Origin: a virus | DNA: 43,193 bases | Direction: 5' to 3' (one strand) | Virus record (IMG/VR): IMGVR_UViG_3300036785_000738 | Coordinates: 1-43,193 of that record | Part shown: positions 1 through 43,193 of the stretch, one piece after another | Position numbering within the stretch: the stretch's first letter is position 1 | Layout of the letters: every line of letters starts with the position of its first letter | The notes under the pieces: model-generated | What the model was told of the DNA's origin: nothing | The model's input: the letters and a program-made list of their open reading frames with translations, nothing else | Databases searched by the model: none | Translations under genes and position numbers: made by a program

Positions 1-178
1 CGGGATACGAATTAGCAGGGTTCCATCCATGTCGGTTGTATCGGCATGGATGACTGGGGCGACGCAACCGAGGACGGTGGCGGGGACGGTCTGAGAGCTT
101 TCCACTCAGGTTGTTTCCCCCTAGTCCAGGGGTCCCCCGCAGAAAGCAGAAATGTGCCATAATTGCACAACCGTTGGT
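1..178. repeat. Left copy of 178-bp terminal direct repeat
   Basis: Positions 1-178 match 43016-43193 except at position 128 (a) versus 43143 (c). The contig therefore closes on itself at about 43,015 bp. The first 127 nt match exactly, a length that equals a common assembler k-mer, so this is more likely an assembly overlap of a circular or circularly permuted genome than a true virion terminus. The mismatch would then be a population variant or an error. The repeat is part of the structured gene-free region described at the right end. Confidence 0.95.
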
Positions 179-202
179 TGATAACACAGAGATGGACTGG
201 CC
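1..202 (+). other. Gene-free leader upstream of helicase
   Basis: No credible reading frame is seen. The segment continues the structured region of the right end. Visible inverted repeats are CATCCATG (28-35) with CATGGATG (49-56), CTGAG with CTCAG around 92-110 nested inside CAAC/GTTG, and CCCC with GGGG around 117-132. A CATAAT hexamer near 157 could be a -10 element, but no convincing -35 was found. The helicase starts at 203 with only a weak Shine-Dalgarno (cagaga). Confidence 0.5.
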
Positions 203-1702
203 ATGCTCAAGGAACTCCACCAACATCAAGTAGAAGGCCTAGAGAGGCTCAAGGCCTCTGTCCGCACTGGTCACAGGCGGCCCATCCTGGCGATGCCGAC
301 CGGATCAGGCAAAACGGTGCTAGCGGCTCACGTCATCACCGGCGCCAGGGGCAAACAGAACCGGGTCGCATTCACGGTCCCTCTTCTTTCCCTGGTCAAT
401 CAGACTTTCGAGAAGTTCGTCGAGAACGGCATTGCGCCGGCGGACATGGGCGTGGTTCAGGGCGACCATCCGTGGCACCGGCCGGCCGCGCCGATTCAGA
501 TTTGTTCGGTTCAGACCCTCGCCAGGCGGCAACTCCCAGAGGTAGCCGTCGTGGTCGTAGATGAAGCGCATATCGGATACAAAGTCCTTGACGAGTGGAT
601 GGACGCCGAGCCGAAGAAGGTGTTCATTGGCTTAAGCGCGACGCCGTGGCGCAAAGGCATGGCGGAACGCTGGGACGACCTGATTCAGCCGACCTCGATA
701 AAGCAGCTGATTGATGAAGGTCAGCTGTGCAAGTTTCGCACTTTCGCGCCGTCGCATCCTGACTTGACCGGCATCAAGAAGGTCGCTGGCGATTTTCACG
801 AGGGCCAGCTCTCCGAGCGCATGGGAGAGCGCAAGCTCATCGCGGATGTCGTCGGGACATGGCTCGATAATGGGCGAGGCAGGCCGACGCTGGTCTTCGC
901 GGTCGATTGCGCCCACGCGGCGAAACTTCACGCTGAGTTTGAACAGCAAGGCGTGAAGAGCGCGTATGTGGACGCCCTCGTCGGTCGCGAAGACCGCAGC
1001 GACATCGTCGAGCGGCTCGAGGCGCGCGAGCTTGAGGTCATCTGTTCGGTGGGCACGATGACGACTGGGTCGGACATTCCGTGCGTCTCCTGCATCAGCT
1101 ATGTGCGTCCGACCTATAGCGAGATGCTGTTTGTGCAAAGCATCGGGCGCGGCCTGCGCGTTTGCCCCAGCAAAGAAGACCTAATCGTTTTCGACCACAG
1201 TGATACGACACTGCGTCTCGGTCTGGTCGACACCATCCATCACGAGGGATTGCTCGACGGCGAGGGCGCGTCGACCGCGGAGCGCGAGGTGAGCCCCATC
1301 AAGCCGAAAGAGTGCCTGCAGTGTCACGTGCTCATTCCCTTGCGCGCGCGGCGCTGCCCGGCGTGCGGCTGCATGCTGGTCGAGCCGTCGATGATTGAGA
1401 ACGCGCCGGGCGAGCTCGTCGAGATGCTCAGCGGCGAGAAGGCGGCGCACAAGGCGAATCGCGAGTGGTCAAAAGAGGCGAAAGCGCTCTTCTTCGGCGA
1501 GCTACAGCACTACGGCCGGTCGCGCGGATACAAAGAGGGCTGGGCGGCGATGAAATATCGCGAGCGCTTCAGCGTCTGGCCCAATGACCCATTCATCCGC
1601 AATGCGCGCGTCTATGAGCCAAGCATGGCGACGCTCAGTTGGATAAAAAAAAGTCAACGCATATGGGCCGAATCGCAAGCAAAGGAAAAGCAGCATGCAT
1701 GA
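203..1702 (+). CDS. DEAD/DEAH-box superfamily II helicase
   Basis: Predicted ATP-dependent DNA helicase of the type III restriction/UvrB-like SF2 group, cytoplasmic, likely used in phage genome replication or recombination. Seen in the 499-aa product: Walker A PTGSGKT at residues 32-38, DEAH at 120-123, SAT motif III at 145-147, and QSIGRGLR motif VI near residue 312. A CxxC...CxxC zinc-ribbon-like cluster follows at about 370-392, then a charged C-terminal tail. The ATG at 203 gives a full N-terminal helicase domain starting directly with the Q-motif-like region. The gene overlaps the primase gene by 8 nt, so the two are probably translated together. Family assignment is firm; the exact substrate is inferred. 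Confidence 0.93.
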   Translation: MLKELHQHQVEGLERLKASVRTGHRRPILAMPTGSGKTVLAAHVITGARGKQNRVAFTVPLLSLVNQTFEKFVENGIAPADMGVVQGDHPWHRPAAPIQICSVQTLARRQLPEVAVVVVDEAHIGYKVLDEWMDAEPKKVFIGLSATPWRKGMAERWDDLIQPTSIKQLIDEGQLCKFRTFAPSHPDLTGIKKVAGDFHEGQLSERMGERKLIADVVGTWLDNGRGRPTLVFAVDCAHAAKLHAEFEQQGVKSAYVDALVGREDRSDIVERLEARELEVICSVGTMTTGSDIPCVSCISYVRPTYSEMLFVQSIGRGLRVCPSKEDLIVFDHSDTTLRLGLVDTIHHEGLLDGEGASTAEREVSPIKPKECLQCHVLIPLRARRCPACGCMLVEPSMIENAPGELVEMLSGEKAAHKANREWSKEAKALFFGELQHYGRSRGYKEGWAAMKYRERFSVWPNDPFIRNARVYEPSMATLSWIKKSQRIWAESQAKEKQHA

Positions 1703-2621
1703 GAGGTCGTCATTCCGTGAAAATTGTCGCGGTCGATGGCGAGACATTCTTATCGAAAATGGGATGCCTGCGTCCTATCTCACCGGCCGCAACGGCCCCT
1801 GTCCGCTTTGCAATGCGGGCAAAGACAGGTTCAGGTTCACCAATCTCGCAGGGGATGGCCGGTTCATTTGCTCGACGTGCACGCCGCAATCCGGCAGCGG
1901 CCTCGACCTCTTGAAAGAATGGCTGCGCATCGAGAGTTTCGCCGAGACGGTCAAACTCGCTGAGAGCAAGGTCAGGACCGCCAGATTCGAAATGCCGAAG
2001 ACCGAGGAGCTCTCGGTGCGGGCTCAGGGCACCATGCGCTGGATGTGGGGCGTGGCCGCCCGCGCGCTGACGGGCTTCGACATCGTCTCGCGCTATCTAC
2101 AGTGGCGCAAGATAACGCTCATCCCTGGTCCGACTGCAGTCCGCCGCTTGCCGCAGCATTACAAGCACGGCCTCGTCGACAAGCCAGACGCGCTAGTTGC
2201 GCGCTTCGTCGCCGCGGACGACAGCAGGGCTGTGCTCCACACCACCACGCTAGAGGAGCCTTTCGAAGACCATGAGCGGCTCAAGAAGTACGTTTTGGGC
2301 GCCAAAGTCCCGAACGGCGGCGCAGTACGCCTTATGCCAGCTGGCGAAATCCTTGGCGTCGCGGAGGGCCTCGAGACGGCGCTCTCGGCGTCGCTGCTTT
2401 ACTCTGTGCCGGTCTGGTCGACGCTTGATGCGGGTCATCTGATGCATTGGATTCCTCCGAACGGCGTCCACAAGGTCATCATCTTCGCGGACTTCGACAA
2501 AAATCAAGTGGGACAGAGGGCCGCCGAGGTGCTGGCGTCGAGACTGCGGAAGCAGTTGGACACCGAGGTCCGGTTCCCGGAAGGCGGCTTGAAAGACTTC
2601 AACGACCAGCTTAGGCTGTAA
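1695..2621 (+). CDS. Phage primase with zinc finger and Toprim domain
   Basis: Predicted DNA primase that makes RNA primers for the fork opened by the preceding helicase. The 308-aa product has an N-terminal zinc-binding element with CPLC at 36-39 and a second Cys pair at 59 and 62 (CSTC), as in P4-alpha/DnaG-type primases. It then has a C-terminal Toprim fold: GVAEGLETAL near 218-227 carries the Toprim glutamate and IIFADFDKN near 263-270 carries the Asp-x-Asp. The start ATG at 1695 lies inside the end of the helicase gene (8-nt overlap). No separate replicative helicase domain is fused, so the upstream SF2 helicase is its likely partner. Confidence 0.9.
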   Translation: MHERSSFRENCRGRWRDILIENGMPASYLTGRNGPCPLCNAGKDRFRFTNLAGDGRFICSTCTPQSGSGLDLLKEWLRIESFAETVKLAESKVRTARFEMPKTEELSVRAQGTMRWMWGVAARALTGFDIVSRYLQWRKITLIPGPTAVRRLPQHYKHGLVDKPDALVARFVAADDSRAVLHTTTLEEPFEDHERLKKYVLGAKVPNGGAVRLMPAGEILGVAEGLETALSASLLYSVPVWSTLDAGHLMHWIPPNGVHKVIIFADFDKNQVGQRAAEVLASRLRKQLDTEVRFPEGGLKDFNDQLRL

Positions 2622-2739
2622 CGAAGCGAGGGCCGGGCCTTTCTTTCCTTTCGGCCTGTTGCGCAAGCCAAGCTTTTGGTCGGGCCGACGCTTGCCGCCC
2701 TCGCGCACCGCTGGTAAATATTCGTCATCGGAGGCCGCT

Positions 2740-2931
2740 ATGGCGACAGCATTTGGCAAGGGCAAGATGCCTGCCAAGTTTGCCGGCAAATCAACCAAAT
2801 TGGGTGGCGGCGGCCGCGCCGCCAAATTGAAAAGCGAAGGTGTTCCCGGAGCTGTCATCGGAGCCATCGCGCGTTCGAAGGGCGCGGCTCCAGGCCAAGC
2901 GCACTATCACGGAGGCAAACGTGGCAAATAG
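2740..2931 (+). CDS. Small basic glycine-rich protein (63 aa)
   Basis: Unrecognised small protein, strongly basic, with many Lys, Gly and Ala (MATAFGKGKMPAKFAGKSTK at the start). The ATG at 2740 is chosen over the longer frame beginning near 2659 because GGAGG lies at 2730-2734, at good spacing. Such short basic proteins near replication genes may bind nucleic acid, but no domain is visible. The 3' end overlaps the next gene by 11 nt. Confidence 0.65.
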   Translation: MATAFGKGKMPAKFAGKSTKLGGGGRAAKLKSEGVPGAVIGAIARSKGAAPGQAHYHGGKRGK

Positions 2932-3244
2932 CCCGACAACCGCAGCGCCAACGCCTAAGCCGCCCGTCGAGGCTCATGCCCCGTCGACCAGTCTGCCGGG
3001 GGACCCTCCGGATTCAACTCGCGGTCCGCGCGCCGATGAACCCAAGCCGGATCTGAAGCCAATTGACCCGAAGACTCAGGTCCAGACCATCGCCGACGAG
3101 CAGCGCGCGCGCTCAGCCGAAATCGAGAAAGTCGGCGTGACGAAATGGGTCGAGGCGCAGGACCAGCGCACCGAAACTGAGAAGCATCCGACTGCAGTCC
3201 AGGGCGTAGCGCCCGGCAATCCGGAGGTCAGGAAGAAATCATGA
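2921..3244 (+). CDS. Hypothetical Pro/Glu-rich protein (107 aa)
   Basis: Unrecognised, probably disordered protein rich in Pro, Thr, Glu and Lys. The GTG at 2921 (product VANSPTTAAPTPK...) is preferred over an upstream ATG at 2840 because GGAGG sits at 2911-2915 and the longer start would overlap the previous gene by 92 nt. The stop codon overlaps the next ATG (ATGA at 3241-3244), indicating translational coupling within a run of small genes. Confidence 0.6.
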   Translation: MANSPTTAAPTPKPPVEAHAPSTSLPGDPPDSTRGPRADEPKPDLKPIDPKTQVQTIADEQRARSAEIEKVGVTKWVEAQDQRTETEKHPTAVQGVAPGNPEVRKKS

Positions 3245-3393
3245 GCCGAGCGTTTGACGTTGACGCGCTCATGCGGGACGTCCGCGCTGCTGCGGGACTT
3301 CCGCTTGGTTCAGAGAGACGTCCATATCTTGAGGCTTTGCGTCAGATGGAGGCGGGCAACCAGCGGGCCGCGTCGGCGCTTCTCCAAAGTTAA
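3241..3393 (+). CDS. Small hypothetical protein (50 aa)
   Basis: A 50-codon frame beginning MSRAFDVDALMRDVRAAAGL and ending ...SALLQS. It starts at the ATGA overlap with the preceding gene, which supports coupled translation. It looks like one or two amphipathic helices; no family is recognised. It is short enough to be missed by default length cut-offs. Confidence 0.55.
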   Translation: MSRAFDVDALMRDVRAAAGLPLGSERRPYLEALRQMEAGNQRAASALLQS

Positions 3394-3436
3394 TTTTGGC
3401 CAATAGAAATTAGAGAGCCACAGTGGAGAAATTGAT

Positions 3437-3670
3437 ATGATGACGCTGACGAATTTCAACGAGGAGCTCAACTGTGTGGTGAACATGGCGCTAGCGAACG
3501 TCAATAACGTGGTCGGCAGCGGCCAGACGGCATTGACGTTCACTTCCATCGCCGCCGCATTGACCACGGCCGGGACGAACGTAACGGCCTTGGGCGCGAC
3601 ATTCACTCATGACCGCACGATTCAAGACCCTGGGGCGGCTTTGAACCCGCAATTGCCTGGCTCCGCATGA
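3437..3670 (+). CDS. Hypothetical protein (77 aa)
   Basis: Unrecognised Thr/Ala/Asn-rich product (MMTLTNFNEELNCVVNMALA at the start) with a likely beta-rich centre. The ATG at 3437 or 3440 follows a purine-rich GGAG at about 3426. The stop overlaps the start of the next gene (ATGA at 3667-3670). Its position in a run of coupled small genes suggests a role shared with its neighbours, but none can be assigned. Confidence 0.55.
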   Translation: MMTLTNFNEELNCVVNMALANVNNVVGSGQTALTFTSIAAALTTAGTNVTALGATFTHDRTIQDPGAALNPQLPGSA

Positions 3671-4386
3671 GCTACACCGACGGCAACCTCGGCGACGGTT
3701 CGCAAAGCGGCGGCGGCGGCTGGCTTCAGCAGTTCATGAACGCCATCGGCGGCGCGGGCGCGCAGAGCGGCTATGGCGTGCCTCCAGGAGGCCCGCAACC
3801 CGGCCCCATTGGTCAGCCTGGACTGCCGCCAGGCATGCCCACACGGCCCGCCACGGGCATGGCGCCGGGCGGCGTGATGCCGGGCGGGATGCCGAATACA
3901 GACCTGAGCGTTTGGCAGCAGGCGTTGGAGAACATCCGCCGGCGCATGCTCATGACGCCAGGCCTCGGCGGGGGCGCCGCCGGCAATGCGCTGACTCAGG
4001 TCGACCCGCGCCTGGCGGCCGCGGGGAGCGGCGGGTTCAACGTGCCGCAGCCTATGGGAGCGCCGCCGTTCCAGATGCCTGCGCGACCCGTCTCTCGCCC
4101 TTATCCAACGCCATTCGAGCCTAATTTTCCTTTGAGCGCGCCAGGCGCAAACTCGCCTACCCCCGGTCAAGGAGCGCCGCGGGGCAACCCAGCTCCTACG
4201 CCGCGGCCCGCCGGCGGTCCTCGAGCCGCGACGCCACAACCGGCCGGAACATCGCGCAGTCAGGACCCGACGCCGAATCTTGGCTATTACCAGGCCCGCA
4301 CCGGCAACGCGCGCAGTCCGGTTTTCAATCCGCAGGGCGACCCGCGCTTCTATGGGCCGCTGAGCTCGATGTTCGGGAGGGGATGA
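3667..4386 (+). CDS. Pro/Gly-rich low-complexity protein (239 aa)
   Basis: Unrecognised, largely disordered protein dominated by Gly, Pro, Ala and Gln, with MPGGM/PPGMP-type repeats at about residues 40-80 and a Pro/Arg-rich tail. Its composition resembles the ejection-type proteins encoded at 31-36 kb much more than the replication proteins beside it, so it may be a minor virion component encoded outside the late block. This is an inference from composition only. It is coupled to both neighbours through ATGA overlaps. Confidence 0.6.
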   Translation: MSYTDGNLGDGSQSGGGGWLQQFMNAIGGAGAQSGYGVPPGGPQPGPIGQPGLPPGMPTRPATGMAPGGVMPGGMPNTDLSVWQQALENIRRRMLMTPGLGGGAAGNALTQVDPRLAAAGSGGFNVPQPMGAPPFQMPARPVSRPYPTPFEPNFPLSAPGANSPTPGQGAPRGNPAPTPRPAGGPRAATPQPAGTSRSQDPTPNLGYYQARTGNARSPVFNPQGDPRFYGPLSSMFGRG

Positions 4387-4589
4387 TGGACCGGAAGGAG
4401 TCGTATGCATGGAGGGTAGTCACAAAGAAGGGCGAGCTTGACGCAAAGTTAGCAACACTAGTTAGTTTCCTGGAGAGCGAAGAGTTCTCTATACTCGACG
4501 AGAAAGACCAGGAACTTCTCATCGAGCAGAAAGCAATTATGGTGGATTGCTCTCAGACGCTTGGTCAACGCATTGAGAGATTTGTCTAA
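4383..4589 (+). CDS. crAss001_48-related small protein (68 aa)
   Basis: Small acidic helical protein that fits the widespread crAss001_48-related phage family: R-V-x-x-E/K-x-x-E-L-D-x-K near the N-terminus, a central F-L-x-S-E-E-F-x-x-L segment, then LLIEQKAIM and LGQRIERF near the C-terminus. The family has no established function to my knowledge but is very common in phage accessory regions. The gene overlaps its upstream neighbour by 4 nt (ATGA) and touches the next one. Confidence 0.7.
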   Translation: MMDRKESYAWRVVTKKGELDAKLATLVSFLESEEFSILDEKDQELLIEQKAIMVDCSQTLGQRIERFV

Positions 4590-4795
4590 TGCCTGGACGA
4601 GGCAAGCTACCAAAGATTCTCGACACTGCGGTGAAGCGCATCAAGCAGACCTCGCCAGGAGTGAACCCCTACGCTGCAGCGACGGCGAGCCTGCAGAAGA
4701 GCGGTTCCCTCCGGCCCGGGACTAACAAGGCCACAGCGAAAGGCATTGCGCGGGGCAAGATGACCCGCGCGCAGAGGCAACGGAATCCGCCATGA
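4589..4795 (+). CDS. Small basic protein with NPYAAATASLQKSG motif (68 aa)
   Basis: A 68-aa basic protein. The central motif NPYAAATASLQKSGSL resembles a short motif (xPYAIATAxLQKAG) seen in many phage proteins, alone or fused to other domains; its function is unknown to me. The C-terminus is Lys/Arg-rich. The start overlaps the last base of the previous stop (TAATG) and the end overlaps the next ATG (ATGA), so it sits in a translationally coupled chain. Confidence 0.6.
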   Translation: MPGRGKLPKILDTAVKRIKQTSPGVNPYAAATASLQKSGSLRPGTNKATAKGIARGKMTRAQRQRNPP

Positions 4796-5133
4796 GCGCC
4801 GCAGAGGAAAATGCACGAAGGGCTATGGAGGCCCAGGTTTATCCGGCCATCCTTTCGGAACAACACCTAGGACCAACCATGAACAAACTCAGCGAGAACG
4901 AAAAGAAGAGCCTCGAGGACCAGCTCGCGCTCATCGATGAGCTAGGCGAACCCGAGCAACTCGTTCCCGTGTTGCGCAAGCTCTCGGCCGCCAAACATGG
5001 CGAGAAATGGCGTCACGTATGGCTCGCGTTGGGCGCCGCCGAGGAGGAGCTCGAGCGGCTTAACGCGCCGCGCGAGAAGCGCTATGTCGACCTGGAGGGC
5101 CATATCGACGCCTCGCCTAAAGTGAGCCTCTGA
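4792..5133 (+). CDS. Hypothetical helical protein (113 aa)
   Basis: Unrecognised acidic helical product with a region rich in Leu, Glu and Ala. The ATG at 4792 overlaps the preceding stop. A second candidate ATG at 4879 (MNKLSENEKKSLEDQ) has an AGGA-like site upstream and would give an 84-aa protein that looks more like a normal folded start, so the first 29 residues are doubtful. It ends 17 nt inside the converging minus-strand gene at 5117-5425. Confidence 0.6.
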   Translation: MSAAEENARRAMEAQVYPAILSEQHLGPTMNKLSENEKKSLEDQLALIDELGEPEQLVPVLRKLSAAKHGEKWRHVWLALGAAEEELERLNAPREKRYVDLEGHIDASPKVSL

Positions 5134-5425
5134 AGCCTCGACGTTTTGCCGCTGGGCTATTGCCGAGGAGATAGCCCGCGGCCATGAGCCGGTGCGCCGC
5201 ATTCTCGGAGCGCAGGGCTTTCCGGATGATGTCCTCGGCTTCGTCGAGCGCCTGCTCCTGAATTTCGAGCAAGATTTCCGCCAGTTTCGGCGTGCGCATC
5301 AATTTGCGCAAATCGGCCGCCGGTATTTTGAGTTCCTTGGCGGTTAGACTCACGTTCCCCTTGTTTCGAATGAGCGCAAAGATGGCGCGCTCACTCACTT
5401 CGTTGGCGGTGATTAGGCGAGGCAT
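5117..5425 (-). CDS. HTH protein resembling a terminase small subunit (102 aa)
   Basis: Predicted DNA-binding protein. Residues about 20-50 read as a helix-turn-helix (GNVSLTAKELKIPAADLRKL), followed by a helical EIQEQALDEAEDIIRKAL segment and an AAHRLMAAGYLL segment. The same order occurs in the plus-strand protein at 10475-10891 (GNVTKAAAEL..., EIMEQKVDAAVDVVFQAL, NRFYAAKEML), so the two look paralogous. The architecture is typical of small terminase-like or phage regulatory HTH proteins. It is the last gene of the leftward operon that starts at 7375. Confidence 0.65.
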   Translation of the reverse strand: MPRLITANEVSERAIFALIRNKGNVSLTAKELKIPAADLRKLMRTPKLAEILLEIQEQALDEAEDIIRKALRSENAAHRLMAAGYLLGNSPAAKRRGFRGSL

Positions 5426-5678
5426 TGAGCAGCTCTTTGGCTTGTTTTAGGGCGCGGTAGCGGGCGCGGACTGCAGTCCGGCGGTCGCGCAATTCCGCGA
5501 GATGGATGGCCGTGGCCAAATCGGCGCAAGCCTCAAGGTAGGCGCGACGCGTTTTGAGCGCCTTCGCATGCAGGCGCTCGAGATTTGGGGGTTTAGGCGC
5601 CCGTTCTGAGCGCGTGCTGCCAGGCGTACGGCCAGGGGGACGTCCGAGCGGTCTGCTATGAACGCTGTAGGTCGTCAC
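5391..5678 (-). CDS. Hypothetical basic helical protein (95 aa)
   Basis: Unrecognised basic protein with a disordered Arg/Pro-rich N-terminus and a helical C-terminal half (ERLHAKALKTRRAYLEACA and onward). The GTG at 5678 is chosen because it overlaps the upstream stop (GTGA); the longer frame to 5885 would cover the whole upstream gene. It overlaps the next gene by 35 nt. Confidence 0.5.
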   Translation of the reverse strand: MTTYSVHSRPLGRPPGRTPGSTRSERAPKPPNLERLHAKALKTRRAYLEACADLATAIHLAELRDRRTAVRARYRALKQAKELLNASPNHRQRSE

Positions 5679-5869
5679 GGCCACACGACCTCGACCTTGC
5701 CCAGCGCCGAGCGAATCTCGACGCGCTCCACTGTGGTCATATCGCGAATATGGCTGGCGTAATAGCGCGCGTCCTCGAGGTCGCGCGTGTGGAATTGCAA
5801 GAGCCAATGGCCTTGCCAAATCTCCCCTTTGCGTTTCACCCAGACCTGATGCGCGTTGAGCGGAATCAT
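5675..5869 (-). CDS. Small hypothetical protein (64 aa)
   Basis: Unrecognised compact protein beginning MIPLNAHQVWVKRKGEIWQG, with alternating hydrophobic/charged residues suggesting a small alpha/beta fold (HWLLQFHTRDLEDARYY, then VERVEIRSALGKVEVVW). The ATG at 5869 lies in an ATGA overlap with the upstream stop, which decides the start over a much longer Arg-rich extension to 5992. Confidence 0.6.
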   Translation of the reverse strand: MIPLNAHQVWVKRKGEIWQGHWLLQFHTRDLEDARYYASHIRDMTTVERVEIRSALGKVEVVWP

Positions 5870-6063
5870 GACCGCACCTCGACAAGCTGGAGTTGCTTGG
5901 CGAGCTCGCGCACGTAGTCGTAAGGGTCCTTTCCCTGGCCGTGGGCGGCCTCGGCGTCTCCTTGCAGGATATCGGGCAAGTCCGGCAGGCAATACCAGTA
6001 CACGGCCGCTCTACGGGCTTCTCTAAGCCAACGGTCTAAGGGCAAGAAGACTTCGGGGGTCAT
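5866..6063 (-). CDS. Small hypothetical protein (65 aa)
   Basis: Unrecognised protein beginning MTPEVFLPLDRWLREARRAA with aromatic-rich helices (VYWYCLPDLPDIL). The ATG at 6063 is chosen because the shared leader AAAAGGAAAACGACC lies just upstream (6066-6080 on the plus strand); the longer frame to 6117 would translate through this ribosome binding site. It is coupled to the next gene by ATGA. Confidence 0.6.
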   Translation of the reverse strand: MTPEVFLPLDRWLREARRAAVYWYCLPDLPDILQGDAEAAHGQGKDPYDYVRELAKQLQLVEVRS

Positions 6064-6138
6064 TTGGTCGTTTTCCTTTTGTGGCGAGAACGTGTCCCTT
6101 GGCAATTTCAGTGTCAAGGGACCTTGGTCAAATTGGCC

Positions 6139-6549
6139 TTAAGCGCGTTTGATGGTCGCGAGTGCGCGGCGCAATTCGAGCGCGCGGCGCGCGTAGTCAT
6201 CGGCGAGTCCGGGCGCATGCGACGCCTTGGCGTGAGCCGCGCGCGCCTCTTCGGTCCGAATGAGCGCACGCAACAGCCGCACGGTATCGCCAAACGTGGT
6301 CCCTTTCATCGGCGGCTTCCTTTCATTCCTCGCGACAAAGTGGTGCGGGCCATAGTAAGGGGAGACAATTTCGCGGGCTGTATGCGCATTGGCGATTGTG
6401 CGACATTTGCCGACGCAGCGTTGCGCCCAAACGGTCCCTGTGTGGTTTGTGGAGATAACCTGTTCTGTACCGCATTGGTTGCAGGCATAAACTCGACGGG
6501 CTACTAGCGGTGTCCAATTCGGATTAACATCGGGGTTGTGATTGAACAT
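6139..6549 (-). CDS. Zinc-ribbon protein fused in frame to a second small gene (136 aa)
   Basis: The first half (about 75 aa from MFNHNPDVNPNW) carries a zinc-ribbon-like pattern: CNQCG, then C...C in RCVGKC. The second half (MKGTTFGDTVRLLRALIRTE onward, 56 aa) is helical and unrelated. The ATG at 6549 has the shared leader GGAAAGGAAACGACC upstream. A further leader-like AAAGGAAGCCGCCG precedes an internal ATG at 6309, so the second half may be translated alone as well as in the fusion. The junction residues NERKPP are simply the leader read in frame. Confidence 0.6.
   Translation of the reverse strand: MFNHNPDVNPNWTPLVARRVYACNQCGTEQVISTNHTGTVWAQRCVGKCRTIANAHTAREIVSPYYGPHHFVARNERKPPMKGTTFGDTVRLLRALIRTEEARAAHAKASHAPGLADDYARRALELRRALATIKRA
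6310..6323 (-). promoter_or_regulatory. Internal ribosome binding leader within the 6139-6549 gene
   Basis: On the minus strand the bases just before the internal ATG at 6309 read AAAGGAAGCCGCCG, close to the AAAGGAAACGACC leader found before other genes of this phage. It probably drives independent translation of the 56-aa C-terminal part (6139-6309). Confidence 0.45.
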
Positions 6550-6619
6550 GGTCGTTTCCTTTCCGAGCATTTGGCGCTCGCCATTGCCCTCGCATCGCAC
6601 GCAAGGGCAAAAGCTTGCG

Positions 6620-7375
6620 TCAAGCTGCCAGTCTGACGACAAATCCGCTTGTGTCCGCCTTTGCGCGCCGTCCCTTGGGCGACAGCCCGACAATCAACGA
6701 CTTACGTTCGCCGCCGCTGGCGTCTAGGTGCCTCAAATCGTGCTTATCGCCATTGACCACGGTAAAACCGCGATAGAGCGGCGGCAATGGACCATCGAAT
6801 ACCACAGCCACATTGCCGCCATGCATCAAGACTTTGAGGCAATCAAGCCAGTTTGTTTCTGACCGCGAAAAGGTTAGATGATAATTCTGAGGCAATTCGC
6901 CCCGCGCGTGCGCCAATGCGCGCTGCAAAGACTTGGTATAGTCGACGAATTGGACGTCCGGGTTAGCGCGGAATATGTCAGGGCAAGTCTTTTCCCAAGC
7001 GATATCCGTTGCGCCATTGAGCCTAACGCAAAGCTTCAGACCCTTGCGCTTGGCGTTGCGGCGCGCGCCGTCCATTGCGTGGAACAGCTCATGATTGAAC
7101 GCGAACCTATTCCGCATGAACATTTGGGCTTTGGCCACTCTGGAGCGCCGGACGTCATTCATATCTTTGGCTTGGTCATTGACCATGCCGGCCTGTCCCG
7201 AGAACCATCCAAGGCATAATGCGCGACAACCGGCTGAAGCGTGTGGGCAAAGATTGCCGACGCCGGCTGTTGACGCTGGCGCCATGTAGTTTATGGCGTT
7301 GAGATAACCATAGCTTTGCGCTTTAATGGCCTTTGGCGAGTCGACGCTAAAGAAGCGCTTGAACTGACAGGTCAT
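6620..7375 (-). CDS. GP88/DUF7227-like phage protein (251 aa)
   Basis: First gene of the leftward operon. The product resembles the phage family known as GP88 or DUF7227: SYGYLNAINYMAPAS, NLCPHASAGCRALCLG (four Cys), a run of Arg-rich MFMRNRFAF, LCVRLNGATDIAWEK, NYHLTFSRSETNW, and a C-terminal DTSGFVVRLAA. The conserved Cys and charged residues suggest metal binding; the function of the family is unknown to me. The ATG at 7375 is chosen over the longer frame to 7681 because of the leader GGAAAGGAAAACGACC directly upstream and a promoter just beyond; a 102-residue extension would run through both. Confidence 0.78.
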   Translation of the reverse strand: MTCQFKRFFSVDSPKAIKAQSYGYLNAINYMAPASTAGVGNLCPHASAGCRALCLGWFSGQAGMVNDQAKDMNDVRRSRVAKAQMFMRNRFAFNHELFHAMDGARRNAKRKGLKLCVRLNGATDIAWEKTCPDIFRANPDVQFVDYTKSLQRALAHARGELPQNYHLTFSRSETNWLDCLKVLMHGGNVAVVFDGPLPPLYRGFTVVNGDKHDLRHLDASGGERKSLIVGLSPKGRRAKADTSGFVVRLAA

Positions 7376-7395
7376 GGTCGTTTTCCTTTCCTCAT

Positions 7396-7412
7396 GTTGT
7401 CTCACGGACAAC
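7396..7412. promoter_or_regulatory. Inverted repeat GTTGTC-N5-GACAAC, probable operator
   Basis: A perfect 6-bp inverted repeat between the -10 element and the start of the gene at 7375. A related half-site, TTGTCAA, occurs in the -35 region of the same promoter and in the regulator/ERF intergenic region at 40603-40645. It is likely bound by the phage Cro/CI-like protein; this is inference. Confidence 0.55.
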
Positions 7413-7414
7413 AA

Positions 7415-7441
7415 TGTATACAAACGGCGGCCTGTTGTCAA
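7415..7441 (-). promoter_or_regulatory. Promoter of leftward operon (TTGACA-N15-TATACA)
   Basis: On the minus strand, TTGACA (7441-7436) is followed after 15 nt by TATACA (7420-7415) or after 17 nt by TACATT. This sits about 40 nt upstream of the ATG at 7375. The ERF operon promoter at 40622-40595 has the same two hexamers, and both regions share an ACAGGC element in the spacer. Confidence 0.65.
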
Positions 7442-8021
7442 TACCATTCGCTTGATTTTTGCACGATTTCTGCTAGGCTCGAGCGTTCCCCAAAAACCCA
7501 GACTGCAGTTCGCGCCGAGCTCGAGCCCGCCAGGCCAACATCTCTCATACACAACTAACATAAACGGCTTAGCACGCCACTCCAAACCACACCAAACCAT
7601 GGCCGCACATAACCTAGCGCTCACAGCACTCGTCAATGCCGCTGAAATGCCGGGTCCACGCCTTTCCAGACCGCGCTCCATAGGGTTTCTGGCAATGCTT
7701 TCCAGCGCTACATCAATGGGTTAGGATGCGCATTGCTTCAGCGGTGCGCATTTGCGCCGGAGCTTCAGCAGATGAATACCTATCAGATGGTCGTATCAGC
7801 TAATGCATTGATATCATTGCGTTCGTGGCTTGAGCTCCAGCTATAGGGTAGCGTATGGGTAATGCATTGACACGATGCGCCACGTCGTCGTCACGCCATG
7901 GCGCGAGCATTATCAATAGGTTAGCGCCGTCGACCACCCTACTTTTCTGGCGCTGAAATCGTTTGACCCCCCCACCGTTGCCACGGTCACTGAACCGGGC
8001 CCGGGGGTCCCAAAGACATGT

Positions 8022-8041
8022 GTCTCACGCAAAGGTGAGAC
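8022..8041. terminator. Hairpin GTCTCAC-N6-GTGAGAC
   Basis: A perfect 7-bp inverted repeat with a 6-nt loop (gcaaag). No T-tract follows on either strand, so it may be a protein-binding site or RNA structure instead of a terminator. Confidence 0.4.
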
Positions 8042-8049
8042 CGAAAATA

Positions 8050-8088
8050 CCGGACTGAAAATAATACTTGTCCTGCCGGACTGAAAAT
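8050..8088. repeat. Direct repeat CCGGACTGAAAAT, two copies
   Basis: Identical 13-mers at 8050-8062 and 8076-8088, start-to-start distance 26 nt, in the gene-free region upstream of the rightward operon. The spacing is close to 2.5 helical turns. Possibly an iteron-like or activator-binding site. Confidence 0.6.
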
Positions 8089-8139
8089 GCCATGAATTGT
8101 TGTCCGAATATAAGTCCTATTACGGTCCGAGTACTACAG

Positions 8140-8202
8140 GTGGTCGATGTGTTGAAGGATGGGCGGGGGTTTGTGGCGCATGATGCGAAGGCGGGGAGGT
8201 GA
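8140..8202 (+). CDS. Possible 20-aa peptide
   Basis: A GTG-started frame reading VVDVLKDGRGFVAHDAKAGR. Its residue composition looks protein-like, but length and lack of a clear ribosome binding site make it doubtful. It may be a leader peptide or a remnant of an older gene. Confidence 0.2.
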   Translation: MVDVLKDGRGFVAHDAKAGR

Positions 8203-8233
8203 GGACGAGAAAAAGCCATTTCCTGAGGCGGAT

Positions 8234-8425
8234 ATGTCGGGTGAGGTCCGCCAAGGTGCGCCAGGTCCGCCAATATCCGCCAAGGAAGGTTCGACGCCTA
8301 GGCGGGGCCGTGGACGGCCGAGGGTTGAGGGGGAGCGTCCTTGGGAGAAGGAGGGGATTTCGAAGAGCGTGTGGTATGCGCGTCGTGCTCGGGCGCGGGG
8401 AGGGGAGGGGAGGGGAGGGGAATGA
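8234..8425 (+). CDS. Small basic protein with AT-hook-like and WEKEGIS motif (63 aa)
   Basis: Starts MSGEVRQGAPGPPISAKEGS, then an AT-hook-like RRGRGRPR, then PWEKEGISKSVWYARR near the C-terminus. The last motif looks like the recognition part of a homeodomain-like helix-turn-helix and recurs in the genes at 9185 and 9715. Together these suggest a small DNA-binding protein. The ATG at 8234 has GAGG five nt upstream; the frame is open back to an ATG at 8159, which would give 88 aa. The stop overlaps the next ATG (ATGA). Confidence 0.5.
   Translation: MSGEVRQGAPGPPISAKEGSTPRRGRGRPRVEGERPWEKEGISKSVWYARRARARGGEGRGGE
8397..8421 (+). repeat. (GGGGA)5 tandem repeat, potential G-quadruplex at a ribosome binding site
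   Basis: Five consecutive GGGGA units lie at the end of one gene and directly before the start codon at 8422. Four or more G4 runs with 1-nt loops is a strong G-quadruplex pattern on the coding strand. The same bases contain several GGAGGG-like Shine-Dalgarno sites, so folding could control access to the start. Confidence 0.75.
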
Positions 8426-8613
8426 TGGGTGAGGGGTTGGATGAGTTGCGGGCGTGGGTTCGGCGGGTTGGGGAGCTTGGTTTGGCTCCCGAGGAAGTCC
8501 CGAAAACGGGAAAGCAGCGGGAAGAGGTGGGTGAGAGGTTGGAGTGGCCTGGGTGGTTCAGGCGGGCGATGGAGGGGCGCAGGGACGTTATGGGGGAGGG
8601 GAGGGATGAGTGA
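8422..8613 (+). CDS. Hypothetical protein (63 aa)
   Basis: Unrecognised protein starting MMGEGLDELRAWVRRVGELG, helical and charged, with a Trp-rich centre (LEWPGWFRRAME). The start (8422 or 8425) follows the (GGGGA)5 tract. It is coupled to both neighbours by short overlaps. The coding strand is extremely G-rich and C-poor here. Confidence 0.5.
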   Translation: MMGEGLDELRAWVRRVGELGLAPEEVPKTGKQREEVGERLEWPGWFRRAMEGRRDVMGEGRDE

Positions 8614-9031
8614 GGATATTGGGGAGTATTTTTCTGGTGTTATAGAGAAGATAGATGGATTGTTAGATGGGCTAATTACGAGGGTTATTGCGGAGTTGGA
8701 GGGGGAAGGCGGCGAGGTTCGGTGGCCGATAAAGAGCGGGGATATGTTAAATGTGCGTGATGCGTATGCGACGGTGTTTGATTTATCTGATGGAGAGTTA
8801 AAGTTATCATTCTTTGATGAGACGGGGAATGAATGGACGGACATTTTGTCTGTGGTGGTTATGGGCAGTGGGGTTGATGGAGCTCCGGCTTATTATTGGA
8901 GGAGGACATTGAAGGAGATGCTGGAGGAGGAGTTGGGATTATATAGGAAGGAAGATAATTTGGATAACGATAGAGCTAGGTTGCTACAGCGGCTGATTGC
9001 GGCGTTTGAGGAGCAAGGGGCCAAAGCGTGA
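8606..9031 (+). CDS. Hypothetical acidic protein (141 aa)
   Basis: Unrecognised protein starting MSEDIGEYFSGVIEKIDGLL with an amphipathic N-terminal helix, a mixed centre (FDLSDGELKLSFFDETGNEW) and a helical C-terminus (LLQRLIAAFEEQGAKA). The ATG at 8606 overlaps the previous gene by 8 nt and has a GGGGAGGG site upstream. Codon use is AT-richer than in genes on either side (many TTA, GTT, ATT, GAT), suggesting separate ancestry. Confidence 0.6.
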   Translation: MSEDIGEYFSGVIEKIDGLLDGLITRVIAELEGEGGEVRWPIKSGDMLNVRDAYATVFDLSDGELKLSFFDETGNEWTDILSVVVMGSGVDGAPAYYWRRTLKEMLEEELGLYRKEDNLDNDRARLLQRLIAAFEEQGAKA

Positions 9032-9119
9032 ACGCCTACCCTGGCCCCCGCGCTCATCGCCTTTCGCCGCTATCGCGCGACGCCGGCAGGACGGCCGGGA
9101 CGGCAACGCGCTTGACAGG

Positions 9120-9272
9120 GTGACTGAAAAGGATTTCAGTGTCAAATTGGGAGGACCAGAGAGAGGAGGAGAAGGCATGCGGAGATGGGACGAAGCGAGG
9201 GAGGGGGCGGCGGGCCGGGTCCGCAAGCGCATGTTCGGAAGCCCGGCCGGCCGCCGGGAGGGAATGAGGTAG
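9120..9272 (+). CDS. Possible small basic protein (50 aa)
   Basis: A GTG-started frame beginning VTEKDFSVKLGGPERGGEG and ending in a basic RREGMR. It overlaps in another frame with the gene at 9185. The start overlaps the stop of a 31-codon GTG frame at 9028-9123, itself coupled to the gene ending at 9031. The protein-like start argues for it; the overlap with the motif-bearing frame argues against it. Confidence 0.3.
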   Translation: MTEKDFSVKLGGPERGGEGMRRWDEAREGAAGRVRKRMFGSPAGRREGMR

Positions 9273-9364
9273 AGAAGCCGTGGGAGAAGGAGGGAGTCTC
9301 GAGAAAGACGTGGTATCGGCGGCGTAAGCTGGAAAAGGAACGGCCAAATGAGAAATCTGACTAA
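9185..9364 (+). CDS. Small WEKEGVS-motif protein (59 aa)
   Basis: Starts MGRSEGGGGGPGPQ, then a GRPP element and PWEKEGVSRKTWYRRRKLEK at the C-terminus, the same module as in the 8234 and 9715 genes. Likely a small DNA-binding or HTH-like protein. A strong GGAGGAGAAGG purine tract at 9166-9176 serves this start (9185) or the nearby ATG at 9178 in another frame. It ends 17 nt inside the next gene. Confidence 0.5.
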   Translation: MGRSEGGGGGPGPQAHVRKPGRPPGGNEVEKPWEKEGVSRKTWYRRRKLEKERPNEKSD

Positions 9365-9713
9365 GGCGGGCCTGGAGCCGCTTCGGGACACATCCGAGCG
9401 CGTCATCAGCCATTACGGCGGGACTGGCGACGAGACATGCGGCGTCTTCCGCGTCAAATTGAAGGGAGCTAATCTCCTGGTCGTCGCGTCATCCGCCGGC
9501 GGCTGGGAGCACGTGAGCGTCTCGCTGCGCGGGCGAACCCCGACATGGGGCGAAATGGATTATGTCAAACAGCTCTTTTTCGAGAACGACGAAGTCGCCG
9601 TCCAGTTTCACGTCACCGACGGACGGAAGGTCGACATTCACCCCAACTGCCTGCACCTGTGGCGCGCGCCCGGCGGATTGATGATGCCCATGCCGCCCAA
9701 GGAGTTCGTCTGA
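9348..9713 (+). CDS. DUF7694-like phage protein (121 aa)
   Basis: The C-terminal half fits the phage family I know as DUF7694: GGWEHVSVSLRGRTPTWGEM, then FFENDEVAVQFH, then LHLWRAP and a closing MPMPPKEFV. Its function is unknown; it is common among small early genes of phages of Gram-negative bacteria. The ATG at 9348 overlaps the previous gene. Confidence 0.72.
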   Translation: MRNLTKAGLEPLRDTSERVISHYGGTGDETCGVFRVKLKGANLLVVASSAGGWEHVSVSLRGRTPTWGEMDYVKQLFFENDEVAVQFHVTDGRKVDIHPNCLHLWRAPGGLMMPMPPKEFV

Positions 9714-9714
9714 C

Positions 9715-10155
9715 ATGGGAGGCTTGGGCCTAGACGAGATGCGCGCCCAAATCGCCCGGTTGGAGAAGATTATCGCCTCCGTCGCCTCGATCGGAGGGAC
9801 CGGCCTCGACGCCCTGGTCGGCCTCGTCGACAGCCTCCGCGACCGAACGACCTTCTCCGAGGGCGTCGTCCAAAGATTGTTCGAGCGCATCGACGTCCAT
9901 GACGCCCGACTCGGCGCGCTCGAACAGCGCGTTCAGGGCATGATAAGTGCCGTCGAGCACAGAATGGTCGCCCAGGCCGACGCGCTCGACGGCCAATTGA
10001 AGGCGGTGCGCATCGCCCTCGGGGAAGTGACGCAACGCATCGAGGCCGTCGAGAAACTCACCCCCTGGGAGCGCGAAGGAATCTCCCACGGCCAGTGGCT
10101 GGAGAACAAACGCAAGGAGAAAGTCGCCCGGGAGGCCGACAGAGCGGCAAAATGA
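9715..10155 (+). CDS. Coiled-coil protein with C-terminal WEREGIS motif (146 aa)
   Basis: Long helical protein: residues about 5-115 show heptad-like spacing of Ile/Leu/Val with frequent Glu, Gln and Arg, consistent with a coiled coil, and an internal VVQRLFERIDVHDARLGALE segment. The C-terminus carries PWEREGISHGQWLENKRKEK, a variant of the module in the 8234 and 9185 genes. It follows the DUF7694-like gene after one base and is coupled by ATGA to the next gene. Function unknown. Confidence 0.6.
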   Translation: MGGLGLDEMRAQIARLEKIIASVASIGGTGLDALVGLVDSLRDRTTFSEGVVQRLFERIDVHDARLGALEQRVQGMISAVEHRMVAQADALDGQLKAVRIALGEVTQRIEAVEKLTPWEREGISHGQWLENKRKEKVAREADRAAK

Positions 10156-10478
10156 AAAAATCCTTCCTCCTGGTCGTCTTACTCGCGTCGCTCACCGTGT
10201 GGTACGGAGAAGTCGAAGCAGCGCTCACCCCCGTGCATTGCCATCGCTATTCCACCTGGCTTTACCCGTGGCGGCAGATGTGCCCCTTAAGCCTCCGCCA
10301 CAGGAATCCGAGAGCCCAGATGGCGAAGCGGGCGGCCGCCGTTCCTACCCCACGGCCGCCCGCAAGCCGGGAGACGGTAATAGGGCCGTCTCCCGGCTTC
10401 GCCAGGACCCCATTCGACCTCGTCAAAGCCGCCCCAACTCCCGCCTGGGTCAAAGCCGCCAGCGAGCTGAAGCTATGA
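10152..10478 (+). CDS. Secreted small protein with HRYSTWLYPW motif (108 aa)
   Basis: Begins with a clear Sec signal peptide: MKKSF, a hydrophobic core LLVVLLASLTVW and a small-residue region ending VEA near residue 23. The mature N-terminus has CHRYSTWLYPWRQMC, with two Cys likely to form a disulfide in the periplasm. The rest is Pro/Ala/Arg-rich and probably disordered. The pattern resembles small exported proteins of Rhizobiales and their phages. The ATG at 10152 overlaps the preceding stop and gives the signal peptide at the right position; an earlier frame start would bury it. Confidence 0.6.
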   Translation: MKKSFLLVVLLASLTVWYGEVEAALTPVHCHRYSTWLYPWRQMCPLSLRHRNPRAQMAKRAAAVPTPRPPASRETVIGPSPGFARTPFDLVKAAPTPAWVKAASELKL

Positions 10479-10891
10479 GCGAGCAAACCCTCGACGCAGA
10501 AGCCCTCCGCCGGATCCTCTTCAATGTCGACGGCAACGTCACTAAAGCCGCAGCGGAGCTCGACGTCGATTCGCAGCGCCTGCGCGCATTCGTCTTCGCC
10601 GTGCCGTCGCTCCGAAGCGCGATGGCCGAAATCATGGAGCAAAAAGTCGACGCCGCCGTCGATGTCGTCTTCCAGGCCTTGAAAGACCAAGCTTCGTTCC
10701 AAAATCGCTTCTACGCCGCTAAGGAAATGCTGAAAAGCGTCTCAGGACGTCAGCGCGGCTTCGGCATGGAGCGAACCTCGACCACCATCAACATCGGCCC
10801 GGCCGCGCCCCAAGGAGCAGTCGAAATCAAATGGCTGGAAGACAAGACAATCGAACATGAGAGCAGTCCAGAGTCCTCCGCGCCTGAGTGA
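10475..10891 (+). CDS. Probable terminase small subunit-like HTH protein (138 aa)
   Basis: N-terminal helix-turn-helix (GNVTKAAAELDVDSQRLRAF at about 20-39), a helical EIMEQKVDAAVDVVFQAL stretch, an AAKEML segment, and a flexible C-terminal tail with EIKWLEDK. This fits small terminase subunits that recognise DNA and recruit the large subunit. It is paralogous in layout to the minus-strand protein at 5117. It lies about 1.6 kb from the large subunit gene and on the other strand, which is unusual, so it could also be a regulator. Confidence 0.55.
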   Translation: MSEQTLDAEALRRILFNVDGNVTKAAAELDVDSQRLRAFVFAVPSLRSAMAEIMEQKVDAAVDVVFQALKDQASFQNRFYAAKEMLKSVSGRQRGFGMERTSTTINIGPAAPQGAVEIKWLEDKTIEHESSPESSAPE

Positions 10892-11123
10892 CGAGCGTCG
10901 TCTAGCAATCAGCATCAACCGGCTGATTGACGAACTCGACGACGCCCTCGCCGTGTTCAAAACCAACATGGACGCAGATGAGCTCGCCTTCTTCCTCACC
11001 GTCTGTTCGATAAAAGACGGCCGCATGCAGGGCGCGTCCGTCTCCAATGTCGACGCCGCCGGCGCCAGGACGATGCTCGAGGCCCAGCTCGCCCACCTCA
11101 AACACCCGGAGGCAGTCCATTGA
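10857..11123 (+). CDS. Hypothetical helical protein (88 aa)
   Basis: Unrecognised protein beginning MRAVQSPPRLSDERRLAISI with helices rich in Asp, Leu and Ala (LIDELDDALAVFKTNMDADE). It overlaps the previous gene by 35 nt and the next by 4 nt, in keeping with the packed small-gene array. No domain assigned. Confidence 0.5.
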   Translation: MRAVQSPPRLSDERRLAISINRLIDELDDALAVFKTNMDADELAFFLTVCSIKDGRMQGASVSNVDAAGARTMLEAQLAHLKHPEAVH

Positions 11124-11296
11124 CTGTCGTTCATTGTGTCTACGCCAAGTCCGATATGACCCCGTGCGTGCGTCGTGATGGCGACGTCTGCTGGGCCGTG
11201 AACGCGCGCGACGAACCAATCTGCGTCGGCTGCGAACGGTCGCCGGAAACCCTTGGCCTCCATCGGCCCGCCGATTGGACGAAGACCGTCGCTTAA
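11120..11296 (+). CDS. Small cysteine-containing protein, TTG start (58 aa)
   Basis: Frame read from TTG at 11120 with GGAGG at 11108-11112, giving MTVVHCVYAKSDMTPCVRRD at the N-terminus. Cys occur at about 6, 16, 24, 36 and 39 (ICVGC), suggesting a small zinc-binding fold. The TTG overlaps the previous stop (TTGA). Short and non-ATG, so easily missed; function unknown. Confidence 0.5.
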   Translation: MTVVHCVYAKSDMTPCVRRDGDVCWAVNARDEPICVGCERSPETLGLHRPADWTKTVA

Positions 11297-11326
11297 GGCC
11301 GAAGAGTTGCGCCGGCGGCAGCGGCG

Positions 11327-11728
11327 ATGACCGTCTCCCCGCTCAAATCGCCCTTCGACTTGCAATTCGACAAGTCGCAAATCGAAGTCGTCAAACTAGA
11401 CGCCATTCTTATGCGCGGGGCCGCGTCGCTCGAGCGCTGGGAGGTCAAAATCGATTGGGACAAATGGAAACAAAAACGCCGAATGGCTATCGAGTACATG
11501 TGCCGCGGCAAGGACAGCGGCATCCGCACGACGCAGGCCGACTTGTGGGCTATCGTGCTCATGGACAACGGCCTCTGGGCCGGCTGCATCCTTATCCCAA
11601 CCGAACGCTTGAGAAGATTGGCCCTCAAGGCGATTATGGAAGGCGACGCCGGGACCGGCGGCGATGACGGCGCGTCAAAAATGGCGTACATCTATCTCGA
11701 GGATGTGTTCCGCTTCCTGCCGAAATAG
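11327..11728 (+). CDS. Hypothetical protein (133 aa)
   Basis: Unrecognised protein with an N-terminal beta-rich part (FDLQFDKSQIEVVKLDAILM), a basic helical centre (DKWKQKRRMAIEYMCRGKDS) and a C-terminal Gly-rich loop. It has the feel of a single folded domain. Between 11297 and 11326 there is no separate gene. Its stop is inside the ribosome binding site of the next gene. Confidence 0.5.
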   Translation: MTVSPLKSPFDLQFDKSQIEVVKLDAILMRGAASLERWEVKIDWDKWKQKRRMAIEYMCRGKDSGIRTTQADLWAIVLMDNGLWAGCILIPTERLRRLALKAIMEGDAGTGGDDGASKMAYIYLEDVFRFLPK

Positions 11729-11737
11729 GAGGATGTC

Positions 11738-11911
11738 GTGATTTTGGAGGTCATCTACGTCGTTCTCCTCGTGCTCCTCCTGGTCGGAGTCTTCGGCTCG
11801 ACCGCCGCGCCAGGAAACTTCGCCTGGTGGCCAGCCGCCAACCCCGTCGTCTTCCTCGTCCTCTTCATCATCATCGGCATCGTGCTCTGGGGCGGAAGCC
11901 TCGTCCGATGA
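11738..11911 (+). CDS. Two-helix membrane peptide (57 aa), holin-like or DUF3309-like
   Basis: GTG start at 11738 with AGGAGG at 11728-11733. The product has two hydrophobic helices (about residues 4-19 and 36-53) separated by GSTAAPGNFAWWPAANP, and a short basic C-terminus. The layout resembles small inner-membrane proteins such as DUF3309 and small class II holins. It lies far from the endolysin gene, so a lysis role is only one option. Confidence 0.6.
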   Translation: MILEVIYVVLLVLLLVGVFGSTAAPGNFAWWPAANPVVFLVLFIIIGIVLWGGSLVR

Positions 11912-11915
11912 CGCC

Positions 11916-12503
11916 TTGGACGAAAGAAGACAGAACCAAACACACTTGACCAACCTCACCACCGCCGAGATTGACGAAATCATCGCCGCCGCGCAGTTGG
12001 CGACGCCTGGGCCGTGGCGCTGGCGCCCGAAGCCGTATGACTTCGAGCGCGAGGCCGGCAAGATGCAGCACGCCGACGACCGGGAGCTGGCCTACAACGT
12101 GCTCGCGCTCCGCGCCGCCTACGACGCGGGCAAGCGCGACGGCATGAGCAAAGTCGTCAACTGCTCACCCGAGCGCATCATCGCGCTGGCCGAGATGGCG
12201 AAGGCTGGCGAACGGCAATATGAATACAACGTGGCTCAAATTGCTCGCGAAGCCGCACTTGAGAAGGACAATGCCGCTCTGGTCAAGCAATGCGACGAGT
12301 TGGCCGCGAGCGAGGCCCGCTATGCCTCATTGCAGAACCGGGACGAGATAATCACCGTACTAGCCGAGGCGCTAACGGTGGCGCGTCCGATAGTTATGAA
12401 GTCGAGCAATTGGAGGGCTTCTCCAATCCTCGCCAAAATCGACGCCGCCCTCGCCAAGGCAGGAACGACCTATCTAAAACACCCCGCGGAGCCGGCGTCT
12501 TAG
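11916..12503 (+). CDS. Ea22-like protein with ATPGPW motif (195 aa)
   Basis: Resembles the Ead/Ea22-like group of phage early proteins: an N-terminal TTAEIDEIIAAAQLATPGPW, then a DDRELAYNVLALRAAYDAGK region, and a coiled-coil-like C-terminus with a segment for repeated helices. The start is uncertain: TTG at 11916 or TTG at 11946 (just before TNLTTAEIDE); neither has a good ribosome binding site. The gene ends 30 nt inside the converging terminase gene. Confidence 0.6.
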   Translation: MDERRQNQTHLTNLTTAEIDEIIAAAQLATPGPWRWRPKPYDFEREAGKMQHADDRELAYNVLALRAAYDAGKRDGMSKVVNCSPERIIALAEMAKAGERQYEYNVAQIAREAALEKDNAALVKQCDELAASEARYASLQNRDEIITVLAEALTVARPIVMKSSNWRASPILAKIDAALAKAGTTYLKHPAEPAS

Positions 12504-13826
12504 CGCGCCGGGCCCGCGCATGAGACTCGAGCCGAGCCCGTTGACCATGTGGAAGCTCACCGCCGCAGTGCGATAGGCGTCGGCCCCGTGGGAGTACGGC
12601 TCCGGCCCATGAACCGGCCTGCCCATCTTGTTCCTGCGGTAGCCGCGCAGCATCATCAAGCCCTTGGCGCACTTGCGAGCGTCGAACCAGCTCGCGCCAA
12701 GTAAGCCGCGCGCCGCCGATATGCCGTCCTCGAGCGACGAAATCGGCGCCACGATTATCGGCTCGACGAGCAGTCCACCCAAGACAATCTTCCTCGATTG
12801 CCCGGTGCCGAGTTCGCGCGCCTCGACATCATGAGGCAGGCAATGCGCCTTGTAATGATAGCCGCCGCTCGTCGCCCGAAGCGTCAGTTCGCGGGCGTAG
12901 AAATCGAGCGGCTTGCCGGAATTCTGGATGTAGTCGATGAAATGCACTTCCCTCCCCGCGGTCTGATAGAGCCAGATGCAGGTGAAGTCGTGAATGCCGA
13001 GGTCCCACGCGGTGATGACCGGCTGCGACAAGTCGACCGAGACGCTTGTCACGCGATGTTGCGCGGAAATCTGATTTAGGACATCGGCGTAATAGGACCC
13101 CTCGACCGGCGCTTCGAAGCTGCACTCCATTTCCCTGGCGTATTCCTCCGGCGACATGTCCTGCGTGAGTTCGCCGGCTTCTGAATGGCTCAAGGCGTCC
13201 TCCCCGGTCTGTGACAGAGGAATAATGTAGTGGTCCCAGCGCGGATCCTCCTCGGTCTTGAGCCGCAACTGATTGAAATGGTCGTCCCCGTTCGACGTTC
13301 CTGAGACAACCGCCCAGCCGCCATAATCGGCCAGGCACGGTCTAACCACGGTTGAGAAAACGCTTGGGTTGAGGAGTGGAAATTCGTCCAAGACGATGCC
13401 ATCGAAATACATGCCCCGCATCCGCTCGTAGGCCCCGGCGCCGCCGTAGAGCTTTATCGTCGCCCTGGTCGGCAGCACGCAAGTGAGTTCGCCCTCGAGG
13501 TAACGGGTGCCGGGAATCGCCTCCGTGTATTGCTTCAGATACATCCAGACCAGGTCCTTCGCCTGTTCGAATGACGGCCCGACATAGGCGTAACGCGGCT
13601 TCGGATGCACGCGCTTGTTCGACATCGCCGCGCGGATGAGCTGATTGGCGAGAGCGACGGTCTTGCCAGCCCGCCGGTGCGCGCACACGAATTTCCAGCG
13701 CTTCTCGGAGGCGTGCAGACCTCGGAAATGCTTGCGCGGCAGGTACTGGACCTCGACTCGCGAGTCCACGGGCGCGTCGTCGATGACGCCCTCGGCGGCC
13801 AAAATTCCGTTCCAATCGACCGGCAT
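12474..13826 (-). CDS. terL: Terminase large subunit
   Basis: ATPase-nuclease motor that packages phage DNA into the prohead and cuts it. Seen in the 450-aa product: Walker A HRRAGKT at residues 50-56, Walker B IVLDEF at 144-149, coupling motif SGTSNG near 175-180, and the nuclease acidic motif AWDLGIHDFT with D275, followed by a second acidic cluster (HGADAYR) near 418-425. Length fits the family. It lies alone on the minus strand, converging on the Ea22-like gene and diverging from portal, where one would expect it to be co-directional with portal. The start at 13826 has only a weak ribosome binding site. Confidence 0.95.
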   Translation of the reverse strand: MPVDWNGILAAEGVIDDAPVDSRVEVQYLPRKHFRGLHASEKRWKFVCAHRRAGKTVALANQLIRAAMSNKRVHPKPRYAYVGPSFEQAKDLVWMYLKQYTEAIPGTRYLEGELTCVLPTRATIKLYGGAGAYERMRGMYFDGIVLDEFPLLNPSVFSTVVRPCLADYGGWAVVSGTSNGDDHFNQLRLKTEEDPRWDHYIIPLSQTGEDALSHSEAGELTQDMSPEEYAREMECSFEAPVEGSYYADVLNQISAQHRVTSVSVDLSQPVITAWDLGIHDFTCIWLYQTAGREVHFIDYIQNSGKPLDFYARELTLRATSGGYHYKAHCLPHDVEARELGTGQSRKIVLGGLLVEPIIVAPISSLEDGISAARGLLGASWFDARKCAKGLMMLRGYRRNKMGRPVHGPEPYSHGADAYRTAAVSFHMVNGLGSSLMRGPGALRRRLRGVF

Positions 13827-13910
13827 CCGGGAAGGCTACTCTACCTATTGCGGAAATGGCAAAGTCGGAGCTATACCTAGCGCGCCCGACCGGCAAGCCG
13901 TCGAGCTGAA
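13827..13910. promoter_or_regulatory. Divergent spacer between terminase and portal genes
   Basis: An 84-nt divergent gap that must hold or lie within the promoters for the minus-strand terminase gene and possibly for the late operon. No clear -35/-10 pair is visible on either strand. Late promoters may depend on a phage activator and lack a -35. Confidence 0.35.
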
Positions 13911-16121
13911 ATGGCTGTCGAGCAGCTTTTCCCGACTTTCAAGCCCAGCCAGGGGACGCCAGGCGGGTATGACCCGGCCGACCCGGAATCGTACGAAACC
14001 TTTATCGAGGCGATGATAAAGGACTCCATCGATTACGAAGGCACGACCCTCGCCAGGGCTCGCGACACCGCTCAGCGCTATTATTACGGCTACCTTCCTA
14101 ATCTCAGCGGCGACGACCTGACGAATTGGGGCGGCCCCGTGGTCGACCCGACCGCGACTTTCGGCGAAATCCTGGACGCCCAGGACCCGACTGCGGTCAA
14201 CAAGTCGACCTTTGTCTCTACCGACGTGCGCGACGCGGTGATGCTGACGCTGCCGAGCCTTATCCGGCTGTTCGCGGCGTCCGAGAACGTCGTCTACCTC
14301 ACTCCGCGCACCCAAACCGACATCGATATAGCCCAGCAGCAGACTGACTATATCAATTATACATTCTGGCAAGATAATCCAGGATTTCTAATCCTGTATG
14401 GCGCATTCAAGGACGCGCTCACCGTCAAAACCGGATTTGTCAAATGGTGGACGGACGACAACAAGGAAACCAAGCGCAAAACCTGGGTCAATATTAACGC
14501 GCAGCAAATCAATATGCTGCAGCAATCGAACCAGACCGCTAAAGTCGTGCATCTTGGGCAATTGAACCCTGCTGATGGGACTTATGACCGCGTCGTCATA
14601 TCTTACGAGGTATCAAAGCCGATTATCCGCGTCTCCGGGGTGCCGCCGGAAGAGATGCGGCTCGACCGCCAGGCCCGCTCCTTCGCCACCTCGCGCATCG
14701 TCGGTCATCAGCGTCTCGTTCCCATCGATGACCTGGTCGCCATGGGCTACGACCGCGAGCTTTGCCTCGAGTACGTCCAGGGACAGACGACGCCTGAGTT
14801 CACGATGGAGAATCAGCTCCGCAATCCTGGCCGATACACCTCGACCCGCGCCGCTGACGGAGTGATGTACGGTGAATGGTACATCAAGGCCGACAAGGAT
14901 GGCGATGGCGTCGCCGAGCTCCGCTACATCTGCACGATGGGCGAAGCTCACAACATCGTCATGGACGAGTACGCGAACCGAGTGAAATTCGCCGTCTTCT
15001 CCTGCGACCCGATTTCGCACACCATCGTTGGCGACTCTCTCGCCGACTACACGATGGACATGCAGCGCATCAAAACCAACATGCTGCGCGGCGTCCTCGA
15101 CTCTCTGGCCGAGAGCATCAACCCGAAGACGGTCGTCAACGAACTCACCGTCAATCTCGACGACGCGCTCAACGATGATTTGGGCGCCGTCATCCGCACC
15201 CGCGGCGACCCGGGCAACGCCGTCCAGTTCGCCGTCACCCCGTTCGCCGGCCAGCAGGCGATGCCCATTATCGACGCGCTCAATGACGTGCTCGCGCGCC
15301 GCACTGGGCTCACCGACGCCGCTAAGGGGCTCGACCCCAAGGCGCTGCAGTCCTCTACCCAGGTCGGCGTCGACGCCATCATCAACGGCGCGCAGGAGCG
15401 CATCGAACTTATCGCCCGGATCCTAGCCGAAACTGGTTTTAAGGACCTCTTCATCGGCCTCTACAATGAGATTTCCGAGGCCCCCAATCAACAGCGCACG
15501 ATGCGGCTCAACGGCAAGTGGGTTGGAATCGATACCTCGACTTTCGACGCCACTATGGGAGTCGAAGTCAATTCAACGCTTGGCAAAGGAAGCGACCAGA
15601 CCAGGCTCGCCGTGCTGGAGAATATCAAGCAGACCCAACAGATGATTATGCAACAGTTCGGCGTCTCCAATCCAGTCTGCGGTATTCAGCAATTCCTAAA
15701 TACTATCACTGACCAATTAGCTATCGGCAATATTAAAAATGTCGGACGTTATTTCATGACTCCGGACCCACAAACCTTGCAGAACATCGCTGCGCAGCCG
15801 AAAGAGCCAGACGCGATGACCATTGCCGCCCGCGCCCAATTCGAGAAAGTGAAGAGTGAGTCGGCCCAAGCGATTGGCGACCAGCAGCTCAAAATGCAGA
15901 AGCAGCAAGCCGACGAGCAATACCGTCAGGAAGCCCTGCGACAGAAGGCGATTTACGACGCCGGCCGGCTCCAGGTCGAGCAGGAACGTCTGCACCGGGA
16001 ACATGTCCAAAGCGACGTCAAGACCGCGGCCGACCTCTATCAAGCCGAATTGGACGCCGCGACGAAGAAGCATGTCGCCGAGCAACAAGCGCAACGTACA
16101 CAGGGCGACGGCAATGGCTGA
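13911..16121 (+). CDS. Portal protein, P22-like
   Basis: Dodecameric portal at the capsid vertex through which DNA enters and leaves. The 736-aa length and sequence features fit P22/Bcep22-type podovirus portals: an N-terminal region with ARARDTAQRYYYGYLPNL, the PSLIRLFAAS segment, YGAFKDALTVKTGFVKWW, RIVGHQRL and a long helical C-terminal barrel with Gln/Glu/Arg-rich repeats (about residues 640-736). It is first in the late operon, overlaps the next gene by 8 nt, and directly precedes scaffold and capsid as in related phages. Confidence 0.9.
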   Translation: MAVEQLFPTFKPSQGTPGGYDPADPESYETFIEAMIKDSIDYEGTTLARARDTAQRYYYGYLPNLSGDDLTNWGGPVVDPTATFGEILDAQDPTAVNKSTFVSTDVRDAVMLTLPSLIRLFAASENVVYLTPRTQTDIDIAQQQTDYINYTFWQDNPGFLILYGAFKDALTVKTGFVKWWTDDNKETKRKTWVNINAQQINMLQQSNQTAKVVHLGQLNPADGTYDRVVISYEVSKPIIRVSGVPPEEMRLDRQARSFATSRIVGHQRLVPIDDLVAMGYDRELCLEYVQGQTTPEFTMENQLRNPGRYTSTRAADGVMYGEWYIKADKDGDGVAELRYICTMGEAHNIVMDEYANRVKFAVFSCDPISHTIVGDSLADYTMDMQRIKTNMLRGVLDSLAESINPKTVVNELTVNLDDALNDDLGAVIRTRGDPGNAVQFAVTPFAGQQAMPIIDALNDVLARRTGLTDAAKGLDPKALQSSTQVGVDAIINGAQERIELIARILAETGFKDLFIGLYNEISEAPNQQRTMRLNGKWVGIDTSTFDATMGVEVNSTLGKGSDQTRLAVLENIKQTQQMIMQQFGVSNPVCGIQQFLNTITDQLAIGNIKNVGRYFMTPDPQTLQNIAAQPKEPDAMTIAARAQFEKVKSESAQAIGDQQLKMQKQQADEQYRQEALRQKAIYDAGRLQVEQERLHREHVQSDVKTAADLYQAELDAATKKHVAEQQAQRTQGDGNG

Positions 16122-16365
16122 CGACATCGACAAACTGCGTAATCTCGCCCTGGGCGCGCGCGATACGTTGCAGGATGAGGCTTATGAGGCCGGCGTCGAG
16201 ACGATGGAGAAAGTCTACCTCAAACAACTGATTGCAACCGACGATATGAACAAAACCCTCGACTTGGTCAGCAGATTGAGGGTTCTGCATGACGTCGCCA
16301 AAGGGTTGCAACTCCAAATCAACAATCACACTGTGGCGATGAGGAAGGGAATTCGACGTGCCTGA
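16114..16365 (+). CDS. Small helical protein between portal and scaffold (83 aa)
   Basis: Unrecognised helical protein (MADDIDKLRNLALGARDTLQ to a basic C-terminus). It overlaps portal by 8 nt and scaffold by 8 nt, so it is co-translated with head genes and may act in assembly. The ATG at 16114 is preferred because the open frame upstream of it lies inside the portal C-terminus. Confidence 0.6.
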   Translation: MADDIDKLRNLALGARDTLQDEAYEAGVETMEKVYLKQLIATDDMNKTLDLVSRLRVLHDVAKGLQLQINNHTVAMRKGIRRA

Positions 16366-17599
16366 AGGCGTCGAGCAGGCCGCCCAGGCCTTTGAACAGC
16401 AAATCAAGGTCGTCCCGACAGCGGACCGCTCGCGCGACGCCGACACCGGCCGCTTTGTCCAAACGGCGTCTAAGCCTGAACCGATATTCGAACCTCGACC
16501 AGTCGAGGGTGACCCAGAAACTGGCGACACAAACGATGGAGGTGAAAATGCGCGGTATCTCGAGCACGAGAGGAGGGTCGCGGATGGTCGGTCTGAAGAC
16601 CGAGAAGGAACACGGCAAAACCGGATGGATGCAACGCGACCCGAGTCTTTATCGGATGGGGATGCGCGCGCCAGACAGGCCGATAGGGGAGGGAGACGAG
16701 ATGGGCAGCGGAGTGAAGGGTCCGAGGCAAGCGACGCCGAGCGGATCAGTGGCAAGACCGAAGGACGCGGAGATAACGAAGGTGACGAAAGTCCCGAGCG
16801 GTCCAAAGGGGAACCCGAGCGCGACGCCGAGGGGGAAGAATCTGGGGAAGGCGTACTAAAATACGAGGTGAATGTCGACGGGCAGACGATAGAGGTCAGT
16901 CTGCCAGAGGCTCTCAAAGGCTATATCCGCGAGCAAACTTTCCATCAACGGATGAACCAGGTCGACCAGGCGCGCAACCAAGTGCTCGCCGACGCGCAGG
17001 GCGCTTATCAAGTGCGTGACACGCTGCTCGCTCGACTGCAGGAGGCCGATAGGCTCCTGGCCGAACTCACCCCGCCGGAGCCCGATTGGGACCAAGAGTT
17101 CCGCATCAATGGCCAAGCGGCTCGCGAGCGGCAGAAGGCTTATCAACAGGTTTACGCCAAGCGCGCCGCCGTGCAGCAGGAAATGCAGCAGGCGCAGCAG
17201 GTGAACCTGCAGGCCTACGACAACTATACCCGCGACTACGCGGTTCGGCAGTTTTCAGATTTCGTCAAGGAGGCCAACATCCCTGACGAAAAGGTCCTCG
17301 ACGAGACGATGGAGCTCATGCGCTCCTATGCTCGCAAAGAGGGCTTCAACGAGGGTGAAATCGCCACCGTTTACGACAAGCGCATGTTGCGTATCTTGCG
17401 GAAGGCGGCCCTCTACGACCAGTCGGTGACGGCACAACCCAAAGCGGTCATCCCTGGTAAAGGACGCACGTTGACACCCGGTAGCGCTACGCCCATGGGG
17501 AATGCGCCACGCCGACATATCGACGAAGCCCAGAATAGGTTGGCTAAGAGCGGGCGTCTGGATGACGCTGCTGCAGTATTCCAAAGGCTTCTAAAGTAA
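16358..17599 (+). CDS. Scaffolding protein
   Basis: Internal scaffold that guides prohead assembly and is then lost. The 413-aa product has an N-terminal RDADTGRF motif (about 26-33) common to scaffolds, a long acidic disordered stretch (about 50-165), then KYEVNVDGQTIEVSLPEAL near 168-186 and long helices rich in Gln and Arg to the C-terminus. The GTG at 16358 has GAGGAAGGG upstream. A second frame is overprinted on the disordered part at 16548-16859. Portal upstream and capsid downstream support the role. Confidence 0.82.
   Translation: MPEGVEQAAQAFEQQIKVVPTADRSRDADTGRFVQTASKPEPIFEPRPVEGDPETGDTNDGGENARYLEHERRVADGRSEDREGTRQNRMDATRPESLSDGDARARQADRGGRRDGQRSEGSEASDAERISGKTEGRGDNEGDESPERSKGEPERDAEGEESGEGVLKYEVNVDGQTIEVSLPEALKGYIREQTFHQRMNQVDQARNQVLADAQGAYQVRDTLLARLQEADRLLAELTPPEPDWDQEFRINGQAARERQKAYQQVYAKRAAVQQEMQQAQQVNLQAYDNYTRDYAVRQFSDFVKEANIPDEKVLDETMELMRSYARKEGFNEGEIATVYDKRMLRILRKAALYDQSVTAQPKAVIPGKGRTLTPGSATPMGNAPRRHIDEAQNRLAKSGRLDDAAAVFQRLLK
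16548..16859 (+). CDS. Overprinted frame inside scaffold gene (103 aa)
   Basis: A +1-frame reading starting MRGISSTRGGSRMVGLKTEK and ending ...RGKNLGKAY, just before the conserved scaffold domain begins. It has a strong GGAGGTG Shine-Dalgarno 4-5 nt before the ATG. By hand count roughly 26 of 103 codons end in A/T, against about 45 of 105 in the scaffold frame over the same bases; downstream conserved scaffold codons show about 19 of 67. So the overprinted frame has the normal codon bias of this phage and the scaffold frame does not. The product is basic and otherwise unrecognised. Confidence 0.5.
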   Translation: MRGISSTRGGSRMVGLKTEKEHGKTGWMQRDPSLYRMGMRAPDRPIGEGDEMGSGVKGPRQATPSGSVARPKDAEITKVTKVPSGPKGNPSATPRGKNLGKAY

Positions 17600-17609
17600 A
17601 GGTGCTCCC

Positions 17610-18611
17610 ATGGCAAAGGTTACTAACGCATTCACCACCTATTCGGCGGCTGCGAATAGGGAAGACTTATCAAATGCAATCTACAATATCGACCCGTTCG
17701 ACACGCCGGTGATGTCGGCGGCTCGCCGGCGCAACGTCAAGAACCGGATTTTCGATTGGCAGACAGAATTCTTGCCGACCGTCAATCTTGCTAACGCCCA
17801 GGTCGAAGGGTTCTTGCTCGCCAACAGCCCGGCTCAACCGACCATTCGGCAGAACAACGTCACGCAAATCTCAGAACGCGACGCCAGCGTCTCGGGCACC
17901 CAGGAAGAGGTCGACGCCGCGGGCAAGGGCTCCGAAATGGCGCATCAGATGGCGCTCGCCAGCAAAGTGCTGAAGAGCGACATGGAATCCATCATGTGCT
18001 CGCGGCAACAGCGGGTGAACGGCGACGACGCGACTCCAACCGCGCGCACCACCGAGGCGATTGCCCACTGGATTGGCCGCGCTGCGACCAAGACCCTGGC
18101 GGCTGGAGCCGGCGGCGCCGTCGCCGGCGTCACTGCAAGCTTGCCGACCATCGCAGGCGCGGCGCCAGGCGATGCGGCCTTCGCCGCGGTCGCCGGCGGT
18201 TCGCAATTGCAAGTCACCGAGGCCATGCTCGGTGCTGCAATGCAGCAGGCTTACGTCAACGGCGCAAGCCCGAGTCTTTGGATTGTGCCGCCTGGGCCCA
18301 AGCGGACCATTTCCACTTTTACCGGCCGGTCAACGACCCAGGTCCTGGTCGGAAAGACCGAGGTGGTGTCGACGATTGACGTCATCGCCACCGACTTCGG
18401 CCGCATCAAGGTCGCGCCGTCGCGCTGGGTTCCCACCGACGTCGGCCTGCTTATCGACCCTGACTATATCGCCGTCGCTTTCTTCAGAGCCTTCCGTCAG
18501 TACCTGATGGCCCGCGTCGGCGATGCCGAAACCCGGATGATTATCGTCGAATGGGGCGTCGAGATGCGCAATCCCATCGCTCATATCCTGTTCAACGGCA
18601 TTAAGCAGTAA
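17610..18611 (+). CDS. Major capsid protein, SU10/DUF5309 type
   Basis: HK97-fold major capsid protein of the DUF5309/SU10 group. The 333-aa product shows the family pattern: NAIYNIDPFDTPVMSAARRR near the N-terminus, FDWQTEFL, a QISERDASVSGTQEEVDAAG segment, MALASKVLKSDMESIMCSRQ, then the SLWIVPPGPKRTISTFTG loop and a C-terminal VPTDVGLLIDPDYIAV... RNPIAHILFNGIK. No N-terminal prohead protease domain is present. An AAAGGTG site precedes the ATG. It is followed by a hairpin at 18622-18660. Confidence 0.92.
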   Translation: MAKVTNAFTTYSAAANREDLSNAIYNIDPFDTPVMSAARRRNVKNRIFDWQTEFLPTVNLANAQVEGFLLANSPAQPTIRQNNVTQISERDASVSGTQEEVDAAGKGSEMAHQMALASKVLKSDMESIMCSRQQRVNGDDATPTARTTEAIAHWIGRAATKTLAAGAGGAVAGVTASLPTIAGAAPGDAAFAAVAGGSQLQVTEAMLGAAMQQAYVNGASPSLWIVPPGPKRTISTFTGRSTTQVLVGKTEVVSTIDVIATDFGRIKVAPSRWVPTDVGLLIDPDYIAVAFFRAFRQYLMARVGDAETRMIIVEWGVEMRNPIAHILFNGIKQ

Positions 18612-18621
18612 CTCCGCTTCA

Positions 18622-18660
18622 TTCTGGCGTGTAGCAAAGTAGCAATGTAGCACGCCAGAA
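18622..18660 (+). terminator. Hairpin after major capsid gene
   Basis: A perfect 10-bp inverted repeat, TTCTGGCGTG (18622-18631) and CACGCCAGAA (18651-18660), encloses a loop with three GTAGCA units spaced by 8 nt. There is no T-tract, so it may be a transcript-stabilising or partial terminator structure that sets capsid mRNA levels. Confidence 0.6.
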
Positions 18661-18683
18661 CGTACGCTGAACAGGAGAGGAAC

Positions 18684-19049
18684 ATGAAGCGCTTCTTGCT
18701 CGCTGCGGGGCTATTCGCGGCGTTCTCGATGCCGGTCACGGCGCAACAAAGCAATGTGCCGGCCACGAGTTGCGCCGGCACAATCACCTTGGGCGGAACG
18801 CCGCAAATCGCCATTCCGGCTGGCGCGGCCGCCCATGGATGGATACTCGGTAACCCGTCGACCACGGAAATCCTGGCTTATTCATTCACGGGCGCTGCGG
18901 TGACTGCGACCGGGCCTTGGGTAGTTGGCGTGACGACAGCCACCGCAACGACGTCTTCGGCGGTCAGTCCGCCAAACGTGGCGACTGGGGCTGCGGTGAG
19001 TGTGGGCGCGGCGACGACGGCGCACGCATTCAGTTGTGCTTATTGGTGA
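18684..19049 (+). CDS. Signal-peptide-bearing hypothetical protein (121 aa)
   Basis: Begins with a typical Sec signal peptide MKRFLLAAGLFAAFSMPVTA followed by Gln (likely cleavage after residue 20). The mature part is Thr/Ala/Gly/Val-rich and beta-like with two Cys. Its place right after the capsid gene would suggest a capsid decoration protein, but a signal peptide is odd for that. AGGAGAGG precedes the ATG. It converges with the endonuclease-like gene by 10 nt. Confidence 0.6.
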   Translation: MKRFLLAAGLFAAFSMPVTAQQSNVPATSCAGTITLGGTPQIAIPAGAAAHGWILGNPSTTEILAYSFTGAAVTATGPWVVGVTTATATTSSAVSPPNVATGAAVSVGAATTAHAFSCAYW

Positions 19050-19528
19050 ATGATGTGACGTCGATTGGCTCTTTGTTCTTTGGCCGTCGCCCAACGACAA
19101 TTTCCTGGCGTATAATGGCCATTGGGGTCAATGCGGTCGATGGAACGGCCTGGCGGCGGCTCGCCCATGTCGGCAAGAAAGTTCTCAAACGTGAGCCATC
19201 GCTCACAAACCGTAATACCCCGACCACCCCAATCCTTGAATTGCTTGTTTCTTGGATTAAAACAGCGGTCTTTCATGCCTCGCCAGCAGCCATAAGCGCG
19301 GGTTACGCAGTTACCTACCGAATGGCCATGCCTGCGGTTTTGTTCGTTTTCCAGTTTGCGGCAACCGCAACTAATCGTATGTCCGTTTCTAAGATTTCCA
19401 CGAGTGACAATGGTTTGTTTCCCGCAATCACAAAGACACATCCAATGAACTTTTCCAGCTGGTTTGCTGTGAATATGAAGGGCGAGAAGCCGGCCGAATT
19501 TCTGTCCCGCTATATCGAGAATGTGCAT
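19040..19528 (-). CDS. HNH/AP2-like homing endonuclease
   Basis: Likely selfish DNA-cutting element inserted on the opposite strand between two late genes. The 162-aa product has zinc-binding Cys pairs (CLCDCG; CGC), a GCWRGMKDRCFNP segment and the conserved WGGRGITVCERW and SIDRIDPNGHYTPGNCRWAT blocks typical of phage HNH/AP2-like endonucleases. The ATG at 19528 gives the conserved MHILDIAGQKFGRLLAL start. Its start overlaps that of the plus-strand gene at 19521, and both ends abut neighbouring genes, so the insertion is very tight. Confidence 0.8.
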   Translation of the reverse strand: MHILDIAGQKFGRLLALHIHSKPAGKVHWMCLCDCGKQTIVTRGNLRNGHTISCGCRKLENEQNRRHGHSVGNCVTRAYGCWRGMKDRCFNPRNKQFKDWGGRGITVCERWLTFENFLADMGEPPPGRSIDRIDPNGHYTPGNCRWATAKEQRANRRHIIHQ

Positions 19529-19823
19529 GCCTGAAACCAAAAGAGTTTATTACGCAAAGAACGGCATCATTCGGACGATGCTCACTGACGACGAATATCC
19601 TGATAGGGTTGTCGTTAGAACAAGTCAAGACGTCGAACCGATATTGGAGAGCGCGGCTGCGCGCCGCGACAATCATGACCCTCGGCGCGACATGTGGGGG
19701 GTTGGTATGGTCCCGGTTGCGGTCTGGGAGAAGTCCGTTCACGAACAGTGGGACGAGGGCGATTGGAAAAAGTGGTGGAACGGTGACGGGAAACCCTTCC
19801 GCACTGCGCCAGGATTGGTTTGA
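19521..19823 (+). CDS. Conserved podovirus structural-block protein with QDVEPIL motif (100 aa)
   Basis: The product contains TSQDVEPILESAAARRDNHD, then GMVPVAVWEKSVHEQWDEGD and a closing FRTAPG. This order matches a small protein I have seen beside portal, capsid and adaptor genes of many podoviruses; its function is not established. The start is ATG at 19521 or 19527 (MPETKRV). It overlaps the 5' end of the endonuclease-like gene and the next gene by 4 nt. Confidence 0.65.
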   Translation: MCMPETKRVYYAKNGIIRTMLTDDEYPDRVVVRTSQDVEPILESAAARRDNHDPRRDMWGVGMVPVAVWEKSVHEQWDEGDWKKWWNGDGKPFRTAPGLV

Positions 19824-20470
19824 TGAGTGACTTTGGCACGCTCAAGACTTCAATTATGGATTGGGCCAACCGGCAGGATTGGTCCGACGCTCTCGTCACG
19901 TCTTTCATTCGAATGTCGGAGCAGAAGTTTAATCAAGAACTGCGCGTCAAATCGATGATAAAGCATGAAATCGCTCAAATCGGAAGTCGTTGCGGGCAGT
20001 TGCCGTATGATTGGCTGGAAATGGATTTGGTCAGAATTGAAAGTCCTCTATCCGCCGATGGGTTCATGCCAATCCATTACAAGCCGCGCGATGAGTTCTT
20101 CCGCGCGACAACACGAGATGACCAAAGTTCCGGAGCGATGACCAATCGCTATTATACGATTGAAGGGACAGAAATCTATTTTGGCGGTGTTCCGGACAAA
20201 ATTAATGGCACGACTTATAAGATTGCCTATTTCGCTGAAGTGCCGGTCTTGTCGGACACTCAGTCGTCATGGCTCTATACCAAATATCCCAGTCTTTATA
20301 TGTATGGTACGATGATGAATGCGGCTATGCATGCTGTGGGAGAAGAACAGAGCGCTGCCATTTGGAAAAACCTATGTGAGGATACGATAGGCAAGTTGAA
20401 CAAAGAGTATCTATTATCGAAGGCATCTGGTTCGCGTGTTACGCGCTCTAGGTTGAGGAGCTTCGGGTAA
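19820..20470 (+). CDS. Head-tail adaptor protein, SU10/gp4-like
   Basis: Adaptor that connects portal to tail. The 216-aa product has the family features: TLKTSIMDWANRQDWSDALV, a FIRMSEQKFNQELRVKSMI helix, LPYDWLEMDLVRIES and KYPSLYMYGTMMNAAMHAVG near the C-terminus. It follows the QDVEPIL gene as in SU10-like phages. Base composition is lower in GC here than in capsid or portal. Confidence 0.8.
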   Translation: MMSDFGTLKTSIMDWANRQDWSDALVTSFIRMSEQKFNQELRVKSMIKHEIAQIGSRCGQLPYDWLEMDLVRIESPLSADGFMPIHYKPRDEFFRATTRDDQSSGAMTNRYYTIEGTEIYFGGVPDKINGTTYKIAYFAEVPVLSDTQSSWLYTKYPSLYMYGTMMNAAMHAVGEEQSAAIWKNLCEDTIGKLNKEYLLSKASGSRVTRSRLRSFG

Positions 20471-20473
20471 CCA

Positions 20474-20755
20474 ATGCCGACGTTTGGCGCTTGGACAGAG
20501 GACATTTGCATCGGAGAAAGCCTCCCCGTGCTTCTCACTGAAGATGGATATCCAATCCTAACCGAAAATGGTTATCCAATCACAGTTGATGGAGGGTCGC
20601 CAATCAATGGCACTATGTGGATGTCTCAGTCAGCATATACAACATCATGGACTGATGATAGCTGTTCAGGAGAATATACTGTTAATTATCTACTAAATGA
20701 AGACGGAACGCCAATCTTAGATGAAAATGGCAACCCAATAGTGGTGGAATCATGA
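20474..20755 (+). CDS. Small repeat protein with LxExGxPI repeats (93 aa)
   Basis: Contains two copies of a doubled motif: LLTEDGYPILTENGYPI (about 21-37) and LLNEDGTPILDENGNPI (about 72-88). These short repeats are found in phage tail fibres and likely form beta-structure. Four nt separate it from the adaptor, and it overlaps the tail fibre gene by 4 nt (ATGA), so it may be a fibre accessory. Confidence 0.6.
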   Translation: MPTFGAWTEDICIGESLPVLLTEDGYPILTENGYPITVDGGSPINGTMWMSQSAYTTSWTDDSCSGEYTVNYLLNEDGTPILDENGNPIVVES

Positions 20756-23700
20756 AACGCATTGTCGCTGCTGTTCTCGCTTTCCTGGCGTTCACTTCGG
20801 TCGTGCATGCGCAGGCAATTTCAAGCCTTCCTCGGGCGACCACAGTTGCTCCAGACGACTTGTTTTCAATCGCCCAGGCTACTCCTGGCACATCAACTGG
20901 ATATACCACAAAAAGCCTGCCCTTTTCGGTCATTCAAAGCACGATTGGGACAGGCGGCGGCGGGGGACTGACCATCGGCGCGCCGGTGGGCGGCGGAGTT
21001 AACAATTCGCTGTTGGTCGTGCTTTCAGGCAACCTTGCCCAAAACACATCTCCAGGCGGAACGACACAATTTTTACGGGGCGATTTGACCTGGGCGGTTC
21101 CCCCAAGCGGCACCGGTGGAGGCGGAGCAGTTACATCAGGCACGGCAGGACAACTGGGAATTTACGCCGCAACTGGGACGACAATTTCTGGAACCAATGC
21201 TGGAACTGGAGTCGTCACTGCCTTGGGCGTTGCGCCAGGAGCCATGGGCTCGTTCACGACTCAGAATGGCGCTATCACGACTGGTGATTGCCTCAAGTGG
21301 GGTCCTGGAGTTCAGGACGCTGGCGCGGCGTGTGGAAGCGGCGGCGGGGGATCGCTCACGGTCACGGATGGAAGTCATCCCGTCGCTGGCACGACGAACT
21401 TGACCTTTTCCGGAGCTACGGTTTCTGGGACCACGCCAAACGCCACTGTGACTATCACTGGCGGCGGCGGGGGGACAATCACCGCAGGCACTACGCCGAC
21501 ATCCGGCTTCACGACTGGTCAGTATTTGACGAGCAATGGCAGTGTTGTAACGGCCGCCGCTGGCTCCGGCCTATCTGCAATCCCACCCAACACCATCCTT
21601 GCCAACCCGTCGCCAACCGTAACTCAAACTCCCGTCGCGTCGAAACGCTCTGACATTGTTGCAACCGACTACGGCATGCAGTCTTCGATTGGCGCTGCAT
21701 TTGATAACTCCCCGTTCGTCCAGGCGCTAATGAATAGCGCAGGACAAGCATCTGTCTGCTGCTATGGCGGCCCGACAATCACATTTCCACCCAACCCAAA
21801 TAACTTACTCTCTACCGATTATTATTTCACCCAGCCATTCGTTCTATCTCGTGGGGCGAGGATAAATTGTGGTGGTAGTGCTAAGAATGGCGGGAGCGGG
21901 GGAACAACTGTCCGGTTGATCTTCGCTGCTGGTGTGGACGGATTTGAGCAAGATCAACCGTTGTTAACGGACGATGGCGGAAGCGGTGGTGGAAGTGATA
22001 TAAATGGCTGTTCGGTTTGGTCGGTAGGCTATGGCACCGGCTTTTTAGGCGGTAACGTCATTGCCGGCATTCCTACTGTTCATACTGGCGGTTCTGGCTA
22101 TATTGGCACATCCGGGACGATGACATGGAACACTAGTGGTTGCTCGACCAATCCGGTGTTGAACGTTACTGCTTCGGGCGGCGTCATCAATGCTGTAACT
22201 AGCGTAGTGAACCCAGGCTTCTGCTCTATACCTGGTGAGTCTAATAATACATCTTGGAGCGCTGGTGGTGGTTTGAGCGGCGGTTCCGGAGCAAGCTTCA
22301 CCCTAGTCCTCACCCCAACGGCGAATACGAACACCGTAACCGGGATTTTTATGGGCACCATAATCGGGGCCTCATATGCAATAGTTCCCCAAGCCGGGGA
22401 TGGAGTAATAGTTTTATCATACCAACCAACTCCGGGCGGATTCGTCGGGCACGGCGCATACCTAGCCTCCTACAACACCGGAACTCACGTCGCGACCCTT
22501 GCCGCGGGCTATACAATTCCCACCACAATCAAGGGTATCGATGCGATTATTTACGATTTGCCGGTTTCGCAGAAATATACGATTACGTCGACGATTGGCA
22601 GCAACGTCGGTACGATCCTTTCTGGTCCGCGTCCAATCAAGCCAGGAGCGCAGATCTGGACTGACGCCTTCCCCATGGGAACGGTAATTATGCAGGTGTC
22701 GAGCTCAATAGCGGGCTCGGTAACGGTTCATTCGGCCGGCAGCGGTTTTACTGGGGCTTCCGGCACCATGACGTGGAGCGGTCTTGGCTGCTCCACCAAC
22801 CCAGTGCTGAATGTGACGGCTTCTGGCGGGGCGATAACCGGCGTTTCGAGCGTTGCGAATGGCGGTGTGTGTAACTCATCGTGGCCATCATCGACGGCGA
22901 CGACTTGGACCGCGGGCGGAGCCCTTAGCGGCGGCTCTGGCGCAGCCTTCAACATGACGTTCAATGAGTCTTACAATGTTACCGATATCGCAACCTCGCC
23001 GTCAGGACAGGTCGCGTCGGTTACCCACACATCTGGATCGCCCGGTCAAATGTGGGAAATGCCCACCGGTATTATGAGACGCGTTGGGTCTTCGACGCAT
23101 GGAAGTGGGGCAATAGGATTTGGCGGCGCGGGAATGGCTATAGAATGTTACGGGGCCTTCCGTCCTGCAACAGGTTGTAACGGCTCATTTGACCAAGAAG
23201 GGGTTTATGATTTCGACCTAATTGGTCGTCTGGATGCCGGAGATAATTCTGGCGGGGCCACGGATATTTCGGATGCATTTTCGAGCAATTTCGTATCGGA
23301 TATTATTGAGGCGAGCCAGATTGGTAGCTTGTATTTGGGCGGACAGTCGAATAGCGCCGAGTCTGGTACGTCGAACAATGCGGCAATATCCCTTTGTTTG
23401 TCTGAAAATCAGTCTGTATTCATTGGCATGTATGCTGGTTCTATCGGCGCACATGGAATGTGTATGGCTCAAGATGGGGGCGGCAATACAACGTATACAC
23501 TTGCGCCAGTCGATGGAGGTCAGGTGTGGATTGGCCCACAACAAGGCGGCGGCCCAGTCGGCGCTCCTAGCATCACCGATGGTGGAATGGTAGACGGATG
23601 GGCTTTCACTCGCGGCAAGGCGTCAACAATCAACAACGTAACGTCCCTCACCGGCTTCCCCTGCACCTCATTCAATACTCTGCCTGCAAACTCAACCGAA

Positions 23701-24822
23701 GTGCCGATGTTCGGCTTTGCGCCCGACACTTGTGGGTCCAATGCCTCATTTCAGTTTATCTGGAATTCAGTTGACTTGTCATTCGACTTAATAAACCTCT
23801 CTGGTGGAACTCCGCTTCGTGTTGTCTCTACCGCGAACCCAGGCGTCACTGGTTATAAGGGCTATCCAACCCCAACTAACATCGCCTTACCCGAAGTCCT
23901 TAGCGGCATTCTTATGGGCAACACGCAGTCCCTAGCGACGGGGACTGAACGACTGTTCGATTGCGGCACAGCAGCGCCCCCAGATTCTTACCGCAAACAA
24001 GGCGACTTACATTGCAACCTCGCGCCATCTGTTGGCGGGAATATGTTTTGGTCGGAAACAGCCGACGGAGCTGGGAATTGGTATCCCGCCGCGCCGATTT
24101 CGAATAGCAAGACAGTTCCTGATTACACAATGGCGGTGGTGCGGAGCGGTAAAGCAGCTCCCACTGATTTGACAGGACGCGTCACTCTCGCTGCTGGCGT
24201 ATTCGTACAAGCCCTCGCTGGAAACTACACGACAATTCCGAATTGCATCGCGCAAGATGTAACGACGCCGACGAACAACGCCTATGTGGTTGAATCACTT
24301 AACACGCCAAGCGGGACAGGCAGCGCCTCGACCGTCAATGTGAACGCTTCCGCATCAGCACCATTTCCAGGCGGCGCGGGTTATCCGACACAAGGGTGGG
24401 CGAACACTGGCTCTCCTGGCCTGCCCACTGCAGAATGGTTGGAATATGATTATGGGTCGGGCCATAGCGCAACCCTTACTGGCTACTCGTTATTCCGCAG
24501 CAGCACCCAGCCTGGAGGTTGGAACAATAATCAATATTCTCCGGGCAACTGGACATTCCAAGGCTCAAACGATAATTCGACATGGACGACATTAGATACG
24601 CGAACAGCGCAGACTATCGTCGCTGATGCTACGCCAACGGGATATAGCTTTACGAACTCGACGGCTTATCGTTACTATCGGATAAACATTACTCAAGCGA
24701 GCACTCCCCAAGCTTTGGTCAACATTACAGTGATGGGATTTGTGCCGCCATTGGGTAACGCTATCACTTTGCATGGGACAGGGACTGACGTGGTGAAGTA
24801 TATCTGCATGGGGGAGAATTGA
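20752..24822 (+). CDS. Large tail fibre/spike with signal-peptide-like N-terminus and discoidin-like C-terminus
   Basis: Likely host-recognition protein, 1356 aa. It starts with a Sec-like signal MKRIVAAVLAFLAFTSVVHA. Residues 25-270 are Gly/Thr/Ala-rich beta repeats as in fibre shafts. Two related copies of an approximately 80-aa unit (VHTGGSGYIGTSGTMTW...CSTNPVLNVTASGG and VHSAGSGFTGASGTMTW...CSTNPVLNVTASGG) lie near residues 440-530 and 655-745. The middle looks like a beta-helix spike. Residues about 1208-1333 resemble an F5/8 type C (discoidin) sugar-binding domain (GNWTFQGSNDNSTWTTLDTR, YRYYRINIT). Confidence 0.8.
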   Translation: MKRIVAAVLAFLAFTSVVHAQAISSLPRATTVAPDDLFSIAQATPGTSTGYTTKSLPFSVIQSTIGTGGGGGLTIGAPVGGGVNNSLLVVLSGNLAQNTSPGGTTQFLRGDLTWAVPPSGTGGGGAVTSGTAGQLGIYAATGTTISGTNAGTGVVTALGVAPGAMGSFTTQNGAITTGDCLKWGPGVQDAGAACGSGGGGSLTVTDGSHPVAGTTNLTFSGATVSGTTPNATVTITGGGGGTITAGTTPTSGFTTGQYLTSNGSVVTAAAGSGLSAIPPNTILANPSPTVTQTPVASKRSDIVATDYGMQSSIGAAFDNSPFVQALMNSAGQASVCCYGGPTITFPPNPNNLLSTDYYFTQPFVLSRGARINCGGSAKNGGSGGTTVRLIFAAGVDGFEQDQPLLTDDGGSGGGSDINGCSVWSVGYGTGFLGGNVIAGIPTVHTGGSGYIGTSGTMTWNTSGCSTNPVLNVTASGGVINAVTSVVNPGFCSIPGESNNTSWSAGGGLSGGSGASFTLVLTPTANTNTVTGIFMGTIIGASYAIVPQAGDGVIVLSYQPTPGGFVGHGAYLASYNTGTHVATLAAGYTIPTTIKGIDAIIYDLPVSQKYTITSTIGSNVGTILSGPRPIKPGAQIWTDAFPMGTVIMQVSSSIAGSVTVHSAGSGFTGASGTMTWSGLGCSTNPVLNVTASGGAITGVSSVANGGVCNSSWPSSTATTWTAGGALSGGSGAAFNMTFNESYNVTDIATSPSGQVASVTHTSGSPGQMWEMPTGIMRRVGSSTHGSGAIGFGGAGMAIECYGAFRPATGCNGSFDQEGVYDFDLIGRLDAGDNSGGATDISDAFSSNFVSDIIEASQIGSLYLGGQSNSAESGTSNNAAISLCLSENQSVFIGMYAGSIGAHGMCMAQDGGGNTTYTLAPVDGGQVWIGPQQGGGPVGAPSITDGGMVDGWAFTRGKASTINNVTSLTGFPCTSFNTLPANSTEVPMFGFAPDTCGSNASFQFIWNSVDLSFDLINLSGGTPLRVVSTANPGVTGYKGYPTPTNIALPEVLSGILMGNTQSLATGTERLFDCGTAAPPDSYRKQGDLHCNLAPSVGGNMFWSETADGAGNWYPAAPISNSKTVPDYTMAVVRSGKAAPTDLTGRVTLAAGVFVQALAGNYTTIPNCIAQDVTTPTNNAYVVESLNTPSGTGSASTVNVNASASAPFPGGAGYPTQGWANTGSPGLPTAEWLEYDYGSGHSATLTGYSLFRSSTQPGGWNNNQYSPGNWTFQGSNDNSTWTTLDTRTAQTIVADATPTGYSFTNSTAYRYYRINITQASTPQALVNITVMGFVPPLGNAITLHGTGTDVVKYICMGEN

Positions 24823-24866
24823 TGAATGCGCGCTATGATGGGCGCGTTTAACAGGAGGAGAAGCAC

Positions 24867-25352
24867 ATGACGCGAGTGGTAATCGTCGGCGAGATGTACA
24901 ACGCCGATTTGAGCATCTGGGGAGGTCCGGGGCCGGTACAGCCGCCGAGCGGCGGACCGCCGGGTATCTGGGGCGGCGGCAACGTACCGATGCCGACTCC
25001 GCCCATTGCGCCGGGAGGTCCGCCGCCTTGGGTAAGTCACCCGATTCCGCCGGTTGTGTGGCCGAATCCTCCAGGGCAAGGACCGGGGAATCCTCCAGGG
25101 TTCTGGGGCGGAACACCGCCGAACTATATCGACATCGGCGGTCCTGGCCAGCAACCTCCAAGCGGTTCACCTCCGGGTATTTGGGGCGGCGCGAACCAAC
25201 CATTCCCGACTCCGCCGATTTTCATCCCTCCGGGGATGCCGCCAGCGACTCCGCCAGAAGGTCCTATCGACTGGAAGACGGCATGGTCGCCGCAAACCGG
25301 ATGGATTGTTGTCGGCGTTCCGAACGTGCCTGTTCCGACGCCATCCGCATAA
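24867..25352 (+). CDS. Pro/Gly-rich repeat protein (161 aa)
   Basis: Starts MTRVVIVGEMYNADLSIWGG and then consists mainly of PPSGxPPGIWGGxNxPxPTPPI repeats (near 25-47 and 98-120) with related IWGG/FWGG copies. It ends in a short conserved PIDWKTAWSPQTGWIVVGVP. It lies between fibre and lysis genes and is probably a structural accessory. AGGAGG lies 9 nt before the ATG at 24867. Confidence 0.6.
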   Translation: MTRVVIVGEMYNADLSIWGGPGPVQPPSGGPPGIWGGGNVPMPTPPIAPGGPPPWVSHPIPPVVWPNPPGQGPGNPPGFWGGTPPNYIDIGGPGQQPPSGSPPGIWGGANQPFPTPPIFIPPGMPPATPPEGPIDWKTAWSPQTGWIVVGVPNVPVPTPSA

Positions 25353-25369
25353 GGTCGCGCCCGCGGCCT

Positions 25370-25392
25370 TAACGCCAGCTGGCGGGGCGTTA
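25370..25392 (+). terminator. Hairpin TAACGCC/GGCGTTA before lysis genes
   Basis: A 7-bp inverted repeat with a 9-nt loop that itself contains part of a GCCAGCTGGC palindrome, followed by a C/T-rich stretch (tcccctctttc). A possible weak terminator or attenuator between structural and lysis genes. Confidence 0.45.
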
Positions 25393-25439
25393 GTTCCCCT
25401 CTTTCGTTCCGCCGGCTGGCGACATCAAAGGAGAAGGCG

Positions 25440-25634
25440 GTGACTCTCGGCGGTGCTGCAAGCGACACTGTCAGCGCGCTTAAAAGCTCGCCGGCGCTGC
25501 TCGTCATCGTGGTCTTGAATGTGCTCCTGGTCGGCGGCGTCGGATACGCGATGCTCAACGCCATCGCCAGCAACAAGCACTTGATGGAGCTTTTAATCGC
25601 CAAGTGCATAGACGGTCATGCTCAATCCCAATGA
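25440..25634 (+). CDS. Holin-like single-helix membrane protein (64 aa)
   Basis: GTG start at 25440 after an AAAGGAGAAGG site. One strong hydrophobic helix at about residues 18-39 (PALLVIVVLNVLLVGGVGYA) with a charged C-terminus. It overlaps the endolysin gene by 17 nt, the classic position of a holin, which would form the membrane lesion that releases endolysin. Family not certain; a spanin-like or pinholin role is also possible. Confidence 0.6.
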   Translation: MTLGGAASDTVSALKSSPALLVIVVLNVLLVGGVGYAMLNAIASNKHLMELLIAKCIDGHAQSQ

Positions 25635-26094
25635 AATACGGCTATCTGATAAGGGTTATCAGGTGTTACGGGAACGCGAGGACATCAGGCTAGAGGCCTA
25701 TCTCGACAAGGCGGCAACGCCGCATGTCTGGACGATTGGCCTCGGGCATACGTCCGCAGCCGGGCCGCCGAAGGTGGTCGCCGGCATGAAAATCACCGCA
25801 GTCGAGGCGCAAGAGATTTTTCGCACGGACGCCTATCGATTCCGCGATGAAGCGCTCGACCTCGTCAAGGTCCCGCTTGAGCAGCATCAGTTCGACGCAC
25901 TTTGCAGCTTCTTATTCAATGTCGGGTCGCGCAACTTCAGCCGCTCGACGATGCTCAAGAGACTCAATGCGGGCGACTACGCCGGGGCCGCAAGCGCTCT
26001 CTTGATGTGGAACAAACCCCCTGAAATTATGAGCCGTCGCCGAGGCGAATACGACCAGTTCACCACGGGGAGGTACATTGCGCGGGTGACTTGA
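25618..26094 (+). CDS. Endolysin, GH24 phage lysozyme
   Basis: Muramidase that cleaves peptidoglycan at lysis, 158 aa. LREREDIRLEAYLD has E21 and D30 spaced as E11/D20 of T4 lysozyme, followed by VWTIGLGHT. The EQHQFDALCSFLFNVGSRNF and C-terminal RRRGEYDQFTTG match the GH24 pattern. There is no signal peptide or SAR helix, so it should need the upstream holin-like protein. It overlaps that gene by 17 nt. Confidence 0.9.
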   Translation: MLNPNEIRLSDKGYQVLREREDIRLEAYLDKAATPHVWTIGLGHTSAAGPPKVVAGMKITAVEAQEIFRTDAYRFRDEALDLVKVPLEQHQFDALCSFLFNVGSRNFSRSTMLKRLNAGDYAGAASALLMWNKPPEIMSRRRGEYDQFTTGRYIARVT

Positions 26095-26095
26095 G

Positions 26096-26740
26096 ATGGC
26101 CGACAGCACAACTGCCCATTATGGTTGGACGAAACCGGAAGTTGGAGCTTCGAATGCGACTTGGGGCGGCAAGCTCAACACTGACCTCGACGCCATTGAC
26201 GCGCAAGTTTTCGCCAACGCCACATCGAGCGCGGGAAGCGCCACAAGCATCGGCGAAATCAAGATGTATGCGGGCGACACCGCGCCGACGAATTGGCTCT
26301 TCTGCAATGGAGCCTCACTTGCGACCGCAGCCTACACATCGCTCTTTGGCATCATCGGCTACAAGTTTGGCGGCTCTGGCGCGAACTTCAATCTGCCGAA
26401 TTTCTCTGGCGCATTTCCGGTTGGCGTCGGCGGAGGCATCGTCAATGGAGCCACTGGCGGCGAAGCAACTCATCTTCTTTCCGCAACTGAGATGCCAATG
26501 CATACTCATGCTATTACCTTAATAGACCCTGGTCATTCACATACGATAGAAAATCCTACCGCTGCCAGACCAATCGTCGGAAGTGCGGGTTTCGCTATAG
26601 ACCAACCTGATGGGTCAAATATTGCCACAAGTATCTCTATCACCGGAATCACCGTAGCACTTGCGAATACCGGCGGAAGTGGAGCGCACAACAACATGCC
26701 ACCGTATGTCGGTATAAACTTCATCATTAAAGCGCTATGA
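26096..26740 (+). CDS. Phage tail collar-domain protein (214 aa)
   Basis: N-terminal YGWTKPEVGASNATWGGKLN motif for attachment, then a tail-collar domain: GEIKMYAGDTAPTNWLFCNG (about 50-69), FNLPNFSGAFPVG and a His-rich tip HTHAITLIDPGHSH, with PPYVGINFIIK at the end. The His cluster may bind metal in a trimeric fibre tip. It is a likely short tail fibre. It overlaps the next gene by 4 nt. Confidence 0.85.
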   Translation: MADSTTAHYGWTKPEVGASNATWGGKLNTDLDAIDAQVFANATSSAGSATSIGEIKMYAGDTAPTNWLFCNGASLATAAYTSLFGIIGYKFGGSGANFNLPNFSGAFPVGVGGGIVNGATGGEATHLLSATEMPMHTHAITLIDPGHSHTIENPTAARPIVGSAGFAIDQPDGSNIATSISITGITVALANTGGSGAHNNMPPYVGINFIIKAL

Positions 26741-28596
26741 CACAGTTTACACCAATTCAAATTCCACCCGGAGTCGTCACCTACCCGACGAAGACAGTAC
26801 GGTCGAGCAATTGGGCGGAAGTGAATTTGGTGCGTTGGGTCGAAGGCGAACTTGCGCCAATCGGCGGACAAACGACGCTCTCCTATGCCGCCTTCGCTTC
26901 GCGCTGCAAGGCTATCCACGGCTGGTACGACCTCGCCGGCACCTTCCATATTGCCTATGTCTGTGAGCAAAACGTGTATGTCGACACTGGAGGAACGCTC
27001 ACAGAAATCACGCCGACGGGTGGGTGGCCTGCCGAACCCTTGCCGACATCAGGTGGATACGGTGACCTGCTCTACGGGGCCGACAATTACGGCACGCCGC
27101 GCGCCGGCTCGAGCATCAGTCCCATCGACAGACTGCCGAACGTCTGGAGCGTCGACAATTTCGGTCAAATCCTCGTTGTCATGTACAATGTCGACGGACG
27201 TCTTCTGCAGTGGGACCCCTCGCGCACCTCCAATGTGAATGATGTCCAGTCGCTCACAACTGTCGGAGCCCCGAGCGGAGGAACGTTTGCTCTAAGTTTC
27301 CATGGACAAGTCACCTCCGCGCTAAATTGGAACGCGACGCCAAGCGATGTCCAGACCGCTCTTCAAGCTCTGGGCGGCATCGGTTCTGGCAATGTCGCGT
27401 GCACGGGCTCCGCGTTGCCTTTCGGCACGATTACAATCACCTTCCAGGGCACACTGGCAGGCGCGTCTCAACCAACCCTGGTCTGGGTCAACAATACTCT
27501 ATCAGGTGGAACAGGTCCGCAACCAAGCATCACGCATACGACGTACGGGACGGGAGCATTGTTAACCCAAGTCGGCGGCGCGCCCCTTGGTCGATGCTTC
27601 GTCGTCACGCAAGAACGCTTCGTGATGATTTTCGGTCAGACGGGTGATGGCACGCTCGACGGAGGGTCCGCACGACGCTTTGGCTGGTGCGACCAGGAAG
27701 CTATGAACTCGTGGAATTTCTCCGATGTCACCAGTCAGGCTGGCTTCCTCGACATCGAGCCGGCGAGCCCAATCGACACAGCTCATGCCGGACGGTACGG
27801 CGTGCTGATGTTCACGGCGCACAAGGCCTATTTGGTGAGCTATCTTGGTCTGCCGTACATCTACAATTATAAGGAGCTCGCCGACGACTGTACGCCCTGG
27901 TCGCCGGCGTCAATCACCTCGACATCGAGTCTCGTTCTTTGGATGAGCGAACAAGGGATGTTCGCATTTGACGGGACCGCCATCACCCCGCTTGCATGCC
28001 TTGTGCGCCCTTGGATTACCGACGATATCGACCCATTGGCCGTTCGTGAGCAAGCGACTGCTGTACATCTCGGGGACTTCAATGAGTTCTGGTGGTTCTT
28101 TCCGCAAAATGGTCAGCCGCACAACACGAGAGTCGCCATCTTCAATTACAAGGAGGGATGGTGGAGTCAGGGCCGGATGCCGCGCTCTGCCGGTATCACG
28201 AGCTCGTACATCAAGCGGCCCATCCTGGCTGATGGAATGGTGGTCTATCAGCACGAAACGGGAAACATTTTTGTTTCGAACACGCCGCCCCCTTGGGCCG
28301 AGACATTCGACCTGAACTTGACCAGCGGTGTGCGCTTAGTAACGGTCAAGCAAATCATGCCCGACATCAAAGGCGACATTGGGAATGTTCAGTTCCAATT
28401 TGCAACGAGGATGTCGCGCGCTGGAATCCCGGAACTTTGGAGCGCGCCGTTGTTCATCCGGCCCGACGGCTATGTCGACGTGCGCCTCACGTCGCGCGGC
28501 TCGAGGATGAAAATTTCCACCATCAATTCGACGACCATCAATCCCTTCACCATCGGTCAGCATCTTGTCGACTTCGCTGTCAGGGGTGACCGCTAA
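26737..28596 (+). CDS. Tail hub / stabilisation protein, P22 gp10-like, with inserted beta domain
   Basis: The 619-aa product has the propeller-like layout of podovirus tail accessory factors (P22 gp10-like): NWAEVNLVRWVEGELAPIGG at the N-terminus, DRLPNVWSVDNFGQILVVMY, RFVMIFGQ, FGWCDQEAMNSWNFSDVTSQ and FNYKEGWWSQGRMPRSA. An extra segment near residues 175-270 (FALSFHGQVTSALNWNATPS, VQTALQALGGIGSGNVACTG, TITFQGTLAG) is a beta domain found in other phage structural proteins and appears inserted in the propeller. It closes the portal-adaptor channel; the role is inferred from family. Confidence 0.75.
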   Translation: MTQFTPIQIPPGVVTYPTKTVRSSNWAEVNLVRWVEGELAPIGGQTTLSYAAFASRCKAIHGWYDLAGTFHIAYVCEQNVYVDTGGTLTEITPTGGWPAEPLPTSGGYGDLLYGADNYGTPRAGSSISPIDRLPNVWSVDNFGQILVVMYNVDGRLLQWDPSRTSNVNDVQSLTTVGAPSGGTFALSFHGQVTSALNWNATPSDVQTALQALGGIGSGNVACTGSALPFGTITITFQGTLAGASQPTLVWVNNTLSGGTGPQPSITHTTYGTGALLTQVGGAPLGRCFVVTQERFVMIFGQTGDGTLDGGSARRFGWCDQEAMNSWNFSDVTSQAGFLDIEPASPIDTAHAGRYGVLMFTAHKAYLVSYLGLPYIYNYKELADDCTPWSPASITSTSSLVLWMSEQGMFAFDGTAITPLACLVRPWITDDIDPLAVREQATAVHLGDFNEFWWFFPQNGQPHNTRVAIFNYKEGWWSQGRMPRSAGITSSYIKRPILADGMVVYQHETGNIFVSNTPPPWAETFDLNLTSGVRLVTVKQIMPDIKGDIGNVQFQFATRMSRAGIPELWSAPLFIRPDGYVDVRLTSRGSRMKISTINSTTINPFTIGQHLVDFAVRGDR

Positions 28597-29306
28597 TGGT
28601 TATGCAAACGAAACTTTCCGGAGGTCCGCCGAGCCTTCCTCATATGCCGGAGATTAGCAATACGCTGACAAATTATCTCAGAAATCTTTCTCTTTGGACG
28701 AAAGATAGTCTCGGCGACAAGCTTGATGGCAACACCGCGCTTCCCGCCAATCTACTGCAGAGCCATGACACGCCTCGCGGCTCGACGCCGAGCGTTTTCA
28801 AACTTCAGATTAGCGAGGCAGGAATAGCCTCGCTGACGAAGGTGCCTCTCGCCAATCCGGCGACGCCCGACCCGCCGGGAATAGGCGTTCCGCTCGTCAA
28901 TGAAGCGCCGACCAACGGTCAGACCTATGCGCGTCAGAGTAGCGGCTGGACGCCTGTTGTCTCGGCGTCCGGCGGCACGATGACCGGGAATCTTACGGCG
29001 CCAAATGTCACCGCGACTGGAGCTTTGACGGCGGCGAGCGCCGCCATCTCGGGCCTGTTGACGGCGGGAAGCGCGACTGTCTCCGGCGCTCTCTCAACCG
29101 CAAGCTTGACGCTCACCGCTGCGCTGAGCGGCGTGACTGCGACTTTCACCGGCCTTGTGACCGCAGCCAGTCTTTCGCTTGGCGGCGCCACAACCTTCAC
29201 TGTTCTTCCCGTCAACGCAGTCAACGATGCGGCCGCAGCGACCGCTGGCGTCCCGGTCGGCGGCGTGTATCGGAACGGCTCCATCCTCATGGTGAGGACG
29301 GTATGA
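28596..29306 (+). CDS. Tail fibre-like protein with repeated hexapeptides (236 aa)
   Basis: After an N-terminal head with SNTLTNYLRNLSLWTKDSL, residues about 130-200 are a run of short T-A-x-G-A-L/T-A-x-S-A repeats (GNLTAPNVTATGALTAASAA and onward), typical of trimeric beta-helical fibre shafts. A C-terminal NAAAA-rich cap and VGGVYRNGSILMVRTV follow. The start overlaps the previous stop (TAATG). Confidence 0.7.
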   Translation: MVMQTKLSGGPPSLPHMPEISNTLTNYLRNLSLWTKDSLGDKLDGNTALPANLLQSHDTPRGSTPSVFKLQISEAGIASLTKVPLANPATPDPPGIGVPLVNEAPTNGQTYARQSSGWTPVVSASGGTMTGNLTAPNVTATGALTAASAAISGLLTAGSATVSGALSTASLTLTAALSGVTATFTGLVTAASLSLGGATTFTVLPVNAVNDAAAATAGVPVGGVYRNGSILMVRTV

Positions 29307-29656
29307 TGGGTTACGCCGAGAAGATGGAGCGCGTCCTCGACCGGATGGGCGGCATCTACTTGGTCGATGATTTGCTCACCCGCATCACTGATGGCCGGAT
29401 GCAGTCATTCGCAGAAGGCAATTCCTGGGCAATCACACAAGTGATACAGTTCCCTCGGGCCAGACAGCTTCAAATTGTCGCCGCGGTCGGCGACTTGGCG
29501 GAACTCGACGCCATGCATGACCGTGTTTTGGACTACGCCAGGGCGAACAATATCGGCCTCATCTCAACCTACGGCCGGCGCGGCTGGATGGCGCGAGCGC
29601 TCGCGCGCGGCTGGAAAATCAAGGCGAAGAACATTCTGTACCACAAGGAACTATGA
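29303..29656 (+). CDS. Small acetyltransferase-like protein in virion gene block (117 aa)
   Basis: Unassigned alpha/beta protein that starts MMGYAEKMERVLDRMGGIYL and has an LDAMHDRVLDYARANNIGLI segment with a closing GRRGWMARALARGWKIKAKN. Such a small protein precedes internal virion protein genes in several podoviruses; it resembles a degenerate GNAT fold, but I cannot confirm acetyl-CoA binding. Coupled to both neighbours. Confidence 0.5.
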   Translation: MMGYAEKMERVLDRMGGIYLVDDLLTRITDGRMQSFAEGNSWAITQVIQFPRARQLQIVAAVGDLAELDAMHDRVLDYARANNIGLISTYGRRGWMARALARGWKIKAKNILYHKEL

Positions 29657-31041
29657 CGATGGGCGGCAGCGACACGAGCTCCCAACAGCAGACGAATTCT
29701 CAGCAAGTGACGCAACTGCCGCCTTGGATAAATCAAGCCGCGCAGCAGAATTACGCCTATGCGCAGAACGTCGCCAATCGTCCGCTGCAGCAATACCAGG
29801 GTCAGATGGTCGCGGACGTCGGGCCGCAGATGCAGCAAGCTTGGAACCTGGCCGCGAACAGCGGCAACGTGGGGCAGGACCAGTACAATGCAGCCCAAGG
29901 CGGCTACCTCGGCGTACTCGGTTCTCAGCCGCAGCAGGTGACTGCGGGCCAACTATCGAAGACGAACCTCTCGCCATACATGAACCCGTACACGCAGAGC
30001 GTCATCAATGCGACGCTGCCTATTATGCAGCAGCAGCTCGGCATCAACCAAATCGGCAATCAGGCCCAAGCCGCAGGAGCCGGCGCATTCGGAGGCTCGA
30101 GGCAGGGCATTCAGCAAGGCGTGACGCAGGCCCAGGGCGCACAGGGCATGGGCCAAATGGCCGCGCAACTCAATCAGGCCAATTTCCAGCAGGCGCAAGG
30201 CGCGGCCGAACAGGACATCCAAGGCCGGATGCAGGCCGCACTCGCCAATCAGGCGGCGCAGCAGAATCAAATGGGCCTCAACATTCAAGCCGCTGGCGGA
30301 CTCGGCGCACTTGGTAATGCCGCGCAGATGAATCAGCTGCGCAATTTCACCGAATTGATGACTGCAGGCACCGCGGAGCAGCAACAAGCGCAGAATCAAA
30401 TCAACGCGCAAATCGCGAAATTCCAGCAGGCTTGGGGCTACCCCTATCAGCAACTCGGCACGCTGCAGAGCGCGCTCGGAATGACGCCGTACGGGACCGC
30501 GACGCAGGGACAGCAGAACACGACGAGCCAGACGCAGACTTCAGCTGACCCATTCTCAGTTCTGGCTGGCGGACTTGGTTTTGCGGGCGATTTGCTCAAG
30601 CTGTCTGACCGCAAGATGAAGACCGACATCCAGAAAATCGGCACACATCCGACCGGCATCCCGATGTACGCTTACCGCTACAAGGGCGACCCGAAGTCCT
30701 ATCCCAAAGTCGCTGGGCCAATGGCTGAAGACGTTATGAAAGTCGCACCGCATGCAGTGCGTCCCATTGGTGGCGGCAAGATGGGCGTCAATCTGAGCGC
30801 ACTCGATGCGCTGTCGCCGAACGCCACACCACCGACGGCTACGCCTGGCGCCGGAGTGCGGATGCCCGGCATGGGCCGCGGGCTGGGCCGGATGGGACTG
30901 GGCGGCGGCATTCCGGCGACTCCGATGCCTGGTCAGGCCGGGAGCGGTCTGCCGGTGGGAGGCGGTCTGAACGTGCCACCGTCGATGCCGCCAGGACGCC
31001 GCATCCGCGGACCGCAAATCAGAGGAGCTCTCGGTGGCTAG
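29653..31041 (+). CDS. Gln-rich virion protein with C-terminal S74 chaperone-like domain (462 aa)
   Basis: Residues 1-310 are Gln/Ala/Gly-rich helical repeats (QQxxNxxxQAxGxxGxG), as in phage internal or ejection proteins. Near residues 315-380, SDRKMKTDIQKIG, YAYRYKGDP and AGPMAEDVMKVAPHAV form the peptidase S74/intramolecular chaperone signature, normally at the C-terminus of tail spikes. Here it is followed by a Pro/Gly-rich tail. Probably assists folding or is a tail component; self-cleavage cannot be judged. Confidence 0.7.
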   Translation: MTMGGSDTSSQQQTNSQQVTQLPPWINQAAQQNYAYAQNVANRPLQQYQGQMVADVGPQMQQAWNLAANSGNVGQDQYNAAQGGYLGVLGSQPQQVTAGQLSKTNLSPYMNPYTQSVINATLPIMQQQLGINQIGNQAQAAGAGAFGGSRQGIQQGVTQAQGAQGMGQMAAQLNQANFQQAQGAAEQDIQGRMQAALANQAAQQNQMGLNIQAAGGLGALGNAAQMNQLRNFTELMTAGTAEQQQAQNQINAQIAKFQQAWGYPYQQLGTLQSALGMTPYGTATQGQQNTTSQTQTSADPFSVLAGGLGFAGDLLKLSDRKMKTDIQKIGTHPTGIPMYAYRYKGDPKSYPKVAGPMAEDVMKVAPHAVRPIGGGKMGVNLSALDALSPNATPPTATPGAGVRMPGMGRGLGRMGLGGGIPATPMPGQAGSGLPVGGGLNVPPSMPPGRRIRGPQIRGALGG

Positions 31042-32812
31042 CACCACCTATGAAGGCATGGACCTAGTCTTCGCCGGGCAGCTGGCGCGGCTCCGTGCAG
31101 CCGCGCAGGCGGAGGGCATCAAGACTAACATCCTCTCGGGATATCGCACCAACGAGGACCAACGTCAGCTCTACGCCAATATGCTGGCCGGCCGGCGAGG
31201 ACAGCCTCTTCCTTATCCGGACCGCGGTCCAGTTCGAGTCGCCGCGCTGCCTGGGCATAGTCCGCATAATTTTGGCGTCGCCGCGGACTTGTCATCGAGC
31301 AATCCTAGGCGACTTGATCAGCTCGCACGCGATTTCGGCCTTGCCCCTGGTTCGCAATTCGGCGACCCGGGCCACTATCAGCCCGCCGGGACGAATTTCA
31401 TTGCCGACCATCTCGCGCGCGCTCAGCAGCCTGGATACCAGACGGCGAGCGCTGCCGGGCCCGACGTATCAGCCATTTTTGCCGGCCTGGACAATCCAAA
31501 CGCACCTTCAGCTTATGCCAATCCGACTCCAGTCTCGCCAGCCAGCGCCGCAATCAACGCTGTCGCTCCCGCGCCCGGTGGGTTAAATGCGCCGACGCCG
31601 CCTCAAGGTGGTTGGCCAATGCCCCCGCCACGGCCGCTTGGGCTATCGCTCGCCAGTCCCAATGCGCTTGTTGGTCAGCCGGTGAGCATGATGACGCCGT
31701 CGCCGGGCGGCCAATTCCAGACGCCAGGAGCATCGCTCAACACCACGACGAACGACCATCTACTCGCCAAGATTGTTGCCGGGGAAGCGGCCACCCCAGA
31801 AGGTCAGCAAGCGGTTCTCAGCGTGATGCGGAATCGCGCGGCCAATAATTTTGCCGGGTCCGACGCCGGTCTTTCTGGCATTGCGACCGTGCCCCATCAA
31901 TTTGAAGCTTATCCGAATAAGCTAGGCACTCCAAAGCCTTTCACTTACGACCTCATCAATCAAGCGAATGCAGGCACGCTCAACGACAACACGAACGGCG
32001 CGCTTTATTACGTGGCCGCGGGCAATCCCGGAATGAACAAGGGAGTTGGCGATAGTCCCGTGAACATCGGTGGCAACGTATTTTCAGACCGCTTCGGGGC
32101 GCCGTCAGCGGGGTATCTGGCGGGCACAAACATCAACTCGATACCACAAGGCGGCATTGGTCCTAGCGGGCTTGGACCGGGTTCTGGCGGGATGGGCGGG
32201 GGGGCTAATGTGCAACCCCCGCAGCCGCCAATTACGAGCGCTGGCCAAGGCCCCGGCATTTCCGGAGTAACTGGTCCCATCGACCCCGAACAGATTGCGC
32301 GCGGCAATGTCGGCATGTCTCCTGGTCAGCCTGCCGCGCCATCTTTCGCAACTGGCATCAGCAATCTTGCCGCTGACGCCAAGAAAATGAAGGACGCGCA
32401 GGATAAGGCGACCGAGGAAGGAAAGAAGAACCTCCCGGATGTACCGAATCTTCTGGCTGTTCCGCCGCAGGCGCGCGGACTCGGTCCATTCGCTGGGCAG
32501 AATGCGGGATTCGGCGGCGGGCCGTCAGCCAACCCTATCCAATTACAGCAAGCCATCCGTCAGCAAATGCTCTCCGGCGGCGCGGGCGGCCCGCTTGGGT
32601 CAGCCGTAGCGCCTTTATCTTGGAGTTCAACGCCGATGGCCCCGCCAGGCGTGCCAAGCGCGGCTCCCGGCGGGGGCGCATCGGGCATCTCGCCGCTCTA
32701 TGCGGCCGGACCTGGAGGCGCGCCTGGCACAAGCTTGAGCGGCCTCAACGCCGATATGCAAAATCAATTGTACCAACTCATGCTACAGCAGCAAATGAGC
32801 GGGATGGCGTAG
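31034..32812 (+). CDS. Virion cell-wall hydrolase with M15 peptidase and SleB domains (592 aa)
   Basis: Two muralytic domains in one virion-type protein. The N-terminal M15 (VanY-like) peptidase has SPHNFGVAAD (residues 76-85; H78 and D85 as zinc ligands) and GDPGHY with H114. The second, residues about 239-355, resembles SleB/CwlJ hydrolase_2: HLLAKIVAGEAATPEGQQAV with the catalytic Glu, NRAANNF and GALYYVAAGNPGMN. A Pro/Gly/Gln-rich tail follows. Likely opens peptidoglycan during DNA injection, apart from the GH24 endolysin for lysis. GTG start at 31034 overlaps the previous gene by 8 nt. Confidence 0.85.
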   Translation: MASTTYEGMDLVFAGQLARLRAAAQAEGIKTNILSGYRTNEDQRQLYANMLAGRRGQPLPYPDRGPVRVAALPGHSPHNFGVAADLSSSNPRRLDQLARDFGLAPGSQFGDPGHYQPAGTNFIADHLARAQQPGYQTASAAGPDVSAIFAGLDNPNAPSAYANPTPVSPASAAINAVAPAPGGLNAPTPPQGGWPMPPPRPLGLSLASPNALVGQPVSMMTPSPGGQFQTPGASLNTTTNDHLLAKIVAGEAATPEGQQAVLSVMRNRAANNFAGSDAGLSGIATVPHQFEAYPNKLGTPKPFTYDLINQANAGTLNDNTNGALYYVAAGNPGMNKGVGDSPVNIGGNVFSDRFGAPSAGYLAGTNINSIPQGGIGPSGLGPGSGGMGGGANVQPPQPPITSAGQGPGISGVTGPIDPEQIARGNVGMSPGQPAAPSFATGISNLAADAKKMKDAQDKATEEGKKNLPDVPNLLAVPPQARGLGPFAGQNAGFGGGPSANPIQLQQAIRQQMLSGGAGGPLGSAVAPLSWSSTPMAPPGVPSAAPGGGASGISPLYAAGPGGAPGTSLSGLNADMQNQLYQLMLQQQMSGMA

Positions 32813-32814
32813 CT

Positions 32815-33717
32815 ATGGCGATGCAATTCACTCCCTTCAACCCGAACCCGTACGCGGTCTTCGACCCCTCGCAGTGGTCGAATCCATTCTCGGCCTTCAA
32901 CAATGCGCCGATACCTCCAACGCAAGTGCAAGACGCCTATCAAGGAGGCCCTGGATGGCCGACCGACGCGCTCGGTCGGCCTATTGCGATGCCGCCAGGG
33001 ATGACCCTGAATACTCCGCCGCCGCCTGCAGCGCCGGCCGCGCCCGCTGCTGCGGCTCCTACGAATCCGCCTGCCATCTATCAGCTGGCCAGCAATGCGG
33101 CGATGCAGCGTGTTCTGCAAAACCAAGCACAGGGCATGAGCGGCGTTCAAGGCGGGACGACAGGCAGCGGTAACCAAGCGCCCACGACTTACGGGGATCC
33201 CGTTGGGCTGGCGATTTCGCTCAACCAGCCAACGGCTGCAAATGCAGCGGCTTACGGTCCTCAGTACGGGGCCGCGATCAACCGAATGGCGGCGAGCGGC
33301 ATCACGCCGGAAATTGCAGCAGCTCGCGCGGCGGCCTTCACTGCCCCAGGCGCAACATTACAGTCCGTCATGAATACGCCGGGCCTTGGCGCTGTGCCTC
33401 CTGGTTCAACGCAGGCTGCAGCAGCGCCCGCGCCCTCATCGGCAAACTCGACTGGGAATCCGGCCCTGACCTATACGCAATATCTGCAGCTTCTAAGCAA
33501 TCCAGGAAAGGTCGTTACGCCTGGCGGCGACCCGAATGCCGCGCCCGCAGTCCAGCCGGGGTCGGGCGTGCTCCAGCAATTCCTGCAGAACTGGCAACCG
33601 GCGCAAAGCGGCCCCGGCAGTCAATTCCAGCAAATCTTCGCTAACGCTCTGGCCCAGCCGCAAGCTGCGCCAGCCGCCGCGCCGGCCGAGCCGCCGTCCA
33701 AGAAGAGAGGTAGATGA
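32815..33717 (+). CDS. Pro/Ala/Gln-rich virion protein (300 aa)
   Basis: Starts MAMQFTPFNPNPYAVFDPSQ, with a Pro-rich linker and helical Ala/Gln stretches (NAAMQRVLQNQAQ; AGITPEIAAARAAA-like). No domain is recognised. It sits among ejection-type proteins and probably enters the periplasm with DNA or lines the tail. ATG at 32815 follows the previous stop by 2 nt; the open frame further upstream lies inside the neighbouring gene. Confidence 0.6.
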   Translation: MAMQFTPFNPNPYAVFDPSQWSNPFSAFNNAPIPPTQVQDAYQGGPGWPTDALGRPIAMPPGMTLNTPPPPAAPAAPAAAAPTNPPAIYQLASNAAMQRVLQNQAQGMSGVQGGTTGSGNQAPTTYGDPVGLAISLNQPTAANAAAYGPQYGAAINRMAASGITPEIAAARAAAFTAPGATLQSVMNTPGLGAVPPGSTQAAAAPAPSSANSTGNPALTYTQYLQLLSNPGKVVTPGGDPNAAPAVQPGSGVLQQFLQNWQPAQSGPGSQFQQIFANALAQPQAAPAAAPAEPPSKKRGR

Positions 33718-33718
33718 G

Positions 33719-35239
33719 ATGGCGCTCTTCGACAATCTGGCGATGCTGCTCGGCCCCGACCCGTTGCAGAAGCTCTTGGCCGCTCAATCGGCCGGAGGCC
33801 CGCCTGGAGGCCCTCCTCCTGTCCCGGCGGGCGGCGGCGCTCCTGCCGGTCCTCCCACCTCGGGAGCGCCGCCACAGGGGCCTGCAGCCGTGCTTCCTGG
33901 CGGGGTTCCGGGACAGCCCGGCGACCCCAACGCCCGGCCAACGCCGATGAACCTGACGACTACGCCTGAACAGCAGGCGATGAACCTTCGTCTTGCCAAT
34001 CCCACCGGCGCAGCGGCAGCGGCCGTGCCTGGTCAAGGCGGTCCTGGCGTCGCTGCACCGCCGCCGATGCCGGGCGCGCCATCGAACATGATTACGCCCG
34101 AACTCATCCTGCAAATGTACAATCAGAGACGGCAGGAAGACATCTTCAACGACGTGCAACGCAATCTCGGGATTATCGGCGCAGGCATGTATCCCGGCCG
34201 GCCGCATCCAGCGCTGGGGATAATGGCGCGCGGCAGCGGACTTGGCGGTGCAGACGAGAACTCGACCATCCAGAACATTCTGGCGCTGCAAGGCGTTCAG
34301 CAACAACGCGCGCAAGCTCAAGATATTTGGAACAACGCTGAAGAGTTTGGCAAACCATATGGCGCATCTGGCGCGGAAGTTCGCAACCTACTAGAGACAG
34401 GCGGCCTTCCTGCTGTGTCAAAATACATAGAGACGATGTCTGGCGTTGGCAATCCAGCCCTAACGGAGCAGAGACGAGCAGAAAACGCCCTAACGAGAGC
34501 AGGTAAGCCTATTCCGTGGACGGTTGGCGACCCTGTTTCATTCGGGGCATACCAAGCCGGCCAGGTTACTAACCAGCGCGATGTGATTGAGGAGCAAAAC
34601 AAATCGACGGAGGCCTATCCCAACTTTGATAAGCAGCACAATGATATCGAAAATACCATCGCTGCTCTCCAGAAAAATGGACATGTAGTTCAAGCTGTTC
34701 AATCTCTTGGCCCAACGACCGGAGTTGGCGGAGCCCTTCGTGTGGCGGTCGGAAATCTTGACCCGCAAACGTCTGATGCTGCTGCCTTGTTGCAAAAGCT
34801 GAATAATCAGCTCTATGCCGCAGGATGGGATAAGGGAAGCAGACTAGCAGCAGTGGAAGCGCAGCGTCTGCAACAGCAATATAGCACTTTGACCAATCCA
34901 AATCAGACGGCACAGCAAATTAACGACCAATTGAACGGGTTAGCGACCTCGCAGAAGACGGCGCATGTCAATGCCGCACTCGCCGCAGGTCAGCCTGTGT
35001 CACCGGAGGACTATGCTCTAGGTAGTGATATCTACAAACCAGGCGGAAAATTCGCCAATGGCGGAAGAGCGAGTAAGGATATTCCCAGCTTTGGCGGAGG
35101 ACCGCTGCCGGCGACAGCCACAAGCCCAACAGGTGAGGCGGCTACTCCGCAAACGCTAGAGGATGTCCAAAAACTTTCCCCAGGCACCAAATTTATTGTG
35201 CCATATGGTCCGAGCAAAGGCCAGATTGGGACGAGGTAA
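33719..35239 (+). CDS. Large internal virion / ejection-type protein (506 aa)
   Basis: N-terminal MALFDNLAMLLGPDPLQKLL, a Pro/Gly-rich linker at about 25-125, and then a long helical region rich in Gln, Asn and Ala (ITPELILQMYNQRRQEDIFN onward). The C-terminus, QKLSPGTKFIVPYGPSKGQI, is a short globular motif. It has the character of DNA-ejection proteins. Starts 1 nt after the preceding stop; the next gene begins right after its own stop. Confidence 0.6.
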   Translation: MALFDNLAMLLGPDPLQKLLAAQSAGGPPGGPPPVPAGGGAPAGPPTSGAPPQGPAAVLPGGVPGQPGDPNARPTPMNLTTTPEQQAMNLRLANPTGAAAAAVPGQGGPGVAAPPPMPGAPSNMITPELILQMYNQRRQEDIFNDVQRNLGIIGAGMYPGRPHPALGIMARGSGLGGADENSTIQNILALQGVQQQRAQAQDIWNNAEEFGKPYGASGAEVRNLLETGGLPAVSKYIETMSGVGNPALTEQRRAENALTRAGKPIPWTVGDPVSFGAYQAGQVTNQRDVIEEQNKSTEAYPNFDKQHNDIENTIAALQKNGHVVQAVQSLGPTTGVGGALRVAVGNLDPQTSDAAALLQKLNNQLYAAGWDKGSRLAAVEAQRLQQQYSTLTNPNQTAQQINDQLNGLATSQKTAHVNAALAAGQPVSPEDYALGSDIYKPGGKFANGGRASKDIPSFGGGPLPATATSPTGEAATPQTLEDVQKLSPGTKFIVPYGPSKGQIGTR

Positions 35240-36802
35240 ATGGCCGCCGAGGACCCGTTCGCCCAATATCTAGCGCCGTCGAAGCCCGCTGCGGTCGATG
35301 ACCCGTTTGCGCAATACCTGAAACCGGCCGCGCCTGGGGCCGCTGCGCCTGCCGCATTGGACCTTGGCACAACTGCATTCTGGAACAAGCCGGCAAACGC
35401 TTCATGGCAAGATTACATGCTAGCGCATCTGGCGAAGCCGTTCCAAGGCGCGAACCAAGCGGCGCAAGATTATGCGCGAACGGCAGTCGATGCTGCAACC
35501 TTCGGGCTGGGTGACCGACTTCAAAGCGCTCTGACCGGCAACTCGCTCGAGCAGGAGCGCACCAATACCGCTAATGCGGCGGGACGACTCGGAGCGATGG
35601 CCCCCATCGTGGGCGGGGCAATGTACGCCATGGGGCCTGGCGAATTAGGCCTAGCGGCCAAAGCTGCTGGAAAACTCGGCGGAGGTTATTTGGCCGGCAT
35701 CGCCGGGTCGGCCGCCGAAGGGGCTGGCGCGGGCGCGTTAGGGGCCGCAGGGCACGACGAAAGTGTTGGCCAAGGCGCGCTTTATGGCGGCCTGCTAGGT
35801 AGCGCAGGCGGAGCCCTAGGAGGCGTTGCCGGTCGAGGTGGAACATTGCCAGCAGCGAGGACGGCGGCCGACCTTGGGCAACAAGCTACCACTGAGTACG
35901 CGCCGCTCGCCGCGAATAAGTTCGGCAGTTGGGATGTCAATGCAGCCCTTCAGCCAGTCCGCAATTCAATGACGCAAGACGAGGCGGATTTGGCCAAACG
36001 AAGTTTGACCGAGGTCAACGCGCTGACGAGTAAGCCCATAGTCACAGGCGCTGACATCCAAGCGCGCATGCGTCGCCTCGGAAGCATCGCTGCGAACTCA
36101 CCCGAGGCAAAGGACGCTGAGTTCGCTCCCCAACTGCGCAGTGCGTTGCAGGGCGTATTGGATTCTACCACGCCGATACAAGGCACTGTCGGTGCAGCTG
36201 GCGCGGCAAAGGCGGCAGGCGATGTGCCCTACGGGATGGGACAAGATGTCCGACGGCTTGATGATTGGGTAGCTGCTTCGAAAATCGCTGGCGGTCCTGA
36301 TGTCGGCACTTCCGCAAAGAACTATCTGCTGTCCACCCAAGGCAAACAGCTGGCTCCGCAGGGAACACCTATCTTTGACGCCATAAACACATTGGCCGCT
36401 ACCGCCAAACCGGCGCAGGCTCCTGGGGTGCCAAATACGTTTGAACTTCGGCATGCCATTCACCCCATAATAAGCGGTCTAGGAGGCGCGGCTGCTGGCG
36501 CTGTTACGGGAGGCGCAACATCCGGCTGGGATCCAGCGCGTATGTTGGAGGAAGCTGCTGTCGGAGGTCTTGGCATCTACGGGGTTCATGCGGGAGGCAC
36601 GGCTATCAGAGCTCTAGTTCAACAGGCGGCACAGCAGCGTGCTCTAGACGCTGCTCGAGCGACGCTTAGCACGGTCGGACGTATGCCAGGCGGCGGCTAT
36701 GCGCCAACAGCACAAGCTATAGCGCCTGTCTTGCCGACAGCGTCAGTGCGAGACGCGCTCCGAACCCTTATTTTCGGCCAAGGAGCACGTGGAGCGTTCT
36801 AG
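35240..36802 (+). CDS. Ejection-type protein with DPFAQYL repeats (520 aa)
   Basis: Two DPFAQYL repeats lie within the first 27 residues (EDPFAQYLAPS, DDPFAQYLKP), possibly docking sites. Residues about 110-200 are Gly/Ala-rich and could form glycine-zipper membrane helices (GLLGSAGGALGGVAGRGG), as in injected proteins that cross the inner membrane. The remaining part is helical, with a second Gly/Ala-rich stretch near 410-450. It closes the late operon and its TAG shares the CTAG palindrome with the opposing small gene. Confidence 0.62.
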   Translation: MAAEDPFAQYLAPSKPAAVDDPFAQYLKPAAPGAAAPAALDLGTTAFWNKPANASWQDYMLAHLAKPFQGANQAAQDYARTAVDAATFGLGDRLQSALTGNSLEQERTNTANAAGRLGAMAPIVGGAMYAMGPGELGLAAKAAGKLGGGYLAGIAGSAAEGAGAGALGAAGHDESVGQGALYGGLLGSAGGALGGVAGRGGTLPAARTAADLGQQATTEYAPLAANKFGSWDVNAALQPVRNSMTQDEADLAKRSLTEVNALTSKPIVTGADIQARMRRLGSIAANSPEAKDAEFAPQLRSALQGVLDSTTPIQGTVGAAGAAKAAGDVPYGMGQDVRRLDDWVAASKIAGGPDVGTSAKNYLLSTQGKQLAPQGTPIFDAINTLAATAKPAQAPGVPNTFELRHAIHPIISGLGGAAAGAVTGGATSGWDPARMLEEAAVGGLGIYGVHAGGTAIRALVQQAAQQRALDAARATLSTVGRMPGGGYAPTAQAIAPVLPTASVRDALRTLIFGQGARGAF

Positions 36803-36888
36803 TGGACGAAGGGGAATGCCACATTAAATATCAGTAGTAGTATTCCTCCAATGATGAAAGAAATTATCGTCAGCTGGCAGTCGCTCAT
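36799..36888 (-). CDS. 29-aa single-helix membrane peptide
   Basis: Frame reading MSDCQLTIISFIIGGILLLI then FNVAFPFVH, a nearly full-length transmembrane helix. The ATG at 36888 has the shared leader GAAAGGAACGACTA immediately upstream. Its TAG overlaps that of the opposing late gene within the CTAG at 36799-36802. The leader and stop placement argue that it is a real small gene, perhaps a membrane regulator or exclusion peptide. Confidence 0.5.
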   Translation of the reverse strand: MSDCQLTIISFIIGGILLLIFNVAFPFVH

Positions 36889-37087
36889 TAGTCGTTCCTT
36901 TCTTCTTCGTGTCGCCGGAAAGGTCATTCCTTTCAGGACGTTCCGACACTGGCAGGCCAAGCCGTTTGGCCTCGACGGTAACTTCCTCCGGGGTGAGGCT
37001 GCGGCCCTTGCTTGCGGCCCCTCGAGAACGGTGCATCCACGACATGAGAAAATAAACCTGTGGATAAGTCGGTTTTGGCCTATTCAA
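36824..37087 (-). CDS. Possible small hypothetical protein (87 aa)
   Basis: Frame from TTG at 37087, or ATG at 37045 (MSWMHRSRGAASKGR). The segment SLTPEEVTVEAKRLGLPVSE looks protein-like and helical. It overlaps the leader and start of the 29-aa peptide in another frame. No strong ribosome binding site, so both the start and the gene are uncertain. Confidence 0.35.
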   Translation of the reverse strand: MNRPKPTYPQVYFLMSWMHRSRGAASKGRSLTPEEVTVEAKRLGLPVSERPERNDLSGDTKKKGTTNERLPADDNFFHHWRNTTTDI

Positions 37088-37307
37088 ACATTGACACGTG
37101 GTTTGGCATTGGCCTTGCTACGCGCGGCGGCAGCGCCGAACGGCCAATCACACAAGACAGCAGCACGAGGCATCGAGCAGACCAGGAGTGAGCCGGGCGG
37201 GAGCGTAGGCGAACGCTGATACAAGCCGCATCCTTCATCCAGTGTACTCCTACATGCCCGGTTGCAACGCATCCAAACAGACAATCTAGAGTTTTACACA
37301 TCATCAC
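37080..37307 (-). CDS. Possible small hypothetical protein (75 aa)
   Basis: A frame beginning MMMCKTLDCLFGCVATGHVG with several Cys and a basic, Pro-rich end. It fills the gap between the coiled-coil gene and the next minus-strand frame and overlaps that frame by 8 nt. No family or leader is visible, so its support is weak. Confidence 0.25.
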   Translation of the reverse strand: MMMCKTLDCLFGCVATGHVGVHWMKDAACISVRLRSRPAHSWSARCLVLLSCVIGRSALPPRVARPMPNHVSMFE

Positions 37308-37311
37308 AGCA

Positions 37312-37503
37312 TCATGCCAACAGCAATCGTAACCCGTTCAGCAGCCGCTGCGCCTTCTCCTCACGCGCCCTAGACATACAGAGCTCCGTCTCGAGCTGCT
37401 CGACGATTCGCATCAGCTCCTCGACCCTATCGATGGCGTCAGCCAGCTCGTCGCGCACCGGCTGCGTCTCGTCATCATCGAAGTTCTCGTCTCTGTATCT
37501 CAT
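37312..37503 (-). CDS. Small coiled-coil protein (63 aa)
   Basis: Acidic N-terminus MRYRDENFDDDETQPVRDEL followed by a heptad-like helix (IDRVEELMRIVEQLETELCM) to the end. The ATG at 37503 has the shared leader GGAAAGGAACGACC directly upstream and overlaps the previous stop (ATGA). Likely a small coiled-coil adaptor; function unknown. Confidence 0.6.
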   Translation of the reverse strand: MRYRDENFDDDETQPVRDELADAIDRVEELMRIVEQLETELCMSRAREEKAQRLLNGLRLLLA

Positions 37504-37841
37504 GGTCGTTCCTTTCCCATAAACCGCCGGAAAATCTCCGGCATTCCGTCCAGTTTCAACGGCTGCTTCTTCTCGACGCGCTTCGCCTTGGCGATAGAGG
37601 CGACATCGAGCGTCGTCTGTTCGCCATGGCAGATGAGACACAAAACTTCGCCGTCATCGACAGTGGGACGACGGGCCTTGTCGATTGCAAGCCCCTCCGG
37701 ACGTCTATGATGCAGCTCGAAATCACCGCGCGACTTGAGCCATGCCCCGCAGCGCTCACAGTTCAGACGCCCATCCTGGGTGGCGCGGCGGATGAGCTCA
37801 AGCTCCACGCCGAGACTGAACTCGCGCCTTATCGCCTTCAT
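37500..37841 (-). CDS. HNH endonuclease domain protein (113 aa)
   Basis: Small HNH-type nuclease with CERC at 28-31, the central HHRRPEG (44-50) and CLICH at 68-72, which fits the zinc-bound beta-beta-alpha-metal fold. It may cut DNA during replication, recombination or packaging, or be mobile. It overlaps the next gene by 4 nt and sits in the recombination operon. Confidence 0.78.
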   Translation of the reverse strand: MKAIRREFSLGVELELIRRATQDGRLNCERCGAWLKSRGDFELHHRRPEGLAIDKARRPTVDDGEVLCLICHGEQTTLDVASIAKAKRVEKKQPLKLDGMPEIFRRFMGKERP

Positions 37842-38061
37842 CCTCGTTCTCCACCAGCGCGCATCTTATCCATTCAAAACAGCAATTCTCGACTATGGGC
37901 CAATGCTTCAGTGCGAACTTGTTGAGCGTTTCACGGTCGCAACCGCGCGGCGTCGCATGTCCGCCACCGCGCAGCGCCGTCGTGAGATGCTCAGGAGGCA
38001 CCAGACCGATGAGCGTCTTTCTGATTCGTGGTATCGTTTCCACTCCCAAATTTCCTCTCAT
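37798..38061 (-). CDS. Hypothetical protein (87 aa)
   Basis: Unrecognised product starting MRGNLGVETIPRIRKTLIGL with the segment VPPEHLTTALRGGGHATPRG and a Cys pair (ENCCFEW). The sequence looks folded. It overlaps NinB by 71 nt and the HNH gene by 44 nt, so a later start such as the GTG at 38043 is possible. Confidence 0.5.
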   Translation of the reverse strand: MRGNLGVETIPRIRKTLIGLVPPEHLTTALRGGGHATPRGCDRETLNKFALKHWPIVENCCFEWIRCALVENEDEGDKARVQSRRGA

Positions 38062-38437
38062 CAATCCTGAAACGCACACCGCGCTCATCGCCGAATTGGT
38101 AGATAGTTGTGATGAGTTCCGACATCTCCTCGCGCTCGAGCTTTTTCGAGGAATAGCCGACGCACACCACGCCCTTGCCATCGAGACTGGGCATGAAGTC
38201 CATCCGCTGGCCGACTGCCTTCAAGAACGCGCATTTCCAATCTTCGGCGGTCCGGAACTCGCCGGCGATGGGCACTTGCGCGGCGATGTCGTGCAGGAGC
38301 CACTGCATGAGCCGGTTCTGCTTGACGGTCCGCGGCGCATCCACCAAGTCGATGAAAGAGCCATCGGCGCAATCCCAGACAGCACGGAGAATTTCACTGC
38401 GGTTTTCAGCGGTTATGCGGGCGGCGAGGCGCATCAT
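37991..38437 (-). CDS. ninB: NinB-like recombination protein
   Basis: Orf/NinB family protein of lambdoid phages, which aids recombination by loading or replacing host RecFOR functions on SSB-coated DNA. The 148-aa product has LVDAPRTVKQNRLMQWLLHD, an EDWKCAFLKAVGQRMDFMPS segment and SSKKLEREEMSELITTIYQF with FGDERGVRF, in the family order. The ATG at 38437 overlaps the methyltransferase stop. The C-terminal tail beyond residue about 125 may be extra. Confidence 0.8.
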   Translation of the reverse strand: MMRLAARITAENRSEILRAVWDCADGSFIDLVDAPRTVKQNRLMQWLLHDIAAQVPIAGEFRTAEDWKCAFLKAVGQRMDFMPSLDGKGVVCVGYSSKKLEREEMSELITTIYQFGDERGVRFRIDERKFGSGNDTTNQKDAHRSGAS

Positions 38438-39183
38438 CTCGGCCAATAGACGCGGCCAATGTGCGTGGCCATCCGCGCCGGTATCTTGGCGATCATGGCG
38501 CTGGCGGCCTTTCGGGCTGTCGATTTGGAGCCAGGCGCTTCCTTGCGCCGTTCGTTTAGGGCCTTGTCCCACCACAGATGGCCGCTGCCGCGTTGTTTCA
38601 CGCAATCGCTCTCGGCTTGGTTAGTCAAATGGCGAGTGTGACTGTATCCGTCCCGCCTGTTTACGTGTCCCGTCGTCTTCACCCCCAGTCGCGAGGCACT
38701 CGGCATCAGCGCCGGAACATCGCCCCACAAGTGAAATGAGCCGAAATTCCAGCGGCTGCACCCGACCCACGGGATAGCGCCGCGCACGTTCTCCACCACC
38801 ATCGGCACATGACGACCCGCCGCGACGCTCGCCTCCTTCTGGATGCGGAAACAGGCCATAAACAACCTATTAAGCCGCTCAAGTTCAGCGCCCGTCGTAT
38901 CAGCCCGGATCGCCGCCGCCTTGTCCTTCGCCCGCGACCACGGCATCGCCATGTAACTGTACTCCTGGCACGGCGGGCTTGCGACGATCAGCGCCGCGTC
39001 CTTGAACTCGCTCCCGTGCAGCGTCAGCACGTCCTGAACGACAAGTTGACCAGGATAGCGATGGTCGCCATATTCGTGCGCCTCAATGTCGAAGCCGATG
39101 ACGCGGTAGCCGAGTGCAAGCAGGCTTTCGGACCATCCGCCTAAGCCGCAGAACAAATCGATGGCGAGCGGCTTGGCGTTCAT
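38434..39183 (-). CDS. DNA cytosine-C5 methyltransferase
   Basis: Methylates cytosine in DNA, most likely to protect phage DNA from host restriction. The 249-aa product has motif I DLFCGLGGWSESL (9-21), motif IV ASPPCQEYS with catalytic Cys72, and motif VI ENVRG (131-135). It is shorter than typical bacterial C5 enzymes and lacks an obvious large target-recognition domain, so its specificity cannot be read. Its start overlaps the exonuclease stop (TGATG). Confidence 0.85.
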   Translation of the reverse strand: MNAKPLAIDLFCGLGGWSESLLALGYRVIGFDIEAHEYGDHRYPGQLVVQDVLTLHGSEFKDAALIVASPPCQEYSYMAMPWSRAKDKAAAIRADTTGAELERLNRLFMACFRIQKEASVAAGRHVPMVVENVRGAIPWVGCSRWNFGSFHLWGDVPALMPSASRLGVKTTGHVNRRDGYSHTRHLTNQAESDCVKQRGSGHLWWDKALNERRKEAPGSKSTARKAASAMIAKIPARMATHIGRVYWPR

Positions 39184-39806
39184 CAGCCCAATCTCGCTTG
39201 AATGTGCCGATACCGGTCACGGATATCAGCGAGGAATAGCTGGACCTCTTCGCGCAGCATGGCGATGACTTTCTCGTCGCGCTCGAGCCGCTGCGACCAG
39301 AACTGCAGTCCTGGCGGCAGGCGCGGGTCGAACGACACGAAATCGCACCACCCCCGCTCCGAGCATTCCATTTGCCACTGCATCTGCAGGGCGTATTGCG
39401 CCGGAATCTCCTCGATGAGGAGCGTGCCGAGATGCGAGACACTGGTTGGGCATTTGACCTCGACCAGGCCCTCGATATCGACATAACCGTCTGGCGACGC
39501 GCCCGAGTTGGCTATGACAGGATGCTGGACGAACGGCGCCGGTCTGACCTCGTTGCCGGTGACCAGAGTATAAGTCCTGATGCCTTCCTCTTGGTGGTCC
39601 GTTCCCCATTGCATCGGCGCCGAGACGTAATGCTCGTAGGCGCGGTCGGTCACCCACTCATAGAGGACCTCCAGGATGTAGCTCTCGCGCGCCGCGCTCG
39701 ACGCGCCCTTCTTCCCTCGTGGCACATCGGCGATGCGCGAGGCGGTGACTTTGCCGACGCGCTGGCGAATCCACTGCGGCGACCCCTGCGGAATGAACTC
39801 GTTCAT
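39183..39806 (-). CDS. YqaJ-like/lambda-type recombination exonuclease
   Basis: 5'-3' DNA exonuclease that works with a single-strand annealing protein. The 207-aa product has the N-terminal QWIRQRVGKVTASRI, WGTDHQEEGI with E73/E74, and the PD-(D/E)XK core SGASPDGYVD...LVEVKCP (D106, E116, K118). A YALQMQWQMECS segment follows. It overlaps ERF by 4 nt and methyltransferase by 1 nt. Confidence 0.9.
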   Translation of the reverse strand: MNEFIPQGSPQWIRQRVGKVTASRIADVPRGKKGASSAARESYILEVLYEWVTDRAYEHYVSAPMQWGTDHQEEGIRTYTLVTGNEVRPAPFVQHPVIANSGASPDGYVDIEGLVEVKCPTSVSHLGTLLIEEIPAQYALQMQWQMECSERGWCDFVSFDPRLPPGLQFWSQRLERDEKVIAMLREEVQLFLADIRDRYRHIQARLG

Positions 39807-40570
39807 GATGTCGCCGCCTTGGTCCGCTTAGCGACCGCCATATTGAGGAAAGACATTGTCTCCTGATATTTTTTCTCCCGCATCTTGGGCAGTTTCACTC
39901 CGGCCCAATTCTCGATGGCTTCGCGAGAACGCCCGGCGTCGACCATGAGTTGTTCGAGCAGGGCTAGCTGGTCGGCGTCGATGACTGGGTCTTCTTTGTC
40001 GCCGCCGCGGCCGTCGTCGTCGGTCGTCGCGGCGAGCCCGAGCGCGAGCTTCAACGTGTAACGCTGCAAATAGGTCGCGGCGGACCCAATCGCCTGCACC
40101 GGATTTTTATTGCCAGACGTGTCCTCACCGGATTCAAGCGATGTCTCTTCGCTGAATCCGTTGTCGTGGCTGATGACGCAAGTCACTTGCAGCCTGCCGC
40201 GTTCTGGCTGAGAGCTGCGGAAACGGTAGGAGAGCCCATTGGCCTTGAGCACCGGGTCGACAATCTCGGCGACCGCGGCGAAGTCTTCGTAGCGATAGCG
40301 CGTCTTGCCTTTCTGGCTTTCGAAGTCGACTAAGCGGTTCTTGATGATAGGCGGTATCTCGCCCTTGGCGCGCGCGAGCGCGGCGTTGAAAGCCTGTTTG
40401 CTGGCCTGCAGCTCACGCCGCTCCATCATCGCGAACAAGCGCTCCATTTTGTCGACGTCGACCGCAGGGTCGCGCGCCGCGCGTTCGATGACGGCGAGCA
40501 AGGGGTCTGCGGGTGCGGCATATTGTCGCACCTCGGGTTCGATGGGCTCGATTTGGGTTTGGTCGGTCAT
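39803..40570 (-). CDS. erf: ERF-family single-strand annealing protein
   Basis: Recombinase that anneals single-stranded DNA, partner of the exonuclease in the next gene. The 255-aa product shows the family segments: FNAALARAKGEIPPI, YRYEDFAAVAEIVDPVLKAN, GLSYRFRSSQP and IGSAATYLQRYTLKLALGLA. A helical C-terminal part follows a DDDGRGGD linker. First gene of the leftward operon; its leader is a GAAAGGAGCGAATCAA variant. Confidence 0.9.
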   Translation of the reverse strand: MTDQTQIEPIEPEVRQYAAPADPLLAVIERAARDPAVDVDKMERLFAMMERRELQASKQAFNAALARAKGEIPPIIKNRLVDFESQKGKTRYRYEDFAAVAEIVDPVLKANGLSYRFRSSQPERGRLQVTCVISHDNGFSEETSLESGEDTSGNKNPVQAIGSAATYLQRYTLKLALGLAATTDDDGRGGDKEDPVIDADQLALLEQLMVDAGRSREAIENWAGVKLPKMREKKYQETMSFLNMAVAKRTKAATS

Positions 40571-40594
40571 TTGATTCGCTCCTTTCGAGCACCA

Positions 40595-40622
40595 TGTATA
40601 CGCCTGTTGACAGCGTTGTCAA
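40595..40622 (-). promoter_or_regulatory. Promoter of recombination operon (TTGACA-N16-TATACA)
   Basis: On the minus strand, TTGACA (40622-40617) is followed after 16 nt by TATACA (40600-40595). The spacer contains GTCAACAGGCG, matching ACAGGC in the promoter at 7441-7415. It overlaps the inverted repeats described next, so regulator binding would block it. Confidence 0.7.
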
Positions 40623-40645
40623 ATGTCCGTATCTTTGTCAACAGG
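40603..40645. promoter_or_regulatory. Operator region with nested inverted repeats
   Basis: CCTGTTGACA (40603-40612) and TGTCAACAGG (40636-40645) form a perfect 10-bp inverted repeat. TTGACA (40607-40612) and TGTCAA (40617-40622) form a second with a 4-nt spacer. The half-sites overlap the -35 elements of both divergent promoters. Likely bound by the Cro/CI-like protein encoded at 40654. Confidence 0.65.
40607..40635 (+). promoter_or_regulatory. Promoter of regulator gene (TTGACA-N17-TATCTT)
   Basis: TTGACA (40607-40612), 17 nt, and TATCTT (40630-40635) form a near-consensus promoter reading into the gene at 40654. The two divergent promoters overlap at their -35 ends. Confidence 0.6.
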
Positions 40646-40653
40646 AGGCGACA

Positions 40654-40914
40654 ATGACGACGAAGAAATTAAGCTCGACTTTTAACCTCATTCGCGTCCC
40701 GCGCATGGAGCTGAGCGAACGACGCCGCGAACTCGGCATAAGCCAGACGGACCTCGCGCGGCGGATAGGAGTCAGTCGCTACTACATCGCCGCGTGCGAA
40801 GTGGGCATTCGGGATCCGAGCCTCGGCGCGGTCGCGCGCTGGCTGCGTGAACTCAAAATCAATCCGGATGAGACGCCAATCACTTGGCTTTTGCCGCATG
40901 AAGTAGCGGCGTGA
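40654..40914 (+). CDS. Cro/CI-like HTH transcriptional regulator (86 aa)
   Basis: XRE-type helix-turn-helix: SERRRELGISQTDLARRIGV (21-40), then SRYYIAACEVGIRDPSLGAV, with no C-terminal cleavage or oligomerisation domain, so it is Cro-like in size. ATG at 40654 has AGGAGG at 40643-40648. It is divergent from the ERF operon over the nested operators and probably controls both itself and the leftward operons. Confidence 0.85.
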   Translation: MTTKKLSSTFNLIRVPRMELSERRRELGISQTDLARRIGVSRYYIAACEVGIRDPSLGAVARWLRELKINPDETPITWLLPHEVAA

Positions 40915-41252
40915 TGTACGTGCCTGAAGGCGCCATCCAGGCCGCCGTGCTCGAGCATTGGCTGACATTTGGCCTGCCAGGCACTCTGGTCGCCGCGGTG
41001 CCGAATGCCCACGCCCATGGCCAGTCTGGCCTTACCAAGGGCTTGTGCGACCTGGTCTGCTTCAGTCCGCTACTGGGCGAGAAAACCGGTTGGCTTGAGC
41101 TCAAGACCGAACGTGGCGCACTCTCGAAACCACAGGAAGACTTTCGGGACCTTGTTCGCTCTCTCGGCGTGCCCTGGGCTGTGGCCAACGGCCGCGATAG
41201 CCCCATTCTCCAACTTGAGCGCTGGGGGCTGGTCCGTGCGACAAGGCGCTAA
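40911..41252 (+). CDS. VRR-NUC domain nuclease (113 aa)
   Basis: Small PD-(D/E)XK nuclease of the VRR-NUC family, associated with branched DNA or Holliday-junction cleavage. Seen: AAVPNAHAHGQSGLTKGLCD (28-47) and WLELKTERGALSKPQEDF (61-78) with E63 and K65, and LGVPWAVANG. It overlaps the regulator by 4 nt and the methyltransferase by 17 nt. Confidence 0.85.
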   Translation: MMYVPEGAIQAAVLEHWLTFGLPGTLVAAVPNAHAHGQSGLTKGLCDLVCFSPLLGEKTGWLELKTERGALSKPQEDFRDLVRSLGVPWAVANGRDSPILQLERWGLVRATRR

Positions 41253-41970
41253 ACGTGGCCTTCTGCGCGACCGCAAGGATGACCTCTACGAGACGCCAGC
41301 GTGCGCGGTCCGCGCGTTACTCCAAGTCGAGGCGCTCCCGCGGGTCATCTGGGAGCCATGTGCCGGTCGTGGAGCAATCGCGCGCGAACTCATCGCGGTA
41401 GGCCACGAGGTTGTGGCGCATGACCTCGTAGCCTACCCAGGCGCGGACGTTCACATCGCGACGCGCATTGATTTTCTGATGGAACGCTCAGTCCCGCTGG
41501 GCGTGAGAGCCATTGTCACTAATCCGCCGTTCAAAAACAGTGATGCTTTCATCCGGCATGGACTCGAACTAGGCCTACGGGTCATCGTACTCTTACGCCT
41601 AATGGCGCTCGAGGGCCTTGCTCGCTCAGACCTTATCGATGAGCATCTCGTCCGGGTCTGGTCGTTCAAGGACCGTTTGCCAATGATGCATCGTGAGGGC
41701 TGGACCGGCGACCGCCAGGATAGGGGCACCACGCCATTCGCATGGTTCGTCTTTTATCCTCAACCATTGAGGGCGGCTATCGAACTCCGCCGAATTTCGT
41801 GGAAGAAAAGGAGCGACCATGAAGAAAGCCGCGCGAAAAGGGCCGCCCAAGAAACGAGACGAGCCGCCAATAACGAACCAGGACCCCAAGCCCTCACAAG
41901 ACGTGAGCAATCCGTGGAACCGGAGTTCTGGCTCATTCCTTACCACCGAGGCTCAGTGGATACGCGATAA
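41236..41970 (+). CDS. Class I DNA methyltransferase with NPPF motif (N6-adenine type)
   Basis: Likely adenine methyltransferase: DLYETPACAVRALL at the N-terminus, SAM-binding EPCAGRGAIA at 40-49 and catalytic NPPF at 96-99. ALEGLARSDLIDEH and FAWFVFYP follow. GTG start at 41236. The conserved part ends near residue 195; the last 50 residues overlap the small gene at 41819 in another frame and may be an unselected extension. Confidence 0.8.
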   Translation: MRQGAKRGLLRDRKDDLYETPACAVRALLQVEALPRVIWEPCAGRGAIARELIAVGHEVVAHDLVAYPGADVHIATRIDFLMERSVPLGVRAIVTNPPFKNSDAFIRHGLELGLRVIVLLRLMALEGLARSDLIDEHLVRVWSFKDRLPMMHREGWTGDRQDRGTTPFAWFVFYPQPLRAAIELRRISWKKRSDHEESRAKRAAQETRRAANNEPGPQALTRREQSVEPEFWLIPYHRGSVDTR

Positions 41971-41989
41971 TGGCTGGGGGAAGGGCTGA
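41819..41989 (+). CDS. Small basic-headed protein overlapping methyltransferase end (56 aa)
   Basis: Frame reading MKKAARKGPPKKRDEPPITN to ...AQWIRDNGWGKG. The shared leader AAAAGGAGCGACC lies directly before the ATG at 41819, the only plus-strand copy found. It overlaps the methyltransferase C-terminus by 152 nt. The Trp-rich end and leader suggest it is real; function unknown. Confidence 0.5.
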   Translation: MKKAARKGPPKKRDEPPITNQDPKPSQDVSNPWNRSSGSFLTTEAQWIRDNGWGKG

Positions 41990-42026
41990 TGGCCCTTGAC
42001 GCCAGCCGCGCGGTCGCTAAAACGAT

Positions 42027-42056
42027 AGACGCCGTCAGCGTAAACTGACGGCGTCT
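42027..42056 (+). terminator. Strong hairpin, likely transcription terminator
   Basis: A perfect 12-bp stem, AGACGCCGTCAG and CTGACGGCGTCT, with a 6-nt loop (cgtaaa), followed by gatagtttt. It ends the regulator/nuclease/methyltransferase operon. The T-run is short and offset by four nt. Confidence 0.75.
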
Positions 42057-42089
42057 GATAGTTTTCCTCAAACCGTCTGCGGCGGCCGA

Positions 42090-42260
42090 GTGATTAATCC
42101 CTTAAGATCCCCTGAGAAAAAAAGCAAGAGGGCGCTTCCGCGTCCTCGTGCTCCGCTTGAGCCATCCCAGCTCGCGGACGTCGCCGCGCGCCGTACGGCT
42201 TTCGCCGACGCTTTCGAGAAGGCGCGCCAGTTCCGGCGAAAGGGGAGACAGCAGAGGTGA
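42090..42260 (+). CDS. Small basic protein (56 aa)
   Basis: GTG-started frame VINPLRSPEKKSKRALPRPR, then a helical ADVAARRTAFADAFEKARQF and a basic end. The stop overlaps the next start (GTGA at 42257-42260), which supports expression. No family recognised; likely nucleic-acid binding from its charge. The ribosome binding site is weak. Confidence 0.5.
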   Translation: MINPLRSPEKKSKRALPRPRAPLEPSQLADVAARRTAFADAFEKARQFRRKGRQQR

Positions 42261-42733
42261 GCAAGTATCACCGCATCCTCGCATGGAGGGGTAAAAAAAT
42301 CAAAGCTGAGGAAGAAGACCTCCGCGGCCCCGTCACCAAAGAAGATCAAATACTCATCGACAATATGCTGGCAAAAGTAAAGGTGACAGTTTGCCCACCT
42401 GGCGAAGCCTATGGAGCGCGCGACTTGCGGCGTTGGCACGGAAATAGAGCTCCAAAAGATAGAGCCGATGACATCAAAAGATGGGAAGGCAAAACTATCA
42501 AGTCTGGTTGCCTTACCTCAGACGAAATAGAGCAAGCGCGTTCTCCTGCTGGCGGGTGGACTAGAGCCACTCTTGCTAACTGGGGCGTTCCATGGCCGCC
42601 CCCAAAGGGATGGAAATATGCCCTAGAAAATGGAAAACGCATCCCCTGCCGTAAATTATCGCCACGAACTAAACGGAAAATAACCGTGACGGTAAAGAAA
42701 GCCTATGACGGAGAAAAGCCGCCATGGGAATAG
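42257..42733 (+). CDS. Hypothetical protein with GGWTRATLANWGVPWPPPKGW motif (158 aa)
   Basis: GTG start at 42257 with a GCAGAG purine site and coupling to the previous gene. The sequence has a KEEDQILIDNMLAK-like helix, a GARDLRRWHGNRAPKDRADD region and TRATLANWGVPWPPPKGW near 101-118, a motif I associate with small proteins of Rhizobiales and their phages. The C-terminus is Lys/Arg-rich. No enzyme motif is visible. Confidence 0.6.
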   Translation: MSKYHRILAWRGKKIKAEEEDLRGPVTKEDQILIDNMLAKVKVTVCPPGEAYGARDLRRWHGNRAPKDRADDIKRWEGKTIKSGCLTSDEIEQARSPAGGWTRATLANWGVPWPPPKGWKYALENGKRIPCRKLSPRTKRKITVTVKKAYDGEKPPWE

Positions 42734-43193
42734 TATAGTCGTGCGTAACGGCAAGCAATCAGCCCGGCCATAGCGCCGATTGAGCGTATTGCGCGCCACC
42801 AGTGTAATGTACTGACTATAAGGATGGTACTACCTGCTATGTAGGGCTTCTTTCCCCCCGCGCCCACAACACTGGTATAAACGCGGGTTTCTGAGCCTCC
42901 CGTGGGGCCTGAACAGGCTATCGGGACCACCGACGGCTAAAGACGCACTGGCCTCCCAAGCCAGTGCCTAGGCGGATTGGCACCGAGAGCGAGGGGAACC
43001 TCGTACTGCACCGTTCGGGATACGAATTAGCAGGGTTCCATCCATGTCGGTTGTATCGGCATGGATGACTGGGGCGACGCAACCGAGGACGGTGGCGGGG
43101 ACGGTCTGAGAGCTTTCCACTCAGGTTGTTTCCCCCTAGTCCCGGGGTCCCCCGCAGAAAGCAGAAATGTGCCATAATTGCACAACCGTTGGT
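42734..43193 (+). ncRNA. Candidate large structured RNA (or structured packaging/origin region)
   Basis: No credible gene is seen over 460 nt (about 484 nt through the circular junction to the helicase start). Inverted repeats occur densely: TATAGTC/GACTATA (42734-42740, 42814-42820), CCCGCG/CGCGGG (42857-42862, 42882-42887), TCCCG...CGGGA enclosing GCCT-gaac-AGGC (42898-42926), CACTGGC-ctcccaa-GCCAGTG (42946-42966), GTGCC/GGCAC (42965-42983), CGAGG-ggaa-CCTCG with a GNRA loop (42990-43003) and CATCCATG/CATGGATG (43043-43071). The GNRA loop suggests the plus strand. No known RNA family is recognised. Confidence 0.45.
43016..43193. repeat. Right copy of 178-bp terminal direct repeat
   Basis: Matches positions 1-178 with a single difference (c at 43143 versus a at 128). 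It closes the contig into a circle and lies in the candidate structured RNA region. Confidence 0.95.

Follow-up and report, generated by a model that had tools for sequence, protein, structure and literature searches.

A small basic protein very probably encoded out of frame within the capsid scaffold gene of a soil phage and its relatives

In phage lambda, Rz1 is embedded in the +1 frame within Rz, with the overlap falling on flexible linkers, and phages with separated Rz/Rz1 architectures are also mentioned (PMC5295617). This is the nearest known architecture to that of the locus described here, which resembles it in that the +1 frame of one phage gene would contain the entire coding sequence of a small Pro-rich protein, again over a flexible linker. 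The host gene, however, is that of a capsid scaffold rather than of a spanin, and there is no sequence relation between the two systems. Moreover, the product is strongly basic, carries no signal peptide and, having no Cys and a polar basic N-terminus, lacks the lipobox of an o-spanin such as Rz1.

The head genes at this locus have described counterparts in SU10- and LUZ24-type phages (Ochrobactrum phage OH, phiM5 and tf), which share the portal, scaffold and capsid cluster and have a homologous scaffold (phrog_3927). In contrast to our locus, no such nested gene is annotated in OH, phiM5 or tf, and profile searches of their records gave no match to the nested-gene family. Searches of the open-access literature found no account of a capsid scaffold gene containing a nested one; the proteomics of SU10 lists a scaffold, and text searches there gave no mention of an overlap or a frameshift.

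We analysed a stretch of 43,193 nucleotides (the window; positions 1 to 43,193 of IMG/VR record IMGVR_UViG_3300036785_000738), the relevant features of which are collected in Table 1. The host gene was recognized as the phrog_3927 scaffold both by profile match and by its position between the portal and major capsid protein genes. Lying wholly inside it and out of frame, as in an Rz1-like architecture, the nested reading frame keeps start signals of its own and a product beyond what the scaffold frame demands. From the comparisons below, we are confident that this overlapping frame is a real, conserved protein-coding gene that was missed by annotation.

Table 1. Features of the scaffold locus in the window
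Feature	Positions	Strand	Basis or remark
Portal protein (SU10_portal)	13911..16121	+	PF23899 8.6e-154, phrog_1216
Small gene between portal and scaffold, 83 aa with Met	16114..16365	+	No family; distinct from nested gene
Head scaffolding protein, 413 aa, GTG start	16358..17599	+	phrog_3927 E=1.6e-28
GGAGGTG picked by the sequence-only reading	16538..16544	+	Encoded by scaffold D-G-G-E motif
103-aa open reading frame as first reported	16548..16859	+	Upstream start not conserved in relatives
Acidic linker of scaffold	about 16548-16862	+	Within 16358..17599
Shine-Dalgarno AGGAGG, 7 nt before ATG 16584	16571..16576	+	Written by scaffold Arg codons AGG AGG
Nested gene (very probable), 91 aa, +1 frame of scaffold (MVGLKTEKEHGKTGWMQ...PKGNPSATPRGKNLGKAY)	16584..16859	+	Start, Shine-Dalgarno and product family conserved in relatives
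Major capsid protein (SU10_MCP)	17610..18611	+	PF17236 7.7e-78
Virion structural protein	19820..20470	+	phrog_2941

A sequence-only reading of the window had proposed a real 103-aa gene in the +1 frame, preceded by GGAGGTG and ending just before the conserved scaffold domain. The frame, the motif and the position of the stop are all as it described, and the gene itself is borne out by homologues of the product and by purifying selection in the +1 frame. The start, however, was misplaced. GGAGGTG is written by a GGE/GGD motif of the scaffold and is not conserved as a start in relatives; the conserved ATG, with its own Shine-Dalgarno (SD) sequence, lies 12 codons inside the reported frame, and these first 12 codons are probably untranslated or mark an alternative start.

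Several other frames lie near the nested gene. The small gene between portal and scaffold is without a PHROG match, and genes of similar size and unknown function occupy this place in OH, phiM5 and tf. On the minus strand, an open frame of 299 aa (16018-16917) spans the nested-gene region; relatives have long antisense frames too, and this one is probably a product of base composition. Between the capsid and structural genes, an open reading frame (19040-19540, minus strand) resembles an HNH homing endonuclease by eye, and copies related to it lie at varying places in relatives L150 (two, 1085-1609 and 1811-2332, minus strand), L242, L145 and L294. In four relatives (L015, L016, L018 and L024) the head genes run portal, terminase, scaffold, the terminase match falling between the other two; unlike in these, the terminase of the window is upstream and on the opposite strand. 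Further downstream, a tail-protein-like open reading frame of 1356 aa (20752-24822, plus strand) has unusually many A/T-ending codons compared to the neighbouring head genes (626/1356), and is perhaps a recent acquisition.

Family searches with the nested product gave no match above cutoff in Pfam, PHROG, PDB or isolated phages. A Mucin-like match in Pfam scored 19.2 bits, below the cutoff of 28.7, and was set aside as compositional. Queried directly, the 103-aa product had no homologue, neither tblastn against phage records nor blastn using a nested gene returned a relative, and scaffold relatives were absent among genome contigs. The family emerged only after the scaffold relatives were aligned; on these searches it appears to be new. 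In the first eight relatives aligned with the window, the +1 frame was open across the linker and ended just before the conserved domain. In all, 80 viral contigs with scaffold homologues were recovered, and the +1 products of the relatives align as a single family. The window copy is divergent and aligns with the family at MVGL, YRMGMRAPDRP and KGNPSATPR; against a hidden Markov model built without it, it scored 12.9 bits, while the best of 1000 synonymous shuffles reached 11.5. It has no near-identical relative usable for direct dN/dS.

A scan with the +1 alignment matched 70 viral loci, and at some of these the coding sequence lies outside the scaffold. Homologues of the product, which the sequence-only reading had suggested looking for, thus exist both nested in the scaffold and free-standing in related phages. 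The free open reading frames are about 59-75 aa long, have their own start and mostly an SD-like sequence, and share the core [KR]RPPKLKGRVAND...RSAxMPPPTxDTQEPR. They were found at three kinds of site: between the capsid gene and the orthologue of the window's phrog_2941 gene (19820-20470), directly upstream of the latter (with a 4-nt overlap in L150); upstream of the terminase; and near a primase-like gene (L295). The L316 free copy also carries the C-terminal motifs, and that of L169 has an N-terminal variant common to the nested genes of L030 and L054. A +1 match in a Maricaulis MAG proved to be an unrelated 260-codon frame that fails the family model, and was dismissed.

With profile A5, which favours the RPPKLKGRVAND module and misses divergent members such as the window copy, exactly one match was found in 24 of 39 records and two matches in none. 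L256 and L300-L304 have both a nested gene without the RPPKLKGRVAND module and a free copy carrying it, the nested gene there consisting of the C-terminal motifs only; elsewhere the two modules occur together in a single gene. The nested gene may have gained the RPPKLKGRVAND module from a free-standing gene, or given it up to one.

On a quick tree of scaffold plus capsid (102 rows), every main branch of a 77-row clade (SH-aLRT 99) includes the nested state. The nested copy was lost at least three times, in the L164/L174/L169, L070/L160 and L242/L243/L246 groups. Free copies are present in all three of these lineages, though not in every member; none was found in L179, L181, L164, L157, L074, L173 or L177, most of which are fragments. 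Because the nested gene arises at the base of one clade and the outgroups have the linker with no detectable gene, the comparison favours a history in which the gene was overprinted on an older scaffold linker and then escaped several times to free loci. The sequence-only reading had proposed the opposite, that the linker was overprinted on an older gene; insertion of a free gene into the scaffold would be one such route. That history, which concerns only the order of events and is compatible with the gene being real, would be in line with the existence of free-standing forms, with the free RPPKLKGRVAND module in L256 and L300-L304, and with the stronger constraint on the +1 frame (see below). 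We nevertheless consider it unlikely: outgroup scaffolds already have the acidic linker, while profile searches of the outgroup records detected no nested or free gene, free-only lineages are placed inside nested clades, and codon bias, as shown below, is not diagnostic. One outgroup, L224, gave a weak match (E=0.002 over 21 residues) that we did not take for a homologue. The direction of overprinting, favoured here from older linker to younger gene, depends on the quick tree and on outgroup homologues not having been missed.

The start signals of the nested gene were compared in 67 distinct sequences carrying the start. The scaffold codons for E-R-R-x-A-D-G read GAG AGG AGR ... GAT G, which gives AGGAG or AGGAGG, about 7 nt and an ATG. 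Among the 60 cases with Arg in the SD, the codon is AGG in 56, AGA in 4 and CGN in none, although elsewhere in the same scaffold genes AGG makes up 10.4% and AGR 17.9%. Likewise, the Asp that bears the start is GAT in 62 of 62, against 36% elsewhere (the remaining 5 of the 67 have AAT). In L006 the scaffold residues are altered to QEELANG, and AGGAGG and ATG are nonetheless kept; L070, L074 and L075 have CGT/CGG and GAC instead, and with them neither SD nor ATG. Synthesis of the product as a frameshift fusion to the scaffold N-terminus, rather than by internal initiation, is very improbable. In some relatives the +1 frame is indeed open back to the scaffold start, but several others carry +1 stops upstream of the conserved ATG, between it and the position of ATG 16548, and both SD and ATG are conserved.

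It is the comparison with relatives that goes far beyond chance; the open frame alone does not. When scaffold codons were permuted synonymously (5000 shuffles), the 91-codon stretch stayed open in 74% and the 103-codon stretch in 58%; ATG, SD and open frame came together in 1.6%. The +1 frame is readily open because a +1 stop (TAA, TAG or TGA) needs T at scaffold codon position 2, and the residues with such codons (F/L/I/M/V) are few in the acidic linker; for the same reason, the frame stops at the onset of the hydrophobic domain. The codon bias on which the sequence-only reading had relied is similarly uninformative. Its counts were accurate, with A/T-ending codons making up 26/103 (25%) in the +1 frame and 43/103 (42%) in the scaffold frame, against about 25% and 43% claimed. 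However, position-1 GC is equal in linkers without and with the nested gene (0.839 against 0.836), and scaffold GC3 is even lower in outgroup linkers, so that the bias does not mark a real gene and, given these two sets of linkers, was also rejected as a sign of gene age. A linker poor in residues with T at position 2, with the +1 frame open automatically and no protein made, would account for this openness and for L070 and L074, where the +1 frame is also long although the start is missing. We regard such a chance frame as extremely improbable, since the SD and ATG are kept through unusual codon choice, the substitution pattern is altered, and both purifying selection in the +1 frame and free-standing homologues of the product already contradict it.

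Substitutions were then counted by scaffold codon position. In 26 independent pairs, their frequencies at positions 1/2/3 were.220/.157/.194 in the overlap and.126/.091/.261 downstream (position 3 versus 1, overlap against downstream, P=4e-26). The position-3/position-1 ratio of the linker was 0.88-1.05 with the nested gene and 2.21 without it (1.05 versus 2.21, P=1.6e-6), linkers lacking the gene thus showing the ordinary pattern. Changes silent in the scaffold but altering the +1 product occurred at.142 per site and the reverse at.213 (23 pairs), a ratio of.67 (bootstrap.55-.79). The doubly silent rate was.413 but came from 13 changes on only 31.5 sites, which makes absolute omegas imprecise. 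These rates, the check on both frames that the sequence-only reading had proposed, point to purifying selection in the +1 frame and to constraint on the scaffold frame as well, the +1 frame appearing somewhat more strongly constrained over the same bases. Synonymous change would likewise be suppressed by a regulatory site or RNA element within the scaffold mRNA, but this is hardly credible here: the constraint tracks +1 codon positions, independent open reading frames with their own starts repeat the amino-acid motifs in unrelated DNA contexts, and such free-standing protein homologues exclude both this explanation and an artefact of composition.

The predicted proteins of the family are small (54-98 aa), strongly basic and rich in Pro, Ser, Thr, Lys and Arg. 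Nested members have a charge of +8 to +18 and a pI of 10-12, and the five free copies examined, at +8 to +15, are basic too; the scaffold linker that shares the bases of the nested genes has the opposite sign, with a median charge of -15. AlphaFold2 gave a pLDDT of 63-65 with almost no secondary structure, so that the product is predicted to be disordered and its structure gives no function. Within the scaffold mRNA, ribosomes would be offered the internal AGGAGG (16571-16576) and ATG (16584), and internal initiation on the late structural mRNA would translate the nested gene, whose protein would then be made together with the scaffold and from the same message.

From the charge of the nested product, and from the place of its gene among the head genes of most relatives, we tentatively propose that it may be a disordered, cationic accessory in head assembly or in DNA packaging, which might for example bind DNA or the acidic linker of the scaffold in the procapsid. 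Phage T4 makes small, basic internal head proteins of the IPI-IPIII type with its head genes. The likeness of the nested product to these would be one of functional analogy only; what suggests an internal head or DNA-condensing protein is only its charge and place. The free copy of L295, beside a primase-like gene, argues against a strictly morphogenetic role. A more specific idea, which we hold to be rather doubtful, is that the cationic product partners the scaffold's own acidic linker, the two forming an oppositely charged disordered pair in procapsid assembly, and that the gene repeatedly escapes, freeing the linker from double coding.

Long frames over disordered linkers are usually meaningless and codon bias alone misleads; the deciding evidence was the conservation of the SD and start together with the free homologues. 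On that evidence, a core phage morphogenesis gene very probably harbours a conserved unannotated gene in a soil phage and in dozens of its relatives, which would add a protein family that neither Pfam nor PHROGs contains. Natural controls are rare for overlapping genes, and here relatives have the gene nested, free-standing or both. The birth, constraint and escape of overlapping genes thereby become directly testable.

Follow-up and report, generated by a model that had tools for sequence, protein, structure and literature searches.

Large ornate RNAs, the antiterminator RNA of phage HK022 and the hairpins of primosome assembly or single-strand initiation are the described systems closest to a hairpin-rich, gene-free stretch of phage DNA. 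GOLLD and ROOL are large ornate RNAs that occur in phages and prophages; many GOLLD members are longer than 800 nt, and the two RNAs are often found near tRNA islands (PMC12286853). The put RNA of HK022 is a nascent antiterminator of early phage transcripts, whose stem-loops make RNA polymerase resistant to termination (PMC9378689). The analysis reported here concerns a stretch without recognisable genes in IMG/VR record IMGVR_UViG_3300036785_000738, of which positions 1–43,193 were analysed (43,193 nt; hereafter the window). The reading tentatively favoured is that this stretch serves as a lineage-specific non-coding control region before a helicase–primase operon; its cluster of hairpins may represent a structured RNA.

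The stretch spans the junction of the contig. Positions 1–178 are identical to 43016–43193 except for one mismatch, A at 128 and C at 43143, so that the end repeat consists of 127 exact bases, the mismatch and 50 further bases. An exact overlap of 127 bases with a variant just beyond it is the trace expected of an assembler using 127-base words on a circular genome; this would put the genome size at about 43,015 bp and make an assembly cut the probable origin of the junction. The end repeat is therefore probably an assembly overlap with a population variant rather than a packaging end; the A/C difference is probably the variant that kept the assembler from closing the circle. A previous reading of the same DNA, made from the sequence alone, had placed a contig junction inside the stretch, and the end repeat confirms that it is real. 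The accompanying suggestion of a packaging element is unsupported, given that the terminal repeat resembles an assembly overlap and the large terminase gene lies approximately 12.5 kb away. That gene (12474–13826, minus strand) and the portal gene (13911, plus strand) are divergently oriented; terminase and portal genes are collinear in Ochrobactrum phage OH.

When the ends are joined, the gene-free stretch measures 484 nt (42734–43015 joined to 1–202, from the ORF list and codon scores), close to the roughly 480 nt between last gene and helicase that the sequence-only reading had claimed. It has a G+C content of 0.58 and is bordered by the stop codon of the ORF at 42257–42733 (ORF158) and by the helicase ATG at 203 (Table 1). 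A codon log-odds score trained on large genes of the same phage gave 0.20–0.43 in most genes tested versus −0.25 to +0.09 for all frames of at least 35 aa in the stretch, a separation that is imperfect in that ORF 40969–41970 and ORF158 likewise score near zero. Six-frame translations of the stretch matched nothing in Pfam and only noise in PHROGs (E 0.14–0.27), and tblastn with its two longest reverse ORFs against 50,697 phage records gave nothing at E values up to 1. A protein gene that is hidden or has decayed, for which open reverse frames of 75 and 85 aa could be cited, is thus extremely improbable in view of the negative or near-zero codon scores and the empty profile and tblastn searches; these are the approaches by which a conserved protein in one of the frames, a possibility raised beforehand, was sought and none found. 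ORF158 itself has no match in Pfam, PHROGs or NCBIfam. Proteins that are otherwise different carry its GGWTRATLANWGVPWPPPKGW motif at 39 IMG/VR loci, and in some of them (L027, L032 and L044) the C-terminal end is HNH-like.

Table 1. Features of the gene-free stretch and its neighbours
Feature	Position	Strand	Basis or remark
Gene-free stretch	42734–43193, continuing over the junction (43016–43193 = 1–178) to base 202	.	ORF list, codon scores, six-frame profile search, end repeat
ORF158 (158 aa), upstream of the stretch, with GGWTRATLANWGVPWPPPKGW motif	42257–42733	+	
DEAD-type helicase, first gene downstream of the stretch	203–1702	+	then primase 1695–2621
Hairpin cluster in which the folding signal peaks; closing stem of the predicted multibranch domain 42924–42932/43143–43150	42918–43150	+	fold z, pair probabilities
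Hairpin, 8-bp stem, GCACTGGC-CTCCCAA-GCCAGTGC	42945–42967	+	pair probability 0.99 in both contexts
Hairpin, 6-bp stem (one G-U), GNRA loop GGAA	42989–43004	+	pair probability 0.95–0.99
Hairpin, 4 + 5 bp with internal loop, apical loop GGATA	43006–43033	+	pair probability 0.72–0.99
Hairpin, 12 bp including G-U pairs	43040–43066; second copy 25–51	+	pair probability 0.94–0.98
Hairpin, 14 bp, many G-U pairs	43097–43133; second copy 82–118	+	pair probability 0.78–0.93
Palindrome TGTGC-CATAATT-GCACA, 17 bp, over extended −10-like TGCCATAAT	43168–43184; second copy 153–169	.	

Counts confirm the hairpins of the stretch, at a level moderately above chance expectation. Perfect hairpins with stems of at least 5 bp number 14 versus 7.2 expected (14 being reached in 11 of 500 dinucleotide shuffles), and those with stems of at least 8 bp number 2 versus 0.13 expected (2 of 500 shuffles). 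The initial description of dense nested hairpins is borne out as far as this excess goes, whereas long-range nested pairs occur at about their chance number, which for perfect 8-mer pairs in 484 nt is estimated at roughly 1–2. A pseudoknot candidate, in which the 8-bp pair 42798–42805/42869–42876 is crossed with CCCGCG/CGCGGG, was set aside because such pairs are expected by chance and this 5′ part of the stretch folds with a z score of +0.06. A group I intron P7 formed by TATAGTC/GACTATA (42734/42814) was likewise rejected, the order of the elements being wrong and no intron being matched in Rfam.

On the plus strand, the roughly 230 nt from 42918 to 43150 are predicted to form at least five local hairpins (starting at 42945, 42989, 43006, 43040 and 43097), each with a pair probability of at least 0.7 in both folding contexts tested. 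The GNRA tetraloop reported earlier is exact, with arms at 42989–42994 and 42999–43004; the hairpin at 42945 does have the 7-nt loop described, on a stem of 8 rather than 7 bp. The stem that would close these hairpins into a multibranch domain has a probability of 0.8–0.95 when the region is folded alone and 0 in the whole stretch, and one of its pairs is lost, uncompensated, through the A/C variant at 43143. In these models, closure of the domain depends on where the transcript is cut.

Compared with shuffled sequence, the 460 nt at 42734–43193 fold with z scores of −2.26 (plus strand) and −2.10 (minus strand). The excess is concentrated in 42918–43150 (233 nt; −3.17 and −2.51, respectively, as RNA), values that are flattering in that the region was picked after a sliding scan, and the 5′ part (42734–42917) shows none. 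Within its own genome, the folding of the stretch is unexceptional: among 182 windows of equal length, 3 equal or exceed its folding, coding windows match its values, and the spacer at 7682–8133 reached −3.03 on the plus strand versus −1.79 for the stretch in the same run (25 shuffles each). The proposed comparison with shuffled sequence gave a marginal result: the stretch surpasses the shuffles, yet ranks no higher than the top few percent of windows from its own genome. The best-folding of the 182 windows is one that holds a terminator at 42026–42057. Elsewhere, a 160-nt window with z scores of −5.5 on one strand and −7.1 on the other includes a pair of long GC-rich hairpins at 10330–10405, one of them with the arms GCCGGGAGACGG/CCGTCTCCCGGC; at positions 8001–9000 the GC skew is very strong (+0.49) and the top strand is rich in purines, with tandem repeats of GAGGGGAGGG.

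The nearest relative among the phages searched is L001 (IMG/VR 3300036828_000556), whose helicase and primase are 73% and 74% identical to those of the window. The two share a block up to about 42250, including the hairpin at 42026–42057 (L001 2248–2277), which is strong, has T-rich flanks on both strands and is probably a bidirectional terminator. Its stem is kept in L001 by compensatory changes (GACGCCGTCAG..CTGACGGCGTC versus GAGGCCGCCAG..CTGGCGGCCTC); conservation of an RNA signal at this locus can therefore be recognised across these two phages. Beyond the shared block, L001 carries another small gene and another spacer, about 200–260 nt long, which shows no similarity to the gene-free stretch (alignment score 21 versus 23.6 on average for shuffled sequence) and folds without excess (z −0.41). 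By this comparison, L001 lacks the hairpin element.

These results bear on two other accounts of the stretch. It could be a plain GC-rich spacer with no function beyond a promoter, whose hairpins arose by chance and were picked out by a reader seeking them. This account is a close rival of the control-region reading, although somewhat unlikely in itself; it draws on the 3 windows and the spacer that fold as well or better, the unstructured 5′ part and the missing element in L001, and it has to contend with the rarity among shuffles of so many stems of at least 8 bp and with the fact that phages seldom retain nearly 500 idle bases. The stretch could also act as DNA, its single-stranded hairpins serving replication as an origin or as a loading site for priming proteins. 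The z score of −3.60 obtained for 42918–43150 with DNA parameters, the adjoining helicase and primase genes and a cumulative GC skew minimum at the junction, on a curve driven by the odd stretch at 8–9 kb, are consistent with such a role. However, the repeats are short two-copy ones rather than tandem iterons, there is no AT-rich stretch at this G+C content, and L001 maintains the same helicase and primase behind a spacer with neither similarity nor folding excess, all of which makes a replication element quite unlikely.

Searches for RNA families and relatives extended these comparisons. Rfam covariance models gave no match to the stretch at the gathering score or at E values up to 1; at E values up to 10, the 460 nt produced one irrelevant match (E 1.7) and no group I or II intron, and neither tRNA nor tmRNA was found in the whole window. 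The Rfam search advised at the outset thus yielded no relevant family, in agreement with the initial impression that tRNA, tmRNA and intron cores are missing. Relatives of the stretch were not found by blastn in INPHARED phages or PLSDB plasmids. Exact and degenerate DNA patterns had few matches in IMG/VR and one in GTDB genomes, in Lactiplantibacillus and confined to 21 nt, all judged to be chance. IMG/VR loci were also fetched through four proteins (helicase, primase, ORF158 and major capsid protein); nucleotide comparison with these loci and with whole records gave only chance matches of about 10–40 nt, and a covariance model built from the window's own two variants recovered the window alone from 547 kb of loci and had no hit among 50 whole records. 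It is important to note that a lack of relatives in the databases searched does not prove the stretch to be unique. The capsid protein is 75–85% identical to those of many soil IMG/VR phages, and 24 of 24 contigs checked lack this helicase, which indicates that structural and replication modules differ in history.

A candidate control site lies at the downstream end of the stretch. The palindrome and the extended −10-like TGCCATAAT that it covers are likely to constitute the promoter/operator of the helicase–primase operon, and TGCTATAAA is present in the corresponding spacer of L001. A −35 element is lacking at this site, and a sigma-70 consensus scan of the stretch detected no promoter pair. 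Transcription from the operator-covered element would putatively start near base 170, about 33 nt before the helicase gene. The hairpin cluster lies upstream of this putative start and would consequently be absent from the leader made by that promoter; it would have to be transcribed by read-through from upstream or from a start without a recognised promoter.

The control-region reading is favoured by the lack of coding signal, the hairpin excess, the five hairpins that persist in both folding contexts, the operator-like palindrome over the −10-like element and the unrelated spacer of L001, as well as by a folding excess that is concentrated in the hairpin cluster and larger on the plus strand. 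If the hairpins are used, they would most likely act in a structured leader or short non-coding RNA transcribed from upstream. This reading is weakened by the missing −35 and consensus promoter, the loss of the closing stem in the full fold, the uncompensated variant at 43143 and folding that is ordinary for the genome. A more ambitious proposal is unlikely: that a new class of structured phage RNA, with a multibranch core of five hairpins before a helicase–primase operon, has its first known member in 42918–43150, perhaps extended by the 5′ part that begins at 42734. A fold of a single sequence cannot decide such cases, since coding windows and another spacer of this genome fold as well. At present, the stretch adds to the hairpin-rich spacers of phages and amounts at best to an orphan candidate RNA within a control region that is otherwise ordinary; should relatives appear, it would become a compact candidate for a new class of phage RNA beside replication genes.

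With respect to the known systems, the hairpins adjoin helicase and primase genes, as would suit primosome assembly or single-strand initiation hairpins, but they contain no recognised motif of that kind and the operon of L001 does without the element. The stem-loops near an early operon and their possible action in cis recall HK022 put; unlike put, the stretch is much larger and lies upstream, not downstream, of its only promoter-like site. Identity with GOLLD or ROOL is excluded by the Rfam covariance models, and the stretch differs from both in having no Rfam match and no tRNA in the window, tRNA neighbours being frequent though not obligatory there. It nevertheless resembles these RNAs in being phage-encoded, non-coding, rich in hairpins and several hundred nucleotides long.
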